NCBI GenBank assembly: GCA_020356065.1
Contig: CP070632.1
Location: 766,656 to 830,655 of the forward strand
DNA from: Nitrospiraceae bacterium
GTDB taxonomy: Bacteria > Nitrospirota > Thermodesulfovibrionia > UBA6902
Direction: 5' to 3'
DNA: 64,000 nt
In this document: positions 1 to 64,000 of the stretch, one piece after another
How positions within the stretch are numbered: the first letter of the stretch is position 1
How the letters are laid out: each line of letters opens with the position of its first letter
The notes under the pieces: generated by a model
The model's input: only the letters and a program-made list of their open reading frames with translations
Database searches by the model: none
Told to the model about the DNA's origin: nothing
Translations under genes and position numbers: made by a program

Positions 1-125
1 CCGCGGTCTGTTGAGCGGGAATCCAGAGTCTTTTCATACGGGGCTGGATTCTCGATGCGAGTCTCGGAACGAGTCGTACCGACTTCGCGAGAGTCGCTTT
101 GACCGGCTAAAGGACTGCCGGGATA
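1..125 (+). repeat. dispersed repeat, copy A
   Basis: Non-coding sequence that recurs, reverse-complemented, at about 62575-62690. Both copies share blocks such as CCGCGGTCT, TTGAGCGGGAATCCAGAG, GCTGGATTCTCGATGCG and CCGGCTAAAGGACTGCCGG. More diverged relatives lie at 6293-6396 and 50755-50820. It contains short inverted segments typical of REP-like extragenic elements and no reading frame. The remaining sequence to about 304 holds a second small hairpin repeat (143-176) and otherwise AT-rich DNA upstream of the first gene. Confidence 0.75.
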
Positions 126-142
126 ACATATTTGTATTTTGA

Positions 143-176
143 TACCTCGCAGCTCTGCTGCAGGGTTGTTCATTAC
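143..176. repeat. small hairpin repeat (CCTCG-AGCTCTGCT type)
   Basis: The stretch CCTCGCAGCTCTGCTGCAGG forms a short stem (GCAGC/GCTGC) and is followed by GTTGTTCAT. A matching element with opposite orientation, with GAAGC/GCTTC as its stem, lies at 62707-62738 next to copy D of the longer repeat. The order of the two elements differs between the sites, so they look like two independent repeat families that co-occur. Confidence 0.55.
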
Positions 177-304
177 AAACAGAAAGCTGGAATAATTGCT
201 ATGTTTGCTAAAAATAAGAATATTTATTAATATTTGGTTGTAACTGTACTGACTCATGTATTTCAGACATTACTTTTTCATTGCTGAATAACAGGAGACC
301 TGCT

Positions 305-1789
305 TTGACATTAAGCTCAGTTTTATCGGAAACAGCAAAAAAACATCCAAAGAAAATCGGCATAAAATTCAGAGAGCGAAATGTAACATACGCTGAGATG
401 GACAATCGTGCCGGTCTTTGTGCCGGAGGCATCTATGCATTAGGTGTGGGGCCAGGTGACAGGGTGGCAATCCTGATGAAGAACTGCCCTGAATATATTA
501 TTGCGTATTTTTCGATTATCAGGGCAGGCGCTATCGCAGTTCCGATTAATACTTTTCTGACGCCCGATGAAGTCATATATATTCTTAATGACTGCGCGTG
601 CCGTTTGCTCATATATGACGAATCCTTTGCCGGGCACGAGGTGAGAGCAAAAGAGAGTATAAGGACACTAAACTCGGTCATGTTTGATGATATTCCGGAA
701 AATAAAGCAGAATTCCATACAGGCTCGGACGATGACATCGCAGTTTTTTTATACACTTCAGGCACAACAGGCTTTCCAAAGGGCGCAATGCTTACAAACA
801 GGAACCTCATATCGAATGCCCAGGCAAGCCGGGAAGTAATGGATATTGTGCATAAAGACAGATTTCTGCTTTTTCTCCCTCTTTTTCACTCATTCAGCTT
901 CACCGTATGCGTAATTCTGCCTGTGCTTACAGGTGCCCGCATAATATTGCTTGAGTCGGTAAAACCCTTTTCAAATGTAATCAACAGCATTGTTAAAGAC
1001 AGGGTGACAGTGTTTATTGCTGTTCCGACGGTCTACAATATTCTGTCAAGAAAAAAGATACCTTTAATGGCAAAACTGCTGATGAAGATGCTGGTAAAAA
1101 TAAGGCTATGTGTCTCAGGCGCTGCAGCACTGCCTGAATCCACGATCCATGCCTTTGAAGGCAAGTTCAATATTCCGCTGCTTGAAGGCTATGGCCTCAC
1201 CGAAACATCACCCGTTGTATCTGTTAATCCCCTGAAAGGGAACAGAAAACCGTCCTCCGTGGGCCCGCCCATCCCTGGTGTTGAAGCTGCAGCTGTTGAT
1301 GATAATAACAACCGGGTGGGTACGGATGAGGTGGGAGAGCTTATCGTCAGGGGTCCGAACATTATGAAGGGGTACTTTAACAAACAGTCTGAAACTGATG
1401 AAGTTCTAAAGGACGGCTGGCTGTACACGGGCGATATGGCAAAAATAGACAGGGATGGATACATATATATTGTTGACCGCAAGAAGGACCTGATAATAGT
1501 TGACGGGATGAACATATATCCAAGGGAAGTTGAAGATATTGTCATGGAACTGCCTTCCATTGAAGAATGTGCTATGGTAGGTGTCGCCGACGGCAGAGGT
1601 TCCGAAATATCAGTTCTCTACCTGAAAAAGATTGATGAGACCACGGTAGACAGGAACGAGGTAGAAAAATATCTCAAAGACCGGGTTGCCCGTTTCAAAA
1701 TGCCGCGAAGAATTAAATTTATCGATGAATTCCCCAAAACCGCCACAGGCAAGATTAAGAAAAACGAACTCAGGGAATGGGAAATCTGA
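305..1789 (+). CDS. AMP-dependent acyl-CoA synthetase (long-chain fatty acid-CoA ligase family)
   Basis: Adenylate-forming enzyme expected to activate a carboxylic acid, most likely a fatty acid, to its CoA thioester through an acyl-adenylate. The phosphate-binding motif YTSGTTGFPKG lies near residue 150. YGLTETSP, the YTGDMAKID-type hinge region and the C-terminal lysine in PKTATGKIKK are all present. The TTG at 305 is chosen because AGGAG (293-297) sits 7 nt upstream; an in-frame TTG at 281 has no comparable site. The product is about 494 residues, normal for the family. It precedes the rhamnose genes with a 67 bp gap and is not obviously part of that operon. Substrate cannot be told from sequence. 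Confidence 0.9.
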   Translation: MTLSSVLSETAKKHPKKIGIKFRERNVTYAEMDNRAGLCAGGIYALGVGPGDRVAILMKNCPEYIIAYFSIIRAGAIAVPINTFLTPDEVIYILNDCACRLLIYDESFAGHEVRAKESIRTLNSVMFDDIPENKAEFHTGSDDDIAVFLYTSGTTGFPKGAMLTNRNLISNAQASREVMDIVHKDRFLLFLPLFHSFSFTVCVILPVLTGARIILLESVKPFSNVINSIVKDRVTVFIAVPTVYNILSRKKIPLMAKLLMKMLVKIRLCVSGAAALPESTIHAFEGKFNIPLLEGYGLTETSPVVSVNPLKGNRKPSSVGPPIPGVEAAAVDDNNNRVGTDEVGELIVRGPNIMKGYFNKQSETDEVLKDGWLYTGDMAKIDRDGYIYIVDRKKDLIIVDGMNIYPREVEDIVMELPSIEECAMVGVADGRGSEISVLYLKKIDETTVDRNEVEKYLKDRVARFKMPRRIKFIDEFPKTATGKIKKNELREWEI

Positions 1790-1856
1790 ATATTTGTGAC
1801 CCGGAATTATCTAATCATTTGATTTTAAAAGGGAATATGAGATATCATATTGACGT

Positions 1857-2924
1857 ATGAAAGCCATAATTCTCAGTGGAGGAAAAGGTACCAGACTCAG
1901 ACCATTAACATACTCTGGTGCCAAGCAGTTAGTACCGGTGGCAAATAAACCCATCCTGTTTTATTGTATCGATAATATAGTTCAGGCAGGAATTAATGAA
2001 GTCGGCATCATCATATCTCCTGAAACAGGACAGGAAATCAAGGACTCAGTCGGTGATGGCAGCCATTGGGGCATCAAAATTGAGTATATCATCCAGGATG
2101 TTCCCGGTGGATTGGCTCACGCCATTAAAACAGCACGTGGATTTCTCGCTGATTCTTCCTTTGTCATGTATCTTGGTGACAACCTTATCGGATCAGGGAT
2201 CGATACATTTGTTGGCAAATTCAATTTAGACAAACCGGAAGCTTTTATTTTACTGAAGGAAGTAGAAAACCCGAAACAGTTTGGTGTTGCTGATGTGTCT
2301 GAGAGCGGTAAAGTTCTCAGGCTGATTGAAAAACCTGAAAATCCACCATCCAATCTTGCCCTGGTCGGGATCTACATATTTTCACCAAAGATTCATGAAG
2401 CGATTGAGAGAATTAAACCATCTGCAAGGGGGGAACTGGAAATAACAGATGCCATTCAGGAACTGATAACAATGAATTGTAATGTTGAAAGTTTTGTACT
2501 TGATATGTGGTGGCTGGATACAGGGAAGAAAGACGACATGCTGACTGCCAACGCTACGGTGCTTGATGACTGGCTTCAGGAGAAAATCGAGGCAGAGGTG
2601 GATCAAGATAGTAAGATTCTCGGCCGCGTATCCATAGGGAAGGGTTCATTCATACGCGACAGCAAAATAAGAGGGCCGGTGGCTATCGGTGAACATACCG
2701 TGATTGAAAAATCTTTTATCGGTCCGTACACGAGTATCGGGGATAATGTTAAGGTAATCAGATCTTCCGTCGAACATTCTGTTATCATGAACGGAAGTGA
2801 GATAAGCGATATAGAGAGAATGGATGAGAGTCTGATCGGAAGGGATGTAAGGGTATTTAAAAACATGACATCGCATAAGGCCCTGAGGCTTATGATTGGC
2901 GATGATTCGATTGTGGAGATATGA
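1857..2924 (+). CDS. rmlA: glucose-1-phosphate thymidylyltransferase, long form
   Basis: First enzyme of dTDP-L-rhamnose synthesis: glucose-1-phosphate + dTTP to dTDP-glucose. The N-terminal nucleotidyltransferase domain opens with the signature GGKGTRLRPLT and continues with YLGDNL and EKPENPPSN. At 355 residues it is longer than the classical RmlA (about 290). The extra C-terminal part has hexapeptide-like repeats (SIGKGSF, GPVAIGEHTVIE, GPYTSIGDNVKV) typical of a left-handed beta-helix, as in the long-form subfamily of archaea and many environmental bacteria. It is the first gene of a four-gene operon whose stop overlaps the next start. Confidence 0.92.
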   Translation: MKAIILSGGKGTRLRPLTYSGAKQLVPVANKPILFYCIDNIVQAGINEVGIIISPETGQEIKDSVGDGSHWGIKIEYIIQDVPGGLAHAIKTARGFLADSSFVMYLGDNLIGSGIDTFVGKFNLDKPEAFILLKEVENPKQFGVADVSESGKVLRLIEKPENPPSNLALVGIYIFSPKIHEAIERIKPSARGELEITDAIQELITMNCNVESFVLDMWWLDTGKKDDMLTANATVLDDWLQEKIEAEVDQDSKILGRVSIGKGSFIRDSKIRGPVAIGEHTVIEKSFIGPYTSIGDNVKVIRSSVEHSVIMNGSEISDIERMDESLIGRDVRVFKNMTSHKALRLMIGDDSIVEI

Positions 2925-3367
2925 TGGAAGGGTTTGATATCAGAGAGCTGTCTGTATTTGAAGATGAGCGGGGCTGGCTGACGGAAATATTCAGGAATGA
3001 CATCACCGATTTCAGGCCAGTTATGTCATATTTATCAATGACAAAGTCCGGTCAGATCAGAGGACCTCATGAGCATACTGAACAGACAGATTATTTCTGT
3101 TTTTTGGGGAAATTCAGACTTTATCTCTGGGACAACAGGGAAAAATCGCTCACGTATCAGCAGCACAAGGTTATCGATACCTCAGGATTGCCCACCGTCG
3201 CTGTGGTACCTGCCGGCATTGTACATGCCTACAAGAATGTCTCAGATGAAGGAGGCATGGTCATAAATATGCCCGACAGGCTTTATAAGGGAGAGGGGAA
3301 AAAAGAGCCTGTTGATGAGGTGCGATATGAAGATGACCCGGCATCTCCTTTCAGGATAATAGAATGA
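2921..3367 (+). CDS. rmlC: RmlC-like dTDP-4-dehydrorhamnose 3,5-epimerase family cupin
   Basis: Predicted to epimerise dTDP-4-keto-6-deoxyglucose at C3 and C5, the third rhamnose step. At 148 residues it is shorter than classical RmlC (about 180). The cupin-type histidine cluster GPHEHTEQ and the opening FEDERGWLTEIF fit the family. ATG codons occur at 2921 and 2924; GGAG at 2915-2918 gives better spacing to 2924. It overlaps rmlA upstream and rmlB downstream by a few bases, implying translational coupling. A 3,4-ketoisomerase is the main alternative, but its place between rmlA, rmlB and rmlD favours the epimerase. Confidence 0.8.
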   Translation: MMEGFDIRELSVFEDERGWLTEIFRNDITDFRPVMSYLSMTKSGQIRGPHEHTEQTDYFCFLGKFRLYLWDNREKSLTYQQHKVIDTSGLPTVAVVPAGIVHAYKNVSDEGGMVINMPDRLYKGEGKKEPVDEVRYEDDPASPFRIIE

Positions 3368-4389
3368 GACTGCTCGTTACCGGTGGTGCAGGCTTTATTG
3401 CATCCAATTATATCAGACATGTACTTCGTACATATCCGGACTACCATGTTATCAATCTGGACAGCCTTACCTATGCCGGTAATCTTGAAAATCTTAAAGA
3501 TGTGGAAGATTCGGAACGATATACGTTTCTGAAAGGTGATATTTGTGACAATAATATCGCCGGAGGGCTTGAGTTTGATGCGATCCTGAATTTTGCTGCT
3601 GAAAGTCACGTAGACAGAAGTATTCTGGATGCGCAGCCGTTCCTGCAAACCAATATTATGGGAACGTACAACCTTCTGGAAATTGCACGGCAGAGGAGCT
3701 GTACTTTTTTACATGTCTCTACTGATGAAGTGTATGGTTCAATCGAACAGGGATTCTTTAATGAAGAATCGCCCTTGATGCCTAACAGTCCTTATGCTGC
3801 CAGCAAGGCCTCTTCTGATATGCTCGTACGGTCATATGTTGAAACGCATAACATTCATGCAATGATTACAAGGTGCTCCAATAATTATGGCCCTTACCAG
3901 TTTCCTGAAAAACTTATTCCCCTTGTGATACTTAATGCCATAAATGACAAACCCATTCCTGTCTACGGTGACGGGATGAATGTAAGAGACTGGATATATG
4001 TGGTAGACCATTGCAGGGCGGTAGACGCTGTTCTTCATAAAGGAATATCCGGTCATGTATACAATATAGGGTCAAGGAATGAACAGCCCAATATTGATCT
4101 CATTAAAAAAATATTGACGATAACCGCTAACAGGCTGGATCTTGATGAAGGCAACCTCATGGATCTGATCAATTTTGTTGAAGACAGAAAGGGTCATGAC
4201 AGAAGATATGCTATTGATCCTTCAAAGATAGAGCGTGAATTAGGATGGCAGCCGAACATGACTTTTGACGAGGGAATAGAAAAGACCATCATGTGGTATA
4301 CATCCAATAAACGGTGGTGGGAGAGGATTATTTCAGGACAGTACATAGATTATTACAATTTGCAGTATGGGGAAAGGCTCGAAACGTGA
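3364..4389 (+). CDS. rmlB: dTDP-glucose 4,6-dehydratase
   Basis: Extended short-chain dehydrogenase that converts dTDP-glucose to dTDP-4-keto-6-deoxyglucose with bound NAD. The Rossmann motif GGAGFIASN starts at residue 7. STDEVYG carries the catalytic Thr/Asp/Glu region, and the active-site YxxxK is YAASK. RDWIYVVDH and the C-terminal RRYAID/LGWQP segments are also typical. The length, 341 residues, is normal. ATG overlaps the upstream stop by 4 bases, and its own stop overlaps the GTG start of rmlD. Confidence 0.95.
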   Translation: MRLLVTGGAGFIASNYIRHVLRTYPDYHVINLDSLTYAGNLENLKDVEDSERYTFLKGDICDNNIAGGLEFDAILNFAAESHVDRSILDAQPFLQTNIMGTYNLLEIARQRSCTFLHVSTDEVYGSIEQGFFNEESPLMPNSPYAASKASSDMLVRSYVETHNIHAMITRCSNNYGPYQFPEKLIPLVILNAINDKPIPVYGDGMNVRDWIYVVDHCRAVDAVLHKGISGHVYNIGSRNEQPNIDLIKKILTITANRLDLDEGNLMDLINFVEDRKGHDRRYAIDPSKIERELGWQPNMTFDEGIEKTIMWYTSNKRWWERIISGQYIDYYNLQYGERLET

Positions 4390-5213
4390 GAATCGCGCTG
4401 ACAGGTTCCTCAGGTATGCTTGGTCATGACATACAGAAGATATTTGATGATGTTGAACTTACCGCTCTCAAGAGAAAAGACCTTGATATAACCAGTCTTG
4501 ATCAATCAGTTGCATGTATCAAAGAGATATCTCCTGATTTCCTTATTCATAGCGCCGCATATGCCGATGTTGACGGATGTGAGCGAAACCCTGAAAAGGC
4601 CTATCTCGTAAACGGAACAGGTACGAGAAATATTGCAATAGCCTGTGAGGAGATACACTGTCCCATACTGTATATAAGTTCAGATTATGTCTTTGACGGT
4701 GCCAGTACAGAGCCTTATAACGAGTGGGACATGACCGGGCCTGGAACGAAATACGGGCGTTCAAAACTATTGGGTGAGCAGTATGTCCAGACTCTGACCA
4801 ACAGGTTTTATATCGTGAGGACATCATGGCTTTATGGTAAAAATGGAAACAATTTTGTTGATACCATATGCAGGCTGTTATCAGAGAAAGATGAAATAGA
4901 GGTAGTTGACGACCAGGTCGGATCTCCTACTTATACCTATGACCTTGCACTCAAGTTAAGGGAGCTTATTGGAAAAGGTTATGGTGTGTATCACATAACC
5001 AACTCATCACACTGCTCATGGTTTGAGTTTGCCAGGGAGATAGCCAGACTGAAATCGGCCCGGACAAACATATTGCCCACGACTACGGAAAGATATAACA
5101 GACCTGCCAGACGACCTGCCTATTCGGTACTCAACAACACGTTATTAAGGATTGAGGGGATTGAGGAGTTAAGGCACTGGAAAGATGCTCTCGCTGATTA
5201 CCTTTCAGAATAA
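4386..5213 (+). CDS. rmlD: dTDP-4-dehydrorhamnose reductase
   Basis: Last step of dTDP-L-rhamnose synthesis, an NAD(P)H-dependent reduction. The Rossmann motif GSSGMLG is at the extreme N terminus and YGRSK is the YxxxK active site. ISSDYVFDG, RTSWLYG and VVDDQVGSPTYT are family hallmarks. The GTG at 4386 overlaps the rmlB stop (GTGA) and has GGGG/AAAGG upstream. An earlier in-frame ATG inside rmlB would add 24 unrelated residues and is rejected. The product is about 275 residues and ends the operon. A 5222-5261 hairpin (GTCATCAG/CTGATGAC) follows the gene but has no T-tract. Confidence 0.93.
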   Translation: MRIALTGSSGMLGHDIQKIFDDVELTALKRKDLDITSLDQSVACIKEISPDFLIHSAAYADVDGCERNPEKAYLVNGTGTRNIAIACEEIHCPILYISSDYVFDGASTEPYNEWDMTGPGTKYGRSKLLGEQYVQTLTNRFYIVRTSWLYGKNGNNFVDTICRLLSEKDEIEVVDDQVGSPTYTYDLALKLRELIGKGYGVYHITNSSHCSWFEFAREIARLKSARTNILPTTTERYNRPARRPAYSVLNNTLLRIEGIEELRHWKDALADYLSE

Positions 5214-5312
5214 ATTTTCTTGTCATCAGCATGATATAAATTCCACGAGAGACCTGATGACGTGATGCTGAATACAGATTATGTTTTATATCTCATCATG
5301 TTGTGATTTCTC

Positions 5313-5384
5313 TCAGATATGCATGGCCATTAATAACAAACCTGTGATTGATCCTATAAAAAGTCCCGGCATAAACAGAAACAT
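5313..5384 (-). CDS. possible 23-residue membrane miniprotein
   Basis: Starting at the ATG at 5384 the frame encodes a hydrophobic peptide containing GLFIGS and ending LMAMHI, with GAAGGGG about 7 nt upstream. The core resembles the 36-residue product of 28868-28978 position by position: both read M-x-L-F, then GLFIGS, then LMAM. That similarity is the main reason for listing it. An in-frame upstream extension to 5501 exists but lacks a ribosome site. It could be a decayed copy. Confidence 0.4.
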   Translation of the reverse strand: MFLFMPGLFIGSITGLLLMAMHI

Positions 5385-5521
5385 GCACACACCCCTTCTT
5401 ACCTTTCTTTTTATCATGTATTGATGGAAGTGTACAGTAAAAAAAATAACTACATTTATTAACGATGGTAAAGAAAAAAAAATGCGTACATGATTTTTCA
5501 TAAATAAATTTTTTTTAAATC

Positions 5522-5551
5522 TTGACTTTCAACATTTATTCGTAATATAAT
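5522..5551 (+). promoter_or_regulatory. sigma-70-type promoter
   Basis: TTGACT (5522-5527) and a perfect TATAAT (5546-5551) are separated by 18 bp. Transcription would start near 5558, leaving a leader of about 240 nt before the ComEA-like gene at 5801. The leader contains a CTGAAG/CTTCAG stem near 5573-5600. Confidence 0.55.
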
Positions 5552-5800
5552 CTCGTTGTATAGGGGAAAAGGCTGAAGACTATCATGTGACTTCAGGTTT
5601 CTATATTAAGCGGAATCACTTTTTTGATGCATTATAGTTTAGATGGCCGGATCTGCAATGTATCAGCATTCTCAGCTCAATCCCTTTGACATGTTTGTGC
5701 TATACAGTCGTATCATGCCTCAATGCATGACAATAATTCATTGTGAAAGGGGGGTAGATTTCAGAGGATTTACTTATTTATTTTTTCTAGGGGAGGACCA

Positions 5801-6100
5801 ATGGCCAAGTTTTTACGTAACAGAATCGCAATTACTTTGTTAATGCTGTTTGCGGCAAGTATTATCATGAGCAATCTTTCTTTTGCAGAAAAGAGTAACG
5901 GGGCAGGGCGTGTGAACATTAATGAGGCTTCGGTCTCAGAATTGGCGGCATTGAAAGGTATAGGAAAGGTAAAAGCTGAGGCGATAGTTGCATACAGAAG
6001 AGAGAATGGGAAATTTGAGACTGTTGATGATATTCATAATGTTAAAGGAATAGGTGAAAAGATTATCGATAAAATCCGGGACAGAATTACTGTCAAATAA
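5801..6100 (+). CDS. secreted ComEA-like helix-hairpin-helix protein
   Basis: A 99-residue protein with an N-terminal signal peptide (hydrophobic ITLLMLFAASIIMSN, probable cleavage after SFA) followed by a tandem helix-hairpin-helix domain. VNINEASVSELAALKGIGKVKAEAIV and the second hairpin NVKGIGEKIIDKI match the DNA-binding ComEA/competence family. It probably binds DNA in the periplasm. Whether it serves DNA uptake is unknown, because no other com genes are in view. GGGAGG lies just before the ATG. A terminator follows. Confidence 0.85.
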   Translation: MAKFLRNRIAITLLMLFAASIIMSNLSFAEKSNGAGRVNINEASVSELAALKGIGKVKAEAIVAYRRENGKFETVDDIHNVKGIGEKIIDKIRDRITVK

Positions 6101-6141
6101 GCCTGTGAAAGGCCTGCTTTAGGGGGCATGGCATGACAAGA

Positions 6142-6182
6142 GACGGGGAAACCGATATAATCTGTTTCCCCGCTCTTTTTTT
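6142..6182 (+). terminator. Rho-independent terminator after the ComEA-like gene
   Basis: The stem CGGGGAAAC (6144-6152) pairs with GTTTCCCCG (6164-6172) around an 11-nt loop and is followed shortly by a run of seven T. It sits 40 bp after the stop codon. Confidence 0.85.
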
Positions 6183-6716
6183 CCCGGGATGAATGCCCCA
6201 TAACTTCCACGCTCGACAAACCCTCCCCCTGATTACGTATTTAAGTCCGGCTGCGGCAGGTATCCTTACATGATAAATGCAGTGTTATTTTAGATTCTCG
6301 ATGTACGTCTCGGATCGTGTCTTACCAACTTCGCGCTTAGTCGCTCCGACCCGACTAACAGACCTGCCCAAGGGCAGGCAGACTTCGGGTATGACTTCAG
6401 TTGAGTCTGCATTGCTTGCTGAGTGAAGCTCATTAATACTTCATCGATTTACACAATAGTATTACAAGAAAAACATTGCCGATGACCTTGATATTTAAGA
6501 GTATTTGATCGGTATGAAAATATAATAGTCTGCTTAAGGAAATCTTCTTTCAGAAATAAATAATTTATGCCGATAAGAATGACATCAGATCAGTTTGTAG
6601 ATATTGATAATGGATTAGTTTAAATGTAAAATGTATGGAATGTTTTTTTATCAAGGCATACAAAATGCAACAACAGAAGTAAGAAGGCAAGGAAGAAACA
6701 GCGGTACATTATATCA
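6183..6716. other. intergenic region with dispersed-repeat copy B
   Basis: No convincing gene. Positions 6293-6396 hold a diverged copy of the dispersed repeat. The rest is AT-rich and precedes the transglycosylase gene. A -24/-12-like string at 6654-6668 is considered too weak to call. Confidence 0.6.
6293..6396 (+). repeat. dispersed repeat, copy B (diverged)
   Basis: GATTCTCGATGTACGTCTCGG, TCGTGTCTTACCAACTTCGCG and AGTCGCTCCGACCCG align with positions 49-115 of copy A. They are followed by a GCCTGCC/GGCAGG-type inverted element (CCTGCCCAAGGGCAGG). Confidence 0.6.
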
Positions 6717-8510
6717 GTGATGAAGAAATACAGACGAATATTAATACTTTTATGTGTGACCATGTTTTTGGGATGTGGTACGTTACACAATTTTACGAAG
6801 AAGAGTGAAAAAGAACATATCACCCCATCAGAAACGCGTGTCATGGCAGAGCATGAACATGGCGGATACATAACTCCCCCCTTATCATATAATTATGATT
6901 TTACCGGGATGGAATCAGCATCATCGAATGGGGACTCTGCAATTGATAACTTATCCGCAACAATACTCAGCGATAGGGATCAGGGGATTGCAGATTCCAT
7001 AAGCAACTGCAAGTTAATAGAAGTCTGCCGGGATAACAATACAGCGCTTGATACTGAGGAAGGTTCTCAACATACCGGGCATGCAGGCAGAAATGGGCCG
7101 GTTCCAGGAGATAATGATGAGCAGGACAATATTGCGCAGGAACAGGATCTGCTTGATTCGGCACTTGAATTCTGTAATGCATCACAGGGGTTCTGGTCGG
7201 AGGGAAATCTGGAGAAAGCAAATGAGGCCCTTGACGAGGCCTATTCGTTAGTTCTCGAAGTTGACACTGACGCATTTCCTGAACTTGTTCAGCAGAGGGA
7301 AGATCTGCGCTTCCTGATCTCCAAGAGGATCTTGGAAATTTATGCTTCCCGGTACACTGCAGTTAATGGAAATCACAAGGAAATTCCATTGACAATGAAC
7401 GAGCATGTAGAAAAAGAGATCAAGCGGTTTCAGGGAAGTGAACGGAAGTTTTTTATCGAGGCATATAAGCGCTCCGGAAAATACATGGATAGAATACGTG
7501 CTGACCTGAAAGAGGCCGGCTTGCCTGAAGAGCTTGCATGGCTGCCTTTAATCGAAAGCGGTTTTAAAACAAAAGCGCTTTCCCGCGCCAGGGCTCTCGG
7601 ACTGTGGCAGTTTATTTCTTCAACCGGCTATAAATTTGGTCTTAAAAGAGATAACTGGGTTGATGAAAGGCTGGATCCGGAAAAATCAACCGCTGCGGCC
7701 ATATCCTATATGAAAGAGCTGCACAATATATTTGGGGACTGGACGACAGTTCTTGCAGCGTATAACTGCGGAGAAGGACGAGTCCTGAGAAAAATAAGAA
7801 ACCAGCGTATTAATTATCTCGATAATTTCTGGGATCTGTATCAGCAGCTTCCGATAGAAACAGCACGATATGTCCCGAGATTTCTGGCAACATTACATAT
7901 TCTTAAGGATCCCGAAAAATACGGGTTTGAACTCGGGGGGACCGATGAAACAGTCGTTTATGACACGGTAACAATTAACAAGCCCGTGCAACTTAAAACG
8001 GTTGCAAAGAAACTGGGGATAGAAGGAAAGCTTCTGATTGAACTGAATCCGGAACTAAGGCATCAGGTTACTCCTGATACGGAATATTCACTCAGAATAC
8101 CGGTTGGGATGGGTGAAACTCTTCTTGCCTCATTGGATGACATACCCAAATGGTACCCGCCCGAGAACGCATATGTATATCATCGAGTGAAAAGAGGTGA
8201 AACCCTCTCTGTGATAGCCCTCAGGTATCGTACAAGTGTCACAAAGATCGTGAGAGCAAATAACATCAGACGTAAGCACCTGATACGGGCAGGACAAAAA
8301 CTCAAAATCCCTTTAAGGGAAAGTTCATCACATACAGTGTATGCGTCAACGGACCAACTGCTGCCAGACGGAAAATACCGGATAAAGAAAGGCGATTCCT
8401 TGTGGTTGATCGCCAGAAAGTTTAATACGAATACCAAAAAGCTGAAGAGAATAAATAATCTTACATCAACCCGCCTCTATGTCGGCCAGTATCTGAAAAT
8501 AACTGATTGA
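6717..8510 (+). CDS. mltD: MltD-like membrane-bound lytic murein transglycosylase with LysM domains
   Basis: Predicted to cleave the MurNAc-GlcNAc bond of peptidoglycan with 1,6-anhydro ring formation, anchored in the outer membrane. The N terminus has a lipoprotein signal ending in FLGC. A long acidic, low-complexity stretch (to about residue 220) precedes an SLT domain. The catalytic Glu is in PLIESGF near residue 280; ALGLWQFI and AAYNCGEGRV follow. Two LysM repeats close the protein (YHRVKRGETLSVIA and YRIKKGDSLWLIA). At 597 residues it is longer than E. coli MltD mainly because of the N-terminal spacer. GTG 6717 and ATG 6720 are both possible starts. Confidence 0.88.
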   Translation: MMKKYRRILILLCVTMFLGCGTLHNFTKKSEKEHITPSETRVMAEHEHGGYITPPLSYNYDFTGMESASSNGDSAIDNLSATILSDRDQGIADSISNCKLIEVCRDNNTALDTEEGSQHTGHAGRNGPVPGDNDEQDNIAQEQDLLDSALEFCNASQGFWSEGNLEKANEALDEAYSLVLEVDTDAFPELVQQREDLRFLISKRILEIYASRYTAVNGNHKEIPLTMNEHVEKEIKRFQGSERKFFIEAYKRSGKYMDRIRADLKEAGLPEELAWLPLIESGFKTKALSRARALGLWQFISSTGYKFGLKRDNWVDERLDPEKSTAAAISYMKELHNIFGDWTTVLAAYNCGEGRVLRKIRNQRINYLDNFWDLYQQLPIETARYVPRFLATLHILKDPEKYGFELGGTDETVVYDTVTINKPVQLKTVAKKLGIEGKLLIELNPELRHQVTPDTEYSLRIPVGMGETLLASLDDIPKWYPPENAYVYHRVKRGETLSVIALRYRTSVTKIVRANNIRRKHLIRAGQKLKIPLRESSSHTVYASTDQLLPDGKYRIKKGDSLWLIARKFNTNTKKLKRINNLTSTRLYVGQYLKITD

Positions 8511-8523
8511 ACAGCTGATATTA

Positions 8524-9645
8524 TTACGTGACCGCCTGCCTGATTATTCCAGCGATATGCTCTGCCTGCTCCGGTTCGAGCTCGGGGTACACAGGGATGG
8601 AGAGTACTTCCCTTGATGCTATTTCACTTACGGGAAAGTCTCCTTCAGTATAATGAAGATATTGAAATGCCTGCTGCAGGTGAAGCGGCAATGGATAGTA
8701 AACGACAGACGAAACAGAATTATTACTCAATGCTTCTTTGATTATATCTCGTGACGGTGATTGTATGGTGTACTGATGATATACGTGACTTCTGTCCGGG
8801 AGTTCTACCGGACAGAAAACAGAATCACTCAAGATTGATGTATATATATGTGCAATATTTCTCCGTTTCTGATTGTACTCATCTATTTGTTTCAGCTTTA
8901 TTCTCAGGATTGCGGCCTGTATCTCATCCAGTCTGCTGTTATAGCCAAGAAAACTGTGTTCATAAGGGCCGACTGTACCATGATTCCTGAGCAGCATTAC
9001 CTTTTTATATAAGTCCGTATTATTGGAAATCATCATGCCACCGTCGCCATATGCTCCCAGATTCTTGCTCGGGTAAAAACTGAAGCACCCTGCATCACCC
9101 ATGCTTCCTACTGGTATATCTTTGTATTTTGCCCCAAAAGCCTGTGCACAATCCTCTATGACATAAAGGTTATATTTGTTTGCGATCTCCATAATTTCAG
9201 TCATATCGGCCGGCTGTCCAAAAAGGTGCACGATTACTATTGCCGTTGTTTTCTTCGTAATACGCTCCTCGATTTTTGATACGTTAATATTCAGCGTATC
9301 TCTATTGATATCAACAAAAACAGGAGTTGCTCCGACATATGCTATTGACTCAGCAGAAGCTATAAAGGTAAAAGGCGTTGTGATGACTTCATCACCCCGT
9401 TTAATCCCGAGAGCCTTTAAACATAAATGCAGAGAGTCTGTTCCGGATGCCAGACCTACACCGTGTTTCACAGTGTGATATGCTGCTATTTCTTCTTCGA
9501 GCGAGCAGACATTCTGGCCGAGAACGAATTGACCGCTTTCAATTATCTCCTTCAGCGCAGACTTGATTTTCTCCTTAATCGGCATGTATTGAGCCTTGAG
9601 GTCCAGCATGGGGATAACGTCTTTGTTCAGATATGTTTCTGACAT
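8524..9645 (-). CDS. gnnB: DegT/DnrJ/EryC1-family sugar aminotransferase, probable GnnB
   Basis: PLP-dependent transaminase that would convert a UDP-3-keto-sugar to the 3-amino sugar. The PLP lysine lies in FYPSKNLGAYGDGG; TPFTFIASAES and EDCAQAFGA are family motifs. At 373 residues it is normal. It is the last gene of the lpx operon, 6 bp after a Gfo/Idh/MocA dehydrogenase. In Acidithiobacillus and Leptospira, the GnnA/GnnB pair makes UDP-GlcNAc3N for lipid A, and gnnAB lie near lpxA. That precedent plus this context supports GnnB. An O-antigen amino-sugar transaminase (WbpE-like) is the alternative. Confidence 0.78.
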   Translation of the reverse strand: MSETYLNKDVIPMLDLKAQYMPIKEKIKSALKEIIESGQFVLGQNVCSLEEEIAAYHTVKHGVGLASGTDSLHLCLKALGIKRGDEVITTPFTFIASAESIAYVGATPVFVDINRDTLNINVSKIEERITKKTTAIVIVHLFGQPADMTEIMEIANKYNLYVIEDCAQAFGAKYKDIPVGSMGDAGCFSFYPSKNLGAYGDGGMMISNNTDLYKKVMLLRNHGTVGPYEHSFLGYNSRLDEIQAAILRIKLKQIDEYNQKRRNIAHIYTSILSDSVFCPVELPDRSHVYHQYTIQSPSRDIIKEALSNNSVSSVVYYPLPLHLQQAFQYLHYTEGDFPVSEIASREVLSIPVYPELEPEQAEHIAGIIRQAVT

Positions 9646-9651
9646 GGCAGT

Positions 9652-10575
9652 TCAGGCAGTCAACCCGTGGTTCACGAGTCCGGATATTTTCAGAGCAACT
9701 TTCAGCGCTTCTTTCCCTTCATGACCAGAAACAAGGGGCTGGTCTGATCTTTTAACGCAATCGATAAAAGATATCAGTTGTTCTTTTAATGGTTCTTTTT
9801 CTTCAGGTCTTTCGGTCGTTTGCTGCACTGTACCATTATTTGTTTTCATGTATGTTGTAATTTCCTGTCTCTGATAGTCCAGGCTTAAATACGCATTGTG
9901 CTGAAAGACCTTGAGTTGTCTGACCTTATCAGTGGCCATTCTGCTCGTCACGGCTTCTGCAATACATCCGTTTTCAAATTCAATCCATGCGTGCGCCACA
10001 TCGATGTTTTCGGTAAGAACCTTGGCACCTGTCGCACGGATATCTGATATTTCAGAATTCACCAAACTTAATATTATATCTATGTCATGTATCATTAAGT
10101 CAAGAGTCACATCCACATCAATGCCTCTCCCCAGAAATGGGGACAATCGCTGAGATTCAATAAACTGCGGTCTGTCTACCATATTGCTTATAAGAGATAC
10201 ACCGGAATTAAACCGCTCGAGGTGACCGACCTGAAATATAAGATTTCTTTTTTCTGCTTCGTTTATGAGGCTGTCAGCTTCCGCAATTGTTGATGTTATG
10301 GGTTTTTCGAGAAGTATGCATTTATTGTGTTTCAGAAAGTCCATCCCGGTCTCGAAGTGGAGGGTGGTGGGGACTGCGATACTGACCGCATCAACAGTAT
10401 CGATTACTTCCATATAATCCCGATATGCATGGCAGTTATATTGCGACGCAACTTCATGCGCCCTGTCATAATTGATATCAACGACTCCAACAAGTTTCAC
10501 ATCGTCCATGTCTGCATAGATTCTTGCATGATGCATCCCAATTGACCCGACTCCTATGACCGCAACATTAATCAC
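9652..10575 (-). CDS. gnnA: Gfo/Idh/MocA-family oxidoreductase, probable GnnA
   Basis: NAD(P)-dependent sugar dehydrogenase expected to oxidise the 3-hydroxyl of UDP-GlcNAc. The N-terminal Rossmann motif is VIGVGSIGMHHA, and the family motif EKP occurs in ILLEKPIT near residue 90. The GTG at 10575 has GGAG 9 nt upstream and overlaps the lpxI stop by 8 bp. A TTG at 10590 would add five residues. Its place between lpxI and an aminotransferase gene matches a GnnA role in diamino lipid A synthesis. The enzyme family is broad, so the substrate is inferred from neighbours. Confidence 0.78.
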   Translation of the reverse strand: MINVAVIGVGSIGMHHARIYADMDDVKLVGVVDINYDRAHEVASQYNCHAYRDYMEVIDTVDAVSIAVPTTLHFETGMDFLKHNKCILLEKPITSTIAEADSLINEAEKRNLIFQVGHLERFNSGVSLISNMVDRPQFIESQRLSPFLGRGIDVDVTLDLMIHDIDIILSLVNSEISDIRATGAKVLTENIDVAHAWIEFENGCIAEAVTSRMATDKVRQLKVFQHNAYLSLDYQRQEITTYMKTNNGTVQQTTERPEEKEPLKEQLISFIDCVKRSDQPLVSGHEGKEALKVALKISGLVNHGLTA

Positions 10576-11422
10576 TTTTTTTAACTCCAACCACTGTTAT
10601 TCCTGTAGTATCAGCTTCCCTTATGAATTCTTCTTTGTCCAGTATAATGCATTTTCCTGCTTCAAGAGCGAGCACTCTGGCAGATACGTTATTCATTGAG
10701 CGAAGTGTTTGAATCCCGACAACCGGCACATCAAAACGCATGTCCTGCTGCGGTTTGCTTACTTTTATGATGACCGCGCCCTTTTCGGCAAGTTTTCCAC
10801 CCCTGCTGATGGCCTGATCTGTGCCTTCGATTGCCTCGATAGCCATGACCGCAAGATTCTTGACCACAATGGTCTGACCAATGTCCAGACCACCGATTTT
10901 TTTTGCAATATTCCAACCAAAGTTAATGTCCCCGAGATCCTTTTCAGTAGGTTTCCTGCGCGTCATGATCCCCTCAGTGACCAGAAGATCTTTGGTAAAA
11001 TCGGTTGTATTATGGACAGTTATTCCTTTCTTTTCAAGTTCTCTGACAACAGCGCTCATTATGGTATCATCTGAGTGGTTTTTCAGGGAGAAAAGCAGCT
11101 TGACGGCCTTAAGATCAGGAATAATAGTCGTTTTATTTTCATATAACAGTGTCTTTGGTACCTTGCCTGCCATAACAACATTGGTTATCGAGAGCTTTTT
11201 TAATAACGACAGGAGTCCTCCAAAACGGCCCAGGTTTATTTTATGGAATTCATCAGAAACAGGCTTCAGGGACTCATCAGCAGGGGGCTGCAGTGCAATT
11301 GCAACAACATAATGACCCATTTTTTTTGCCTCTGCAGCAAGGGTCAGCGGAAGTCCTCCCATACCGGCTATCAGTCCCAGCTTATCCGGATTATCAGATG
11401 AGCCGGATGTCTTTACCGGCAT
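10568..11422 (-). CDS. lpxI: UDP-2,3-diacylglucosamine pyrophosphatase LpxI
   Basis: Hydrolyses UDP-2,3-diacylglucosamine to lipid X, replacing the unrelated LpxH in many phyla. The 284-residue sequence has the family opening LGLIAGMGGLPLTLA and the C-terminal catalytic-domain segments RGGKLAEKGAVIIKV, DMRFDVPVVG and ALEAGKCIILD. It overlaps lpxA by 10 bp upstream and gnnA downstream, so the block is probably one transcript. Confidence 0.92.
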   Translation of the reverse strand: MPVKTSGSSDNPDKLGLIAGMGGLPLTLAAEAKKMGHYVVAIALQPPADESLKPVSDEFHKINLGRFGGLLSLLKKLSITNVVMAGKVPKTLLYENKTTIIPDLKAVKLLFSLKNHSDDTIMSAVVRELEKKGITVHNTTDFTKDLLVTEGIMTRRKPTEKDLGDINFGWNIAKKIGGLDIGQTIVVKNLAVMAIEAIEGTDQAISRGGKLAEKGAVIIKVSKPQQDMRFDVPVVGIQTLRSMNNVSARVLALEAGKCIILDKEEFIREADTTGITVVGVKKSD

Positions 11423-12192
11423 ATGCCTCTTTTATTCTTTTCGATAAATTCGATAAAACGCTTTATCTCTTCGGAATGCTTATTTTCACGTTTTAATTTC
11501 TTTATGGCTTCTTTTAAGGTAAGTTTACTGCGGAAGAGGACCTTGTATGCGTGCTTCAGTTCTTTAATGGTGGCTTCCTCGAAATCGTGTCTTTTAAGGC
11601 CTATGGTGTTGAGACCATACAGTTTGGCCCTGTCCCCGGCTGCAGTGGTAAAGGGGGGAATGTCCTGGGGAATGGCGCTGAACCCGCCGATCATTGAATA
11701 TGCTCCTATTCTCGTAAACTGGTGAACAGCCACATGACCTCCTATAAAGGCATAATCTTCAACTTCTACATGGCCTGCCAGTGTAGTGGTATTTGCCATG
11801 ATCGTATGATCACCGACTCTGCAGTCATGGGCAATGTGAACATAGGCCATAAGAAAATTATTATTTCCAATTTTTGTTATATTGTCTCCGCTGATCGATG
11901 CCCGGTGTATGGTGATATATTCCCTGATAATATTTTTATTGCCGATTTTCACTTTTGTCCGTTCGTTGTTGTAGCGCGTGTCCTGCGGGGGAAGCCCGAT
12001 GGATGTGAAAGGATATACCATGCAGTCACTGCCTATATCTGTTTCTTCAATTATTACATGGGAGATGAGTTTTGTGTTTTTCCCAATCTTCACTCTTTTG
12101 CCAATAATACAGTAAGGACCGATCTCCACCCCATCGGAGAATTTTGCTCCTGAATCAACCACAGCAGTACGATGAATTTTAGGTTTAGCCAT
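11413..12192 (-). CDS. lpxA: UDP-N-acetylglucosamine O-acyltransferase (or 3-amino analogue N-acyltransferase) LpxA
   Basis: First acyl transfer of lipid A synthesis. Hexapeptide repeats run through most of the 259 residues ([32 protein letters not shown]). The catalytic His region is [13 protein letters not shown], and the C-terminal helical domain is present. The start is ATG 12192, preceded by AGGAG with 7 nt spacing. A longer frame beginning at 12285 lies inside fabZ and is rejected. It overlaps fabZ by 8 bp. With gnnAB in the same operon, the preferred acceptor may be UDP-GlcNAc3N, which would give an amide-linked 3-acyl chain; this is inferred. Confidence 0.93.
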
Positions 12193-12625
12193 TTTCCAAC
12201 TCCTGATCAGACACCATGGCAGTAAATTCAGCCTCTGATACGAGTTTGTCATCAACAAAGGCCTGTCCGGAAAATTTCCACACATTCTTCCTGTTCTTGA
12301 TTATATGTACCTCAATTCGTAACTGGTCACCCGGAATTACGGGTTTTCTGAATTTTGCCTTTTCAATGCTCATAAAATACGTAGATTTTCCATTCGCTCC
12401 TGAATGATAGGCTAATATACCTGAAACCTGTGCCATGGCCTCTACGATGAGGACACCGGGCATTATGGGATAATCAGGGAAGTGTCCCTGAAAAAAAGGT
12501 TCGTTAGCTGTTACATTCTTTATTCCGACCGCTTTTACATCGGGTTCTATCGTGGTTATTCTGTCAACCAGAAGAAAGGGGTATCGATGGGGAAGTATAT
12601 TTCGAATTTCACGGTTATTCATCAT
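12185..12625 (-). CDS. fabZ: 3-hydroxyacyl-ACP dehydratase FabZ
   Basis: Dehydrates 3-hydroxyacyl-ACP in fatty acid synthesis and so competes with LpxA/LpxD for hydroxyacyl-ACP. The 146-residue hot-dog protein has [11 protein letters not shown] and the active-site helix [20 protein letters not shown] with its catalytic His and Glu. AGGAGG precedes the ATG pair at 12625/12622. The gene overlaps lpxD by 11 bp and lpxA by 8 bp, in the classical lpxD-fabZ-lpxA order. Confidence 0.95.
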
Positions 12626-13691
12626 CTGATGGTACCTCCTTGCTTGATACTTCAGATTTTGGGACGATAATGGATTGTATCTTATTTTCGATTTCCTGTA
12701 AACGCTTTATATACTCAGGCAATCTCTTCACTATACTTTGAGATCTTAACCATGCAGTGTGAGGAATGGCAGGTCTGCCTGCGTACACCCGGCCTTCCGG
12801 GATATCCCCAGCGATGCCTGACCCTGCTGCTATTACTGCACCGGAACCTATGGTCACATGATCTTTAACTCCGACTTTACCTGCAAGAATAACCCTGTCA
12901 CCTACCTCGACACTGCCGCTTATCCCCACCTGAGAAACAATGATACAGTTTTTTCCGATCGACACATTATGAGCAATCTGGACCTGATTGTCTATTTTTG
13001 TACCCCGACCGATAACAGTGTTTCCAGTCGCTCCCCTGTCGATCGAAACATTTGAACCTATTTCAACATTATCTTCAATAATGACTCCCCCGATCTGGGG
13101 GATTTTATAATGTTCTCCTTTTTCCAGAATATATCCGAATCCATCAGAACCGATAACAGTGCCGGAATGTATAATCACGTTTCTTCCTATGAAAACTTGT
13201 TCCAGAATCGAAACATTGGCATGAATAACGGAATCGTTGTTGATGGATACTCCTTTGGCAATATATGCTCCCGGAAAAATGGTGACCCGGTCTCCCAATC
13301 TTACATTATCACCAATATAAGCAAGGGGGTAAACCGATATATCATTACCGAAATTGACATTATACCCTATCTCAGCCCTTTCACTTATGCCTGATGGAGG
13401 ACGGGGATTCGCATACAATGTTTCAAGCACCCTGGCAAATGCGTATTGGGGATTTCCTGCGACGACTATATTGATCCGGTCATTGCTGTCTTTAAGGAAC
13501 TCTGCAGACTTTTTATCAGTAATGACCGCAGAGGCCTTTGTGCCGGGTACATCAGAAAGGGTTTTTTTATCGGACAGAAATGTTATTTCACCCTGCCCGG
13601 CATCCCTGATACCTCTAGCTCCGGTAATTTCCACATCCCGGTCACCGATGACCGTGCCGTCAATGAGAGCAGCCAGTTCTGAAAGTTTCAT
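12615..13691 (-). CDS. lpxD: UDP-3-O-acylglucosamine N-acyltransferase LpxD
   Basis: Adds the second hydroxyacyl chain in lipid A synthesis. The N-terminal uridine-binding domain begins [17 protein letters not shown]. It is followed by a long left-handed beta-helix with hexapeptides and the active-site region [13 protein letters not shown]. The C-terminal helix ends in an acidic, serine-rich tail. The length of 358 residues is normal. It lies 39 bp downstream of skp and overlaps fabZ. Confidence 0.95.
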
Positions 13692-13730
13692 TTTATGAAC
13701 CTGTTTAAGTGCTGTTTATTACCTGTTTAA

Positions 13731-14261
13731 TTACTTCGAGGCCGGGGCCTCTTTTTTCGTTACGGTATTAAACTGCTTTATCACAAGATCTGTCAGGTCT
13801 TCCTTTTCTGAAAAGTACACGAGTCCGGCAGAGAATTTTTCAAATATCGCTGTATATCCCCTTTCCCGAGCTATGTCGCTTACCGTAACCCTGATATCAT
13901 TAATAATATCATTCATGAATTCGTCCTGTTTTTTCTTGACCTCATCCTGTGAATCCTGAACCATTCTCTGGTATTCCTTAGTCAGTTTTTCACGCTCGTT
14001 CTTTTTGTCTTTGAGAGCCTGGGGATTTAATACGGATGACTGTTTTGCTATTTCCATATCCAGCTCTTTGATTTTGTTCTCTTTTTCAGCGATGACCGAC
14101 TGTTTTGCCTGAACTATTCCCTCAAGCACACCAACAGCTTTTATTCCTCTGTCAGACTCATTCAGCGCCCTGTTCATATCCACATACCCGATCTTTACGT
14201 CTGCTGCGTGAGCACTGACAGCAAAAAACATCGTGATAGCTGTAATTAATAATTTCTTCAT
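13731..14261 (-). CDS. skp: OmpH/Skp-family periplasmic chaperone
   Basis: Periplasmic holdase for unfolded outer-membrane proteins on their way to BamA. A 176-residue protein with a signal peptide (MKKLLITAITMFFAVSAHA). KIGYVDMNRALNES is the family's opening strand, and a charged coiled-coil helix (about residues 45-120) forms the tentacle. AGGAGG is upstream of the ATG. Its position directly after bamA and before lpxD is the conserved order in many Gram-negative bacteria. Confidence 0.92.
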   Translation of the reverse strand: MKKLLITAITMFFAVSAHAADVKIGYVDMNRALNESDRGIKAVGVLEGIVQAKQSVIAEKENKIKELDMEIAKQSSVLNPQALKDKKNEREKLTKEYQRMVQDSQDEVKKKQDEFMNDIINDIRVTVSDIARERGYTAIFEKFSAGLVYFSEKEDLTDLVIKQFNTVTKKEAPASK

Positions 14262-14345
14262 AAAGCCTCCTGTCAGATTTATTATTTATCAAAAAACATA
14301 ATACAATATTTGTACATAATGATACATCTAAACTGCCATGAACAT

Positions 14346-16649
14346 CTAAAAAAGTCCGCCCATTGAGAACTCAACCCTGTTTGACTTCTCGTCCTCTTTC
14401 GGATCAAGATTAAAACCCCACTCCAACCGTATCGGTCCGAGAGGAGACATCCATCGTGCACCGAAACCCGCTGTGCTTCTTAGATCATAATCCGAAATGT
14501 CGTTGTCTGTGTCAAACGCGCCTCCATAATCATAAAAAATCACCCCTTTTAACCCCGCTTCCAGTGAGATGGGAAAAATAAATTCAATATTCAGAATCGC
14601 CTCCATGTCACCACCTATTATTTCATCATTCTCATTTCGTGGACCGCCCTCTCCAAATCCCAGCCCTCTGAGTGTGTTAATCCCGCCCACATAAAACCTT
14701 TCATACAGCGGGAGTTCTTCGCCATTGTAACCGGTAGCATAACCCAGTCTTCCACGAATACTGAACGTTGTCTTCCAGAATCCCGGGAAATATGATGTTG
14801 AATCTATGACAGACCGTACGAAGTAATTATCTCCTCCCAAACCGGCCACTGTGGTGTACAAGGCCGTACGACTTCCTGAGGTGGGATCAATGTAATTGTC
14901 ACGTGTATCTTTCCATATGGATGGACTTATACTGCTTGTCAGCCTTTTCCCTTCCTGTTCTCTGATTATTATGGAGGCATTGTCGGATATATCTGTAATG
15001 TTCGCTTCTTCAATGCTGTATGAGATCTTTCCTCCCACATATTCAGAAAAATCTTTTCCAAAACCGACATATCCACCGGTTGATCTTTTGTCATAATCCG
15101 GATATTCGGTATTGTCGTTATATACCCCAACCGACGCAGATATCGGTCTGTCCAAGAACCAGGGATCTCTTAAAGACAGGTTATAGTTTGTTCTGCGGGC
15201 ACTGAGGTCCGCCTTAAGCCTGATCTGGTATCCTTTACCAAATAAATTTGACTGTGAAATTTCACCCATAATCATAAATTTATCTATTGAACTGTACCCA
15301 CCACCTAAGCTCAACATGCCTGTTAATTTTTCTTTTACTCTGATGTCCATGTCAATGAGATGATCTTCCGGATGAGGTATTGGATTGATATCTACGGATT
15401 CAAAATAGTTAAGATTCGTGATTCTCTGATAGCTTCTTTTTAAAAGACTTTTATTAAACGTGTCACCTTCATCAAGCCTTATTTCCCTCCGTATTACCTT
15501 GTCACGAGTTTTGGTATTGCCGGAAATGCTGATTCTCCCTATGCTGAATATCTCACCTTCAGTCACAGATAGCGTGATAAAAACCGTTTTTTGCTCAGGA
15601 TTAATGTCTATCACCGGATTTACATCTGCCCGGGCATAACCTTTGTCCATATATTTATCAATAATCCTGTCGATGTCAGACCTGAGTTCACTTCTGTTAA
15701 ATATCTGTCCGGCCGAGATCGTAATCAGTTCAGAGAGTTCATCTGTTGTGTATACGGTATTACCCTGGATTTTGATGTCTTCAATATTGTATCTGTCTCC
15801 TTCGGACAGGGATACTTTCAAAAAGAGTTTTTTTCTGTCAGGGCTCAGTCTGATCTCTGGTTCGGATACAGCAACATAAATATAACCTTCGCTGTGGTAC
15901 AGCCGCCTTATGCGTTCCATATCTTCAGCAATCTGGTCTTTCCTGTATATGCCTGAGCCTGTCAAAAAAGAAAAGAGCCACCGTTTTTTTGTCTTCATTG
16001 CCTTCATTACCCTGTCATCAGGAATGGAATTGTTGCCTACAATATCTATGCCCTTGATTACCACTTTCGGGCCTTCCTCGATCTGGTATGTCAGGGCAAC
16101 GGCATCTTCAGATATCTCCCTGACTATGGGTACGACCTTTATCAGCCAGTATCCTTCCGACTGATAATACGTTACAATATTTTGTACATTATCAAGTATG
16201 AGAGACATATTTGACACGGCCCCGGCAGTGATTGTGATATGTTCCCTGAGTTTCTCCATGTCGATTTCATCATAGCCCTGAAAATCAATACTTGTTATGG
16301 TGGGCTTTTCAATGAAGATGTAGTAGAGTTTCACTCCTCCTTCATGAGACTCGATTTCGATCCTGATATCTTCGAAGTATCCTATTTTATAAAGATTTTT
16401 AATGTCTTCCTTTACACTGTCCTTGGAAAAGACAGATCCCTCAATACTCTTTATTTTCGATAGGATGGTGGCGGAACTGATTTTATCGTTGCCTTTTATC
16501 TCCAGCGCTTTGATAACCGGTGCTGATTCAACCTGTGTCGCGATGCCGTTGTTTATAAATAAAAAGACAGATAAAAATAAGGCTGTGAATAAGCACAGAG
16601 TTTTTTTGCGATCTACTGGCTGGTTCCTGAGTTTATAAGGTTTAGTCAA
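14346..16649 (-). CDS. bamA: outer membrane protein assembly factor BamA
   Basis: Central Omp85 component of the BAM complex. At 767 residues it has a signal sequence, five POTRA-like domains (about residues 45-420) and a C-terminal 16-stranded barrel ending in phenylalanine (SMGGLF). The VRGF-type loop 6 motif appears as LRGLGFGEGGPRNE. The TTG start at 16649 has GGGAG 6 nt upstream. It is the first gene of the minus-strand bamA-skp-lpxD-fabZ-lpxA-lpxI-gnnA-gnnB block and is divergent from leuS. Confidence 0.95.
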   Translation of the reverse strand: MTKPYKLRNQPVDRKKTLCLFTALFLSVFLFINNGIATQVESAPVIKALEIKGNDKISSATILSKIKSIEGSVFSKDSVKEDIKNLYKIGYFEDIRIEIESHEGGVKLYYIFIEKPTITSIDFQGYDEIDMEKLREHITITAGAVSNMSLILDNVQNIVTYYQSEGYWLIKVVPIVREISEDAVALTYQIEEGPKVVIKGIDIVGNNSIPDDRVMKAMKTKKRWLFSFLTGSGIYRKDQIAEDMERIRRLYHSEGYIYVAVSEPEIRLSPDRKKLFLKVSLSEGDRYNIEDIKIQGNTVYTTDELSELITISAGQIFNRSELRSDIDRIIDKYMDKGYARADVNPVIDINPEQKTVFITLSVTEGEIFSIGRISISGNTKTRDKVIRREIRLDEGDTFNKSLLKRSYQRITNLNYFESVDINPIPHPEDHLIDMDIRVKEKLTGMLSLGGGYSSIDKFMIMGEISQSNLFGKGYQIRLKADLSARRTNYNLSLRDPWFLDRPISASVGVYNDNTEYPDYDKRSTGGYVGFGKDFSEYVGGKISYSIEEANITDISDNASIIIREQEGKRLTSSISPSIWKDTRDNYIDPTSGSRTALYTTVAGLGGDNYFVRSVIDSTSYFPGFWKTTFSIRGRLGYATGYNGEELPLYERFYVGGINTLRGLGFGEGGPRNENDEIIGGDMEAILNIEFIFPISLEAGLKGVIFYDYGGAFDTDNDISDYDLRSTAGFGARWMSPLGPIRLEWGFNLDPKEDEKSNRVEFSMGGLF

Positions 16650-16823
16650 ACAAAGCTCCCGAGGAAAAAATTAAGTCGTAGTATAGCACTAAGATAGTTT
16701 TAAAATCCAATGACAGTATCAGGACTTACCGTGTCTGGCGTGAATAATTATCAGCATGATAATTATGGTAAAATACTTAACTTAAATCAAAAAAATATTA
16801 CGATAGAACGGCGGAGGAAGCAC

Positions 16824-19286
16824 GTGGAAGAGAAATACAATGCACGGAACATAGAAGAAAGATGGCAGGACTTCTGGGATAGAAAGGGTCTGTTTTCGGT
16901 TGATGAAAATGCCGATTTGCCGAAGTTTTACTGCCTTGAAATGTTTCCTTATCCTTCAGGCAGGATCCATATGGGGCATGTGAGAAACTATGTGATTGGT
17001 GATGTTATAACGAGGTATAAAAAAATGTGCGGCTTCAATGTGCTTCATCCAATGGGCTGGGATGCCTTTGGCATGCCTGCGGAAAACGCTGCCATCAAAC
17101 ATGGGTTACATCCGTCTGAATGGACAAATGACAATATCGATTACATGAGGCAGCAGCTAAAAAAGCTGGGCCTGGGATATGACTGGAAAAGAGAAGTTAC
17201 AACCTGCAACCCCGGGTATTACAGGTGGAACCAGTGGTTCTTTATTAAGATGCTTGAAAAGGGGCTGGCTTATAAAAAATCAGCTTCTGTAAACTGGTGT
17301 CCCTCGTGCGAGACTGTGCTTGCTAATGAACAGGTCATTGATGATGGTTGCTGGAGATGCGACACAACGGTGACTAAGAAAGAATTAGAACAGTGGTTTT
17401 TCAGGATTACCGGTTACGCGGAGGAACTGCTGAAAGATGCCGACACACTGACAGGCTGGCCAGAAAAGGTCGTTACCATGCAGCGCAACTGGATCGGACG
17501 AAGCGAAGGTGTTGACGTGGATTTTAAAATTTCAGGCACTGATAAATCGATGCGGATTTTTACCACAAGGCATGACACGCTTTACGGTACTACATTTATG
17601 AGTATTGCAAGGACACATCCGCTTGTTACAGATCTCATAAAAGATGTAAAGGTACGTAAGGCCATTGAATTACTTTCCGATGATCCGGAAGAGAAAGAGG
17701 GTGTCTTTACAGGATATCACGCTGTAAATCCGCTTACTGAAAAAGAAATACCGATTTATGTGGCCAACTTTGTATTAATGGAATATGGAACAGGCGCGGT
17801 CATGGCTGTTCCTGCCCATGACCAGAGGGACTTTGAATTTGCAAAAAAATATGATCTGCCGATTAAGATTGTGATAGAGAAGGCAGAAGATATAAGTCAG
17901 AACACAGAATGCAGAACTCAGACATCAGGGCATTTGACGGATGCGTTTGAAGACGATGGCGTTCTCGTGGAATCAGCCCAATTCTCAGGTCTTCCGAGCA
18001 AAGAGGCACGGGTACAGATCGCTGACTATCTGGAAAAAGAAGGCCTTGGTAAAAAGGTTGTTAATTATAAGCTCAGGGACTGGGGGATCTCACGCCAGAG
18101 GTACTGGGGTACCCCGATCCCCGTTGTCTATTGTGATACCTGTGGAACGCTCCCTGTACCAGAGGAAGACCTGCCTGTCATACTGCCTGAAAATGCAGTA
18201 CTTACCGGTGCAGGTTCATCACCTCTGGCAGAGCTTAATGAATTTGTTGAAACCGTATGTCCAGCATGCGGCAAACCGGCCAGAAGAGACACAGATACAA
18301 TGGATACATTCGTTGATTCTTCATGGTATTTTCTGAGATACTGCTCACCCTGGTCTGAACAGGGTCCGGTAGATGTAACAGCTGTTGATTACTGGATGGC
18401 AGTAGATCAGTATATCGGCGGCATAGAACATGCTGTTCTTCATCTCCTTTACTCCAGATTTTTTACAAAAATGATCAGAGACATAGGTCTGGCCCGTATT
18501 GATGAACCTTTCAAAAGTCTTCTTACACAGGGGATGGTCATAAAGGACGGTGCCAAGATGTCCAAGTCAAAAGGCAATGTTGTTGATCCTGATTTTCTGG
18601 TCAATAAATACGGAACGGATACGGTAAGGTTGTTCTGCATGTTTGCAGCCCCGCCTGAACGGGACCTTGAGTGGTCTGATCAGGGAGTGGAAGGTGCGTA
18701 CAGGTTCTTAAACCGTATCTGGACATATGTGTATAAACATCATGATGTTCTTAATGTTGTAATCTCTGATGAACTGAATGACGTATCAGAGCTCTCATCC
18801 CCTGCTTCAGGGTTGTTACGGAAGACACATCAAACGATAAAAAAGGTGACCAGGAGCATTGAACGTGATTATCATTTCAATACATCCATAGCCGCACTGA
18901 TGGAGCTGGTAAATGAAATTCTCTGTTTTAATGCATCTGATAATGAGGATGTACTCAGGTTCAGCGTCCGGCAGATGATACTACTGATTTCCCCGTTTGC
19001 CCCTCACATTGCTGAAGAGCTATGGAAAGAGGCGGGAGGAAAAGGCGGTATTTTTGATCAGGACTGGCCGGAATGGAATGAAGATATTGCAAAAGAGGAC
19101 GAGATTGAGCTGGTAGTACAGGTAAACGGTAAGATCAGGGCAAAGATGAAAATTCCGGCAGGTCTGGACGATGACGCTATCAGGAAAAAAGCTTTTGCTG
19201 ACATAAAAGTGCAGGAGTATGTTAAAGACACACCGCTAAAAAAAGTGATCGTTGTCAGGAGCAGACTGGTCAATATCGTAATCTGA
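16824..19286 (+). CDS. leuS: leucyl-tRNA synthetase
   Basis: Class I aminoacyl-tRNA synthetase of about 820 residues. The HIGH motif is SGRIHMGHVRNY and the KMSKS loop is GAKMSKSKGNV. The CP1 editing domain carries a threonine-rich segment (FTTRHDTLYGTTF). Zinc-type CPSC and CxxC pairs (CDTCG, CPACG) are present. The GTG at 16824 is chosen because GGAGG (16813-16817) is 6 nt upstream and the protein then begins MEEKYNARNIEERWQ as in other bacteria. The frame opening at 16710 would add 38 unsupported residues. Confidence 0.95.
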   Translation: MEEKYNARNIEERWQDFWDRKGLFSVDENADLPKFYCLEMFPYPSGRIHMGHVRNYVIGDVITRYKKMCGFNVLHPMGWDAFGMPAENAAIKHGLHPSEWTNDNIDYMRQQLKKLGLGYDWKREVTTCNPGYYRWNQWFFIKMLEKGLAYKKSASVNWCPSCETVLANEQVIDDGCWRCDTTVTKKELEQWFFRITGYAEELLKDADTLTGWPEKVVTMQRNWIGRSEGVDVDFKISGTDKSMRIFTTRHDTLYGTTFMSIARTHPLVTDLIKDVKVRKAIELLSDDPEEKEGVFTGYHAVNPLTEKEIPIYVANFVLMEYGTGAVMAVPAHDQRDFEFAKKYDLPIKIVIEKAEDISQNTECRTQTSGHLTDAFEDDGVLVESAQFSGLPSKEARVQIADYLEKEGLGKKVVNYKLRDWGISRQRYWGTPIPVVYCDTCGTLPVPEEDLPVILPENAVLTGAGSSPLAELNEFVETVCPACGKPARRDTDTMDTFVDSSWYFLRYCSPWSEQGPVDVTAVDYWMAVDQYIGGIEHAVLHLLYSRFFTKMIRDIGLARIDEPFKSLLTQGMVIKDGAKMSKSKGNVVDPDFLVNKYGTDTVRLFCMFAAPPERDLEWSDQGVEGAYRFLNRIWTYVYKHHDVLNVVISDELNDVSELSSPASGLLRKTHQTIKKVTRSIERDYHFNTSIAALMELVNEILCFNASDNEDVLRFSVRQMILLISPFAPHIAEELWKEAGGKGGIFDQDWPEWNEDIAKEDEIELVVQVNGKIRAKMKIPAGLDDDAIRKKAFADIKVQEYVKDTPLKKVIVVRSRLVNIVI

Positions 19287-19319
19287 GTTAGAACGGAGAA
19301 GTCGGAACATTAAGTAGAA

Positions 19320-19877
19320 ATGATTATAAGGAAATCGAAAAAGGGGTCCGAAAATTGTATGTACGGGAAGTTATGTATTGTTTTTTACTTTGTACTTCTT
19401 ACTTCTTATTTCTCACTTCTGATGTCTTCCTGCGGCTATCATATGGTCGGTTCCAGACTGCTCTCTTTTAATTCCATCCACATCAAACATGTTAGCAACA
19501 TGACATACGAACCAAGGCTGGAAGAGAAACTTCACACTGCGCTTTCTGAAGAGTTTGTCACACAGGGGATTAAAGCCGGGGGGGTATCTTCTGATGTAGC
19601 TCTGGAAGCAGTGATAACCAGGTTTGAACTGGGTGCAATCGGAACTATCGATGCATCTGTAAGAGAGCAGGAGATAATAATGTTTGTGGATGTAAGGATC
19701 ATTGATAATGAAGACGTGATAGAGTTTAGATCAATCGGATCTCCCATCAAGATAACATTTGAAACAACAGGTACGGTGCTGCAGGCGGTTGACCAGAGAG
19801 ACAGGGCATCAAATAAGGCAAGCAGAGAGATAGCAAGGGACATAGTAAGCAGGATTATCATACACTATGCTAAATAA
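19320..19877 (+). CDS. lptE: LPS-assembly lipoprotein LptE
   Basis: Outer-membrane lipoprotein that plugs the LptD barrel for LPS insertion. The lipobox LMSSC is followed by GYHMVG, the typical LptE start of the mature protein. The region RASNKASREIARDIV near the C terminus also fits. The length is 185 residues from ATG 19320. The alternative ATG at 19359 gives a more ordinary signal peptide and may be the true start. It sits between leuS and holA, the classical leuS-lptE-holA order, and overlaps holA by 11 bp. Confidence 0.87.
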   Translation: MIIRKSKKGSENCMYGKLCIVFYFVLLTSYFSLLMSSCGYHMVGSRLLSFNSIHIKHVSNMTYEPRLEEKLHTALSEEFVTQGIKAGGVSSDVALEAVITRFELGAIGTIDASVREQEIIMFVDVRIIDNEDVIEFRSIGSPIKITFETTGTVLQAVDQRDRASNKASREIARDIVSRIIIHYAK

Positions 19878-20820
19878 AACTCTCCTCGGAGAAATTGACA
19901 GGGGGCTTCCCGGATCTCTTTATTATATATGGAGCGAAGAAAGCTGTTTTCTCGAAGATGCCCTTTCAAGGTTTATCGATGTGGTCATTTCATCTCATCC
20001 GGCAGATTTTAATTATGATACCTTTGATTCTTCTGCACCTGTTCAGGAAATTATCAATTCAGCCTGGACCCTTCCGTTTATGGCACCAAGGCGTCTTGTT
20101 GTCATTAAGGATTTTCAGGAATTCAAGGCACCTGCAATAAATACTTTGAAGAAATATCTTGACTCGCCATCAGATACTACCTGTTTGCTCATTCTATCCA
20201 GAAAGGGGGCAAGGGCAACGTTGAAGGTGAAATGGAAATCCATTTCTTTAAACATCAAGGAATGGGAAATCCCTGCATGGCTGAAACAGGCAGCTGCTTC
20301 AAGAGGACTCAAGCTCAGCAATGACGCTGTGGATACCCTTATTGAATTTGTAGGAAATGAAGTCGGGATGCTGTCGATGGAACTTGAAAAGCTTGCTCTT
20401 TCAGGTAAGAAGACATTAACGGGTGAAGATATCACTGCCTCTACCGGTATGATGAGAAAATATACCACATTTGACCTTATTGACTCTATAATAGCCGGAA
20501 GCAAGGCCAGGGCTTTCAGGATATTAAAAACCATGTCCGGAGTAAGTACCATGGAAGCACCGGTCATACTTGGCACGCTTAACTGGCATTATAAGCAGTT
20601 TTATGCCCTCTGGCTTAATAAAGGAAAACGTCCTGCAAGAATGAGAGAAAAGACATTCAGGGGGCTGAACAAGTACCTGGCTTCCTATAATGAAGACATT
20701 TTTTTCAATATATTCAAGGACCTTCACGAGGCAGATGTAGGAGTAAAGACCTCGGGAAGGCCTGAACTGGTAATAGAGGTATTACTTATTAAGCTGCTTC
20801 AGAAGAGGAGATCGAATTGA
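19867..20820 (+). CDS. holA: DNA polymerase III subunit delta
   Basis: Clamp-loader subunit that opens the beta clamp. The 317-residue protein shows the HolA pattern: LYYIWSEESCFLEDAL near the start, PFMAPRRLVVIKDF in the second strand region, and a helical C-terminal collar domain. The gene order leuS-lptE-holA-rpsT matches E. coli-like genomes. Its last 32 bp overlap the 3' end of rpsT on the opposite strand. Confidence 0.87.
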   Translation: MLNKTLLGEIDRGLPGSLYYIWSEESCFLEDALSRFIDVVISSHPADFNYDTFDSSAPVQEIINSAWTLPFMAPRRLVVIKDFQEFKAPAINTLKKYLDSPSDTTCLLILSRKGARATLKVKWKSISLNIKEWEIPAWLKQAAASRGLKLSNDAVDTLIEFVGNEVGMLSMELEKLALSGKKTLTGEDITASTGMMRKYTTFDLIDSIIAGSKARAFRILKTMSGVSTMEAPVILGTLNWHYKQFYALWLNKGKRPARMREKTFRGLNKYLASYNEDIFFNIFKDLHEADVGVKTSGRPELVIEVLLIKLLQKRRSN

Positions 20821-21085
20821 CCAGGCGGGAAAGACCGGAAATCCTTCTTGATGCAGTGTTCCTGTGGATGATCCCATTTCCTGCTGCTTTGTCAATGGCT
20901 GATATTGCCTCTTTAAGTGCTGCCGATGCTCCATCAATGTTCTTGCCGGCGACTTCAGCTGAAACCTTTTTGTGCAGGGTCTTCAGTTTTTTCCGGATAG
21001 ACCTGTTTTTGAGTTCCTGTGCTTCTGTCTGTCTGGCCCTTTTTATGGCCGACTTGTTTTTTTTTAGAACCGGTTGTGCTGACAA
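20789..21085 (-). CDS. rpsT: 30S ribosomal protein S20
   Basis: Small, very basic helical primary 16S rRNA-binding protein of 98 residues. KKNKSAIKRARQTEAQELKNR at the N terminus and IHRNTASRRISGLSRLV near the C terminus are S20 signatures. The TTG start at 21085 has GGAGG 7 nt upstream. The gene is convergent with holA and overlaps its 3' end by 32 bp. Confidence 0.95.
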   Translation of the reverse strand: MSAQPVLKKNKSAIKRARQTEAQELKNRSIRKKLKTLHKKVSAEVAGKNIDGASAALKEAISAIDKAAGNGIIHRNTASRRISGLSRLVNSISSSEAA

Positions 21086-21200
21086 TGTATTACCTCCGTA
21101 TGATTATTTGCTGTTGAATGCCGCTGCATCAGGGAAATAGTCCTGATTGCTGAAAACAAATTATTTTTTAACATTAAAAAAGCAGGAAAGTCAAGTTGTT

Positions 21201-22769
21201 ATGGTACGCAGTGATAACAGAAAAAGTGTTACAAAAGCGGCAGGACAGATTTCAGTCGCAACAACAGGCAGCCGCATTCTCGGATTTATCAGGGACATTC
21301 TGCTTGCCAAGATATTTGGGGCTACCGGACTTACCGATGCTTTTTTCATTGCGTACAGGATTCCCAACCTCTTAAGGGAACTCTTTGCCGAAGGGTCCAT
21401 GTCAGCAGCATTTGTGCCGGTATTTACTGAAACACTGACCAGAGAGGGCGGGGAAAATGCAAGAAAACTTGCTTCAGCTGTGCTGGCTTTTCTTCTTCTT
21501 GTACTTTCGGTTCTGTGCTCTCTGGGCATTCTTTTTGCTCCGCTTTTCGTATCGCTCATTGCTCCGGGATTCATTGACAGCCCCGATAAATTCAATCTAA
21601 CGGTCAAACTTACCCGGATCATGTTTCCCTTCCTGTTTTTCATAAGTATTGCGGCCTTTGCAAAGGGGATACTTAATTCCTTAAAACAATTTTTTGTTCC
21701 CGCTCTGGCGCCGATGTTTCTTAACCTTTCCATAATCAGCGCGGCCCTGCTGTTTGCTCCCCGTTTTACCCAGCCTCTCCTGGCAATAGGAATAGCTGTA
21801 TCACTAGGCGGGGCCCTCCAGGTTGCGATACAAATTCCGTCTCTTGTGAAGGAACGATTTATCATCAGACCTGCCTTGATAATGAGCCACCCGGGTCTGA
21901 AGAAAATACGCACATTGCTGCTGCCCGCGATCATTGGAATGGGTGTTGCGCAGATCAATATATTTGTAAGCACCATTTTTGTATCATATTTATCAGGCGG
22001 TGCTGCAACATATCTTTACTATGCGATGAGATTTGTACACCTTCCCATCGGCATTTTCGGTGTAGCAATGGCAACCGCTGTTTTGCCTGCCCTGTCAGAA
22101 CATGCCTCCAGAAGAGATAATGATGCTCTGCGCGATACGTTTTCATTTTCGTTGCGACTGCTGTTTTTCATCACCCTTCCTGCAATGGCCGGACTCATTA
22201 CCCTGGCAGGACCTGTCATTAATGTACTGCTTCAGAGAGGCGAGTTCTCAGACCTGGCTGCGTCAGAAACAGCATATGCGCTGATCTTTTACTCCTCGGG
22301 CCTGTGGGCATTTGTAGGCGCACGAATCGTGGCCTCAACCTTTTATTCTCTGCAGGACACAAAGACCCCGGTCAAAATAGCAGTGTTTTCAGTGGTAACC
22401 AATATTATATGCAGTTTTATTTTCATTGGTCCCTTAAGGCATGGAGGTCTTGCTTTGGCAAATGCGATAGCCTCGGCAGTCAATTTCTTTTTGCTCTTTT
22501 ATTTCCTGAGAAAGAGGCTTGTGAAAGTCGACGGTAGAAATATCGGACGGTCCTTCATAAAAACCGCTGTCGCGTCATGTTTAATGGGAGTTGCGGGATT
22601 AATCGCTGTCAGCTCCTCTATCTGGAACCCTGAAGCAGCTCTGTTTGAGAGGACAGGGGCACTTATTATGATTATGGTTATTTGTATCGGGATTTATGTA
22701 CTGATTTCCTATCTCATGAAAAGTGATGAGCTGCATTACCTGATCAGGATGAGACAGAAGAACAAATGA
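21201..22769 (+). CDS. murJ: lipid II flippase MurJ
   Basis: Integral membrane MOP-family protein that flips lipid II across the inner membrane. About 522 residues with some 14 predicted membrane helices. The family opening ISVATTGSRILGFIRDILLAKIFG and FRIPNLLRELFAEGSMSAAFVPVFTE (with Y for F) are clear. The ATG at 21201 follows AGGAAAG and gives the normal length. An upstream TTG at 21147 would add 18 residues. The stop overlaps the ATG of a short in-frame extension of the next gene. Confidence 0.93.
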   Translation: MVRSDNRKSVTKAAGQISVATTGSRILGFIRDILLAKIFGATGLTDAFFIAYRIPNLLRELFAEGSMSAAFVPVFTETLTREGGENARKLASAVLAFLLLVLSVLCSLGILFAPLFVSLIAPGFIDSPDKFNLTVKLTRIMFPFLFFISIAAFAKGILNSLKQFFVPALAPMFLNLSIISAALLFAPRFTQPLLAIGIAVSLGGALQVAIQIPSLVKERFIIRPALIMSHPGLKKIRTLLLPAIIGMGVAQINIFVSTIFVSYLSGGAATYLYYAMRFVHLPIGIFGVAMATAVLPALSEHASRRDNDALRDTFSFSLRLLFFITLPAMAGLITLAGPVINVLLQRGEFSDLAASETAYALIFYSSGLWAFVGARIVASTFYSLQDTKTPVKIAVFSVVTNIICSFIFIGPLRHGGLALANAIASAVNFFLLFYFLRKRLVKVDGRNIGRSFIKTAVASCLMGVAGLIAVSSSIWNPEAALFERTGALIMIMVICIGIYVLISYLMKSDELHYLIRMRQKNK

Positions 22770-22876
22770 GCGGGAGTAGACATATGAAGTCAGGGGCTGT
22801 AATAATACTGTTCTCTGTCATGATTATCGGATTATTTATTAATCAATGTATAAATAATGATAACAGGAGGAAGCAC

Positions 22877-23503
22877 ATGATAGTTAAACGTCTGGTCGTA
22901 GGACCTCTGCAGGAAAACACCTATATTGTTGGTGATGAAGCAACAAAACAGGCAATGATAATTGATCCCGGTGATGAGCCGGACAGGATACTGGATGAAA
23001 TTAAAGCAAACGGCCTTGAAATCAGCGCTATCATATTTACACACGCGCATTTTGACCATATAGGTGCTGCCGGCGACCTGAAGAAAGAGACGGGTGCCAA
23101 AATTTTTATGCATAAAAATGATAAAGAGACGTATTCTCTGGCAAAGGACCAGGCCGCTTTCTGGGGATTTGAGATTGATGATATTCCCATGCCTGATGAA
23201 TTTATTAACGAGGGAGATGAAGTACAAGTGGGAAACCTCAATTTTAAAGTTATGCATACTCCGGGGCACAGTAAAGGAAGTATCTGTCTTGTGGGAGAAG
23301 GGATTGTTCTGACAGGTGATACTATCTTTCAGGGGTCAGTGGGAAGGACAGACTTCCCCGGCGGAAGTATCGACGAACTGAGGAAGTCTTTTACGAGGCT
23401 CATAGAACTTCCCGAGGAAATGCAAATCCTGTCCGGCCATGGACCTGAGACAACTGTTGGACGAGAAAAGCGGGAGAATTTTTTTGTCGGGGAGTTGAGA
23501 TAG
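22877..23503 (+). CDS. metallo-beta-lactamase fold hydrolase (glyoxalase II-like)
   Basis: A 208-residue hydrolase of the GloB/YcbL group. The metal-binding motif is THAHFDHIG; MHTPGHSKGSI, TGDTIF and SGHGPETT supply the further ligands. It probably acts on thioesters such as S-lactoylglutathione analogues, but the substrate is uncertain. The ATG at 22877 has AGGAGG 6 nt upstream. The frame stays open to 22766, where ATGA overlaps murJ, and would add a hydrophobic segment. That second start is discussed in the findings. Confidence 0.88.
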   Translation: MIVKRLVVGPLQENTYIVGDEATKQAMIIDPGDEPDRILDEIKANGLEISAIIFTHAHFDHIGAAGDLKKETGAKIFMHKNDKETYSLAKDQAAFWGFEIDDIPMPDEFINEGDEVQVGNLNFKVMHTPGHSKGSICLVGEGIVLTGDTIFQGSVGRTDFPGGSIDELRKSFTRLIELPEEMQILSGHGPETTVGREKRENFFVGELR

Positions 23504-23539
23504 GGACGTGCTGTATCCGTATTAACATCTTGTCATAAA

Positions 23540-24037
23540 ATGAAACTTAAGTACATATTGATACTTGTTGCATTGACTGTTCATGGGTCATGCACCAAGG
23601 GCCCCCCTGCATATGAGAAGGCCTATCTGGGCATGCCGCTACAGGAATTTCGTGCATCTTATTCTGAAGCAGAAAAGCATCAGGCAGTGCCTGATGACGA
23701 GGGTAAAGAGTTGATTGAGTACTCCCTGCCTCCTGAAGGAAATATCAAAAGGACAAGTTATTTTTTCCAGGATGATCTGCTGATAGGAATGGTCATTATC
23801 TATGATAAGGAGTCAGATTTTGATTATCTGGCAAACCAGCTTGCATTGAAAAACGGAAAGCCTACTCAGAATAAGACTGTTGATGATACCAGAGGGGCGC
23901 ACTGGAGGAGATCTGACTCATACATAATGCTGCTCAACGGTATCAGGGGGACTCAGGTCAAATTACCTATCGGGAAGACTGATGAAATCCATCCTGATGA
24001 GGTTATATTGATCATCGGGAAAAGACCTAAAGGATAA
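23540..24037 (+). CDS. conserved hypothetical exported protein
   Basis: A 165-residue protein with an N-terminal hydrophobic signal (YILILVALTVHGSC). The cysteine may be a lipidation site, although the -3 residue is not typical. The mature part has YLGMPLQEFRASY and a mixed alpha/beta pattern ending in a short basic tail. I do not recognise a family. It stands alone after the metallo-hydrolase, with 36 bp between them and no clear ribosome site. A CAGAAGAG/CTCTTCTG hairpin follows at 24060-24081. Confidence 0.65.
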   Translation: MKLKYILILVALTVHGSCTKGPPAYEKAYLGMPLQEFRASYSEAEKHQAVPDDEGKELIEYSLPPEGNIKRTSYFFQDDLLIGMVIIYDKESDFDYLANQLALKNGKPTQNKTVDDTRGAHWRRSDSYIMLLNGIRGTQVKLPIGKTDEIHPDEVILIIGKRPKG

Positions 24038-24474
24038 TAAACAGTAACCGATTAAAAATCAGAAGAGGCACAGCTCTTCTGCCTGTTTACTTAGTGCACC
24101 GGCCGCAACTCATTTTTCTTACCATATATCCCGTAACAGGCTTTTGAAAAGCGGTGAGTTGTCCAAACTTACTTTGATTTAAGTCAGTTCGCCATTTCAG
24201 ACATCGTTATTAATAATATTTATATATCGTTGCATATATTTATTTTTTTTATGTTTTGTATAATTATAATATAGTGGAGCAGGGCAACACGTATCAGTTT
24301 TCAGACACTCCAGTTATTAACAACATGATTGTCATCTTACAAGTAATGCCGTTATTTCCATCAATTATGATGGGCTTATGTTTTTAATCAGTGATAATCT
24401 GCATAGACATCAGCTTACATACGTAATGATTGCGTCTTGTTAATTGAAATAATTAAACATGGAAAGGGGTATAT
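24038..24474. other. intergenic region before the PhnD-like gene
   Basis: A perfect 8-bp stem (CAGAAGAG/CTCTTCTG, 24060-24081) follows the upstream gene; it lacks a T-tract. The remaining sequence is very AT-rich, with TATAAT-like strings near 24259. No gene is evident. Confidence 0.55.
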
Positions 24475-25347
24475 ATGATTAAAATAATAATATCAGCTGC
24501 AATACTCTTCATCTGTACGGGTTCATCCATTGCTGCTGAACTTAAAATAGGATTGATACCTGAGCAAAACGTATTTAAACAGTTCAAGAGATATGAACCG
24601 CTTGGTACCTATATAGAAAAAAAGACCGGTCATAAAATAAAGTATACAACCCTTTCCAGATACGGAAATATCATAGAAAGTTTTCACAAAAAAAAGATGG
24701 ACGGAGCATTCTGGGGTAGTTTTACAGGAGCCATGGCGATTGAAAAGCTTGGAATTCATCCAATTGCAAGACCCGTTAACTTTGACGGCACGTCTACCTA
24801 TCATGGATACATTCTGGTGCATAAAGACAGTGGCATAAAGGACCTCAAAGACATGAAGGGCAGGACCGTGGCTTTTGTCGAGCAGGCGACAACAGCGGGA
24901 TATATTTTCCCGATAGCATATTTCAGGGAACAGGGAATAAAAAATATAGACACGTATTTCAAAGAATATTATTTTACCGGAAGCCACGACTCAGCTATCC
25001 ATGCTGTATTAAACAAAAAGGTGGATATTGCATGCGCAAAAAACACGATGTATGAAGTGCTGTCCCGGGAGGATCCCCGTATAAAGGACGAACTGGTGAT
25101 CATTGCACGGTCGCCTGACGTTCCATCCAATGGGCTTGGATTGAGAAAAGAACTGGCTTATGGGGTTAAGGCTGAGATAAGACAGGCCTTGGTTGATATG
25201 CATTTAAATCCGGAAGGCAGGGAAGTGCTGAAAAATTTTGGTGTGAAGCGTTTTATCGAGACTAACGTTGAAGATTATGCCCCGGTATTTGATATAGCGG
25301 AAAGGGCCGGCATAGATTTGAAGAAATATGAATATGTGAACAAATAA
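24475..25347 (+). CDS. PhnD/phosphonate-type periplasmic binding protein
   Basis: A 290-residue periplasmic solute-binding protein of the phosphate/phosphite/phosphonate family. It has a signal peptide (cleavage near SIAAE). LKIGLIPEQNVFKQFKRYEPLGTYIEKKTG is the typical opening, and GRTVAFVEQATTAGYIFP matches the ligand-binding segment. No ABC permease or ATPase gene is adjacent. Instead a hybrid sensor kinase follows 15 bp downstream. This suggests a sensing rather than a transport role, as in other kinases with PhnD-type partners. GGAAAGGGG precedes the ATG. Confidence 0.87.
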   Translation: MIKIIISAAILFICTGSSIAAELKIGLIPEQNVFKQFKRYEPLGTYIEKKTGHKIKYTTLSRYGNIIESFHKKKMDGAFWGSFTGAMAIEKLGIHPIARPVNFDGTSTYHGYILVHKDSGIKDLKDMKGRTVAFVEQATTAGYIFPIAYFREQGIKNIDTYFKEYYFTGSHDSAIHAVLNKKVDIACAKNTMYEVLSREDPRIKDELVIIARSPDVPSNGLGLRKELAYGVKAEIRQALVDMHLNPEGREVLKNFGVKRFIETNVEDYAPVFDIAERAGIDLKKYEYVNK

Positions 25348-25362
25348 ACAATAAGCATACGT

Positions 25363-27657
25363 ATGAAACAGAAGATTATCCTCTCATTATTTGCCCTCTT
25401 TATTTTCCTGGCTGCCGGTACGGTGACAGCTGTGCTTTACATGTCGAATAACACATCTGTTCTGAAGAACATAGTGATGCTTCATGAGGTTGAGCAGTTA
25501 AGGCGTTCTCTGATAATCAAAATACAGAACGTCCAGGCAGACCTTTATACTGTTGATAAGGAGTTTGCCACTGATTTTGATTATATAATAAATCAAGCGG
25601 CTGATCTTGACCAGACTGCCATGCGATGTTCTGGCTGTCATCACTCCCCTGAATTGACAAAGAAGATTCAAAATGTCCAGTCACTCATTAATGATTATGA
25701 AGTTGCTCTCAGTTACTACCTTACCGCATCAGCAAATACCAACAGGATTATTAAACTGAAATCAGATGCAGCTGCGATCGGCAAGAAACTGATAAATCTT
25801 TCGGGCGCCATGTCACACAGCGCCAGTAAAAATCTCGCTGAACTGTCTAATGAAACCATGAGCAGGATGCACCACGTCATGACAATACTGCTCATTACAA
25901 TTGCCATAACTTTCATACTTGGAATACTCGTTGCCATTCATTTGACCAGATCTGTGACAAATCCTGTTAATGAGCTGGTACATGCAACCAGGAGAATAGC
26001 TTCAGGTGAATATGGGGCAAAGATTTCCTTTAAGGACAAAACCGAATTCGGGGAACTTGCCGAGCATTTTAATTCCATGAGCCGAGCAATTAAAGAGGGG
26101 TATGAAAAAATCCATAAAGAAATGGCTGACAGGAAACAGGCGGAAGATGCTTTGAGACTGAGTGAAGAAAGACTGCAAACGGTTTTCAATCAGATGCAGG
26201 ATGTATTTTACAGAACAGACAAGGAAGACAGGATCATATGGGTTTCTCCATCATCTAAAAAGATGTTCGGATATAATTCTGTAGATAATATAATTGGTCA
26301 GAAATTTTCAAATTTGTGTACTAATCCCGAGAAAAAGCAGATTATATTTAACGAATTAATTAATAAAGGAAATATTAAGAATTATGAGTTGGAGATGCTC
26401 AAGAGTGATAACAGTACAATCATAGTTAGCATAAATTCCCATTTTTATCTTGATGAGAAAGGAGAAGTTGCCGGAATTGAAGGGGCGATAAGAGACGTAA
26501 CCGAACAAAAAAAATTGGAAGAGGAACACCGAACGATAGAGAAACTGGAGTCTGTGGGTATCCTGGCAGGAGGAATTGCCCATGATTTTAATAATATTCT
26601 GACTTCCATTACGGGAAATATCTCATTAGCCAGATTATCTCACAGTTCCCGGAAGGATGTATCAGATATTCTTGCTGAAGTAGAAGAGGCATGCGGGAGG
26701 GCAAGAGACCTGACCAATCAGCTGCTGGCCTTTGCCAAGGGAGGGTTTCCAATTAAAAAAATTGTGTATTTAAGAAATCAGATAAAAGATGCCACAAAGT
26801 TTGCTTTGCGGGGTTCTAAGGTGAAGTGTGAGTTTCAGATGCCGTTAGACCTTTGGGCGGCAGAAATTGATCCGGGTCAGATTAACCAGGTCATTTATAA
26901 TCTGGTCATTAATGCGAACCAGGCCATGCCGGATGGCGGAACAATAAATATATGTGCAGAAAATATGGAAGCTGATGAGGTGAGTAACATGCCTCTGGAG
27001 AGAAGGGATTATGTGAAAATATCTGTTCGGGACCATGGTATCGGCATACCGGGAGACCAGGTTCAAAAGGTATTTGATCCATATTTCACGACAAAAAAGC
27101 AGGGCAGCGGACTTGGACTTTCCAGTACGTATACGATTATAAAAAACCATAACGGTCATATTGATGTAGAATCTGAAGAGGGGAAGGGGACTATTTTCAG
27201 AATTTACCTGCCTGCTTCCAGAAAGAAATTGCCTGATAGAGAAATCAGAGACGATGATGTCATTATGGGTTCCGGGAAGATTCTGGTCATGGATGATGAC
27301 CAGTCGGTCAGGGATACAGTGAAAAAAATGCTGTCCCATATGGGATATGAAGTTGAAACGGTAAGGGACGGTACCGAAGCAATTGAACTTTATAACAAAT
27401 GCAGAGATACCGGTTCTCCATTTGATGCGGTCATAATGGATTTGACTATTCGGGGAGGAATGGGAGGCGGCGAAACCATAACAAAACTGACTGAGATAGA
27501 TCCCGAGGTAAAAGCGATCGTGTCCAGCGGATATTCTACAGATACGGTAATGTCCAATTATGAAGAGTACGGATTCCGAGGAGTAATATCAAAGCCATAT
27601 GATATGCATGATTTAAGTACACTGTTGCACCAGTTAGTAAATGGGAAAAAGGGATGA
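25363..27657 (+). CDS. hybrid sensor histidine kinase with periplasmic CxxCH haem motif
   Basis: Membrane kinase of 764 residues. The first membrane helix is at about 5-27. A helical periplasmic domain (28-165) contains CSGCH (residues 89-93), the covalent c-type haem motif, followed by another His. The second helix is at about 171-193, then HAMP, and a PAS domain (265-380). The phospho-acceptor region is GGIAHDFNN (His 407), with the ATPase boxes after it and a C-terminal receiver (ILVMDDD, phospho-Asp in VIMDLT). A PhnD-like binding protein is encoded just upstream. Redox or ligand sensing through haem is inferred. No separate response regulator is adjacent. Confidence 0.9.
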   Translation: MKQKIILSLFALFIFLAAGTVTAVLYMSNNTSVLKNIVMLHEVEQLRRSLIIKIQNVQADLYTVDKEFATDFDYIINQAADLDQTAMRCSGCHHSPELTKKIQNVQSLINDYEVALSYYLTASANTNRIIKLKSDAAAIGKKLINLSGAMSHSASKNLAELSNETMSRMHHVMTILLITIAITFILGILVAIHLTRSVTNPVNELVHATRRIASGEYGAKISFKDKTEFGELAEHFNSMSRAIKEGYEKIHKEMADRKQAEDALRLSEERLQTVFNQMQDVFYRTDKEDRIIWVSPSSKKMFGYNSVDNIIGQKFSNLCTNPEKKQIIFNELINKGNIKNYELEMLKSDNSTIIVSINSHFYLDEKGEVAGIEGAIRDVTEQKKLEEEHRTIEKLESVGILAGGIAHDFNNILTSITGNISLARLSHSSRKDVSDILAEVEEACGRARDLTNQLLAFAKGGFPIKKIVYLRNQIKDATKFALRGSKVKCEFQMPLDLWAAEIDPGQINQVIYNLVINANQAMPDGGTINICAENMEADEVSNMPLERRDYVKISVRDHGIGIPGDQVQKVFDPYFTTKKQGSGLGLSSTYTIIKNHNGHIDVESEEGKGTIFRIYLPASRKKLPDREIRDDDVIMGSGKILVMDDDQSVRDTVKKMLSHMGYEVETVRDGTEAIELYNKCRDTGSPFDAVIMDLTIRGGMGGGETITKLTEIDPEVKAIVSSGYSTDTVMSNYEEYGFRGVISKPYDMHDLSTLLHQLVNGKKG

Positions 27658-27661
27658 CATT

Positions 27662-28057
27662 ATGAGAAGTATGATTGTGCTATTTCTTGTTGTAATAATC
27701 GGGTGTGCATCCATTGGGGACAGCAGACGGATGGATAAGCTGGAGATGATAACTGACAGATACGAGAGTGCTCTCCAATGGGGACAATATGAAACTGCCT
27801 TCATGATGATGAGGGCTGAACAGAATGAGAGGAGCATGACCGGGCCGGATGATCTCAGGAAATTTAAAATTACTTCTTATCGTTTAATACATAAAAGTGT
27901 TGCAGAAAGCGGGAAAGAAGCGAAGCAGATGATAGAGATCAAATATTATGACAGAGACGACATGATCGAGAAAACATTGATTGACAACCAGACATGGACG
28001 TACGATAGAGATACGGGGGGATGGTTTTTATCGAGCGGACTCCCTGATTTCCGATGA
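27662..28057 (+). CDS. small lipoprotein of unknown function
   Basis: About 131 residues with lipobox VIIGCAS. The mature part contains YESALQWGQYETAFMMM and a beta-rich C-terminal half ending in WTYDRDTGGWFLSSGLPDF. This pattern resembles NTF2/SnoaL-like lipoproteins, but I cannot assign a family. The ATG at 27662 follows AAGGG with 8 nt spacing. It begins 5 bp after the sensor kinase stop, so it is probably cotranscribed with the kinase and PhnD-like genes. Confidence 0.7.
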   Translation: MRSMIVLFLVVIIGCASIGDSRRMDKLEMITDRYESALQWGQYETAFMMMRAEQNERSMTGPDDLRKFKITSYRLIHKSVAESGKEAKQMIEIKYYDRDDMIEKTLIDNQTWTYDRDTGGWFLSSGLPDFR

Positions 28058-28065
28058 CCAGATTA

Positions 28066-28641
28066 TTAAGAGTCCCGTATTATCTTTCTTGCTGCAAGGT
28101 ACGCTTTGTTCTTTACAGATTCAAGATATATCCTGACAAGCTCCAGGATGTTTTTATACATAAGATAGTTTGAGGACAGTTCACGGAATAACTCCGTATC
28201 TGTAAATTCAGAAGCTATTTTGTAGGATCTCTGCCCCTGAAGCACGTAATGCTCCGAAAGACGTGCACCCGGAACAACAACCCTGCCAAGAACAAACTCC
28301 CTCCCCCGTTTTCTGTTTATCCAGCAGGGAAACATGCTAAGCATAAAAAGAGTAAAATCACCTATATGTTTATGGACCTGGAACTCCCTGTCAAAGCTGT
28401 CGGCATTCATGAGAATACTGCTTTCACAAAGCATTTCTGCTATGTCCTCAAGTCTGTTTTCTTCAGCATCCCTTATTCTGTAAAGGTTGTCAGAATTAAT
28501 AAAACCGCAGAGGATCTGATCTTCAATATATTTAACTGTTCCGGTACTGTCAGTAGGATTCATTTCCAGTCCAAAATCAAGGGCCCTTTGAAACAGTTCT
28601 CTTAAAGGATGGTCTCTTTCAATGGATTCATTATTAAACAT
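28066..28641 (-). CDS. conserved hypothetical protein, 191 residues
   Basis: Soluble, largely helical protein without signal peptide. Segments such as HKHIGDFTLFMLSMFPCWINRK and GRVVVPGARLSEHYVLQGQRSYKIASEF look conserved, but I do not recognise the family. ATGs occur at 28647 and 28641. AAGG lies 8 nt before the second, which is preferred. It is preceded on the same strand by a 52-residue frame ending inside its ribosome site and a 36-residue membrane peptide, so the three may form a small operon. Confidence 0.7.
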   Translation of the reverse strand: MFNNESIERDHPLRELFQRALDFGLEMNPTDSTGTVKYIEDQILCGFINSDNLYRIRDAEENRLEDIAEMLCESSILMNADSFDREFQVHKHIGDFTLFMLSMFPCWINRKRGREFVLGRVVVPGARLSEHYVLQGQRSYKIASEFTDTELFRELSSNYLMYKNILELVRIYLESVKNKAYLAARKIIRDS

Positions 28642-28651
28642 ATTCATGTCC

Positions 28652-28810
28652 TTATCGGTCTTGAATCATGTACACTTTTTTATCGATATAATCAGGAAAA
28701 AACTTTAGATATGCATATGTATGGAAATCACGCGAACTGAGGAAGTAGATGATTTTTCCCGATCGGGTCAGATGAATAATCAGGACAGGCTTAACAATCA
28801 GACTGCTCAT
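28652..28810 (-). CDS. small uncharacterised protein, 52 residues
   Basis: This frame starts at ATG 28810, closely bounded upstream by two in-frame TAG codons, and ends with TAA at 28654-28652, just before the ribosome site of the 191-residue gene. The product contains GKIIYFLSSRDFHTYAYLKFFPDYID, which reads like a real folded or surface segment rather than random translation. The ribosome site is weak. No family is recognised. Confidence 0.55.
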   Translation of the reverse strand: MSSLIVKPVLIIHLTRSGKIIYFLSSRDFHTYAYLKFFPDYIDKKVYMIQDR

Positions 28811-28867
28811 TACCAGAGTCTGTGATTTCTACTAAAAACCCTGACTGCGTTGAGAAGGAATATGTTC

Positions 28868-28978
28868 TCAGTACGATTTATGCCTCATCATATCTTCTTT
28901 GCGCCCTGATGCCAGCATTGCCATCAATATCATGCCAAATACTGAACCTATGAAAAGACCTGCTGCAAATAATAACAT
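28868..28978 (-). CDS. 36-residue single-pass membrane protein
   Basis: Starting at ATG 28978, the frame encodes MLLFAAGLFIGSVFGMIL, then LMAML and a charged tail with RKEDMMRHK. AGGAGGGG lies 6 nt upstream, an unusually strong ribosome site for so short a frame. It resembles the tiny one-helix proteins grouped as DUF3789, but that link is from memory and not searched. It is the first frame of a same-strand cluster with the 52- and 191-residue genes. A shorter relative lies at 5313-5384. Confidence 0.65.
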   Translation of the reverse strand: MLLFAAGLFIGSVFGMILMAMLASGRKEDMMRHKSY

Positions 28979-29203
28979 TGTTCCCCTCCTTTGTTTAGAA
29001 CAGCTGTTATATGTACACAGACTTAAACAGGAAAAATGCAAGATATGTGCCCGATTAATATTACTTATTTTTATAGAATTATACTTCAGGCAACATAAGG
29101 GAAAAAAGGAGGCAAATCTTTAATTATACAAATAGTTACACGCAGGTCTTAAGACTGAATATTGTTCAAAGTGGCAATACCATGCCATTTTGACATCTAT
29201 CGA

Positions 29204-29977
29204 TTATGTGGTATTCATGCCACTTTTCAGTAGTTTTAAGAGTTCGTCAAAGACTTGACTCGCATTTTCCCTGAAGCATACATCAGCAAGGTTATCTGTT
29301 GGGGTTTGGGTCCGGTTAATATAAATAAGCTTTGCTCCATTGCTGAAGGCCTCTCTCGGGATAGACGCAGCAGGCTCGACCTGCAGTGATGAACCTATCA
29401 TTAAAAGGAGATCGCACGATGCAGCACATTTGAAGGCTCTTATCATTTCCGATTCAGGCATTGACTGACCAAATGATATTGTCGCAGGTTTCACATATCC
29501 TTGACATACATCACATGATGGATCAATTTCTCCCTGCTCAAGCCATGTCTGCACTTCCTCGATAGGCCACTTTTTTCCGCAATCAAGACAGACTGCTTTT
29601 CTGTTTGTACCATGCAGTTCGATAACATTTGAGCTTCCGCTGGCCTGGTGAAGACCGTCTATATTTTGAGTAATAAGGCATTTTAAATTGCTTATTTTTT
29701 CCAGTTCCGCAAGAGCCAGGTGAGCCCTGTTTGGTTTTGCGTCTTTAATTTCTCCGTACAGCTCTTTCTTCATGTTCCAGTACTCAACACGTGCCTTATG
29801 ACTGGAAATAAACTCCTGATATGTGACGATTCTGTACCTGTCCCAGACTCCGCCCTTGCTCCTGAAATCAGAGATCCCTGAATCGGTGGATATGCCTGCA
29901 CCTGTAAAAGCAGCAACGTTTTTGGATAAATTTAAAAGAGTAACCGCTTTTGATAGTCTTTCTTTAAATGAAATCAT
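29204..29977 (-). CDS. cobB: SIR2-family NAD-dependent protein deacylase
   Basis: Sirtuin of 257 residues that removes lysine acyl groups using NAD, releasing nicotinamide. GAGISTDSGISDFR and the catalytic TQNIDGLH (His) are complete. The four zinc cysteines are in CLDCG and CDVC. GSSLQVEPAASIP and the final nucleotide-binding strand are present. It is monocistronic and could counter acylation produced by acetyl- or acyl-CoA synthetases. Confidence 0.92.
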   Translation of the reverse strand: MISFKERLSKAVTLLNLSKNVAAFTGAGISTDSGISDFRSKGGVWDRYRIVTYQEFISSHKARVEYWNMKKELYGEIKDAKPNRAHLALAELEKISNLKCLITQNIDGLHQASGSSNVIELHGTNRKAVCLDCGKKWPIEEVQTWLEQGEIDPSCDVCQGYVKPATISFGQSMPESEMIRAFKCAASCDLLLMIGSSLQVEPAASIPREAFSNGAKLIYINRTQTPTDNLADVCFRENASQVFDELLKLLKSGMNTT

Positions 29978-30065
29978 TTAGAAACAAAGGTGATAGGTTA
30001 TTGGTAAAAATAATAACACAGGATATCTTGAATCACCAATGACCTATTACCCATCAGCAATGACC

Positions 30066-30791
30066 TTATTTATCAATTTTTCTTTTCAAAACGATCAGAA
30101 TAACGATTCCAATGATAAAGAGAATCCCGCCTGTCAATGCCCAGAAGGCGCCGGGTTCCCTGTTCATCTGAAGCAGGGCAGCTTTGTCCGGGTCCGGTCT
30201 GATGTTCTTTACGTTAATATTAAAACCCTGGAATACAGACGGTTTGTTAGGCATTATTGAATTTGTCTGGAGGACCTGATTGTCCTTAGTATATGTGACA
30301 TCGACTGTCCACGCGGTGATATACCCGTAATAGTCAACATTAATATCTATATCATCCACAATTAAAAAAGTTCCTTCTGAAATCTTCAGTACTGTACCTG
30401 CCCTGACTTCTGCTGTTTTCTGATATGCCCCGAATGCACTTAATAAATGAGCTAGGAGCATGAAGATAAAACCTGTATGTATTATCTGGGGTGCAATCAA
30501 CAGAAGCCAGTGAGTGACCTTTCTCTTTCTGATTATGGAATCTACACTGCAAAAGATAGTATTCACGGCAATGACTGCGAGAACTCCGATGATCCCCAAG
30601 AGCCACCAGATGTCCTTTACCGGCTGTTTCCTGATCCAGTCAAACAGGGGAATGGAATGAAGCTGCTGAAATGCCCTATTGCCGGGCATGATAAAGGCTC
30701 CGGCAAAGAACAGAATGAGCAGCAATCCCAGGAACCAGAGGGTTGTGTTCAATGAGAGAAAGAAATTTAATATGTATCTCAGTATTTTCAT
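30066..30791 (-). CDS. resB: cytochrome c biogenesis protein ResB (short form)
   Basis: Membrane component of system II cytochrome c maturation, working with CcsA to deliver haem to apocytochromes. About 241 residues with membrane helices at LSLNTTLWFLGLLLILFFAG, in the middle, and at the C terminus before a basic tail. The ATG at 30791 is chosen; the longer frame to 30875 runs through an extragenic repeat. The repeat's GGAGAGGG supplies the likely ribosome site about 10 nt upstream. It follows ccsA. Confidence 0.85.
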   Translation of the reverse strand: MKILRYILNFFLSLNTTLWFLGLLLILFFAGAFIMPGNRAFQQLHSIPLFDWIRKQPVKDIWWLLGIIGVLAVIAVNTIFCSVDSIIRKRKVTHWLLLIAPQIIHTGFIFMLLAHLLSAFGAYQKTAEVRAGTVLKISEGTFLIVDDIDINVDYYGYITAWTVDVTYTKDNQVLQTNSIMPNKPSVFQGFNINVKNIRPDPDKAALLQMNREPGAFWALTGGILFIIGIVILIVLKRKIDK

Positions 30792-30797
30792 GCTGTT

Positions 30798-30893
30798 AAT
30801 TCCCTCTCCCCTGGCGGAAGAGGGTGAGGGGGGTAAATATAAGCGATCACCCTCACCTGTATCCTCTCCCGTCAAGGGGGGGGAGAATAAAAA
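30798..30893. repeat. CCTCTCCC/GAGGGTGAGGG extragenic inverted repeat
   Basis: Two hairpin-forming segments lie back to back: CCCTCTCCCCTGGCGGAAGAGGGTGAGG, then ACCCTCACCTGTATCCTCTCCCGTC followed by a G-run. Similar elements are common between genes in environmental Gram-negatives. This one lies between ccsA and resB and overlaps the resB leader. Confidence 0.6.
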
Positions 30894-30921
30894 TCCCAGT
30901 TGTTTGAAACGGGTAACTTCT

Positions 30922-31632
30922 CTAAAAACTATGCGAACTCTTCATTAACAGACTCACTCCAAGATATGTAAACAGCACAATGGCAAATCCAACGATGCTC
31001 AGATATGCCATGGGTTTTCCTGACCACCACGGCCTGAGCCGTGCATGCAGCTGGAAACTGTAGTAGACCCACAATATGCTGGTCCAAAGCTCTTTCGGTG
31101 TCCAAACCCAGTATGTGCCCCAGGCCAGGTATGCCCATATACCTCCGAATATCATGGACAGTGTAAAAAGACAGTAACCGATCAATACAGCCCTGTACTG
31201 CAGACCTTCATGCACCGGATCTCTTTCCTTTAGATACATGCTTCCGAGAACCGCTGCAACCCCAAAAAGGGCATAAGACATAAAGGCAAGAACCACATGA
31301 CATTCAAACCAGAATGTCTTCAGGATGGGAGGTAGCGGTGAATTGTGCGCCTTTGAGAGCATGGAAAAAGCCGTGAAAGCGGCTGTTACGACGGCAACAG
31401 AACTTAAAAAAGAATTGCGATTTTTTACAGCAAAGCCAAAGGGAATCGAGAAGGCAGCAATGGATGCTGCAAGGAACGCTATGGTGTCGTGAGGTCCAAC
31501 CAGGGGGAGTCTTCCCAGTTCTGCGCCTCTTGACACTATGTAAGCTGCCTGAAGAATGAGACCAAGAACGAGCAGAGGTCTCTTCCACAGCGCAAAGAGG
31601 TAGGAACCAAAAGACAGAGCGAGTAATGTCAT
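30922..31632 (-). CDS. ccsA: cytochrome c assembly protein CcsA/ResC
   Basis: Haem-handling membrane protein of system II. About 236 residues with several helices. The tryptophan-rich haem motif appears as WGTYWVWTPKELWTS. Conserved histidines occur in FWFECHVV and QLHARLRPWW. It is paired with resB downstream, as expected. The presence of c-type haem machinery fits the CxxCH motif of the nearby sensor kinase. Confidence 0.88.
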   Translation of the reverse strand: MTLLALSFGSYLFALWKRPLLVLGLILQAAYIVSRGAELGRLPLVGPHDTIAFLAASIAAFSIPFGFAVKNRNSFLSSVAVVTAAFTAFSMLSKAHNSPLPPILKTFWFECHVVLAFMSYALFGVAAVLGSMYLKERDPVHEGLQYRAVLIGYCLFTLSMIFGGIWAYLAWGTYWVWTPKELWTSILWVYYSFQLHARLRPWWSGKPMAYLSIVGFAIVLFTYLGVSLLMKSSHSF

Positions 31633-31766
31633 AGGATGGTATTTTACATGTTTTGCAAGTATTTAAAAACGTTGATAATTGAATAATGAAATCTGTATTT
31701 AATAAAGACATATTTCCCTGCAGATATGATATTAAAGAATTATTATAAATTGTCGATTTGTTTATT

Positions 31767-32972
31767 ATGGGAATTCTCAGGAAATTGCAGCTGGGTATGT
31801 TGCTTTTTGGTATTTCAATGGGATGTATCTTTCCTTTTTATGCCAGGTTATTTGTTCATTTTAAGCATGGAATGCAATTTTGGTTTGATATCGGTTGTAT
31901 TATTGCAGGAATTATGGTCGGGGGTTTTTCATACTTTCTTACAAGATGGATACTTGTAAAACAGCTTGCAAAAATAGCGTTGGCCTGCCGGGATATTACC
32001 TCGGGAAAGATTAATACATCAGTCTCACTTGAAAGCCCTGACTCAATAGGGGATATTGCCAATGGTTTTAATATCATGGTCCACACACTTCAGGAATTAA
32101 TACAACGGTTATCTGGTGGAGTTAAGAACATGACAGGCGTTACCGTTGCAATTTCATCCATGAGTGACATACTTGCAAAGACTATTGAACAGGAGGCCAT
32201 GGATGTATCCAATGTTACTGCTGCAACTCACAAATCAGCTGAAACCGTATCTCATATAAGTGATAATTTGACTAAAGCCTGACAATTTTCCAGTGATATT
32301 AATGAACAGGCTGATCAGGCCCGACGAATTCTTGCTGAATCAATGGAAACAATGAAACGGACGAACCAGAGCATGAACAATGCTATCAGACATATGGAAG
32401 AATTAAGCACTCAATCGCATGATATCTCAGAAATAATTTCAATGATCGATGACGTCGCTGAACAAACAAACCTTCTAGCTCTAAATGCAGCAATAGAAGC
32501 AGCACGGGCCGGGGAACATGGAAGGGGGTTTGTTGTTGTTGCTGATGAGGTGAAAAAACTGGCAGAGAAGACATCAGCTTCCACAAAAAAGACAGGTGAG
32601 ATCATTAAGTCCCTTCAAAATGGGGTTGAGAATACGATCACTACGGTAAAAAATCATTGTGACCTCATCATTACATTGCAGGATTCAGTTGATAAGTCAT
32701 CAAAGGCGATGAGTTCCATATATGGGAATGTGGACAATATATCAAAAATCATTAATCAGATATCTGATTCTGTATCGCAGCAAAGTGAAGCATATAAAGG
32801 TATAAATGAGACAATGGAAAAAATAAATATAACGTTTAATGAAATACAGCAGTCTACAAGGCATGTTGCTTCCGAGGGTGACAGTATCAATGAATTTACG
32901 CATTACATGATGTCACTACTTAACAGATTTGAAGACAACAGACATCGGGAAGCAGGTTGCATTGAATCATGA
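31767..32972 (+). pseudogene. methyl-accepting chemotaxis protein interrupted by one in-frame stop
   Basis: Two frames in the same phase, 31767-32282 and 32343-32972, read as one chemoreceptor of about 401 codons with a single TGA at 32280-32282 (codon 172). The N part has two membrane helices with a very short periplasmic loop and a HAMP domain. The C part carries the canonical hairpin [24 protein letters not shown]. The sequence after the stop ([12 protein letters not shown]) continues the receptor heptads. A point mutation or a sequencing error explains this best. Downstream translation could restart at 32343, giving a soluble signalling fragment. Confidence 0.8.
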
Positions 32973-33046
32973 CACGTGCAGATATAAAAGCCTGTATCAC
33001 TTAGATGTCGGATAATAATTATATTCCTGCATTACAATCACAACGT

Positions 33047-33100
33047 ATGATCCCTTTTTCTCAAACCATACAAATAGCCAAATCACTCCGGCAATAAATT
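33047..33100 (-). pseudogene. relic of a YeeE/YedE C terminus
   Basis: On the minus strand this stretch reads KFIAGVIWLFVWFEKKGS. The intact gene at 33833-34360 ends FIAGGLGLFVWLEKKGL, so about 12 of 16 aligned residues agree, and the DNA is also alike. No further homology is seen upstream, and the relic has no start. It looks like the remains of a duplicated or rearranged transporter gene beside the broken chemoreceptor. Confidence 0.6.
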
Positions 33101-33186
33101 TTGAGTTTTTACTCTTTACTTCCTAAAGCTCGATCCTTTTATTGCCGAATAAAGAATGTATAAATCAGATAGGAGGAAAGATAATT

Positions 33187-33696
33187 ATGCCATCTATATC
33201 AGTACAGTGTCCTTCATGTGGTCGACAGGACCTTGGAGCGGAAGAGCAATGTGAATGCGGTTTTTTTAACAGCCATGCAATAATGGCCGAATTTGAGAAA
33301 AAAAGCATCGATACAGTAAAAAGAAAATCGATAAAAAATATTGATGAGCCGGTAAATAATAAACCTGATAAAGAGCTGATTTTGAAAGAGATTGATTCTT
33401 GGGTATTGACGTTTTCTCCAGAGGATAATTGCATTAATCTCAGTACTCCTGCTCTGAACGCATTCAAACTAAAGATTACACTTGAGGATTTAGAAGAATT
33501 ACTCGAAGTTATTTATAAGGTTACCGACAGACAGAAAACACTCAGGAAACTGCAGCTATCTGTTGAGGCAATACCTGAGCTGGTTTTGGAAGTTAACAGA
33601 TTAATTGAAGAAAAAAGATCAAAGGTATCCATTGCGTTTGATGAAGGCGAACTAAAGGAGATAGAGGAATTCATCAATCAGAAACTGATGGAGTAG
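33187..33696 (+). CDS. zinc-ribbon protein of unknown function
   Basis: A 169-residue protein beginning with a treble-clef-like Cys4 element (CPSCG and CECG within the first 30 residues). It is followed by a charged helical region with leucine-rich segments (LEDLEELLEVIYKVTDRQKTLRKL). The ATG at 33187 has AGGAGG upstream; the frame open from 33142 is unlikely. It may bind nucleic acid or protein, but no function is assigned. Confidence 0.65.
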   Translation: MPSISVQCPSCGRQDLGAEEQCECGFFNSHAIMAEFEKKSIDTVKRKSIKNIDEPVNNKPDKELILKEIDSWVLTFSPEDNCINLSTPALNAFKLKITLEDLEELLEVIYKVTDRQKTLRKLQLSVEAIPELVLEVNRLIEEKRSKVSIAFDEGELKEIEEFINQKLME

Positions 33697-33832
33697 GTTT
33701 CTTCGTGGAGACAGGGAGCATAAAGATAAACCGCAAGGATGTACCTGTCTTTAATTATTGTTAATCCTCCATTTATAATCTTTGCTGCCTACCGATAAAC
33801 GGAATCATGATACACCTGTCAGACGTTTCCGT

Positions 33833-34360
33833 TTACAATCCCTTCTTCTCCAGCCATACAAAAAGCCCCAATCCGCCTGCAATAAAAATGGCGATCACGA
33901 TCCAGTCGTTCAAACCGAAAATCTCAGGCAGCCTTATTGAGCCCTCTCTTCCCCACGTTAATATCGAGTCCTGAACTGCGGGGTAGACCTCGGCAAAGAG
34001 TGCTGCCCCGAGTAACATGCCAAGTATGCCCCAGAGAGCATCAATCCGGCCTTCTCCGAGAGCACCGAGTGATGTGCCCGGGCAATATCCAATAATACTC
34101 CAGCCAAGTCCGAACGTCAGGCCGCCGATTATATTGGCCCCGATATTTGTCGGTAATATGAGGGGCCTTGCTATTCCCAACTGATGAAGAATTGCTACGC
34201 CGACCATCCCTGTCAGAATTGCAGAGAAGAAAAACTTGAGGATTGTCATATCCATCAGGCGTAATGCACCCATCTGTTTATCAAAACGAACGACCCTGCC
34301 TTTTTGTAAAAGAAACCCGAATGCAATACCTGTTAACAAACCATTCATTAACGTGCTCAT
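33833..34360 (-). CDS. YeeE/YedE (TsuA-like) sulfur transport subunit, C-terminal half
   Basis: Membrane protein of 175 residues with about five helices and the conserved cysteine motif GLGWSIIGYCPGTSLGALGEGR. Full-length YeeE/TsuA thiosulfate transporters contain two such halves in one chain. Here they are two genes overlapping by 4 bp. It probably imports a sulfur species such as thiosulfate. A short copy of its C terminus lies 0.7 kb away at 33047-33100. Confidence 0.85.
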   Translation of the reverse strand: MSTLMNGLLTGIAFGFLLQKGRVVRFDKQMGALRLMDMTILKFFFSAILTGMVGVAILHQLGIARPLILPTNIGANIIGGLTFGLGWSIIGYCPGTSLGALGEGRIDALWGILGMLLGAALFAEVYPAVQDSILTWGREGSIRLPEIFGLNDWIVIAIFIAGGLGLFVWLEKKGL

Positions 34361-34881
34361 CTCTGTTCACCTCCACGATAAATCAATTGTGCGAAAAGTA
34401 TGCCGCCGGCAAAAAAACAGACCACAACGATAAGACCGCTGACTGCCAGCTGGACCATGGCACCCAGACCATAACCGCTCGGGCAGCCTCCAGCCAGCCG
34501 GGCTCCGAACATTAGGATAATGCCACCCAGAAAAGCAAAGGCCCCCCTTTTTACCGGACTTGATCCAAACCGGGCAGACCACATGTCAGGAACAGATTTT
34601 ATTTGAAAACTCCCGTCCTGTTTTGAAGAAATAAATGATCCGATCAGTATGCCCAGGACCATCATAACCTGCCAGTCTACCTTTGGAGCAAACCATTTAA
34701 AATAAGTAATACCCTCTACTCGAGCCGGGGAAAAAAGCTGCTCTATATAACCGCTGACCCGGACAAAGCATGTGGAAGCTCCAAAATAATTGCCGGCGAT
34801 CAATGCAGAGAGAATAATAACACCTCCGGTTAATGCTCCGGCAAGATAGGGACTCCATCCGCCATTATTTTTATCATTCAT
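34357..34881 (-). CDS. YeeE/YedE (TsuA-like) sulfur transport subunit, N-terminal half
   Basis: About 174 residues with hydrophobic helices and the half-motif ARLAGGCPSGYGLGAMVQLAVSG. The ATG at 34881 has GGAGG 8 nt upstream; 34896 would place that site inside the gene. It precedes the second half with an ATGA overlap, consistent with a two-subunit transporter. The gene is divergent from a sigma-54 activator with cysteine-rich PAS domains, about 170 bp away. Confidence 0.85.
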   Translation of the reverse strand: MNDKNNGGWSPYLAGALTGGVIILSALIAGNYFGASTCFVRVSGYIEQLFSPARVEGITYFKWFAPKVDWQVMMVLGILIGSFISSKQDGSFQIKSVPDMWSARFGSSPVKRGAFAFLGGIILMFGARLAGGCPSGYGLGAMVQLAVSGLIVVVCFFAGGILFAQLIYRGGEQR

Positions 34882-34907
34882 AACCTTGACCTCCATATTT
34901 CTTGATA

Positions 34908-34917
34908 TTATCGATAA
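34908..34917. promoter_or_regulatory. palindrome TTATCGATAA in the divergent region
   Basis: A perfect 10-bp palindrome lies between the divergent transporter and regulator genes, followed by AACGTTATATATATA. It could be an operator or part of a promoter; this rests on position only. Confidence 0.25.
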
Positions 34918-35048
34918 CGTTATATATATAAATATACAGCATTTAACAGGAAGTGCAAAAGCAATTAGTATGCCAGTTTCGGATGCTGTATCCTGTCTCT
35001 GTCGTGAATTGTGGTAGAATAAAACAATTCAGCTTAACGAGGTTTGTT

Positions 35049-36833
35049 TTGAAAAGGCATAAAAATCAAAAAGGTTCTACCCGAATTTCAAAGAGTCTAA
35101 AGGGCAGAAATTTTCATCCTGCAATTCTTGAAAGCATTGCAGAGGGGATTGTTGTTATCGGACTGGACCGAAAGATCATTTTTGTGAATAAAATGGCAAG
35201 AGACCTGATAGGAATCCGGAATGAAGCCCCTGAAGGCAAGCCCTGCAGCGAAGTGATAAGGACAGATCTCTGTGATACATGTCCTGTTGAATCATATGAA
35301 GGGAATGAAAGCTGCGCTTCTTATTTGATGAATATTCATCTTTACAGGAATGACACTGAGTCAATTCCTCTTTGTCTGAATGTTGCACCACTGCATGATG
35401 AAAAAGGCGAGGTTGCCGGTTTTATCGAGAACTTCCGACCGATGAGTGAAGCTGTGAAGGCCATTGAATCGCTAAAGCAGACCAATGTGGTTCTGGCCCA
35501 GGAAAAAGATAAAGTTGATTCGATCATCGAGAGTCTTGCCGATGGAGTATTTACGGTGGATAAGCAGCTCAGGATAAAAAGCTTTAACAAAGGCATGGAA
35601 ATTCTTACCGGTCTCAAAGAATCGGACGTAACCGGATTAACTTGCAAAGAGGTGCTGAGCGCTGATAACTGTGAAGGTAATTGTCCTTTTGCTCATACAC
35701 TGAGAATGGGGTATGGTATCGCAAATGTGAAAGAACGCATATCCAGTCAGGGTGGTGATACAGTGCCTGTATTTATGAGTACTGCGTTTCTTAAGAATGA
35801 ATCCGGAGAAAATGATCTGATTGCAACAGTTAAGGATTTATCCGAGATTGAAAGACTGAGAAGAGACATGAATGAGAGATATCAGCTTTCAAATATTATA
35901 GGAAAAAGCAGCCAGATGCAGCAGATCTTTGAACTGATTGAGGTGCTTGGTGATGCCGATTGCGCCATTCTTGTAGAGGGTGAAAGCGGCACAGGGAAGG
36001 AACTGGCTTCAAGGGCAATCCATCATGAAAGCCATAGACGAAGCAAGCCCTTTATCAAAGTCAATTGCAGTGCAATTGTTGAAGGTCTTTTTGAAAGTGA
36101 ACTTTTTGGCCATGTTAAAGGGGCTTTCAGTGGGGCCATTAAGAACAAGGCCGGCAAATTTGAGATTGCACATCAGGGAACAATCTTTCTTGATGAAATT
36201 GCAGATATGCCCATATCTTTACAGCCAAAACTGTTACGTGTATTACAGGACAAGGAGTTTGAGAGGGTAGGGGACAATAAAACGAGAAAGGTTGACGTGA
36301 GGATAATTGCGGCAACCAATAAGCGACTCATTGAAGAGGTTGAAGCAGGCAGATTCAGAAAGGACCTTTACTACAGGCTATGCGTTGTGCCACTGGTCAT
36401 GCCTGCATTGAGAGACAGAAAAGAAGACATTCCTCTGCTGGTCAATCACTTTCTGGAGAAGTGCCATATAAATAATCCGAACAGGCCAAAGGTCACTGAT
36501 GTTACCCCTTCTGCTCTTACCGCCATTCTGGATTATGACTGGCCAGGAAACATAAGGGAACTTGAAAATGCGATAGAGCATGCCTATATTCGAACAAGAA
36601 GTGATATGATTGACAGAGACTCACTTCCGGAATCAATTACGGGCAGTACAGGAATAAAAAGCCACTCAATTGAGTTCGATGATACAACGGTAACAATAAA
36701 CATGATTCAGCGGCACTACATAGATGAGCTCATGAAGAAATACAACGGCAATAAATCACTGGTTGCGAAAGATCTTGGGATAAGCCGGACCACCCTCTGG
36801 AGACGACTTAAGGAAGCAGCTTCAAAACATTAA
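35049..36833 (+). CDS. sigma-54-dependent activator with two cysteine-containing PAS domains
   Basis: Transcriptional activator of about 594 residues. The first PAS domain has PCSEVIRTDLCDTCPVES and the second CKEVLSADNCEGNCPFA; such cysteine sets may bind metal, haem or an Fe-S centre (inferred). The AAA+ domain has GESGTGKE, the sigma-54-contact loop GAFSGA, LDEIADMP and a Fis-type C-terminal helix-turn-helix (NKSLVAKDLGISRTTLWRRL). The TTG at 35049 follows GAGG with 6 nt spacing; an upstream GTG at 34953 is less likely. Neighbouring targets are the sulfur transporter and the porin operon downstream. Confidence 0.88.
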   Translation: MKRHKNQKGSTRISKSLKGRNFHPAILESIAEGIVVIGLDRKIIFVNKMARDLIGIRNEAPEGKPCSEVIRTDLCDTCPVESYEGNESCASYLMNIHLYRNDTESIPLCLNVAPLHDEKGEVAGFIENFRPMSEAVKAIESLKQTNVVLAQEKDKVDSIIESLADGVFTVDKQLRIKSFNKGMEILTGLKESDVTGLTCKEVLSADNCEGNCPFAHTLRMGYGIANVKERISSQGGDTVPVFMSTAFLKNESGENDLIATVKDLSEIERLRRDMNERYQLSNIIGKSSQMQQIFELIEVLGDADCAILVEGESGTGKELASRAIHHESHRRSKPFIKVNCSAIVEGLFESELFGHVKGAFSGAIKNKAGKFEIAHQGTIFLDEIADMPISLQPKLLRVLQDKEFERVGDNKTRKVDVRIIAATNKRLIEEVEAGRFRKDLYYRLCVVPLVMPALRDRKEDIPLLVNHFLEKCHINNPNRPKVTDVTPSALTAILDYDWPGNIRELENAIEHAYIRTRSDMIDRDSLPESITGSTGIKSHSIEFDDTTVTINMIQRHYIDELMKKYNGNKSLVAKDLGISRTTLWRRLKEAASKH

Positions 36834-36854
36834 AATGTATCAACATGAAACATG

Positions 36855-36878
36855 TCTGTTTCAATATCTGTTTCAATA
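36855..36878 (+). promoter_or_regulatory. tandem direct repeat TCTGTTTCAATA x2, candidate activator sites
   Basis: Two exact 12-bp copies lie end to end, 112-135 bp upstream of the -24 element at 36990. A related half-site (TTTCAATATC) occurs at 36961 and TTGAATA at 36902. The position suits an upstream activating sequence for an NtrC-type regulator. Confidence 0.5.
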
Positions 36879-36953
36879 GTGATTCAAATTGGAACACTTT
36901 TTTGAATACATATTTTAATTTTCCCGCCTTAACGTCCTTATCTAGTTAATAAT

Positions 36954-36966
36954 TTGAATATTTCAA
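36954..36966. promoter_or_regulatory. palindrome TTGAATATTTCAA
   Basis: A perfect inverted repeat (TTGAA-TAT-TTCAA) whose arms match the TTTCAATA units of the tandem repeat upstream. It lies 24 bp before the -24 element. Confidence 0.45.
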
Positions 36967-36989
36967 TATCTTGCATGGTGGATTCTGTA

Positions 36990-37004
36990 TGGCATAGTAA
37001 TTGC
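36990..37004 (+). promoter_or_regulatory. sigma-54 promoter (TGGCATAGTAATTGC)
   Basis: TGGCAT and TTGC have the exact -24/-12 spacing, one mismatch from the consensus core. Transcription would start near 37016, about 208 bp before the DUF302-like gene. An AAA+ sigma-54 activator is encoded immediately upstream. Confidence 0.65.
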
Positions 37005-37223
37005 GATTGATTTTAATTATTATACAGCCAATTATCTAATATACTTCCCCAGCCGCAAGCGGACAGGGGATTAATCCAATCTTTGCATGTAAGCAGGGCC
37101 AGACACGGGGAATTGAATTTCAGTAATTGAGTAAATTTTTTTTCCTATTAAACAGTATTAACAAGATAAATTCTGTTTGATATTATCTTTATGAATTCGG
37201 GAATAACATTATAAGGAGACTGT

Positions 37224-38207
37224 ATGAAGTCATTGATGCTAACCATCATAGTATTATTGATTATCGTTTCACCAGTATCTGCTGATGAAAAATACGGGGT
37301 GTATATCAAAGTCGTTGAAAAGGTCCAGGGCAGTTTTGATGAAGTCAGCAGCGTGGTTGAAGAAGGACTTAAAAAGAGTGGATGGAAAATTCTCGGGTCT
37401 CATGATACAGGGGTGCCTGAGAAATGTGGTTTCCGTTCCAGGGCCATCTATTTCAGCTCTGAAGAATATGCAGTATCGATTTTAAAAAATGGTGTAAACG
37501 CGGTATTTGCCTTACCTTTAAGGGCTGGCATTTACGAGGATGAAAAGGGGATTAATATAACGATAGTTAATCCGCCATCAATAAAAAGGACCATCATCGA
37601 TGAAACAGGAATGGATGAGTATTCACTTGCCATTGCAAAGGCTATAGTTGAAACTATAGCAGGCTCAGTGAACGGAGATGTTGTGAATGAGCAGGCAGGA
37701 CAGATAAGAAAGAGAGGGAAGATCGGCGGCATGGGCGGTGGAGACTTCCTGAACAAAATTGATGAGATTCGGTCTTTTCCAAACAGCAGTGAGTCAACAT
37801 TAAGGCAGATAGCAGAGAAAGTCAAAGGTGCTATTCTCCGGAATGATATGGAGTGGAAGCTGATGTACAGTTACGACCTTACCGACAGGGGAGCCGTAAT
37901 TTATGGGGTAACCAAGACAGGGACTGAAGGAAAGGCATTCAGCATAGCCGGTGAAAAGAGGGTGTCTGACTCCAATAACTGTCCCGGAATAGACCATGTG
38001 GCTGCCTTTCCCATTGAAGTGGTTGTATATAAAGAGGGGGAACGGGTCAGGGTAGTTCTTATGGATGAGATGTACAGGATGAAATTATATTTTGAGGATG
38101 CAGGTATGTGGGCATTCATGAAAAACATGAAAATGCCGGGGCGTATAGAAAAGGAAATAATTGACGTAGTTTCTTCAGGGCTTGACAAGCAGGATCAATC
38201 AATATAA
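37224..38207 (+). CDS. exported protein with two DUF302-like halves
   Basis: A 327-residue protein with a clear signal peptide (LTIIVLLIIVSPVSA). The first half ends in VFALPLRAGIYEDEKGINI and the second contains AAFPIEVVVYKEGERVRVVLMDEMYRMKLYF. Both resemble the LPLRVLVYEDEKG-type signature of DUF302 proteins. A glycine-rich linker (GKIGGMGGGDF) joins them. The biochemical role is unknown. GGAG precedes the ATG. It is 55 bp upstream of a FadL-type porin and probably cotranscribed from the sigma-54 promoter. Confidence 0.72.
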   Translation: MKSLMLTIIVLLIIVSPVSADEKYGVYIKVVEKVQGSFDEVSSVVEEGLKKSGWKILGSHDTGVPEKCGFRSRAIYFSSEEYAVSILKNGVNAVFALPLRAGIYEDEKGINITIVNPPSIKRTIIDETGMDEYSLAIAKAIVETIAGSVNGDVVNEQAGQIRKRGKIGGMGGGDFLNKIDEIRSFPNSSESTLRQIAEKVKGAILRNDMEWKLMYSYDLTDRGAVIYGVTKTGTEGKAFSIAGEKRVSDSNNCPGIDHVAAFPIEVVVYKEGERVRVVLMDEMYRMKLYFEDAGMWAFMKNMKMPGRIEKEIIDVVSSGLDKQDQSI

Positions 38208-38262
38208 ATTCATGTACATATACATAACCGGTATGTGCAAACACGATAAGGAGGAGAGGTTT

Positions 38263-39531
38263 ATGAAAGTTTTTAGAAGTTTCGTTATATGTCTTGCTGC
38301 GTTGGCACTGCTACTTGGTATTGTTTCCGTATCATATGCCACAAACGGGTATTATGCAAATGGATATAGTGTACAGAATAAGGGGCTCGCTGGAGCAGGA
38401 ACAGCACTTCCTCTTGATACCATTGCTACTGCGGCTAATCCAGCCGGAATGGTATGGATCGGCAGTCGTGCTGATTTTGCACTTACCTTATTTAATCCGA
38501 ACAGAGAGTATACTATAACTGGCAATCCATCAATGATGCCTGGCACATTTGGTCTGGCGCCCGGCACAGTCAAAAGTGACTCCAAGTGGTTCGTTATACC
38601 TTCATTAGGTTACAACCGAATGATGAATGAGGACTATTCCTTAGGAATTTCTCTTTATGGAAATGGGGGAATGAACACTGATTATGATACGAACACTTTT
38701 TTTGGAACGACTCCAACTGGAGTTGATCTTGCACAGTTGTTCGTAGTTCCTACCTATGCAAGAAAGCTGAATGCTAAACACTCAATCGGATTAAGCCCTA
38801 TCATCGCTTACCAGAGATTTGAAGCAAAGGGGCTTCAGGCTTTTGCAGGATTTTCAAGTGATGGGACAAATCTTACCAATAAAGACCACGATAATTCATT
38901 TGGTTATGGGGGTAGGATAGGCTATCTGGGAGAAGTTTATCAGGGTGTATTTATAGGAGCTACTTATCAGACAAAGATATATATGAGTGAGTTTGATGAT
39001 TATGCAGGTCTTTTCGCTGAACAGGGGGATTTTGACATACCGGCAAACTGGAGTGTCGGTCTTTCTGTTGAAGCAACACCTGAAATAACCATTGCCCTTG
39101 ATGTACAGCAAATTCTTTACAGTGATATAAAATCAATCAATAATCCTTTTTTACCTAATTTGCAGACAGCATTACTCGGAAACGACGGTGGTGCCGGATT
39201 TGGCTGGGAAGATACATTGATCGTTAAAGTAGGCGTTCAATGGCAGGCAGCTCAGGAATGGATAGTGAGAGCAGGTTACTCTTATGGCGAACAGCCTATT
39301 CCTGATTCTGAAGTAATGTTTAATATTATTGCTCCCGGAGTAATAAAGCACCATATTACTGCGGGATGTACAAAGAAGATAGGCAAAAACCAGGAAGTGC
39401 ATCTGGCAGTGATGCATGCCTTTGAAAATGACGTTTCCAGTGCCAATCCTCTTGAAGTGCCAGGACAGCAGACTATAAAACTGACCATGAACCAGTGGGA
39501 GTATACAGCAGGGTATTCCTGGAAATTCTAG
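38263..39531 (+). CDS. FadL/TodX-family outer membrane transport protein
   Basis: Barrel protein of 422 residues for uptake of hydrophobic compounds such as fatty acids or aromatics. The signal peptide ends at SYA. The plug region NGYYANGYSVQNKGLAGAGTALP and ATAANPAGM are classical. The chain ends YTAGYSWKF with the C-terminal Phe needed for BAM. The ATG at 38263 has GGAGGAG upstream; the frame open from 38182 overlaps the previous gene. A bidirectional terminator follows. Confidence 0.9.
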   Translation: MKVFRSFVICLAALALLLGIVSVSYATNGYYANGYSVQNKGLAGAGTALPLDTIATAANPAGMVWIGSRADFALTLFNPNREYTITGNPSMMPGTFGLAPGTVKSDSKWFVIPSLGYNRMMNEDYSLGISLYGNGGMNTDYDTNTFFGTTPTGVDLAQLFVVPTYARKLNAKHSIGLSPIIAYQRFEAKGLQAFAGFSSDGTNLTNKDHDNSFGYGGRIGYLGEVYQGVFIGATYQTKIYMSEFDDYAGLFAEQGDFDIPANWSVGLSVEATPEITIALDVQQILYSDIKSINNPFLPNLQTALLGNDGGAGFGWEDTLIVKVGVQWQAAQEWIVRAGYSYGEQPIPDSEVMFNIIAPGVIKHHITAGCTKKIGKNQEVHLAVMHAFENDVSSANPLEVPGQQTIKLTMNQWEYTAGYSWKF

Positions 39532-39580
39532 TCCTGCTTATTCATAAATGATTTGAAAAAAAATTCAAACCGACTGAATA

Positions 39581-39612
39581 AAAAAGGCCTCCCTTCTGAA
39601 GGAGGCCTTTTT
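39581..39612. terminator. bidirectional Rho-independent terminator
   Basis: A perfect 12-bp stem (AAAAAGGCCTCC/GGAGGCCTTTTT) with an 8-nt loop lies between the convergent porin and kinase genes. A and T runs on both sides allow termination in either direction. Confidence 0.92.
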
Positions 39613-39620
39613 AAATAATG

Positions 39621-40958
39621 TTATTTTGGAAGAATAAAATAAAAGTTATTTCCGTATTGTGTCGCCTCATAGCCTACTGTTCCCCCATGGATCTCAATAG
39701 CATTTTTTATGAATGACAGTCCATGCCCTGTACCCGGCTGGGTGGTAACATTACTTCCCCTGAACTCCTCGTTAAATAACCTGTGTCTTTCCTCAGGTGA
39801 TATATGGGCACCTGTACTGAAGACATTGAATTTGACCCCGTCCTTTTGAGGTCCGAAAAAGTCCTTAATGATTTCATGTCCGTATGAAATATATTTCTTG
39901 GTCTCTCCAGATTCGAGGATCACATCCTGTGTGTATTTCACTGCATTTGAGAACAGATTTGCGTATACCTGTGCGATCAGACCTACGTCAACAACAGTAA
40001 TTATTTCCGATTCAGGAATGCCGCTGCTTTTGTTGTCGACAGATATTCCCATTCTCTTCATCTGTTCCATATAGCGATCCAGCTGAGGCTGGATAACATC
40101 TTTTTTCATATTGCAGGGTTTTGTCCTTGGAGTAAGTCTTCCCTGGTCAAAATGACTTTTCCGAAAAAGGGTCTCGATAAACAGACTCATGTTAATATAG
40201 TGTTTCTCGATATTTTCCAGTTCCCGTTTCAGGCCATGGTTAATGTCTTTGAGCTCTTCCGAAAAGTCCTGCATACATTTGCTGTCACACATCCCTGCTG
40301 CGGATTTTTCATTAAAAGTCTTTCCCATCTCGATATTCTTCTCGATTTTCCTCCTCAGGCCTCTGAGAAACAGCTTATAAACCATATTTGGCACTATTAT
40401 GTTGTGCTCAATGTCAGCAACAAGTGATTTGATGAACCTGAGGTGTTCGATATTCTTCTGGATAAGAAACTTGTTATGAAGTTTAAAACCGATACGGTTT
40501 GCATATTTTTCAAAGAACAGCTCTTTATGTGTGTCTGTATTCATTAAAGGATGAATGACCAGCAGGCCGAGGACATCGTCTGTGACCTCAAAGGGAAGTT
40601 GTTCAATAAGCGGCTCTTTCCCCCGAATCGTCAATACCAGGCTGTTATTGCCTGCCATGTAGGGATGATCACGCGGCATAATGTCATCAGGTGGAGGTGA
40701 GTTCAGATCTCTGGTTTCGCCTTCGGTCTTTGCTGCAAGGGACATTTTATGATGTTTGGGATCGACCAGATACAGGCTTGCATCCAAATTAAAAAACCCT
40801 TTTGGAATGGCAACGCACAGATTATAAAAATCCTCAAGACCGCCAAATTCCTGAGACAGATCAAAAAAAGTTTTCAGGGCGTTATTTTCCTGATCAGTGA
40901 AATTGTACTGCTGATAATCCCTTTTCTTTGTCTCGATGCGTTCAACTATACGATTCAT
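39621..40958 (-). CDS. GAF-type sensor histidine kinase (soluble)
   Basis: A 445-residue protein without membrane helices. The N-terminal part (about 30-190) resembles a GAF domain. The likely phospho-acceptor is SLVADIEHNI, followed by long helices. The C-terminal ATPase region has LFSNAVKYT (N box) and GTGHGLSFIKNAIEIHGG (G box). Cysteines in MCDSKC sit in the helical linker. No response regulator is adjacent, so the output is unknown. Confidence 0.82.
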   Translation of the reverse strand: MNRIVERIETKKRDYQQYNFTDQENNALKTFFDLSQEFGGLEDFYNLCVAIPKGFFNLDASLYLVDPKHHKMSLAAKTEGETRDLNSPPPDDIMPRDHPYMAGNNSLVLTIRGKEPLIEQLPFEVTDDVLGLLVIHPLMNTDTHKELFFEKYANRIGFKLHNKFLIQKNIEHLRFIKSLVADIEHNIIVPNMVYKLFLRGLRRKIEKNIEMGKTFNEKSAAGMCDSKCMQDFSEELKDINHGLKRELENIEKHYINMSLFIETLFRKSHFDQGRLTPRTKPCNMKKDVIQPQLDRYMEQMKRMGISVDNKSSGIPESEIITVVDVGLIAQVYANLFSNAVKYTQDVILESGETKKYISYGHEIIKDFFGPQKDGVKFNVFSTGAHISPEERHRLFNEEFRGSNVTTQPGTGHGLSFIKNAIEIHGGTVGYEATQYGNNFYFILPK

Positions 40959-41288
40959 ATGATTAAATCTAATTTTATTACAGAATTATGAATCCCCTGT
41001 TTTAACAAGCGATGCCATAATTGCGAACTCTCATTTTCTGGTTAAACCGCTACAACCATTCTATCATAATTGATTTTTTAAATAAGTCTCTGTCCGGTAT
41101 TATTTTTTATCAGGTGCATCTCCCGTTTAGTTGCAATGAAGGGTTCAGGGAATCGAGGGTTCGAGTCTGCCTATAGGCAGACAGGGATTCAAGTGATATT
41201 ATTTTTTTATTCCTTAATCCCAGGACCCTGAAATCCTTGTCGAAACGATTCGTACCTAGTATTTTTAAGATTATAAAAACCTGCTGAC
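40959..41288. other. intergenic region with a palindromic repeat
   Basis: No gene seen. The notable element is the perfect inverted repeat GTCTGCC-TATA-GGCAGAC (about 41165-41182) inside GGTTCGAGTC...GGGATTC, similar to the GCCTGCC-type arm of dispersed-repeat copy B. Confidence 0.55.
41143..41195. repeat. repeat fragment with GTCTGCC/GGCAGAC palindrome
   Basis: GAAGGGTTCAGGGAATCGAGG and the 18-bp palindrome resemble pieces of the dispersed repeats elsewhere in the window. No tRNA fold could be built around the GGTTCGAGTC string. Confidence 0.45.
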
Positions 41289-41939
41289 TTACTGCAATAA
41301 TACGTAAAGGGCCCCGAGACCGCCGTCACATTGTCTTGCTGATACAAAGGCCACGATATACTTTCTGTATCGTTTTGAGAGCAGTTTGACCACAGCGTCT
41401 TTAAGAACCGGACCTTTTGATGACCGGAGCCCCCGTCCATGAATGATTTTAATGCACTTATTGCCTTTCTTTAATGATTCTCTGAAAAAGAGGTCTACTT
41501 CAAATGCTGCATCCTCAAGAATGACACCATGCAGATCAAGGCAATCCTGTATGGCGTAATGGCCTTTATGCAGTCTGGTAACAATACTGTCTTTATAATC
41601 TTTGTTGATCCATTCTATGTATTCCGGGGTATCAGAGAGACGCACCGGACGCTTGCAGTTAACAATTTCTTCAAGAGCTGCAACCGCTTCAGTGTCCTGC
41701 TGTTTCCCTGTACAGTATTTCATCGCCCTTTTTTTCGGGTTGAGAGGGAGTTTTCTGAACTCCTTGATTTCCAGGACTTCTTTCATTGCATTATCGAACA
41801 TCATTTCATCGCTCAGAGGAGCGGATGTGCCTCTAACAGGCGGCGACGCTTTTTTCTTTTTTTTGTCAATTAACTTTTTAAGGTCCTTGAATGGATGATA
41901 AAAAGAAGGGTCAAAGCTATGATTCTTTTTTGAATTCAT
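41289..41939 (-). CDS. Smr-domain protein
   Basis: A 216-residue protein with a basic, lysine-rich N-terminal half and a C-terminal Smr domain (DCLDLHGVILEDAAFEV, KIIHGRGLRSSKG, DGGLGALYV). Smr domains are nucleases or RNA/DNA-binding modules, found at the C terminus of MutS2 and in stand-alone proteins linked to repair or ribosome rescue. The function here is not determined. Confidence 0.88.
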   Translation of the reverse strand: MNSKKNHSFDPSFYHPFKDLKKLIDKKKKKASPPVRGTSAPLSDEMMFDNAMKEVLEIKEFRKLPLNPKKRAMKYCTGKQQDTEAVAALEEIVNCKRPVRLSDTPEYIEWINKDYKDSIVTRLHKGHYAIQDCLDLHGVILEDAAFEVDLFFRESLKKGNKCIKIIHGRGLRSSKGPVLKDAVVKLLSKRYRKYIVAFVSARQCDGGLGALYVLLQ

Positions 41940-41993
41940 TTTGCCACCAACATGCCATGAACATTACGTTAGCATTAAATTTATGCCTATGAT

Positions 41994-43622
41994 TCAGGCC
42001 TCAAGCGCCTCCCTAGTTAACTGCTCTGCCTTGCCGAATACTGCTTCTTTTCCTTCTTCTGTGCGAGCTTCAATATAGAATCTGACCTTGGGTTCTGTCC
42101 CGGAGGGCCTTATCATGAGCCACGAGCCATCGTCAAATACCAGTTTTGTTCCGTCTACAGTTATCACCTTTACAACTGTCCGGTCGTTACCGTTGATGGT
42201 ACAAATTGCCCCTTCAGGGTATTTATCCCTGATTACTGCAAGTTTCTCTGACAATATTTCCCCGGCAAGTGACCTGTCAACGTCAATTCCTGAACGGTCA
42301 GGAAAATAGTGACCAAATTCCTCCATGATGTCATTTAGATAATCACCAATATTCTTACCGGTAACGGCCATCATCTCTATCGACAGGAGCAGTCCGAACA
42401 GTGCATCTTTCTCCAGCGTATGATTGTATCCTGATATCCCGTCTGATTCTTCAAAGCAGACAATAGCTCTTTCAGCAGCGTTTTTCGTCATGAAAGGTCT
42501 GAAATTCTTAAAGCCCACCTTAGTCTCTTTTATTGGAATTCCCAGTTGTTCTGATATGGCGTTGACCAGATTGCTTGTTCCAACAGACTTCACAGCTATA
42601 CCAGAGATCCCTTTATGCACATGAAGAAAATGGAGGGCCATGGCACCAAAATAGTTCATAGGTATCTGCATATTCTGATCCGCATATCGAATCCGGTCAC
42701 CATCAGGGTCCATGATGATCCCGAGTCGTAAAGCAGCACTGCTTTTATGTAATGCTTCTTCAACTCCTTTCATATTAACTTCTGAGGGCTCTGGCGCAAT
42801 ACCGCCAAACAGCACATCATCTTCGGTCCTGAGGTATCTGATTTTAATGCTTTCGCCTATAATTCTCTGTATTCTGTTTCTTGTTGCACCGTGTACATTG
42901 TCAATGCAGATAAAGCAGTCCTGTCTGTCGAGAAAATCTTTAATTTTTTGAAGATCAATCGTTTTCCTGTCATCTATAAATTTTATATACAGGTCTGTCG
43001 GGTCAATCTGTTCAACCCCTGAAGGTCCAGTCTTTTCCATGACCGGTGATGTGGCCATCATTCCATTTGCAATCATTTCAATCCTTGTGGTGATCTCAGG
43101 CCCTGCAGGACCGCCGTCCGAAGGATTAAATTTAAAACCGCCATAGTTTGCCGGGTTATGAGAGGGGGTAAGATTAATGGAACATGCCGCCTGCAGCATT
43201 TCGATAGCCGCAGAAAATTCAGGTGTCACTGCCTCGCCTGTGTACCATGTCCTGATGCCATGTTTCTGGAGTAATCCAATAACTTCCATTGCAAAATCAG
43301 GCCCAAGAAAACGGTTGTCATGACCCACAATTACTCCTCGGCTTTTTATTTCATCAAACCCTGACACGCCCATCGCCTTCATAACCGGGGGATCACTTTC
43401 CTTAAACATTTCAATGATGGCAGACGTAACAATGCGAATATTATTAAATGTATAGTCAGTGCCGATTTCACCTCTCCATCCTGATGTGCCAAATACGACC
43501 TTGATCGGATCCTTGTTTTCGTAGGCAAATTTCTCTATGACAGACAGCAGATGTCTGTTCGCATCGACATCATTGAGAATTGTCTTCCAGCATGCAGCAG
43601 CATTCTCAAATTCCTGGGTCAT
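41994..43622 (-). CDS. phosphoglucomutase/phosphomannomutase family protein
   Basis: Alpha-D-phosphohexomutase of 542 residues. The phosphoserine loop is NLTPSHNPANYGGFKF, metal binding is DPDGDR, the sugar-binding segment is CFEESDGISG and the phosphate-binding loop RPSGTEPKVRFYIEA. It interconverts hexose 1- and 6-phosphates and could feed glucose-1-phosphate to the rhamnose pathway. GGGAGG precedes the ATG. Preference between glucose and mannose is not decided by the sequence. Confidence 0.92.
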   Translation of the reverse strand: MTQEFENAAACWKTILNDVDANRHLLSVIEKFAYENKDPIKVVFGTSGWRGEIGTDYTFNNIRIVTSAIIEMFKESDPPVMKAMGVSGFDEIKSRGVIVGHDNRFLGPDFAMEVIGLLQKHGIRTWYTGEAVTPEFSAAIEMLQAACSINLTPSHNPANYGGFKFNPSDGGPAGPEITTRIEMIANGMMATSPVMEKTGPSGVEQIDPTDLYIKFIDDRKTIDLQKIKDFLDRQDCFICIDNVHGATRNRIQRIIGESIKIRYLRTEDDVLFGGIAPEPSEVNMKGVEEALHKSSAALRLGIIMDPDGDRIRYADQNMQIPMNYFGAMALHFLHVHKGISGIAVKSVGTSNLVNAISEQLGIPIKETKVGFKNFRPFMTKNAAERAIVCFEESDGISGYNHTLEKDALFGLLLSIEMMAVTGKNIGDYLNDIMEEFGHYFPDRSGIDVDRSLAGEILSEKLAVIRDKYPEGAICTINGNDRTVVKVITVDGTKLVFDDGSWLMIRPSGTEPKVRFYIEARTEEGKEAVFGKAEQLTREALEA

Positions 43623-43750
43623 TGTTCCTCCCGGAGGTTGTGATTGGTTTTGATATATATATTATCATATGAAATAGCTGATTTCTCCATGGATAAGAGT
43701 GCAGTGTGAAATTTAGTTTAAAGATTTGAAAGTTTGACAAATAGCTTCTG

Positions 43751-43833
43751 TGTCATTCTGAATTTATTCCAGAATCTCATATTTTTAAATGCGTATCCCT
43801 GATTCAGATCCTTAAACAAGTTCAGGATGACAG
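43751..43833. repeat. GTCATTCTGAA-type extragenic inverted repeat
   Basis: TGTCATTCTGAA at the left end pairs with TTCAGGATGACA at the right (11 of 12). Internal segments TTCCAGAATCTC and GATTCAGATCC add to a hairpin of about 80 nt. This kind of element is widespread in intergenic DNA of environmental bacteria. It lies between two divergent genes. Confidence 0.65.
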
Positions 43834-43892
43834 CAGTGGTAGAACCATATTAATTGTCTTAATCATAACCATAGGGTAAAATTACGTACGTT

Positions 43893-44348
43893 ATGATTAT
43901 CTCTGTAATTGGCGCAGGATCCTGTGACGAACAGACATATAAAACAGCCGAAGATGTGGGGCGGATCGTTGCTCAGCGTGGAGCCATACTCATTACAGGC
44001 GGTCTTGGCGGTGTTATGGAGGCAGCTTCCAAAGGTGCTAACAGAGCAGGTGGCACAGTAATAGGGATACTCCCGGGGTTCAGCAATAAAGAAGCAAACA
44101 AATATGTAACTATTCCGGTAACTACAGGTCTCAGTCATGCCAGGAATGTTATTGTTGTAAGGTCAGCGGACGCGGTTATCGCTGTAGCCGGGGAATACGG
44201 GACTCTTTCTGAAATAGCCATTGCGTTAAAGCTGGGCAAACCTGTTGTTGGTATTAATTCTTGGGAGAATATCAGGGGAGCTGTGAAGGCGGACAATGCT
44301 GAAGATGCAGTGGCTAAGGCATTTGAACTGGCCGGAAAATCAGGGTAG
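43893..44348 (+). CDS. TIGR00725-family (LOG-like) nucleotide-binding protein
   Basis: A 151-residue Rossmann-like protein. ITGGLGGVMEAASKGA and AGEYGTLSEIAIALKLGKPVVGI match the TIGR00725 group, related to lysine decarboxylase-like cytokinin LOG proteins. The PGGxGT motif of true LOG is replaced by AGEYGT. The substrate is unknown. It stands alone and is convergent with hflC. Confidence 0.87.
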   Translation: MIISVIGAGSCDEQTYKTAEDVGRIVAQRGAILITGGLGGVMEAASKGANRAGGTVIGILPGFSNKEANKYVTIPVTTGLSHARNVIVVRSADAVIAVAGEYGTLSEIAIALKLGKPVVGINSWENIRGAVKADNAEDAVAKAFELAGKSG

Positions 44349-44370
44349 GGGCATGGTGCGCCATGCCCCT
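44347..44370. terminator. bidirectional hairpin between convergent genes
   Basis: A perfect 10-bp stem (AGGGGCATGG/CCATGCCCCT) with loop TGCG starts at the stop codon of the upstream gene and lies before the hflC stop. There is no T-tract, so it is a factor-dependent terminator, an RNA-stabilising hairpin or a REP-like unit. Confidence 0.6.
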
Positions 44371-44380
44371 GCCATTACAT

Positions 44381-45334
44381 CTATTTCCCAGACAGCTTTT
44401 GCAGGTACTGATAGAAATCACCGTCAGTAGAGAGTATCAGCCAGTCTTTTTCAGACATTGTTGTCTGATATGTCTCCATGGTTTTAATGAAATTGTAAAA
44501 CTCACGTGATTCAGGGCTCTGGTTATAGGCCTTTGCATATATTGCTGTTGCCTCTGCATCAGCCTTACCAATGATCTCCTGGGCTGTTTTATAAGCTTCA
44601 GACTGGATCTTCTTCAACTCCCTCTCCTTATCACCGAGAATCTTGGATGCTCCTCCCTGTCCTTCGGATCGGAATTTGTCCGCTATCCTCTTACGTTCAG
44701 TAATCATCCGTTCGTAAATTTTCTTCTGGACTTCCTCAACATAGTTGATTCTTTTCAGTCTCAGATCAAGCAGTTCGATACCCAGCTCAAGGGTGCGGGG
44801 GGCTGCGTTGGCAATGATCGATCTTGTGAGCCGTTCTCTCCCGAATTTAATATCCTGTAAGATAGTTGCGATCTCTCCCTCTACGAGCACATCGGGTAAA
44901 TTGGGAGTTCTGTTTGTAGAACGTACAATCTCAACAAGCAGGTGTTTGGCAATGGCGTTTCTTGTTTCACCGTCCAGAATATCATCAAGTCTGGACTGGG
45001 CGCCCCTTTCGTCCCTGACTCTCTGGAAAAAGAGAAGGGGGTCTTTTATATGCCATCTGGCATAGGTATCTACCCAGATAAACCTCTTATCTTTTGTGGG
45101 TACCTGGTTAGGAGCGCCGTCCCACTCCAGAAAACGCTTTTCAAAGAAATTTGCCTCCTGAATAATGGGAATTTTAAAATGAATCCCCGGGGAGGTTACG
45201 GGGTCCCCTACAGGTTTCCCAAACTGCGTTATGATGACCTGTTCGATTTCTCTGACAATATATGCGGATGAAACAGCAATGATAAGTATGAGCACAACAA
45301 CTCCGGCCAGGATAAATGATTTGGCTTTATTCAT
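44381..45334 (-). CDS. hflC: HflC, FtsH-modulating SPFH/band 7 protein
   Basis: Inner-membrane protein of 317 residues that forms the HflKC complex around the FtsH protease. One N-terminal helix (FILAGVVVLILIIAVSSAYIV), then a band 7 domain (VITQFGKPVGD, RFLEWDG) and a coiled-coil tail with KAYNQSPESREFY, a HflC hallmark. It overlaps hflK by 4 bp. Confidence 0.95.
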   Translation of the reverse strand: MNKAKSFILAGVVVLILIIAVSSAYIVREIEQVIITQFGKPVGDPVTSPGIHFKIPIIQEANFFEKRFLEWDGAPNQVPTKDKRFIWVDTYARWHIKDPLLFFQRVRDERGAQSRLDDILDGETRNAIAKHLLVEIVRSTNRTPNLPDVLVEGEIATILQDIKFGRERLTRSIIANAAPRTLELGIELLDLRLKRINYVEEVQKKIYERMITERKRIADKFRSEGQGGASKILGDKERELKKIQSEAYKTAQEIIGKADAEATAIYAKAYNQSPESREFYNFIKTMETYQTTMSEKDWLILSTDGDFYQYLQKLSGK

Positions 45335-46329
45335 TTGTCACCTCCCTTATCCAGCTGGAACAATGGCAGTATACCGGTCGCGTCCTCATCAGTAATAAGT
45401 TTTCTGCCGACTTTTTGAAGTACATCGTTCATTGTCTCAAGGTAGATACGCTGCCGGGTGACTGATTTGGCCTTTATGTATTCATTGTATACAGAACTGA
45501 ACTTCGATGCTTCACCCTGCGCACTGTTCACCCTTTCCAGTGCATATCCCTTTGCTTCTTCGATAGTTCTCTGTGCTTCACCACGGGCCTTGGGGATGAT
45601 TTTGTTATATTCTGATTTTGCCTGGTTAATCAGTTTTTCCTTTTCCTGCTCTGCTTCGTTCACCTCGTTAAATGCCGGCTGCACCGGTTTTGGAGCGTTA
45701 GCGTCCTGAAGAACGACCTGGTCAACCTTGATGCCAAGTTCATACTGGTCACACAACTCCTGGGTCTTCACACTGACAGCATCTGCCACCTCCTGCCGTC
45801 CGAATGTGATAACCTCATCCACAGTGCGGTCACCTACAATATTTCTCATGACAGCTTCATTGATGTCGCGGAATGTTTTTTCAGCGTTTCTCACTTTGAA
45901 CAGGAACTTGTAGGGATCGTTAATACGGTACTGCACAATCCATTCAACCTCAGCCGCGTTCAGGTCTCCTGTCAACATCAGTGATTCCTCCTGATATCCT
46001 GTGCCTGAATATCTGGACCTCACTCCGGGCTGAGTTGTCCGGAAACCGAATTCAAGTTTTAACTGTCTCTCTATAGGCACTTTATACACCTGCTCAATGC
46101 CAAAGGGAAGCTTGAAGTTCAGACCGGGATTTACCGTCCGGGTATACTTGCCGAACTGCAGGACTACACCGACCTCTTCCGGTTCAATCGTAAACCATGT
46201 AGACATGAACAGTCCCAGCACGAGAATTACAACTGCTGCAGCTGCAATGGCCTTGAAATTAATTTTCGGCGGTTTAAAATCCTTGAAATCCTTAAAGTCC
46301 TTAAAATCAAATGGTGGTTTCTGTTCCAT
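45331..46329 (-). CDS. hflK: HflK, FtsH-modulating SPFH/band 7 protein
   Basis: Partner of HflC, 332 residues. After a short cytoplasmic segment with four DFK units (FDFKDFKDFKDFKPPK) comes the membrane helix AIAAAAVVILVLGLFMSTWF, a band 7 domain (VVLQFGKYTRTVNPGLNF) and the HflK-type LQDANAPKPVQPAFNEVNEAEQ segment. The ATG at 46329 has GAGGAGG upstream; the frame open to 46377 is rejected. Confidence 0.94.
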   Translation of the reverse strand: MEQKPPFDFKDFKDFKDFKPPKINFKAIAAAAVVILVLGLFMSTWFTIEPEEVGVVLQFGKYTRTVNPGLNFKLPFGIEQVYKVPIERQLKLEFGFRTTQPGVRSRYSGTGYQEESLMLTGDLNAAEVEWIVQYRINDPYKFLFKVRNAEKTFRDINEAVMRNIVGDRTVDEVITFGRQEVADAVSVKTQELCDQYELGIKVDQVVLQDANAPKPVQPAFNEVNEAEQEKEKLINQAKSEYNKIIPKARGEAQRTIEEAKGYALERVNSAQGEASKFSSVYNEYIKAKSVTRQRIYLETMNDVLQKVGRKLITDEDATGILPLFQLDKGGDK

Positions 46330-46528
46330 GATTACATCCTCCTCTGATAGATAACAGACATAGTAATAGATAATCATGTAAATTACAACAGCTGCATCAA
46401 TTAACGTATTGACTTCATGTGTTTTAACAGTAAAGCAGGAACGTTATAAATGCTTTACTTCCTTGACTAAATTCTGTTATTTGCTTTAACGTGGATGGAC
46501 TTGCTTTGAGAGAGTATTGGAGGTGTAT

Positions 46529-47263
46529 ATGCCAAAGAAAAAAATGTACCTTTATGGGAAGAATTCTGTACTGGAGCGGTTAAAGTTCGACCCCGGAAGT
46601 ATAAGACAGATTTTTATACAGGACAATTTCAAGAGCACTGAAATTGTTAAGTTGATTACATCAGAAAAAATTCCGATAAAACGTGTCTCTGAGCGGGAAC
46701 TTGTGCGCATTAAACGTGCTGACCGATTACAGGGAATTGTAGCTGAAATTGGAACATTTACATACACACATTTTGATGATATTTTAAACAAAGGGATCGA
46801 ACAGGGGCTTACTTTTATATTTCTTGACGGGCTTAACGATCCACACAATTTGGGTTCCATTATGCGGACTGCAGCGTGCTTTGGTGGTTTCGCATTGATT
46901 ATTCCGGAGCATGGATCCTGTGATGTTAATGATACAGTTGTGCATGTGGCATCAGGAGGAGAAAATTTTGTCCCTGTATCCATGGTAACCAACTTGTCCG
47001 CCGCTTTATTGAAAGCGAAAAAGGCCGGTTACTGGGCAGTGGGTACGGTGGTAAGTGAAGGAGAAGATATTAACAGCACATCACTGCTATTTCCTATGTG
47101 TCTGGTAATGGGAACTGAAGGCAAGGGGATACGGTATGGTATTCAGAAGCATCTTGACCTGAAGATTACGTTACCCATGAAAGGCGCCCAGCTATCTCTT
47201 AATGTTGCTATTGCCTTTGCCATTTGTGCCCAGGAGATTACGCGGCAACACAGTACATCATGA
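46529..47263 (+). CDS. rlmB: RlmB-like 23S rRNA/tRNA 2'-O-ribose methyltransferase (SpoU family)
   Basis: A 244-residue SPOUT enzyme. The N-terminal substrate-binding domain begins YLYGKNSVLERLK. The knotted SAM domain has LDGLNDPHNLGSIMRTA (motif 1 with Asn and Arg), MGTEGKGI (motif 2) and LPMKGAQLSLNVAIAFAI (motif 3). The ATG at 46529 has GGAGG upstream. RlmB (G2251) is the closest name, but the target base is not certain. Confidence 0.88.
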   Translation: MPKKKMYLYGKNSVLERLKFDPGSIRQIFIQDNFKSTEIVKLITSEKIPIKRVSERELVRIKRADRLQGIVAEIGTFTYTHFDDILNKGIEQGLTFIFLDGLNDPHNLGSIMRTAACFGGFALIIPEHGSCDVNDTVVHVASGGENFVPVSMVTNLSAALLKAKKAGYWAVGTVVSEGEDINSTSLLFPMCLVMGTEGKGIRYGIQKHLDLKITLPMKGAQLSLNVAIAFAICAQEITRQHSTS

Positions 47264-47810
47264 TTCTGCTCTCATGTATTTCGGCACCTTAATATCATAT
47301 CGTATAGACCACATTGTTTATATGTGTTATTAAGAAAAGCAGACATATTGTAAAAAACGCATTGAATGCGTTGTACTGTATTTCATAATCCTTGCATTCA
47401 AACCACTGGGCAGACTTCATTATAAATAACCAGGAACAGAAGCTTTGCTGCTTACATATTTACCCTGAAACCGAATTCCCCATAAAATCTGCAGATCAAA
47501 TAATTGATTGTTGTAGGAATATTCATACAAGTACCTGGTAAAAAGTGAAATTCCTGAATCCTGTTCATTGAAATTAAATGCATTATAACAATAAGTTACG
47601 GCGATATTTAATGTAAGGCATGCAAATTGCTATCTTACAGAGTCAAAGATTGGAACTCGTGCGTGACCTTTTAAAAGGTCATAATCATAAAAAATTTTAT
47701 GATATTGGAAGATACAGGTATAAAGCAGCTTTTTAACGTCAAAGTAGTATTTAGTAATAATCATTCTATATTGATTTTTATACTTACTCACCATTATCAC
47801 GAGGAGAGGT
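47264..47810. other. intergenic region upstream of the fibronectin-like lipoprotein
   Basis: A long AT-rich gap (547 bp). It contains a 17-bp palindrome AACGCATTGAATGCGTT (47356-47372) and a sigma-54-like promoter (47616-47630). A minus-strand frame overlapping 47630-47875 is judged spurious. Confidence 0.6.
47616..47630 (+). promoter_or_regulatory. sigma-54-like promoter (AGGCATGCAAATTGC)
   Basis: GG at -24 and GC at -12 have the exact spacing, with TTGCT at -12 and one mismatch at the first base of the -24 element. Transcription would begin near 47642, about 170 bp before the lipoprotein gene. Confidence 0.5.
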
Positions 47811-48257
47811 ATGTTTAAGCATTTATTCACTACAGGCGCACGATTCAAATACGTTATCAAATCAGTGATGATCATCTATTTATTGGTTCTTTCAGGATGT
47901 GGAGAAATGACTATGCCCGTAAATGTTGAGATCATAACCGGAAGCAACGACGAAGGTTATGAAGAACCTGGAGATAACAGCAATAATGCAGAATCACTGG
48001 TAAACTCTATTACTCTTCGTTGGATTGCTCCGGAGGTTGACGCACAAGGGGTACCGCTTGACGATCTCGGTGGATACATAATTTACTATGTAAAAGACGA
48101 TGATTTGAACACCCAGATAATTTCCATGGATGTAGGTAATGTAACGTCTGCGAAGATCGAATTACCATCTCCGGGAATTTGGTGTTTTGAAGTTACGGCT
48201 TACAAGGACTCAGGTTTAGAGAGTGATTTTTCAAACCAGGCATGCACAGAAATTTAA
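47811..48257 (+). CDS. lipoprotein with a fibronectin type III-like domain (paralogue 1)
   Basis: A 148-residue lipoprotein (lipobox VLSGCG). After an Asn/Glu-rich linker comes a single FN3-like domain: SITLRWIAPEVDAQG, DDLGGYIIYYVKDD, GNVTSAKIELPSPGIWCFEVTAYKDSG. Two Cys in the domain (WCF and the final C) could form a disulfide. GAGGAGAGG precedes the ATG. It is clearly paralogous to 57695-58162. Its sigma-54-like promoter and surface location suggest a regulated envelope or matrix role. It ends 4 bp into the convergent htpG gene. Confidence 0.82.
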   Translation: MFKHLFTTGARFKYVIKSVMIIYLLVLSGCGEMTMPVNVEIITGSNDEGYEEPGDNSNNAESLVNSITLRWIAPEVDAQGVPLDDLGGYIIYYVKDDDLNTQIISMDVGNVTSAKIELPSPGIWCFEVTAYKDSGLESDFSNQACTEI

Positions 48258-50167
48258 CTGACTGATTTTTCCGCATCCTTAACCATGAGCCTGGTCACTG
48301 CGCTGGCAAAAGCTGCCGGATCTTTAGGCTTGGATCCTTCAAGCAACAGTGCCTGATCATAAAGTAATGTGATGTATTCATCAAGGACTGCGCTTTTCTG
48401 TTCTTTTTCGAACATTCTGTTCATGGCTGTAAAAATCGGATGCGTGGGATTTATCTCCAGTATACGTTTTGTCTCCGGAATATTCTGACCCATTGCCTTG
48501 AACAGTTTCTCCATTTGAGGATCAAGGTCTCCTTCATCACCTACCAGGCAGCAGGCTGTTTCCTTCAGTCTTCCCGAAAGTCTCACATCTTTCACCTCAT
48601 TTTTCAGCCGGTCTTTTATCATCTCTATAAGGGCCTTATATTTTTTCTCTGCCTTCTTTTTTTCTGCATCTTTTTCCTTGTCGAGGGATATGTCTCCTTT
48701 TATGACCGACTTGAATTTCTTGCCCCTGTATTCCAGTCCTCCAACTACAAAGTCATCAACTTCGTCAAGCATAATGAGGACTTCGTAGCCCTTTTCCTTA
48801 AACGCTTCGATGTATGGTGATTTCCTCACTTCCTCAAACGAGGTACCGGTAATATAGTAAATATCCTCCTGGTCTTTCTTCATTGCATCAACATATTCCT
48901 GAAGTGATGTAAAGGAATCTTCAGGTTTACCGGTGGATTGAAAGAGCAGCAGGTCAGCGATAGCTTCCTTTCTTGAAAAATCGAAATGGACACCTTCCTT
49001 CAACACTCGTCCGAACTCTTTATAGAATGTCAGGTATTTTTCGAATTCATTCTTCTTCATATCTGACAGCATATCAAGTACTTTCTTGGTGATATTTTTA
49101 TTTATTATCTCGACCTGTCTGTTTGACTGCAGGATTTCCCTTGAGACATTTAAAGGGAGGTCCGAAGAATCAACAACACCCTTGATAAATCTGAGATACC
49201 TCGGAATTAACTGTTCACAGTGGTCCATTATCTGGACTCTTTTTACATACAGGGTGGGTCCCATCTTGTAGTCTTTATAATATATATCGACGGGCATTCG
49301 GGACGGGATGTACAGGAGTGCAGTAAACTCTGAAGTTCCCTCAGCCCTGAAATGAATCACCTTTGCAGGGTCAGTGAAATCATGGGAAATATGCTTGTAA
49401 AACTCATTGTACTCTTCATCCTTTATCCCGGATTTGTCTTTCAGCCAGATTGCTTTCTGTGAATTCAGAATCTCTTCTTCCCTGATTTTTACCTTTTCCC
49501 CTTTTTGAAGCTTGCTGTCCTTTTCTCTCTCCACATCCATTGCTACAGGGTGCTCAATATAATCAGAATATCTCTTTACAACACTGCGAATTTCCCACTC
49601 CTCCAGGTACTTCTTTTCATCTTTCTTTAAATGGAGAATGACGTCAGTTCCCTTTTTCTCCTTTTCGACATCTTCAACAGTATAAAAGCCGTCAGCGGAT
49701 GATTCCCATTTGACGCCGGCTTGACCTTTCATTCCGGCTTTTCGAGAAAGTACCGTTACACGGTCAGCTACCATAAATGATGAATAGAATCCTACGCCAA
49801 ACTGGCCTATTAATTCAGGATTGTCTTTGACTTCTTTGCTTTGCAGGGCTTCCATGAATTCTTTGGTTCCTGATCTGGCAATCGTACCCAACGCCTCAAT
49901 GATCTCATCTTTTGTCATGCCAAGCCCATTATCACTCACAGATAATGTGCCGGCATTTTTATCAGGTGTAATTTTAATTTTCCAGTCCCCGTCACCTTCC
50001 ATAATATTATTGTTGGTGAGTGATTCATAACGTGCCCTGTCAATAGCATCTGAGGCATTAGATATTAATTCCCGAAGAAATATCTCTTTATGTGAATAAA
50101 GAGAGTGGATCATTAAATCAAGGAGTTGTTTAACTTCTGTTTTAAATTCCAGATTTGTAGTTGTCAT
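48254..50167 (-). CDS. htpG: molecular chaperone HtpG (Hsp90)
   Basis: ATP-dependent Hsp90 chaperone of 637 residues. The N-terminal ATPase has LRELISNASDAIDRARYES, SVSDNGLGMTKDEI and GQFGVGFYSSFMVAD. The middle domain contains LYVKRVQIMDHCEQLIPRYLRFIKGVVDS and LPLNVSREILQ. The C-terminal dimerisation region is complete. A sigma-70-type promoter lies 44-73 bp upstream. Confidence 0.97.
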   Translation of the reverse strand: MTTTNLEFKTEVKQLLDLMIHSLYSHKEIFLRELISNASDAIDRARYESLTNNNIMEGDGDWKIKITPDKNAGTLSVSDNGLGMTKDEIIEALGTIARSGTKEFMEALQSKEVKDNPELIGQFGVGFYSSFMVADRVTVLSRKAGMKGQAGVKWESSADGFYTVEDVEKEKKGTDVILHLKKDEKKYLEEWEIRSVVKRYSDYIEHPVAMDVEREKDSKLQKGEKVKIREEEILNSQKAIWLKDKSGIKDEEYNEFYKHISHDFTDPAKVIHFRAEGTSEFTALLYIPSRMPVDIYYKDYKMGPTLYVKRVQIMDHCEQLIPRYLRFIKGVVDSSDLPLNVSREILQSNRQVEIINKNITKKVLDMLSDMKKNEFEKYLTFYKEFGRVLKEGVHFDFSRKEAIADLLLFQSTGKPEDSFTSLQEYVDAMKKDQEDIYYITGTSFEEVRKSPYIEAFKEKGYEVLIMLDEVDDFVVGGLEYRGKKFKSVIKGDISLDKEKDAEKKKAEKKYKALIEMIKDRLKNEVKDVRLSGRLKETACCLVGDEGDLDPQMEKLFKAMGQNIPETKRILEINPTHPIFTAMNRMFEKEQKSAVLDEYITLLYDQALLLEGSKPKDPAAFASAVTRLMVKDAEKSVS

Positions 50168-50481
50168 ACTGAGTTACCTCGCTTTGTAAAATTCAATAGA
50201 TAGAATAACTTGTATACAAAAAATATGTAGCAAATGTCAATTGACGGGTACTAAAATAAAGTATCAGCAGTGAGGGATCGGCAAGTCGGGGCAATTAGCA
50301 TCATTAGCACATACCTGTATCACCCTGTCTACACTTCTGAATTAAGTGTGCAACAGGGGAAGAGCTTTGTTCCTGTTACTTTTCTGCTAAGTGATAATGT
50401 ATAAACTTGCGATAAGTAATTATCAATAAATTCAATATCATGAAGTTGGATCTCATTTAATGCACTGGTATCAGGAATGGT
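50168..50481. other. intergenic region upstream of htpG
   Basis: Contains the htpG promoter (50211-50240) and otherwise AT-rich DNA. No repeat or gene is evident up to the possible small ORF at 50482. Confidence 0.6.
50211..50240 (-). promoter_or_regulatory. sigma-70-type promoter of htpG
   Basis: On the minus strand TTGACA (50240-50235) and TATACA (50216-50211) are separated by 18 bp. No CIRCE or sigma-32-like element is obvious beside it. Confidence 0.5.
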
Positions 50482-50649
50482 ATGAAAATTGCTGTTTGTA
50501 TATTAGAAACAATGGTTACTCTAAGCAGTTGTGAAATACTTGACGAACTCAAGAAACTAGGAATAAAGACACCTACTGAGCTGATTGAGTTTTTGGAAGA
50601 ATATGCAGATTACTACACGCATACCAATATTCAGTTTGACAAAAGCTGA
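50482..50649 (+). CDS. possible small gene, 55 residues
   Basis: An ATG frame preceded by AGGAA (4 nt spacing) encodes a helical, acidic peptide with SCEILDELKKLGIKTPTELIEFLEEYADYY. The composition looks protein-like and has no low-complexity bias. No family is recognised. It may be a genuine small protein or a fragment of a larger lost gene. Confidence 0.4.
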   Translation: MKIAVCILETMVTLSSCEILDELKKLGIKTPTELIEFLEEYADYYTHTNIQFDKS

Positions 50650-50754
50650 GATACCACCCTTTATTGTCATTTTGACATTTCTCTGTTTAGATCTAACAGA
50701 GTCTGTCCATAAACTACTATTTCAGATGTATATCATGCCTGAGGTCTTTAATCG

Positions 50755-50820
50755 GGCATCTTGGAGCGAGTCTCCGCGCAAGTCGCTCTCACCCTCTCAA
50801 CTGAGTACGGGAATGACGGC
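50755..50820 (+). repeat. dispersed repeat, copy C (diverged, partial)
   Basis: GAGCGAGTCTCCGCGCAAGTCGCTCTCACC and GAGTACGGGAATGACGG align with the central and right part of copy A, with an internal deletion. It lies just downstream of the TPR lipoprotein gene on the opposite strand. Confidence 0.5.
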
Positions 50821-50846
50821 CCGATGTTTAAGTTTCTATATAGATA

Positions 50847-51416
50847 CTAATTAATTTGCCCCAACATTCTTTTGGCTTCTATTCCTACCGGGGTGTCAGG
50901 ACCAAGCTCTATTGCTTTGCTTAACGCCGTTTTTGCTTCTGTGTTTTTCCCTGCTGATGAAAGCACAAATCCAAGGCTGATCCATATCCTCTGATATGAT
51001 GGCATTATTTCTGACCCTTTTCGAAGGGTTTTAATTGCCTTGTCCGGCTGTTTCAGATATTGATAGGCAAGTCCCAGGTCATTGTAGGTATCGACATCAT
51101 TGGGATCGAGTGAAAGTACTTTATTATAAATGTCTACAGCTTCAACGTATCTGCCGCCCTCAAAATACCTGTCTCCCAGCTGAGCAAGGGCTTTGGGATT
51201 ATCTGCATCTGCTCCCAATTCATCTTCGGGTGAAATTTTGCCATAATTCTGATCCATTAATGGTCCGGATGTAAGCGGCTTTTTGGTCTGTTCTGCAGAT
51301 CGAGGGCTTTCCGACCTGCTGCATGATAGCGGTACGGAAGAGAATGATACCACACATAGAATGACCAGTACAAAAGCAGTCATATTTTTGAAATGACTAT
51401 GAGATACAGAATTCAT
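50847..51416 (-). CDS. TPR-containing lipoprotein
   Basis: A 189-residue exported protein with a hydrophobic N terminus and a likely lipobox (VPLSC). Three TPR-like repeats follow (ALAQLGDRYFEGGRYVEAVDIYNKVL, DTYNDLGLAYQYLKQPDKAIKTL, RIWISLGFVLSSAGKNTEAKTAL). TPRs mediate protein contacts, so a scaffold role in the envelope is likely but unspecified. It stands alone between a dispersed repeat and ligA. Confidence 0.8.
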   Translation of the reverse strand: MNSVSHSHFKNMTAFVLVILCVVSFSSVPLSCSRSESPRSAEQTKKPLTSGPLMDQNYGKISPEDELGADADNPKALAQLGDRYFEGGRYVEAVDIYNKVLSLDPNDVDTYNDLGLAYQYLKQPDKAIKTLRKGSEIMPSYQRIWISLGFVLSSAGKNTEAKTALSKAIELGPDTPVGIEAKRMLGQIN

Positions 51417-51482
51417 TTTTTAAAGATACTATGTTATGACGAGAAAGTCAAAGCCAAGTGAAAAATTCAGTTCTGGTGACAT

Positions 51483-53991
<2,509 letters not shown>

Positions 53992-54449
53992 GAGAAGATC
54001 TGAAAATCACAGCAACAGCCATACTGTTAACTGGTACTTTAAGGTCTCATCCACATTATTCATGAATTTTATAAAGCAAAGCAGGTATACCGTAAAAAAA
54101 GAATTTGATGCATAATGATGTAATCATGGGACCTAATCTCAAATTTTGTTTATATATGTTCCGTCTATATTCCGTTTTATTCGGTTGCACAGGTATGGCC
54201 GCTCCCAATTCGTTTCTCCGGCATACCTGTTTAATTCATGAATTATCCGGTTGTACTGCATGATTGTAACATTTAGTAAAAAAAACATGAATGTTATTAT
54301 CTTAAGGGTACAAATAATGAATGTAATTGTATTACTGTTTACTTTTTATGAACATTGGTTTGCTTTTTAGGGACCACTTTCTTAAAATAATAAGAAATAC
54401 TTATCACAAAAAATATTATTTTTGATAAATTTCAAGGAGGTTTTATTTA
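53992..54449. other. intergenic region upstream of the HesB-like gene
   Basis: This 458 bp AT-rich region has an inverted repeat ACAGGTATG (54189-54197) and CATACCTGT (54222-54230), with further GCCG/CGG pairing inside. It could form an RNA hairpin or mark an operator. No gene is evident. Confidence 0.5.
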
Positions 54450-54779
54450 ATGGTAACAGTTTCAGATGCAGCAGCCGAAAAAAGCAAGGAAATATTAACT
54501 GCTGAAGGCAAGGCTGAATGGGGATTGAGGTTTTTCACAGCAGGCAGCAGTTGTTGTGGTCCATCATACGGGATTGATATTGTTGAAAATCCTGATGATG
54601 GAGACCAGGTCATTGATAAAAACGGAGCAAAGTTTTTTATCGATAAATCCACATCGGAGTCCATGAAGGGCATGGAAATTCACTTTGTTGACGATGGAGA
54701 TAGACAGGGATTTGTGCTTACCGGTGGTGAAGCCCCGTCATGCGGCCCTAATTCCGGCTGTGGTTCTTCCTGCGGATAA
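54450..54779 (+). CDS. IscA/HesB-like protein with Cys-rich C-terminal tail
   Basis: A 109-residue HesB/IscA-family protein. The Cys region is FTAGSSCCGPSYGIDIVENP, in place of the GGCSG loop of IscA, and the tail reads PSCGPNSGCGSSCG. The related HesB-like proteins of deltaproteobacteria sometimes have selenocysteine in this loop; here both positions are Cys. An Fe-S carrier or metal-binding role is inferred. GGAGG precedes the ATG. A CTGCGGA/TCCGCAG hairpin overlaps the stop codon. Confidence 0.8.
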   Translation: MVTVSDAAAEKSKEILTAEGKAEWGLRFFTAGSSCCGPSYGIDIVENPDDGDQVIDKNGAKFFIDKSTSESMKGMEIHFVDDGDRQGFVLTGGEAPSCGPNSGCGSSCG

Positions 54780-54825
54780 TCCGCAGAAACAGGTGTGAAA
54801 TGAAAAAAGGGTGATCATGCAGATA

Positions 54826-54846
54826 TATCGAAGTTGAACTTCGATA
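54826..54846. repeat. 21-bp perfect palindrome
   Basis: TATCGAAGTT-G-AACTTCGATA lies between the convergent HesB-like and FmdB-type genes. It could terminate transcription without a T-tract, act as a protein site, or be a recombination remnant. Confidence 0.6.
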
Positions 54847-54871
54847 GTCAGCTGGCAGGTTGCCATGTGCC

Positions 54872-55369
54872 CTACTTTAGCTCGTACAGTCTATCATCAA
54901 TACGCGGCTTTTGCTTTTTTACAGTAGTTTTTGACTTACTTCCCACGATGAACGGTTCTTCATTTTCCAGTATTGCGGACATTTCCTGTTCCACTTTCTC
55001 AGGGTCTTCACCCTTTTCAATGCGACTTAATGCCTCCTCCATATTTGAAGACATTTTCAGTCCCGCAGCGTCTGACAGCTTTCTCATTAAGGCTGTAGCC
55101 TGACGGGGATCATTTTCATTCATCCCCTCTGCTTCCCGGGCTATCATATTCATTGCTTTTTCCATTTTATGTTCATCTATACCAGGCATCATGCCGTCTT
55201 CATTATCAGACAAGTCTGTTCCTGCACCGGTATTGAAAAGAGAAACCTGGCGGGAAAGTTTAATGTTCCTGCAGGCAGGACAGTCAGGAACGATATCGGT
55301 ATTAACCCGTTTTGAAAGAAACTTATAAACAGTATTGCATCTGTTGCAGTAAAATTCATATATAGGCAT
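54872..55369 (-). CDS. FmdB-type zinc-ribbon protein with extended C terminus
   Basis: A 165-residue protein. The first 40 residues are the FmdB/CxxC zinc ribbon (MPIYEFYCNRCN and CPAC). The remainder is an acidic, helical extension with many Met and Glu. FmdB domains occur in small regulatory proteins of unknown mechanism. GGAG precedes the ATG. Its convergent partner is the HesB-like gene. Confidence 0.85.
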   Translation of the reverse strand: MPIYEFYCNRCNTVYKFLSKRVNTDIVPDCPACRNIKLSRQVSLFNTGAGTDLSDNEDGMMPGIDEHKMEKAMNMIAREAEGMNENDPRQATALMRKLSDAAGLKMSSNMEEALSRIEKGEDPEKVEQEMSAILENEEPFIVGSKSKTTVKKQKPRIDDRLYELK

Positions 55370-55687
55370 TGCAAACTCCTTTATGAAATATTTTATTTTT
55401 TAGAGCAACATATGTAAAGGGTGTAACTGGCTTGATTGAATATCCTTAGGTGTCTTCTCAATATATGAGGATCATCTGCGACCTAAACCCCTTGGACCCT
55501 TAAGGTATTGCAACTCTTTGGGGGTTGATACATATTAAAAAACGGCATACCCGTCTCGGATTATGCAAAGTGAAACAGGCAGCCACTTTAAATGAAGCTG
55601 CCTGTTCAGGATACTGTCAAATCGAAGTACTTGATACACAGGTCAATAAAAGCTGTTTCACTTGTGCAGGGGTACGTTTACCTGTCC
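55370..55687. other. intergenic region downstream of the PEP-CTERM gene
   Basis: A 318 bp stretch that holds the structured element described at 55568-55663 and, for minus-strand transcripts, a weak terminator-like ACGG/CCGT stem followed by six T (about 55541-55560). A plus-strand 69-codon frame at 55525 is not supported. Confidence 0.5.
55568..55663. other. sequence with two mutually exclusive stems
   Basis: AACAGGCAGC (55574-55583) pairs with GCTGCCTGTT (55597-55606). Alternatively AAGTGAAACAG (55568-55578) pairs with CTGTTTCACTT (55653-55663), and the flanking GCA/TGC extends that stem. The two stems share five bases, so the structures compete. On the minus strand this lies 3' of the PEP-CTERM gene. 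Confidence 0.45.
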
Positions 55688-56248
55688 CTACTTATGGAAA
55701 AAACGCCTTATCCCCATGGTTGCTCCGCCAGTGAGAAAAAGTATTGAGCTTATCGGTTCCGGTGCAACCGGGGGAGCAACGTCACCGTCACGTACTGCCC
55801 AGGCATAGCGTGTCAGAGTTTTATCGCTTACGCCATCTGTACCAGATTTAAAATTATACCGGTAAGCCATGCTGGTGTCCTCACTGTTTTCCGTGCCTGA
55901 CCAGTACATAGATGGTCGAACATCAGTATATACCCCGGGAGTTAATGATGATATCCCTTCCATTTCATAAAGATGTCCCATTTCTCCGCCCGTGCAGGTA
56001 GTTCCGGTACAGTCAAAGACAGGAAGCCTCCAGTCTTCGTATCCCTGAAACATAAGATCTGCAGCCCATGTATTTGCATCTGCCCAGGTCATGGTGATTC
56101 CTGCATAGTTTGCATTCTGAAGCCATGTGATATTAAGGTCATCATCGTAAATCAAACCATTTCCCCTGTCAAGCAATGCTGCGTTTGCTGTAACGGAAAT
56201 GGCAATGCATAAAGCTGTCATAACTAATACTCTCAAGGTTCCCTTCAT
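55688..56248 (-). CDS. PEP-CTERM sorting-domain protein with DUF1566-like domain
   Basis: Secreted protein of about 186 residues. It has a signal peptide ending near TANA, a DUF1566-like domain (NGLIYDDDLNITWLQNAN, ADANTWAADLMFQGYEDWRLP, YRYNFKSGTDG, AVRDG) and a C-terminal PEP-CTERM signal: VAPEPISSILFLTGG, then IRRFFHK. Such proteins are recognised by exosortase and often accompany exopolysaccharide. The ATG at 56248 has AGGTGA 8 nt upstream. A consensus sigma-54 promoter lies about 310 bp upstream. No exosortase gene is in the window. Confidence 0.88.
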   Translation of the reverse strand: MKGTLRVLVMTALCIAISVTANAALLDRGNGLIYDDDLNITWLQNANYAGITMTWADANTWAADLMFQGYEDWRLPVFDCTGTTCTGGEMGHLYEMEGISSLTPGVYTDVRPSMYWSGTENSEDTSMAYRYNFKSGTDGVSDKTLTRYAWAVRDGDVAPPVAPEPISSILFLTGGATMGIRRFFHK

Positions 56249-56351
56249 TTGAGATATCACCTTTCTCTGTTAATAATGTGTTAAAGTTTTATCCTGCTGC
56301 ACTGAAATAAACGTTGTGGAATTTTTGTCAGCTGTCTGGTGTTTTCATTAG

Positions 56352-56372
56352 CCATGTCCCCCTTTGACATAA
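56352..56372. repeat. direct repeat unit 1 with TGTC-N7-GACA core
   Basis: The block CATGTCCCCCTTTGACAT recurs exactly at 56452-56469, 99 bp away. Within it ATGTC and GACAT form an inverted repeat. It lies in the leader between the sigma-54 promoter and the PEP-CTERM start. Confidence 0.7.
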
Positions 56373-56450
56373 ATTATTAATAACGTACACGTTGTAAAAA
56401 ACTGATGGATTTGAAGCGAAAGGTATTAGAAGATCTGTTTGTTCATTGAT

Positions 56451-56471
56451 CCATGTCCCCCTTTGACATAA
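56451..56471. repeat. direct repeat unit 2 with TGTC-N7-GACA core
   Basis: Second exact copy of the unit at 56352-56372, in the same orientation, continuing similarly into AT-rich sequence. It lies about 75 bp downstream of the predicted sigma-54 start site. Confidence 0.7.
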
Positions 56472-56556
56472 TTTAAAATCTGACTGACTTTTATAACCGG
56501 TCTGACTTATTTTGTCAAGACCAGATTATCAGCATTAAAAAATCATTGAATAAATA

Positions 56557-56571
56557 GCAAGTGCCGTGCCA
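56557..56571 (-). promoter_or_regulatory. consensus sigma-54 promoter (TGGCACGGCACTTGC)
   Basis: On the minus strand TGGCACG and TTGCT match the -24/-12 consensus perfectly, with correct spacing. The start would be near 56546, giving a leader of about 300 nt to the PEP-CTERM gene. Upstream, GTGACA (56734-56739) and TGTCAC (56758-56763) form an inverted repeat suitable for an activator. Confidence 0.78.
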
Positions 56572-56871
56572 TATTATTCATGAAGTGAAAATTTATCAAG
56601 ATAGACCGGCCGTGAAAATGATGAATCAGAACATGCTGATTAATAGATATAAAATATCTGAAGGACGGTATTGTCATAATAGCCTTCAGTTTTTATCTTT
56701 ATTATCCGAAGAAAACATATACCGTACGACACAGTGACAAGGTGTGCACTACTGTGCTGTCACATTTTTGTTACGCTGATCATAATAAACATTTGGATAA
56801 TCAGGGTTCACTTTCTCATACGTTAACAATATCGTGCTTGACAACAAAACCTGTATTTGAGACAATTGCTC

Positions 56872-57633
56872 ATGGCAATCACTATTAATTCTGTAAAAGA
56901 CGAAAAAGAACTGATCGAAATCTATAGCCTGCGCTACAAGGTATATTGTCATGAGTGGGGCTATGAAAAACCGGAAAATCATAAGGACGGGCTTGTTTCT
57001 GATGAAAACGATATTAATGCTCTTCATTTCGCCGCAAAAGATGATTCCAACAGGACAGTAGGTGCTGTATCATTGATAATCGATGCTTCTGAAGCACTTC
57101 CCATTGAGCAGCATTGCGAGCTGGAGATCAATCATGATGATATACCCAGGGAGGGTCTGTCAGAGATTTCAAGGTTAGTGATTCATAGAAACTACAGGAG
57201 AAGGGCGGAAGATAAATACATATACGGCCCTGATGAAGAAAGAAGAAGTATAGGCAGTTTTGACTTTCAATACAGCTATCCGGCAAGCAGGAACTACTAC
57301 CGCAGGGCTGATGATAAATATACACTCAAGAACACAAGCAGGAGAACTCAGGATTCTCCTCAGGACAGAAGAAAGAGGCATGAAGTGATTCTCGGGTTGT
57401 ATAAGTCCATATACCAGGAAAGCAAAAAAAGGGGATTAACCCACTGGTATGCAGTTATGACCAAAGGGATCGCAACATTACTGGGCAAGTTTGGTATTGA
57501 CTTCAGACCCATAGGGGATCCGGTTGACTATCACGGAATCAGAACTCCCTTTATAGGTGAAATAGCACATATTGAAAAGTGCATGTCCGAAACAAATACC
57601 GACTTATACAGGGAGTTTAATCAGGGGATATAG
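56872..57633 (+). CDS. PEP-CTERM/exosortase system-associated acyltransferase
   Basis: A 253-residue GNAT/autoinducer synthase-like protein. The opening DEKELIEIYSLRYKVYCHEWGYE, the EISRLVIHRNYRRR block and the GKFGIDFRPIGDPVDYHGIRTPFI end match the family (TIGR03694) found with exosortase loci. It may N-acylate an amino compound linked to the PEP-CTERM system; the substrate is unknown. A charged insert of about 50 residues contains a near-duplication: NYRRRAEDKY (107-116) and NYYRRADDKY (141-150). The ATG at 56872 lacks a good ribosome site. Confidence 0.82.
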   Translation: MAITINSVKDEKELIEIYSLRYKVYCHEWGYEKPENHKDGLVSDENDINALHFAAKDDSNRTVGAVSLIIDASEALPIEQHCELEINHDDIPREGLSEISRLVIHRNYRRRAEDKYIYGPDEERRSIGSFDFQYSYPASRNYYRRADDKYTLKNTSRRTQDSPQDRRKRHEVILGLYKSIYQESKKRGLTHWYAVMTKGIATLLGKFGIDFRPIGDPVDYHGIRTPFIGEIAHIEKCMSETNTDLYREFNQGI

Positions 57634-57694
57634 CTGTACGGAATCTGCGATACCATCTGCTTAATTTCATGCCTGTTGTCTATTTTTTGAATTT

Positions 57695-58162
57695 TTATGA
57701 TAACGTCTTGCAGACTTCTTCAGACACGTCGCTTTCATTTCCGGCATAATCGTATGCTGTTACAGAAAAACACCAGGTCCCACTCGTCAGGTTGCTTATA
57801 AAGGCAGAGGTGTAGTTTCCAATATCAACGGTATCCGTATAGCTCCCGGATTCCTGACCATAGTAAACTATATACCCGGCAAGGTCATCTGTTATAGCGG
57901 TACCATCAGCATTTGTTTTCGGAGCAGTCCATGATAAGGTGACGCTGTCACTGCGTACCTCGCTGTTATCAAATGAAGAGTAGCCATTATCGTAAGCCTG
58001 GTGATCAGGGAAATTGCTTTCCTGTGCATTATTTTCAGATGCCCTATCTCCGAGACCCATTAATGATCCTCCCAGTTTTCCGCATCCGGAAGAGAATATG
58101 GTGATAAATGTTATAAGAATGATTAGTGAGGCGGCCTGATTATGTATGTTCCTCTGTTTCAC
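57695..58162 (-). CDS. lipoprotein with a fibronectin type III-like domain (paralogue 2)
   Basis: A 155-residue lipoprotein (lipobox FSSGCG) with an Asn/Ser-rich linker and one FN3-like domain: SVTLSWTAPKTNADG, DDLAGYIVYYGQESG, GNYTSAFISNLTSGTWCFSVTAYDYAGNES. It aligns along its length with 47811-48257, including the WCF and C-terminal cysteines. The start is GTG at 58162 with no obvious ribosome site. It neighbours the exosortase-associated acyltransferase, so a role in the extracellular or envelope matrix is plausible. Confidence 0.82.
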   Translation of the reverse strand: MKQRNIHNQAASLIILITFITIFSSGCGKLGGSLMGLGDRASENNAQESNFPDHQAYDNGYSSFDNSEVRSDSVTLSWTAPKTNADGTAITDDLAGYIVYYGQESGSYTDTVDIGNYTSAFISNLTSGTWCFSVTAYDYAGNESDVSEEVCKTLS

Positions 58163-58598
58163 TAATTGTATGTTAAAAGTATCAGCGGCCTGGCAGCGGT
58201 GATTTGGCTCACAATAATTGCAAATAACAATTCCAACACACGTTCCTGAACGTTGTTTATTAACAAGTGGTAATATTCATAAATAAAGATGTAAGAAGTT
58301 ATGCAGACTGGCTGGATATCATGGGGGCCTGTCATTCCGGATTAAACAGAAAAGGAGTAAAGTATCCCGGGCATTGCATGAGGGCTTATGTAAGTAGTTT
58401 AAATTTAATCTGTTATTTTGAGGTTTGTTTTACTGCAGGAAATGATGATGGAGTAGTGAGCCGTTAAGGGCTGACATACACGTTACACGTTATCAGGTAG
58501 TGAAGGCCTGTCTTGTGCCAGTGTTTCGTTTGACAAATAACGAATAACTATTTCTATTGAAACAGAGGTTGCCTTGTATGATGCGGGGAGTGTCAGAC
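58163..58598. other. intergenic region between the lipoprotein and the response regulator
   Basis: A 436 bp stretch without a convincing gene. A weak minus-strand string TGGCACAAGACAGGC (58520-58506) has -24/-12 spacing but a poor -12 element. A plus-strand frame at 58267 begins with GTG and looks random. Confidence 0.5.
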
Positions 58599-59963
58599 TC
58601 AGGTCTTCTTGAAATCCTCTTTCTTCAGGTCATACTTCTTGAGGAGATTATAAAAGTCGGCCCGGTATTTGCCGGCCAAATCTGATGCTTTGCTGACATT
58701 ACCGTTTGTCAGTTCAAGAAGACTGGCAAGGTAACTTTTTTCAAAGTCAGCTTTGGCATCTTTAAATGATTTAATCATTTGTTCAGAGTGGCTGCTTGTC
58801 TGCAAAATTAAATCATCGGTCAGCATATTACTCTGGGTCATGGCCATTGCAAATTCAACAGTGTTTTCCAGTTCCCGCACATTTCCCGGCCAGTTGTGGA
58901 GCATGAGTTTTTGCATAGCCTGGGGGGTAACGCCTTTTACCTTCTTTTTCATCCTTCTGTTGAAGCTTGCAATAAAATAATCAACAAGCGGTGGGATGTC
59001 TTCCTTTTTCTCTCGTAAAGAGGGGAGCTTGACAGGGATGACATGGATTCGGTAATAAAGGTCCTCACGGAATCGTCCTTCCTGAACTTCATTTTTCAGG
59101 TCCACATTAGTGGCAACAATCACTCGTACATCTATATCAACCGGATGTGTACCTCCTAACGGGTGAATCTGACGCTCCTGAAGTACCCTGAGTAATTTAC
59201 TCTGTAAAGAGAGAGGCAGATCTCCGATTTCATCGAGTATGATTGTACCTTTATGGGCAAGTTCAAATTTGCCCTTAAGGGCTTCTTTATTGTGCAGACC
59301 CGGATAATGAGCTATAACTCCAAACAGTTCACTTTCCAGAAGATTTTCCGGTATTGCCGCACAATTAATAGCGACAAACGGATTATCTTTTCTGCTGCTG
59401 CCGAGATGAATCGCCTTTGCAATTAACTCCTTCCCGGTACCGCTTTCTCCATATAGATAAACTGTTGAATCTGTTCTGGCAATTCTTGATACCTGGTCCA
59501 GCAAACTTTGCATTTTTTTGCTTTTTGCGACTATATTGGTAAAGTCATACTTTTCGGAAATCATTTCCTTGAGATGCTTCATTTCCGCTGCTAGCCGACG
59601 GCTTTCCATTGCTTTCTCGATCTGTAATAACAGCTCTCGTGGATCAAAGGGTTTTGTTAAGTAGCTGTATGCACCGTTCTGAATTGCTTCCACGGCACTT
59701 TCAATACTTCCGAACGCCGTAAGAATAAGTACCGGCATTTCCGGATTTATCATTTTTATTTCTTTCATTAACGTAATCCCATCAATTTCTGCCAGCTGCA
59801 GATCAACTATTGCCATATCAAATACCTGGTTTTTAACAGCCTCTATAGCCTCGTCTTCCTTCTCAGACGTCACGACTTTGTATTTGGCAGACTCAAGTCT
59901 GATCTTGATAACTTCAAGCAGATTGCTATCATCGTCAACTACCAGAATTTTGCCCAAACTCAT
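58599..59963 (-). CDS. GlrR-like AAA+ response regulator with an atypical sigma-54 contact loop
   Basis: A 454-residue regulator. The receiver has KILVVDDD and phospho-Asp 54 in AIVDLQ. The AAA+ domain has GESGTGKELIAKAIH and LDEIGDLPLSLQSKLLR. The GAFTGA loop expected after ESELFG is replaced by VIAHYPGLHNKEALKG with no change in length, so normal contact with sigma-54 is doubtful. The C terminus has a helix-turn-helix (NGNVSKASDLAGKYRADFYNLLKKY) like GlrR. It is last in a kinase/TPR-lipoprotein/regulator operon with the same order as glrK-qseG-glrR. Confidence 0.85.
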   Translation of the reverse strand: MSLGKILVVDDDSNLLEVIKIRLESAKYKVVTSEKEDEAIEAVKNQVFDMAIVDLQLAEIDGITLMKEIKMINPEMPVLILTAFGSIESAVEAIQNGAYSYLTKPFDPRELLLQIEKAMESRRLAAEMKHLKEMISEKYDFTNIVAKSKKMQSLLDQVSRIARTDSTVYLYGESGTGKELIAKAIHLGSSRKDNPFVAINCAAIPENLLESELFGVIAHYPGLHNKEALKGKFELAHKGTIILDEIGDLPLSLQSKLLRVLQERQIHPLGGTHPVDIDVRVIVATNVDLKNEVQEGRFREDLYYRIHVIPVKLPSLREKKEDIPPLVDYFIASFNRRMKKKVKGVTPQAMQKLMLHNWPGNVRELENTVEFAMAMTQSNMLTDDLILQTSSHSEQMIKSFKDAKADFEKSYLASLLELTNGNVSKASDLAGKYRADFYNLLKKYDLKKEDFKKT

Positions 59964-59971
59964 ATCTTCTC

Positions 59972-60748
59972 CTATCTTGCCAATTCCTTTTTCTTTTCTT
60001 CTATCTCTATATCTACCTGTTTTGATTTTTCAATTACATCCAGCAGGCTCTGCCATACCTTTGCCTGATCAGCTAATGGACTGTCTGGGTGATCATTTAT
60101 CAATCTCTCAAAATATTCCATGGATTTTTTGTAATTCTTATCAGGATTATCATGGTGGGCATAAATCAGTCCGATATTAAAGAGGATTTCATCCATGCGG
60201 TGTTTATCATCCGGTAATGCCAGAGCTTTTTCATTTGCATCGAGGGCTGCTTTAAAATCATCTGTTTTAAACATCTGGTCATGTTGCACAAGGTAGCCAT
60301 TAATGCTTGACAGGGTTTCTACCCGTGCATTTAACCTGACAATTTCCGCATTCAATCTGATATCTTCATTTAATAAATGGTACCAGATTTTTGCATGGTT
60401 GTATAACGGGCTGTCGGGGTACTCTTCCAGTATTCTTTTGAATGATTCGACTGACTTCTGATACTGCCTGTCAGGATTGTCCTGGTGTGCATAAATAAGT
60501 CCTAAATTAAATATTGCTTTGTCCGCAGGATCATTTTTTCCGGACAGGGAAAGTACATACTGATTTTCCTTCGCGGCCTCTTTAAAGTCTCCCTGTTCAA
60601 ACAAAAGCTGTCCCTGATTCAAATGATCATGGGCAGCCCTTCTGGTCCTCATGTCTGATAAGGATACACAACCATACATTACAGTGAGTATCAGACAGGC
60701 AACGCAAAAGTAAAGACACTGCCTTGACCTAAAATACTTTTCACCCAA
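59972..60748 (-). CDS. TPR lipoprotein in a two-component operon (QseG-like position)
   Basis: A 258-residue lipoprotein (lipobox VMYGC). It contains a tandem duplication of about 75 residues: IFNLGLIYAHQDNPDRQYQKSVESFKRILEEYPDSPL and LFNIGLIYAHHDNPDKNYKKSMEYFERLINDHPDSPL. Each copy is a pair of TPR-like helices. The TTG start at 60748 has GGAGG 6 nt upstream and lies inside the kinase gene (58 bp overlap). In E. coli the matching lipoprotein QseG activates its kinase, which suggests a similar role. A charged helix closes the protein. Confidence 0.8.
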   Translation of the reverse strand: MGEKYFRSRQCLYFCVACLILTVMYGCVSLSDMRTRRAAHDHLNQGQLLFEQGDFKEAAKENQYVLSLSGKNDPADKAIFNLGLIYAHQDNPDRQYQKSVESFKRILEEYPDSPLYNHAKIWYHLLNEDIRLNAEIVRLNARVETLSSINGYLVQHDQMFKTDDFKAALDANEKALALPDDKHRMDEILFNIGLIYAHHDNPDKNYKKSMEYFERLINDHPDSPLADQAKVWQSLLDVIEKSKQVDIEIEEKKKELAR

Positions 60749-62139
60749 ACTTTACCTCCATGAGCAATTATAATATGTTTGACTATCGATAATCCCAGCC
60801 CCGTTCCTGTTATTTTATTTGAGTCTAATATATTTACCTGCTGGAATTTATCAAATATTATATCCAGATGTTCTTCTGATATTCCCGGCCCGTTATCTTT
60901 TACTGATACCTGTAACTGATCTTCTATCGTTTTTGTAAACACTCGTATATTTCCACCTTTTGGTGTAAATTTCACGGCATTTACCAAAAGGTTTCTGAGA
61001 ACCTGAAGTATCATGTTAACATCAATCTTAACTTTTGGTAATTTATTGGTAATATCTGATTCTATGCGGATTTCCCTTTTCTCGGCTATTGGTTCAATTT
61101 CACGTGTAACCTGATGAATCAGGGGCTTTATGTCATGCAACACAAAATTGAATTCCATCATACCGGCTTCCATTTTTGAGAGGTCAAGCAGGGAATTGAC
61201 CAGGCTTATCATTCGATTGCTTTCTTCCTTGATTATTCTTAATAGCCTTTGCTCTTTCTTATTCTCCCCCTTGTCATTAAGTCCTTCTATTAAAAGATTC
61301 GTTCCCTCATTAATGGTGGTAAGAGGTGTGCGCAGCTCATGCGACATGAATGAATAAAAATCTGTTTTTATTTTGTCTATTTCCTTTAATTTATTACACA
61401 TGGTATTAAAGGCTCGGGCAAGCTCACCAATCTCAGGGGGCGATGTTAACTCCAGGTCTTTGCCGAACTCCCCTTTTGCAATATCTCTTGTTCTCTTTTT
61501 AATTACTAATAATGGCTTTGTGATATTGAGTGTTATGAATATGGATATGATCGTACCCAGGAATAATGACGCCAGGCCGATGACTATTGCCACCTTGCTC
61601 GCCTTGACTTCGGCTTTACCCAGCTCCTTGACTTTATTATATGTATTGCGCTCATTAAACAGCCTGAACGCATTCAGTCCTTCTGTTATGCCGTTAACAG
61701 CTATTTCTTTTTCAGATTTATAATCGTCAGCATTATATGTCTGGCCCGAAGTAAGGTATTGTACTTCAATATTAAACAGGTCCTTATAATGCTCCTGGAA
61801 GAGTTGAATTTTCTCCAGAATGGATATTGATACAGGGGAATCTGTCATGGCCTTGATTTCGGCAAGCTGGCTGTAAAATTCCTTCTCAGCTGAAAGAAAC
61901 TGGGTGTAGAGTTCATCGTCAGGGGAAATAATAAATTTTTTCTCGTACCTCATCTGGGAAAGAAGGAGATCGCCAAGCTTTTTTTCATATTCCGAAAGCC
62001 GTCCGTCAATGAGGATAATTGACTGAGTATCTCTTTCCAGTTTACGCAGCTGAATAATCGCATAGACGCTTACTGCCATGGCCAGTATAAAAATGGCGAG
62101 AAAACCGATGACGAGACGTGCAAAAATTGTTATTTTCAT
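60691..62139 (-). CDS. sensor histidine kinase (GlrK-like position)
   Basis: A 482-residue inner-membrane kinase. Two membrane helices (about 7-29 and 180-202) flank a helical periplasmic domain, followed by HAMP, a HisKA box (SHELRTPLTTINEG) and an ATPase with LLVNAVKFT, DNGPGIS and GTGLGLSIVKHI. It is first in the operon with a TPR lipoprotein and an AAA+ response regulator. The stimulus is probably envelope stress, by analogy with GlrK; this is inferred. Confidence 0.88.
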   Translation of the reverse strand: MKITIFARLVIGFLAIFILAMAVSVYAIIQLRKLERDTQSIILIDGRLSEYEKKLGDLLLSQMRYEKKFIISPDDELYTQFLSAEKEFYSQLAEIKAMTDSPVSISILEKIQLFQEHYKDLFNIEVQYLTSGQTYNADDYKSEKEIAVNGITEGLNAFRLFNERNTYNKVKELGKAEVKASKVAIVIGLASLFLGTIISIFITLNITKPLLVIKKRTRDIAKGEFGKDLELTSPPEIGELARAFNTMCNKLKEIDKIKTDFYSFMSHELRTPLTTINEGTNLLIEGLNDKGENKKEQRLLRIIKEESNRMISLVNSLLDLSKMEAGMMEFNFVLHDIKPLIHQVTREIEPIAEKREIRIESDITNKLPKVKIDVNMILQVLRNLLVNAVKFTPKGGNIRVFTKTIEDQLQVSVKDNGPGISEEHLDIIFDKFQQVNILDSNKITGTGLGLSIVKHIIIAHGGKVWVKSILGQGSVFTFALPV

Positions 62140-62574
62140 TTTAATTCGATCTATATATTAACATGCACTATTTTAAGAATACTACATGTTTAGATATTGG
62201 AAGATAATATTGAATGCCGGTACGTACTGACAGGGGAATTACTGTATAATTATTAAAATTCAGATACTTATTTGCTGATACAGACTGATATTATCCTTCA
62301 AGAAACAAGTCATTATAACCTATCTGAATGGAAAATGAGAAATGCCTTCATGCTGCACATCCGATTCTTGAATCCCTCTATCAAAGTTAGTGAAACAGAG
62401 TACACCATGAATAATCAAACGTATGCATACCGATTGTCCCATCTGTAGTAAACATAATATGGTTTGACAATGTTGTACAATAAAGCGGAGCAGTGCGTTT
62501 CTTATCTGTAAACTTGGCCGATGATCCAGAATGAACAACCCCGTGGCAAAACTGCGAGGTATCAACAACGCAGA

Positions 62575-62690
62575 TGTAATTCCGGCAGTCCTTTAGCCGG
62601 TTGGAGCGACTCTCGCACAGACGCGCATCGAGAATCCAGCACCGCATGATTAGGCTCTGGATTCCCGCTCAAAAGACCGCGGGAATGACA
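62575..62690 (-). repeat. dispersed repeat, copy D
   Basis: The reverse complement matches copy A at the window start: GTCATTCCCGCGGTCTTTTG, AGCGGGAATCCAGAG, GCTGGATTCTCGATGCG and CCGGCTAAAGGACTGCCGG. It is the best-matching pair in the window and the two copies are in inverted orientation. Confidence 0.75.
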
Positions 62691-62706
62691 AACAATGAAA
62701 TGTATG

Positions 62707-62738
62707 ATTAACCCCGAAGCAGAGCTTCGAGGAATTCT
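62707..62738. repeat. small hairpin repeat, second copy
   Basis: CCCCGAAGCAGAGCTTCGAGG forms a GAAGC/GCTTC stem and is the reverse-oriented relative of the element at 143-176. It lies 25 bp upstream of xseA. Confidence 0.55.
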
Positions 62739-62762
62739 TTTGATCATAATTACAGGGTATGT

Positions 62763-64000
62763 ATGATGGAAGCAATTTCTCTTTATGAATTGAATAAATT
62801 GATCAGGTCAGTGGTCGAAACCTCTTTTGACCGCACCTTTCTTGTGACAGCTGAGATAGCTTCGTGCGATGTTAAAAACCATTGCTATCTTGCTCTGGTA
62901 GACAAGGAACATGACTCTATGAGGGCTGAGATCAGGGCGGTAATTTGGGCGAACAGGTTCAGTTCAATATCCAGGACATTTGAACAGTCAACCGGCATTG
63001 CCATAGCCAGGGGAATCAAGATCCTTTTTGAGGCAGAAGTAAGTTTTCATGAAAGATACGGATTAAAACTGAACATACTGAATATTGATCCTGCTTATAC
63101 AATTGGAGAAATGGCTGTTAAAAGAAAGGAAATCCTTGAAAGGCTGACAAAGGAGATGCTGATACACAAAAACAGGGAACAGGCATTTCCGCTTGTACCT
63201 CAGAGAATCGGCATAGTATCATCATCTACGTCTGCAGGGTATGATGATCTGATGAACCATCTGAACAAGAATGCGTATGGGTATGCTTTCACCTGTGCAC
63301 TGTATGAGGCTGTTATGCAGGGCGACAGGGCTGAGACTTCCATAGTCAGCGCCATAAAACAATGCGAAGAAGATGCTCACATGCTTGACCTGGTTGTGAT
63401 AGTCAGGGGAGGAGGGGCACAGACAGACCTGCACTGCTTTGACAGTTATGAAATTGGAAAAGCCGTAGCGCTTTTATCTCTTCCTGTCATATCAGGGATA
63501 GGTCACCACAGGGATGTTACAGTGGTTGATGAGGTATCACACTCAAGGGCCAAAACACCGACAGCGGCCGCAGACATGATAATATCTGCTGTCAGGGATT
63601 TTGAAGACGGGATAGACAATCTTGCGCACAATCTGGTCCATGGAACCAGGAGCCTGTCCTATGATTTAAACAGGGCCATTACAGATTTGGTTAGGCAGCT
63701 TGAGATCTCGTCCAGGAATCAACAGATTCGCAGCATGCATCGGATCCTTGCCTGTGTAAAAGGTCTGACATTTGCCCTAAAATTTCTTCAGAACGAAAAA
63801 ATGGCATTAAAATCAAAAGAAGAAAATCTAAAAATGCTTAATCCTGTAAATGTACTCAGGCGCGGATACAGCATTTCATATAAAAATGGTAAGGCAGTAA
63901 AGTCAGTGTCTGATATCAATAAGGGTGAAAGCATAAGAACAGTCATTTATGACGGAGAATTTACGAGTTCCGTCAAAAGTATAAGGAATAGCAGGAGGAA
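62763..64000 (+). CDS. xseA: exodeoxyribonuclease VII large subunit (partial, runs off the window)
   Basis: Degrades single-stranded DNA together with XseB. The N-terminal OB fold (SLYELNKLIRSVVETSF) is followed by the catalytic domain: PQRIGIVSSSTSAGYDDL, VIVRGGGAQTDLHCFD and SGIGHHRDVTVVDEVSHSRAKTPTAAA. The C-terminal segment LNPVNVLRRGYSISYKNGKAV is present, so nearly the whole gene is covered (about 412 codons). The usual GIGHE is GIGHH here. ATG codons at 62763 and 62766 are equally possible. No stop codon before the window end. Confidence 0.9.
   Translation, partial: MMEAISLYELNKLIRSVVETSFDRTFLVTAEIASCDVKNHCYLALVDKEHDSMRAEIRAVIWANRFSSISRTFEQSTGIAIARGIKILFEAEVSFHERYGLKLNILNIDPAYTIGEMAVKRKEILERLTKEMLIHKNREQAFPLVPQRIGIVSSSTSAGYDDLMNHLNKNAYGYAFTCALYEAVMQGDRAETSIVSAIKQCEEDAHMLDLVVIVRGGGAQTDLHCFDSYEIGKAVALLSLPVISGIGHHRDVTVVDEVSHSRAKTPTAAADMIISAVRDFEDGIDNLAHNLVHGTRSLSYDLNRAITDLVRQLEISSRNQQIRSMHRILACVKGLTFALKFLQNEKMALKSKEENLKMLNPVNVLRRGYSISYKNGKAVKSVSDINKGESIRTVIYDGEFTSSVKSIRNSRR

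Follow-up and report, generated by a model that had tools for sequence, protein, structure and literature searches.

The window analysed here is a stretch of 64,000 nucleotides, taken from a single-contig genome of 3.17 Mb (bases 766656-830655); most of the 21 relatives found by name are MAGs that carry the label Thermodesulfovibrionia, Thermodesulfovibrionales, Nitrospirae or Nitrospiraceae. The original prediction described a cluster of three genes on the minus strand, two of them encoding miniproteins, and the list of open reading frames confirms the three frames in that order: p36 (28868..28978), encoding a 36-residue single-helix peptide of a glycine-zipper family; a 52-residue frame (28652..28810); and p193 (28066..28647), encoding a protein of a Nitrospirota family modelled as all-helical. 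A sirtuin gene (29204-29977, minus strand) lies upstream of p36. The AGGAGG ribosome binding site reported ahead of p36 is present (28985-28990, minus strand), in a region conserved in the congeners, and the stop codon of the 52-residue frame does abut the next ribosome site, its TAA overlapping the AAGGA (28649-28653) before the p193 start. The p193 product has 193 residues from the first ATG (28647) and 191 from the second (28641), the latter being the more likely start.

The order sirtuin-p36-p193 is kept in both p193-carrying congeners (G001 and G002); no p193 match was obtained by protein search in the third, G003, whose genome is 78% complete. The DNA and the protein of p36 are kept in both, but the 52-residue frame is kept in neither: tblastn recovers only 27 and 22 of its residues in the two congeners, and the matched stretch in one of them contains an in-frame stop. 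Since p36 is conserved and the 52-residue frame is not in the congeners that keep p193, the locus comprises two genes, not three, each with its own promoter-like element. Conservation of the short frames alongside the 191-residue gene thus holds for p36 within the genus, fails for p36 beyond it, and fails for the 52-residue frame altogether. As many as 118 open reading frames of at least 30 residues overlap 13 kb, and a frame of 52 residues is therefore unremarkable. This one covers the promoter of p193 (TAAAGTTT-N14-CGATAA, 28680-28707, minus strand); it is judged to be a chance reading frame, and it plainly illustrates how a promoter can be mistaken for a small gene.

A single operon, in which two miniproteins and a larger protein work together, would fit the shared strand, the p36-p193 order common to three congeners, and the overlap of the 52-residue stop with the next ribosome site. 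It is nevertheless very improbable: besides the lack of conservation of the middle frame, p36 and p193 have separate promoter elements, and a p36-like core stands beside p193 in only two of 29 other p193 loci (some with short flanks), both of them in congeners. The pairing of p36 with p193 is confined to the genus. The reading of three genes overlooked the promoters, which hold most of the information at this locus.

The sigma-28-type promoter of p193 and FliA

The p193 site differs at one of 15 positions from TAAAGTTT-N11-GCCGATAA. In PMC4183435, the FliA sites given for E. coli tar and tsr read TAAAGTTTCCCCCCTCCTTGCCGATAAC and TAAAGTTTTTCCTTTCCAGGCCGAAAAT, respectively, and the p193 promoter is like them in its elements and spacing; the FliA (sigma-28) dependent accessory motility genes mapped in E. 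coli in the same source are the nearest known kind of gene to p193. Among the literature matches listed, none was, by title, on FliA promoters in Nitrospira.

FliA is encoded in the window's genome (TIGR02479 above cut-off at C1:576618), and the pattern YHAAGTTTN{13,14}CGAWAA gave seven matches there, compared with none for the reversed control. These precede chemoreceptor, prepilin-like, HDOD, SPOR/TPR, protease-like and zinc-ribbon genes and p193 (the names of the genes behind sigma-28-type sites, flagellin included, come from reading the translations); the zinc-ribbon frame is separated from its site by only 7 bp. The flagellin gene has a one-mismatch site, TAAAGATT-N11-GCCGATAA, at C1:586617. 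In four other genomes (G014, G016, G019 and G044) the sigma-28 pattern likewise lies some 190-235 bp upstream of flagellin-domain matches, and over 37 genomes it gave 140 matches against 46 when reversed.

Two observations were made in passing. At L071 (1667-2248) a prepilin-like gene begins 141 bp after TAAAGTTT...CCGATAA; judged by this sequence, it appears to be under sigma-28-type control, which, if true, ties pili to the flagellar sigma factor. Within the window, a chemoreceptor-like (MCP) frame on the plus strand (31758-32972) has one in-frame stop, which cuts it after residue 174.

The site and FliA occur together. In the near set (up to 170 bp scanned upstream), a site with at most two of 15 mismatches was present in 25/25 loci from genomes with FliA and in 0/2 from genomes without it (G008 and G062). 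In the wide set (200 bp scanned; FliA searched in 73 of the 111 p193-positive genomes), a site with at most three of 15 mismatches, a threshold picked after the distribution was seen, was present in 39 of 46 genomes with FliA and three of 27 without. Both sets together (100 genomes) give 64/71 against 3/29 (Fisher p 1.7e-14). The genomes are not independent, and the genus-level figure is therefore fairer: 19/24 genera with FliA and 3/19 without it have the site, one mixed genus being left out (p 5e-5). In these counts L048 and L057 were entered once, as G262 and G129; G062 was included by genome and left out by genus; and G030 (locus L058), which has a site with one mismatch, was left out of the two-by-two table, being a 70% complete genome in which nothing matched FliA_WhiG, the housekeeping sigma factor included. 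On the opposite strand 1/60 upstream regions had a site, and among 1834 strands of 200 bp drawn at random from the near loci, with true sites not removed, 21 had one with at most two mismatches.

The exceptions run in both directions. Seven genomes have FliA and no good site (G186, G246, G299, G238, G309, G188 and G172), the first three of which keep CCGATA with four mismatches in all, and three have the site and no FliA (G138, G339 and G333). Several lineages without FliA carry the p193 gene without the site; such absences would represent losses. The evidence for a sigma-28 promoter of p193 is strong, and because several lineages either have both the site and FliA or have neither, the p193 family is tied to motility. 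Several genomes, including G010, G029 and G035, have FliA without p193, and p193 is therefore not needed for flagella.

The p193 protein family

Protein search recovered homologues of p193 in 27 genomes out of 61; the window's genome is one of these, and the 27 genomes fall within a single family. A profile search gave 111 of the 295 Nitrospirota genomes sampled; the search covered Nitrospirota genomes, plus a GTDB-wide scan that reports close relatives only. Residues invariant in the 47 aligned members include H13, P14, L15, R16, E88, H92, H94, I95, G96, D97, Y134, G138, S141 and Y142, and the motifs HPLR and H-x-HIGD are invariant. One might guess that the histidine/acid cluster binds metal. 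The view that the 191-residue protein has no nameable family was borne out: p193 had no match above chance in Pfam, NCBIfam or PHROGs, nor its relatives in Pfam or NCBIfam, the best single family match of any member being PF25618 (E 0.0014, in one of 47). We know of no E. coli counterpart of p193.

Comparison by sequence with solved structures gave nothing credible, a designed helical repeat being listed at E 0.0032. A first structure model reached pLDDT 72, and a second, built with the 47 sequences, was all-helical (pLDDT 80.2, pTM 0.81). With these models Foldseek returned nothing at an E value of 0.001 or below, and the VIA fold lists held only middling helical arrangements (best Z 5.7, rmsd 3.8, 83 aligned), among whose common helical matches were LGN TPR chains (Z 5.4-5.7). 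None of these fold matches is convincing; p193 may be an all-helical, possibly TPR-like adaptor.

The sigma-28-type control and the all-helical model would also fit a flagellar part or a flagellin chaperone, and one of the first model's many weak matches was to a flagellar export chaperone (1ory_A; Z 4.2, rmsd 3.6, 83 aligned). Such a role, in place of that of an accessory regulator or adaptor, is quite improbable, as lineages without FliA also carry p193, which is for this reason probably not a flagellar part. Two genomes of the family to which the 27 belong, G006 and G008, have the gene and no flagellin-domain match. The neighbours of p193 also argue against it: even the most widespread occur at no more than 7 to 10 of the 29 loci, response-regulator and sensor pieces form the largest cluster, and none of the neighbours read, not all of which were annotated, looked flagellar.

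p36, a dispersed peptide family and its sigma-54-type element

At the protein level p36 is 83 and 78% identical to its counterparts in the two congeners. The three congener pairs give dN/dS values of 0.16, 0.20 and 0.14, in the range of purifying selection, and just over half of the changes fall at third codon positions. The prediction of an easily missed gene for a single-helix peptide therefore stands. With a profile of the three sequences and an E limit of 10, p36-like frames were detected in 42 genomes out of 61; many of these matches are weak. Twenty-five loci were read, L133 and L134 being left out, and 23 peptides were aligned after a non-ATG frame (L149) and a duplicate peptide (L116) had been dropped. 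Their first 23 residues align without gaps, with M1, G7, G11, G15 and M19 invariant, the core of the family being an invariant GxxxGxxxG. We regard p36 as a real gene and a member of a dispersed family of predicted single-helix peptides.

The closest known family is PF12664 (DUF3789), whose Pfam title gives no function and for which the literature search found no paper by name. It has a similar length, a start at residue 1 and a glycine-spaced helix, and 19 of the 23 aligned peptides match it at E up to 1. Ten relatives were scored singly, and two exceeded the curated cut-off of 22 bits (L148, 25.5; L154, 22.7); p36 itself scored 17.2 bits, below that cut-off.

Most p36-like loci have no common neighbour, some genomes have several such loci, and near eight of the 25 lie pieces of sensors and response regulators, which form one mixed cluster. 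A few settings recur. At L150, L158 and L160 the p36-like gene is directly 5' of a small helix-turn-helix gene, of excisionase type by reading; a subgroup from two genera (L148, L151 and L153) lies between genes resembling those for ribosomal protein L17 and an acetyl-CoA carboxylase subunit, and L157 has only the carboxylase side in common with it (neighbour names at these four loci are from reading of translations). The window itself holds a second p36-like frame, of 23 residues (5322-5384, minus strand), beside and convergent with nucleotide-sugar enzyme-like genes; two congeners have the same arrangement with a version of 35 residues.

The small size, the single helix, the multiple loci of some genomes and the general lack of a common neighbour would also suit a hydrophobic toxin of a type I toxin-antitoxin system, present in scattered copies and repressed by an antisense RNA. 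We regard this as improbable: positions 26000-31000 have no Rfam match at gathering score, only sub-threshold ones, and purifying selection together with sigma-54-type control suits a regulator at least as well.

This control is suggested by the element GGGCACATATCTTGCA (29037..29052, minus strand). An alignment of three congeners has GGCAY-N5-TTGC in common, 70-74 bp 5' of the p36 start, with the GG-N10-GC of a -24/-12 element present in all three. RpoN is encoded in the window's genome (PF04552 at C1:388148) and in 60 of the 61 genomes. With at most two mismatches and GC at -12 as the criterion, a sigma-54-type element precedes six of the 25 p36-like loci, compared with a mean of 0.23 and a maximum of three at random places (500 draws); a single gene accounts, through its orthologues, for three of the six, and the remaining three come from G020 (no mismatch), G011 and G005.

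Further upstream, the palindrome TGTCAAAATGGCATGGTATTGCCACTTTGA (29166..29195, minus strand) is a candidate enhancer site. It is conserved among the congeners, and in G002 its symmetry is preserved by compensating changes on both sides. A scan of 41 genomes found nine distinct sites in eight genomes, against two matches to the reversed pattern: three before p36 and six elsewhere. Four of these six have a sigma-54-type element 84-88 bp downstream (the remaining two have none at that distance) and precede two response-regulator genes, a PilZ-like gene and one further gene, as read from translations. These four sites, L172 (G000:C1:2099909-2099937), L168, L164 and L161, are on sequence grounds a candidate regulon of one enhancer-binding protein. 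The distance from palindrome to promoter is 143 bp at p36 as opposed to 84-88 bp elsewhere. The arrangement before p36 resembles the sigma-54 regulome of Desulfovibrio vulgaris, whose promoters, according to PMC4641369, combine tGGcacg/tTGCt elements with upstream inverted repeats; the repeats there have the form yGTCA-N6-TGACr and thus differ in spacing from the palindrome described here, TGTCA-N3-TGNCA...TGNCA-N3-TGA. The main text of a sigma-54 comparison (PMC12316311) contains no word beginning Nitrospir.

A different account places p36 on a housekeeping sigma-70 promoter, with the palindrome as the sirtuin terminator. A sigma-70-like site upstream of p36 (TTAAGA-18-TATAAT, 29123-29152) matches at 10/12 positions and its TATAAT also occurs in G001; the palindrome, directly after the sirtuin stop, could fold as a stem (z -1.8) and end that gene, and the compensating variation in G002 would be expected of a stem too. 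However, TATAAT is not kept in G002 and GGCAY-N5-TTGC is kept in all three congeners; no run of T follows the stem, which is absent from the list of the terminator scan; and the same palindrome precedes sigma-54-type elements elsewhere. This account is consequently unlikely, and the promoter evidence for sigma-54-type control of p36 is moderate, the step from motif to regulation being an inference.

Proposed roles of p193 and p36

The explanation that we consider likely is that of two independent, differently controlled one-gene units that serve surface or motility functions: p193 as an accessory member of the FliA regulon, and p36 as a micropeptide under sigma-54-type control. RNA polymerase with FliA (sigma-28) would start transcription of p193 at the site at 28680-28707, inside the spurious 52-residue frame, and the product would be a soluble, all-helical protein accessory to the flagellar/chemotaxis regulon, whose most likely part in the motile/surface programme is that of helical adaptor or sensor. 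The p36 peptide would be made from its own sigma-54-type promoter once an enhancer-binding protein occupies the upstream palindrome; its single membrane helix may pack through the GxxxGxxxG face, on itself or on a larger membrane protein, and would in this way be a small regulator.

A wider scheme is put forward only tentatively, and we would not expect it to hold in full. The p193 family might be a switch between motile and surface/sessile states, controlled by FliA where flagella are present and placed on other promoters where they have been lost, and p36 might belong to a scattered group of glycine-zipper micropeptides, induced through sigma-54 by a single activator, that adjust membrane proteins at several loci. 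The p193 family offers a way into the Nitrospirota FliA regulon, and micropeptides of the DUF3789 kind emerge as a multi-locus family with a testable regulatory signature.

Follow-up and report, generated by a model that had tools for sequence, protein, structure and literature searches.

PEP-CTERM tails are routinely taken as a sign of sorting by an exosortase. How is a PEP-CTERM gene controlled, and what handles the tail of its product, in a bacterium with no detectable exosortase? The locus that raises this question lies in a window of 64,000 nucleotides (positions 766656 to 830655) of a genome from the Thermodesulfovibrionia, phylum Nitrospirota, which is assembled as one contig of 3,168,268 bp (3.17 Mb) and is 95.4% complete. 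A preliminary description of this stretch had seen in it a compact, regulated surface-sorting locus, with a PEP-CTERM gene behind a sigma-54 promoter and divergent from an exosortase-associated acyltransferase gene. Its observation is confirmed and its interpretation partly supported: a conserved sigma-54 site, a conserved upstream activator element (UAS) and RpoN speak for a regulated surface-protein locus, and a status as exosortase sorting locus finds no support, no exosortase being detectable. Coordinates below are those of the window unless stated otherwise (Table 1).

Table 1. Features of the PEP-CTERM/acyltransferase locus, ordered by position in the window.
Feature	Position	Strand	Basis or remark
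PEP-CTERM gene: signal sequence, Lcl_C, tail APEPISSILFLTGGATMGIRRFFHK	55688..56248	-	TIGR02595, Lcl_C, tail profile A2
C-terminal sorting tail, sub-type PEP-x-SS-x-LF-xx-GG	55691..55765	-	Alignment A2
Likely ribosome-binding site AAAGG of PEP-CTERM gene	56260..56264	-	Sequence, inferred
Candidate mini-ORF 2, MKTPDS-stop, after AAAGGGGGACATGGCTA	56328..56348	-	Sequence
Leader repeat copy 2, GGGGACATGG	56352..56361	-	In 42-nt direct repeat 56335-56376
Candidate mini-ORF 1, MNKQIF-stop	56426..56446	-	Shares ATGA with the end of MDQ-stop
Leader repeat copy 1, GGGGACATGG	56451..56460	-	In 42-nt direct repeat 56434-56475; copy 2 lies 99 bp away
Second promoter, sigma-70 type, TTGACA-N17-TATAAA	56490..56518	-	Near-consensus, downstream of sigma-54 site
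Sigma-54 promoter TGGCACGGCACTTGCT	56556..56571	-	Consensus match; orthologous site in ~20 loci
UAS TGTGACAGCACAGTAGTGCACACCTTGTCACTGTG	56730..56764	-	Conserved consensus; 193 bp from sigma-54 TGG
Sigma-70-like promoter of acyltransferase gene, TTGACA-N17-GACAAT	56838..56866	+	Conserved in L058, L065; inferred
Acyltransferase gene, TIGR03694 "PEP-CTERM/exosortase system-associated acyltransferase", FeeM/GNAT-like	56872..57633	+	Profile match

The divergent gene pair and its control region

The PEP-CTERM gene encodes a protein of 186 amino acids counted from ATG 56248, which is more likely to be the start than GTG 56260 because the AAAGG ribosome-binding site stands before it. Judged by eye, the protein has an N-terminal signal sequence, followed by an Lcl_C (DUF1566) domain (55 bits) and a tail that scores 17.6 bits against TIGR02595 (PEP_CTERM; curated cut-off 16) and 75 bits against the order's own tail profile A2, which is made of related tails of the order and includes this tail itself. 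Orthologues in loci L058 and L065 share 70% identity. The divergent gene product matches TIGR03694 with 172.4 bits (curated cut-off 111.95) and is a probable N-acyl amino acid synthase. Its predicted promoter ends 5 nt before ATG 56872, so that its mRNA may be leaderless. Relatives retrieved via the acyltransferase are Thermodesulfovibrionia, with a best identity of 84%. Beside the acyltransferase gene, 57695-58162 encodes a small protein that resembles a lipoprotein and has a fibronectin III-like domain, and similar copies lie near the acyltransferase in L058, L060, L062, L064, L065 and L072.

The exact -24/-12 consensus reported to point at the PEP-CTERM gene is indeed there: TGGCACG-GCAC-TTGCT, read on the minus strand from 56571 to 56556, is the single site with no mismatch in the window, where the remaining matches carry two mismatches and stay at chance level, and the sole such site in the whole genome, which holds 32 sites with at most one mismatch compared to 12 for a reversed control pattern. 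In the order, ~20 genomes have the divergent gene pair with a sigma-54 site in the corresponding position; in the loci used for the footprint, the sigma-54-like site stands 224 to 396 bp ahead of the acyltransferase start and faces the PEP-CTERM gene, and in the closest relative, L065, it is identical and perfect. The genome encodes RpoN (206 bits), and ~26 NtrC-type proteins are listed in it; where these were read, a GAFTGA-type loop is present in most. Across the order, a sigma-54 site (no more than two mismatches, in the 450 bp upstream) precedes 29 of 123 PEP-CTERM genes, against 0 in antisense orientation and 0.6% of shuffles. Do other PEP-CTERM genes of the present genome share the promoter, as the preliminary description had suggested checking? 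At least one more does, at ~368-369 kb of the contig, with a one-mismatch site, TGGCACATACATTGCT. The transcript of this second gene (L134 ~8215-9160, G000:C1 ~368.2-369.16 kb; orthologue in L227) opens with a small Cys-rich ORF (MNVQIVKESKKICPLLREPLEECYCNSMSSQDIEKTIFFCSG...) that is conserved and has no counterpart in Pfam.

Upstream of the promoter, a GTGACA/TGTCAC inverted repeat had been noted about 160 to 190 bp away as a place where an activator could bind. Both halves are found (56734-56739 and 56758-56763, 163 to 192 bp from the sigma-54 TGG), and they form the outer part of TGTGACAGCACAGTAGTGCACACCTTGTCACTGTG, a conserved element of ~35-40 bp. Its consensus, TGTGACA-N10/12-GCACAC-N2/6-GTYACAGTG, is matched in 19 of 20 loci with 0 to 4 mismatches in 22 positions; the best of 60 shuffles per locus reach 5 to 7. 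Within 1.23 Mb scanned, all matches with at most three mismatches fall inside the PEP-CTERM/acyltransferase intergenic region, and every one of them except one has a sigma-54 site downstream. The distance from the UAS to the sigma-54 TGG ranges from 124 to 283 bp, with about half of the loci at 193 to 201 bp, and that to the acyltransferase gene is 90 to 174 bp; since the two are comparable, the UAS could serve the acyltransferase gene too.

Which protein would bind this element? In ~11 relatives, one of them of the same genus, a gene for a PAS-type histidine kinase directly follows the acyltransferase gene, and the next gene, read in L061, L063 and L144, encodes a sigma-54-domain response regulator (EBP) with a GAFTGA-type loop; the three EBPs share 76 to 79% identity. 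In these relatives, the EBP would bind the UAS. The kinase/EBP pair has no detected orthologue in the present genome, among whose NtrC-type proteins the best match to the linked EBP reaches 42 to 47% identity. PrsR (TIGR02915) does not exceed its cut-off in the genome either (best, 453.8 versus 502.6 bits), and the linked EBP of one relative scores 388.9 on the same model.

The response regulator encoded at 58599-59963, part of a histidine kinase-TPR lipoprotein-response regulator cluster, could be thought to activate the promoter instead. It adjoins the locus, holds the same position in L058 and L065 with 86 to 89% identity, and has GlrR as its best named match (GlrR/QseF-like). However, it carries VIAHYPGLH (ESELFGVIAHYPGLHN) in place of GAFTGA, the sigma-54 contact loop, whereas the other EBPs of the genome in which the loop was located have GAFTGA or a close variant. 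From what is established for this protein family, the loss of the loop makes it an unlikely sigma-54 activator. In the loci examined outside the genus, regulators of this type do not stand beside the acyltransferase, and GlrR-type TGTC-N10-GACA sites occur at chance level, with none at the present locus. Taken together, its role as activator of this promoter appears very improbable. The cluster as a whole (58599-62139) has the QseE-QseG-QseF gene order and is kept in two other species of the genus.

The control region contains two features that the preliminary description missed, a second promoter of the sigma-70 type and a long leader with one to three sense-only GGGGACAUGG repeats. Because the sigma-70 promoter at 56518-56490 is close to consensus, the transcription start expected at ~56546 from the sigma-54 site is not the sole possibility. 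Sigma-70-like sites are found in 13 of 21 leaders, with 0 in antisense and 0.25 in shuffles. Is the sigma-54-like site then a relic, with the PEP-CTERM gene transcribed from the sigma-70 promoter and the UAS regulating the divergent acyltransferase gene? The near-consensus sequence and its recurrence, the proximity of the UAS to the acyltransferase start and the lack of an EBP orthologue of the linked type in this genome would fit such a reading. Nevertheless, a sigma-70-like site is missing in several relatives that have both the sigma-54 site and the UAS, the spacing between UAS and sigma-54 site is kept at 193 to 201 bp in about half of the loci, the site is unchanged in L065, and EBP genes belong to the acyltransferase operon of relatives. 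We therefore regard a relic as quite unlikely and continue with a sigma-54 promoter that would be used under control of the UAS.

The long leader of the PEP-CTERM transcript

A leader of ~300 nt separates the sigma-54 site from the PEP-CTERM start and holds two copies of AAAGGGGGACATGG. Its core, GGGGACA, occurs in 31 sense copies in 19 of 21 leaders, with 0 copies in antisense and 0.2 in shuffles. Nearly all units are followed within 14 nt by an ATG that opens a short ORF, mostly of 3 to 12 codons; candidates in relatives would encode MKIKNRSQP, METRNRSQP, MKTRNKFYP and MEMKNIFY. In L061 and L085, the main gene itself has GGGGAC as its apparent ribosome-binding site. The GGGGACAUGG repeats thus look like ribosome-binding sites that would start candidate micro-ORFs. 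Counted by hand, synonymous changes in the candidate mini-ORFs are not significant over all codons and are suggestive in the RSQP codons of L081, L082 and L083. An RNA element was also considered: no Rfam family matches the leader in the window or in relatives, and the window leader folds worse than its shuffles (z, +2.0), so that a known RNA element was rejected. The presence of GGGGACAUGG in sense orientation only suggests that PEP-CTERM genes are also controlled at the level of translation, which to our knowledge has not been described for them.

The leader 10-mer GGGGACATGG is also found elsewhere in the genome, in REP-like hairpins, at two RAYT genes and in places that look random, which raises the question of whether the leader repeats are degenerate remnants of REP/RAYT mobile elements without regulatory function. 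However, the leader copies keep their place across genera, occur in sense orientation only and lack the REP terminal stems, and in L061 and L085 GGGGAC apparently serves the main gene as well. A REP/RAYT origin was rejected, as no more than a 10-mer is in common, and we give little credence to leader repeats as non-regulatory relics that share it by chance.

The dispersed hairpins themselves follow the pattern GGATGYTGA...GGGGACATGGCTGAAGTTAAAAG...TTGGGCTC...TCARCATCC, vary in their terminal stems and have no Rfam match (G000 L113, L115, L116, L125 and L126). The two genes, in L117 and L122, are REP-associated tyrosine transposase-like by eye and start near GGGGACATGG. Three other genera have a conserved leader stretch of ~120 nt, ATCATCGGGGACATGGGAAAT...GTCCTC...AATTCCC...CAGTA...GCAAAATTTTGC...TACCTATAGG...CGC.AGTG (L060 9361-9540, L062 5646-5830, L072 9374-9610, L089 699-946 and L159), and Rfam gave no match in the leaders tested. 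Compared to its shuffles, the L060 leader folds better (z, -2.1), and the covariation term is unfavourable in leaders of the L060 type.

Sorting tails and the exosortase

Tails of the PEP-xSS-x-LF-xx-GG sub-type number nine in the present genome and occur in 40 of 47 genomes of the order; some relatives also have canonical PEPGTxLLLGxG tails (L061 and L132, in the latter beside an exosortase). The preliminary description had assumed that the exosortase must lie elsewhere in the genome. Three profile searches of the genome detected none: PF09721 found no match, TIGR02602 gave a best score of 13 bits (cut-off 105.6) in a match broken by three stops, and an alignment of four Nitrospirota exosortases (A1) gave no match at E<=10. 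Hence, the tail of the PEP-CTERM protein would be either handled by another enzyme or a plain membrane anchor.

Could this still be a canonical PEP-CTERM/exosortase locus, whose exosortase cleaves the tail and lies in unassembled sequence or has diverged too far for the models? The TIGR02595 score above cut-off is what such a locus would show, and PF09721 detects exosortases in 33 of the 47 genomes, including two of three same-genus genomes, one with a divergent type. A missed exosortase is possible because the genome, at 95.4% completeness, leaves some sequence missing. However, PF09721 scores 102 bits on the divergent same-genus exosortase and 33 bits on a very divergent enzyme, and ten genomes with at least three such tails, five of them of high quality, have no detectable exosortase. 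We consider the canonical reading unlikely, though not negligible.

The acyltransferase family had been described as known only from exosortase-containing genomes, which does not hold in this order: no exosortase is detectable in 9 of 32 genomes with the acyltransferase, 6 of these 9 being >90% complete. Among 26 high-quality genomes, with kinship ignored, tail and acyltransferase tend to occur together (P = 0.0004; 0.003 by genus), and tail and exosortase do not (P = 1). Nine tails and an "exosortase-associated" acyltransferase without a detectable exosortase in a one-contig genome, within an order that shows this co-occurrence pattern, make the assumption of exosortase sorting testable. A bolder proposal, which we hold to be rather improbable, is that PEP-xSSxLFxxGG proteins of Thermodesulfovibrionia make up a surface-sorting system that does not depend on exosortase: the N-acyl amino acid synthase would supply the lipid or otherwise replace the exosortase-linked step, an unrelated membrane protease or none would handle the tail, a dedicated sigma-54 activator would induce the flagship gene, and a leader of tandem micro-ORFs would tune it.

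The proposed locus and known systems

The reading that we favour, and consider fairly probable, sees here a surface-protein locus that is conserved in Thermodesulfovibrionia and can be switched on, with a two-component activator, UAS and RpoN, a basal sigma-70 promoter and leader micro-ORFs. A two-component sigma-54 activator would bind the UAS ~193 bp upstream and open the RpoN-RNA polymerase complex at 56571-56556, inducing an Lcl_C protein that would be exported by Sec and kept membrane-bound by the PEP-xSSxLFxxGG helix at its C terminus. The weaker sigma-70-type promoter just downstream would provide basal transcription. Both transcripts would share the long leader, in which GGGGACAUGG sites may start tiny ORFs that tune PEP-CTERM translation, and in the present genome the whole process would run without an exosortase. 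For PEP-CTERM control outside Proteobacteria, the conserved UAS and the linked histidine kinase and EBP of relatives offer a concrete activator-site pair.

That RpoN controls PEP-CTERM genes and that N-acyl amino acid synthases are linked to such genes was known before, so the core idea of the preliminary description carries a known kind of system into a new phylum; the Nitrospirota UAS, the leader architecture and the uncoupling from the exosortase are new. Haft et al. 2006 (PMC1569441) found that, of 167 proteobacterial PEP-CTERM genes, 99 have a sigma-54 motif upstream, saw this motif in Proteobacteria only and described the PrsK/PrsR system, and transcription of Aquincola pepA depends on RpoN1, with its start mapped (PMC9850573). 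The present locus shares with this PrsR-box/sigma-54 system a PEP-CTERM gene behind a long intergenic region, the -24(GG)/-12(GC) promoter, an upstream activator motif and the expectation of an NtrC-type activator (PMC1569441, PMC9850573). In contrast, motif 1 of the PrsR-box system is 17 nt ending in TTTACA, ~63 nt upstream, whereas the Nitrospirota UAS is a different element ~193 bp upstream, and the leader measures ~71 nt there compared to ~300 nt here (PMC1569441). Unlike the proteobacterial system, the Nitrospirota genome also lacks both a PrsR above cut-off and a detectable exosortase.

The pairing of a FeeM/TIGR03694-type acyltransferase gene with a PEP-CTERM gene agrees with the linkage of N-acyl amino acid synthases described in work by Craig 2011, as relayed in PMC7293339, PMC4897644 and PMC11072679. 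Compared to the linkage as these three papers relay it, that seen here is to one tail sub-type and persists without an exosortase. C-terminal sorting by other enzymes is known for rhombosortase and GlyGly-CTERM proteins (PMC3237569) and for myxosortase, a CPBP protease, and MYXO-CTERM proteins (PMC11980579). Their tails have the same tripartite organization as the Nitrospirota tail, with a motif, a transmembrane helix and a basic end, and are handled by an unrelated membrane protease; unlike them, the Nitrospirota tail retains the PEP motif.
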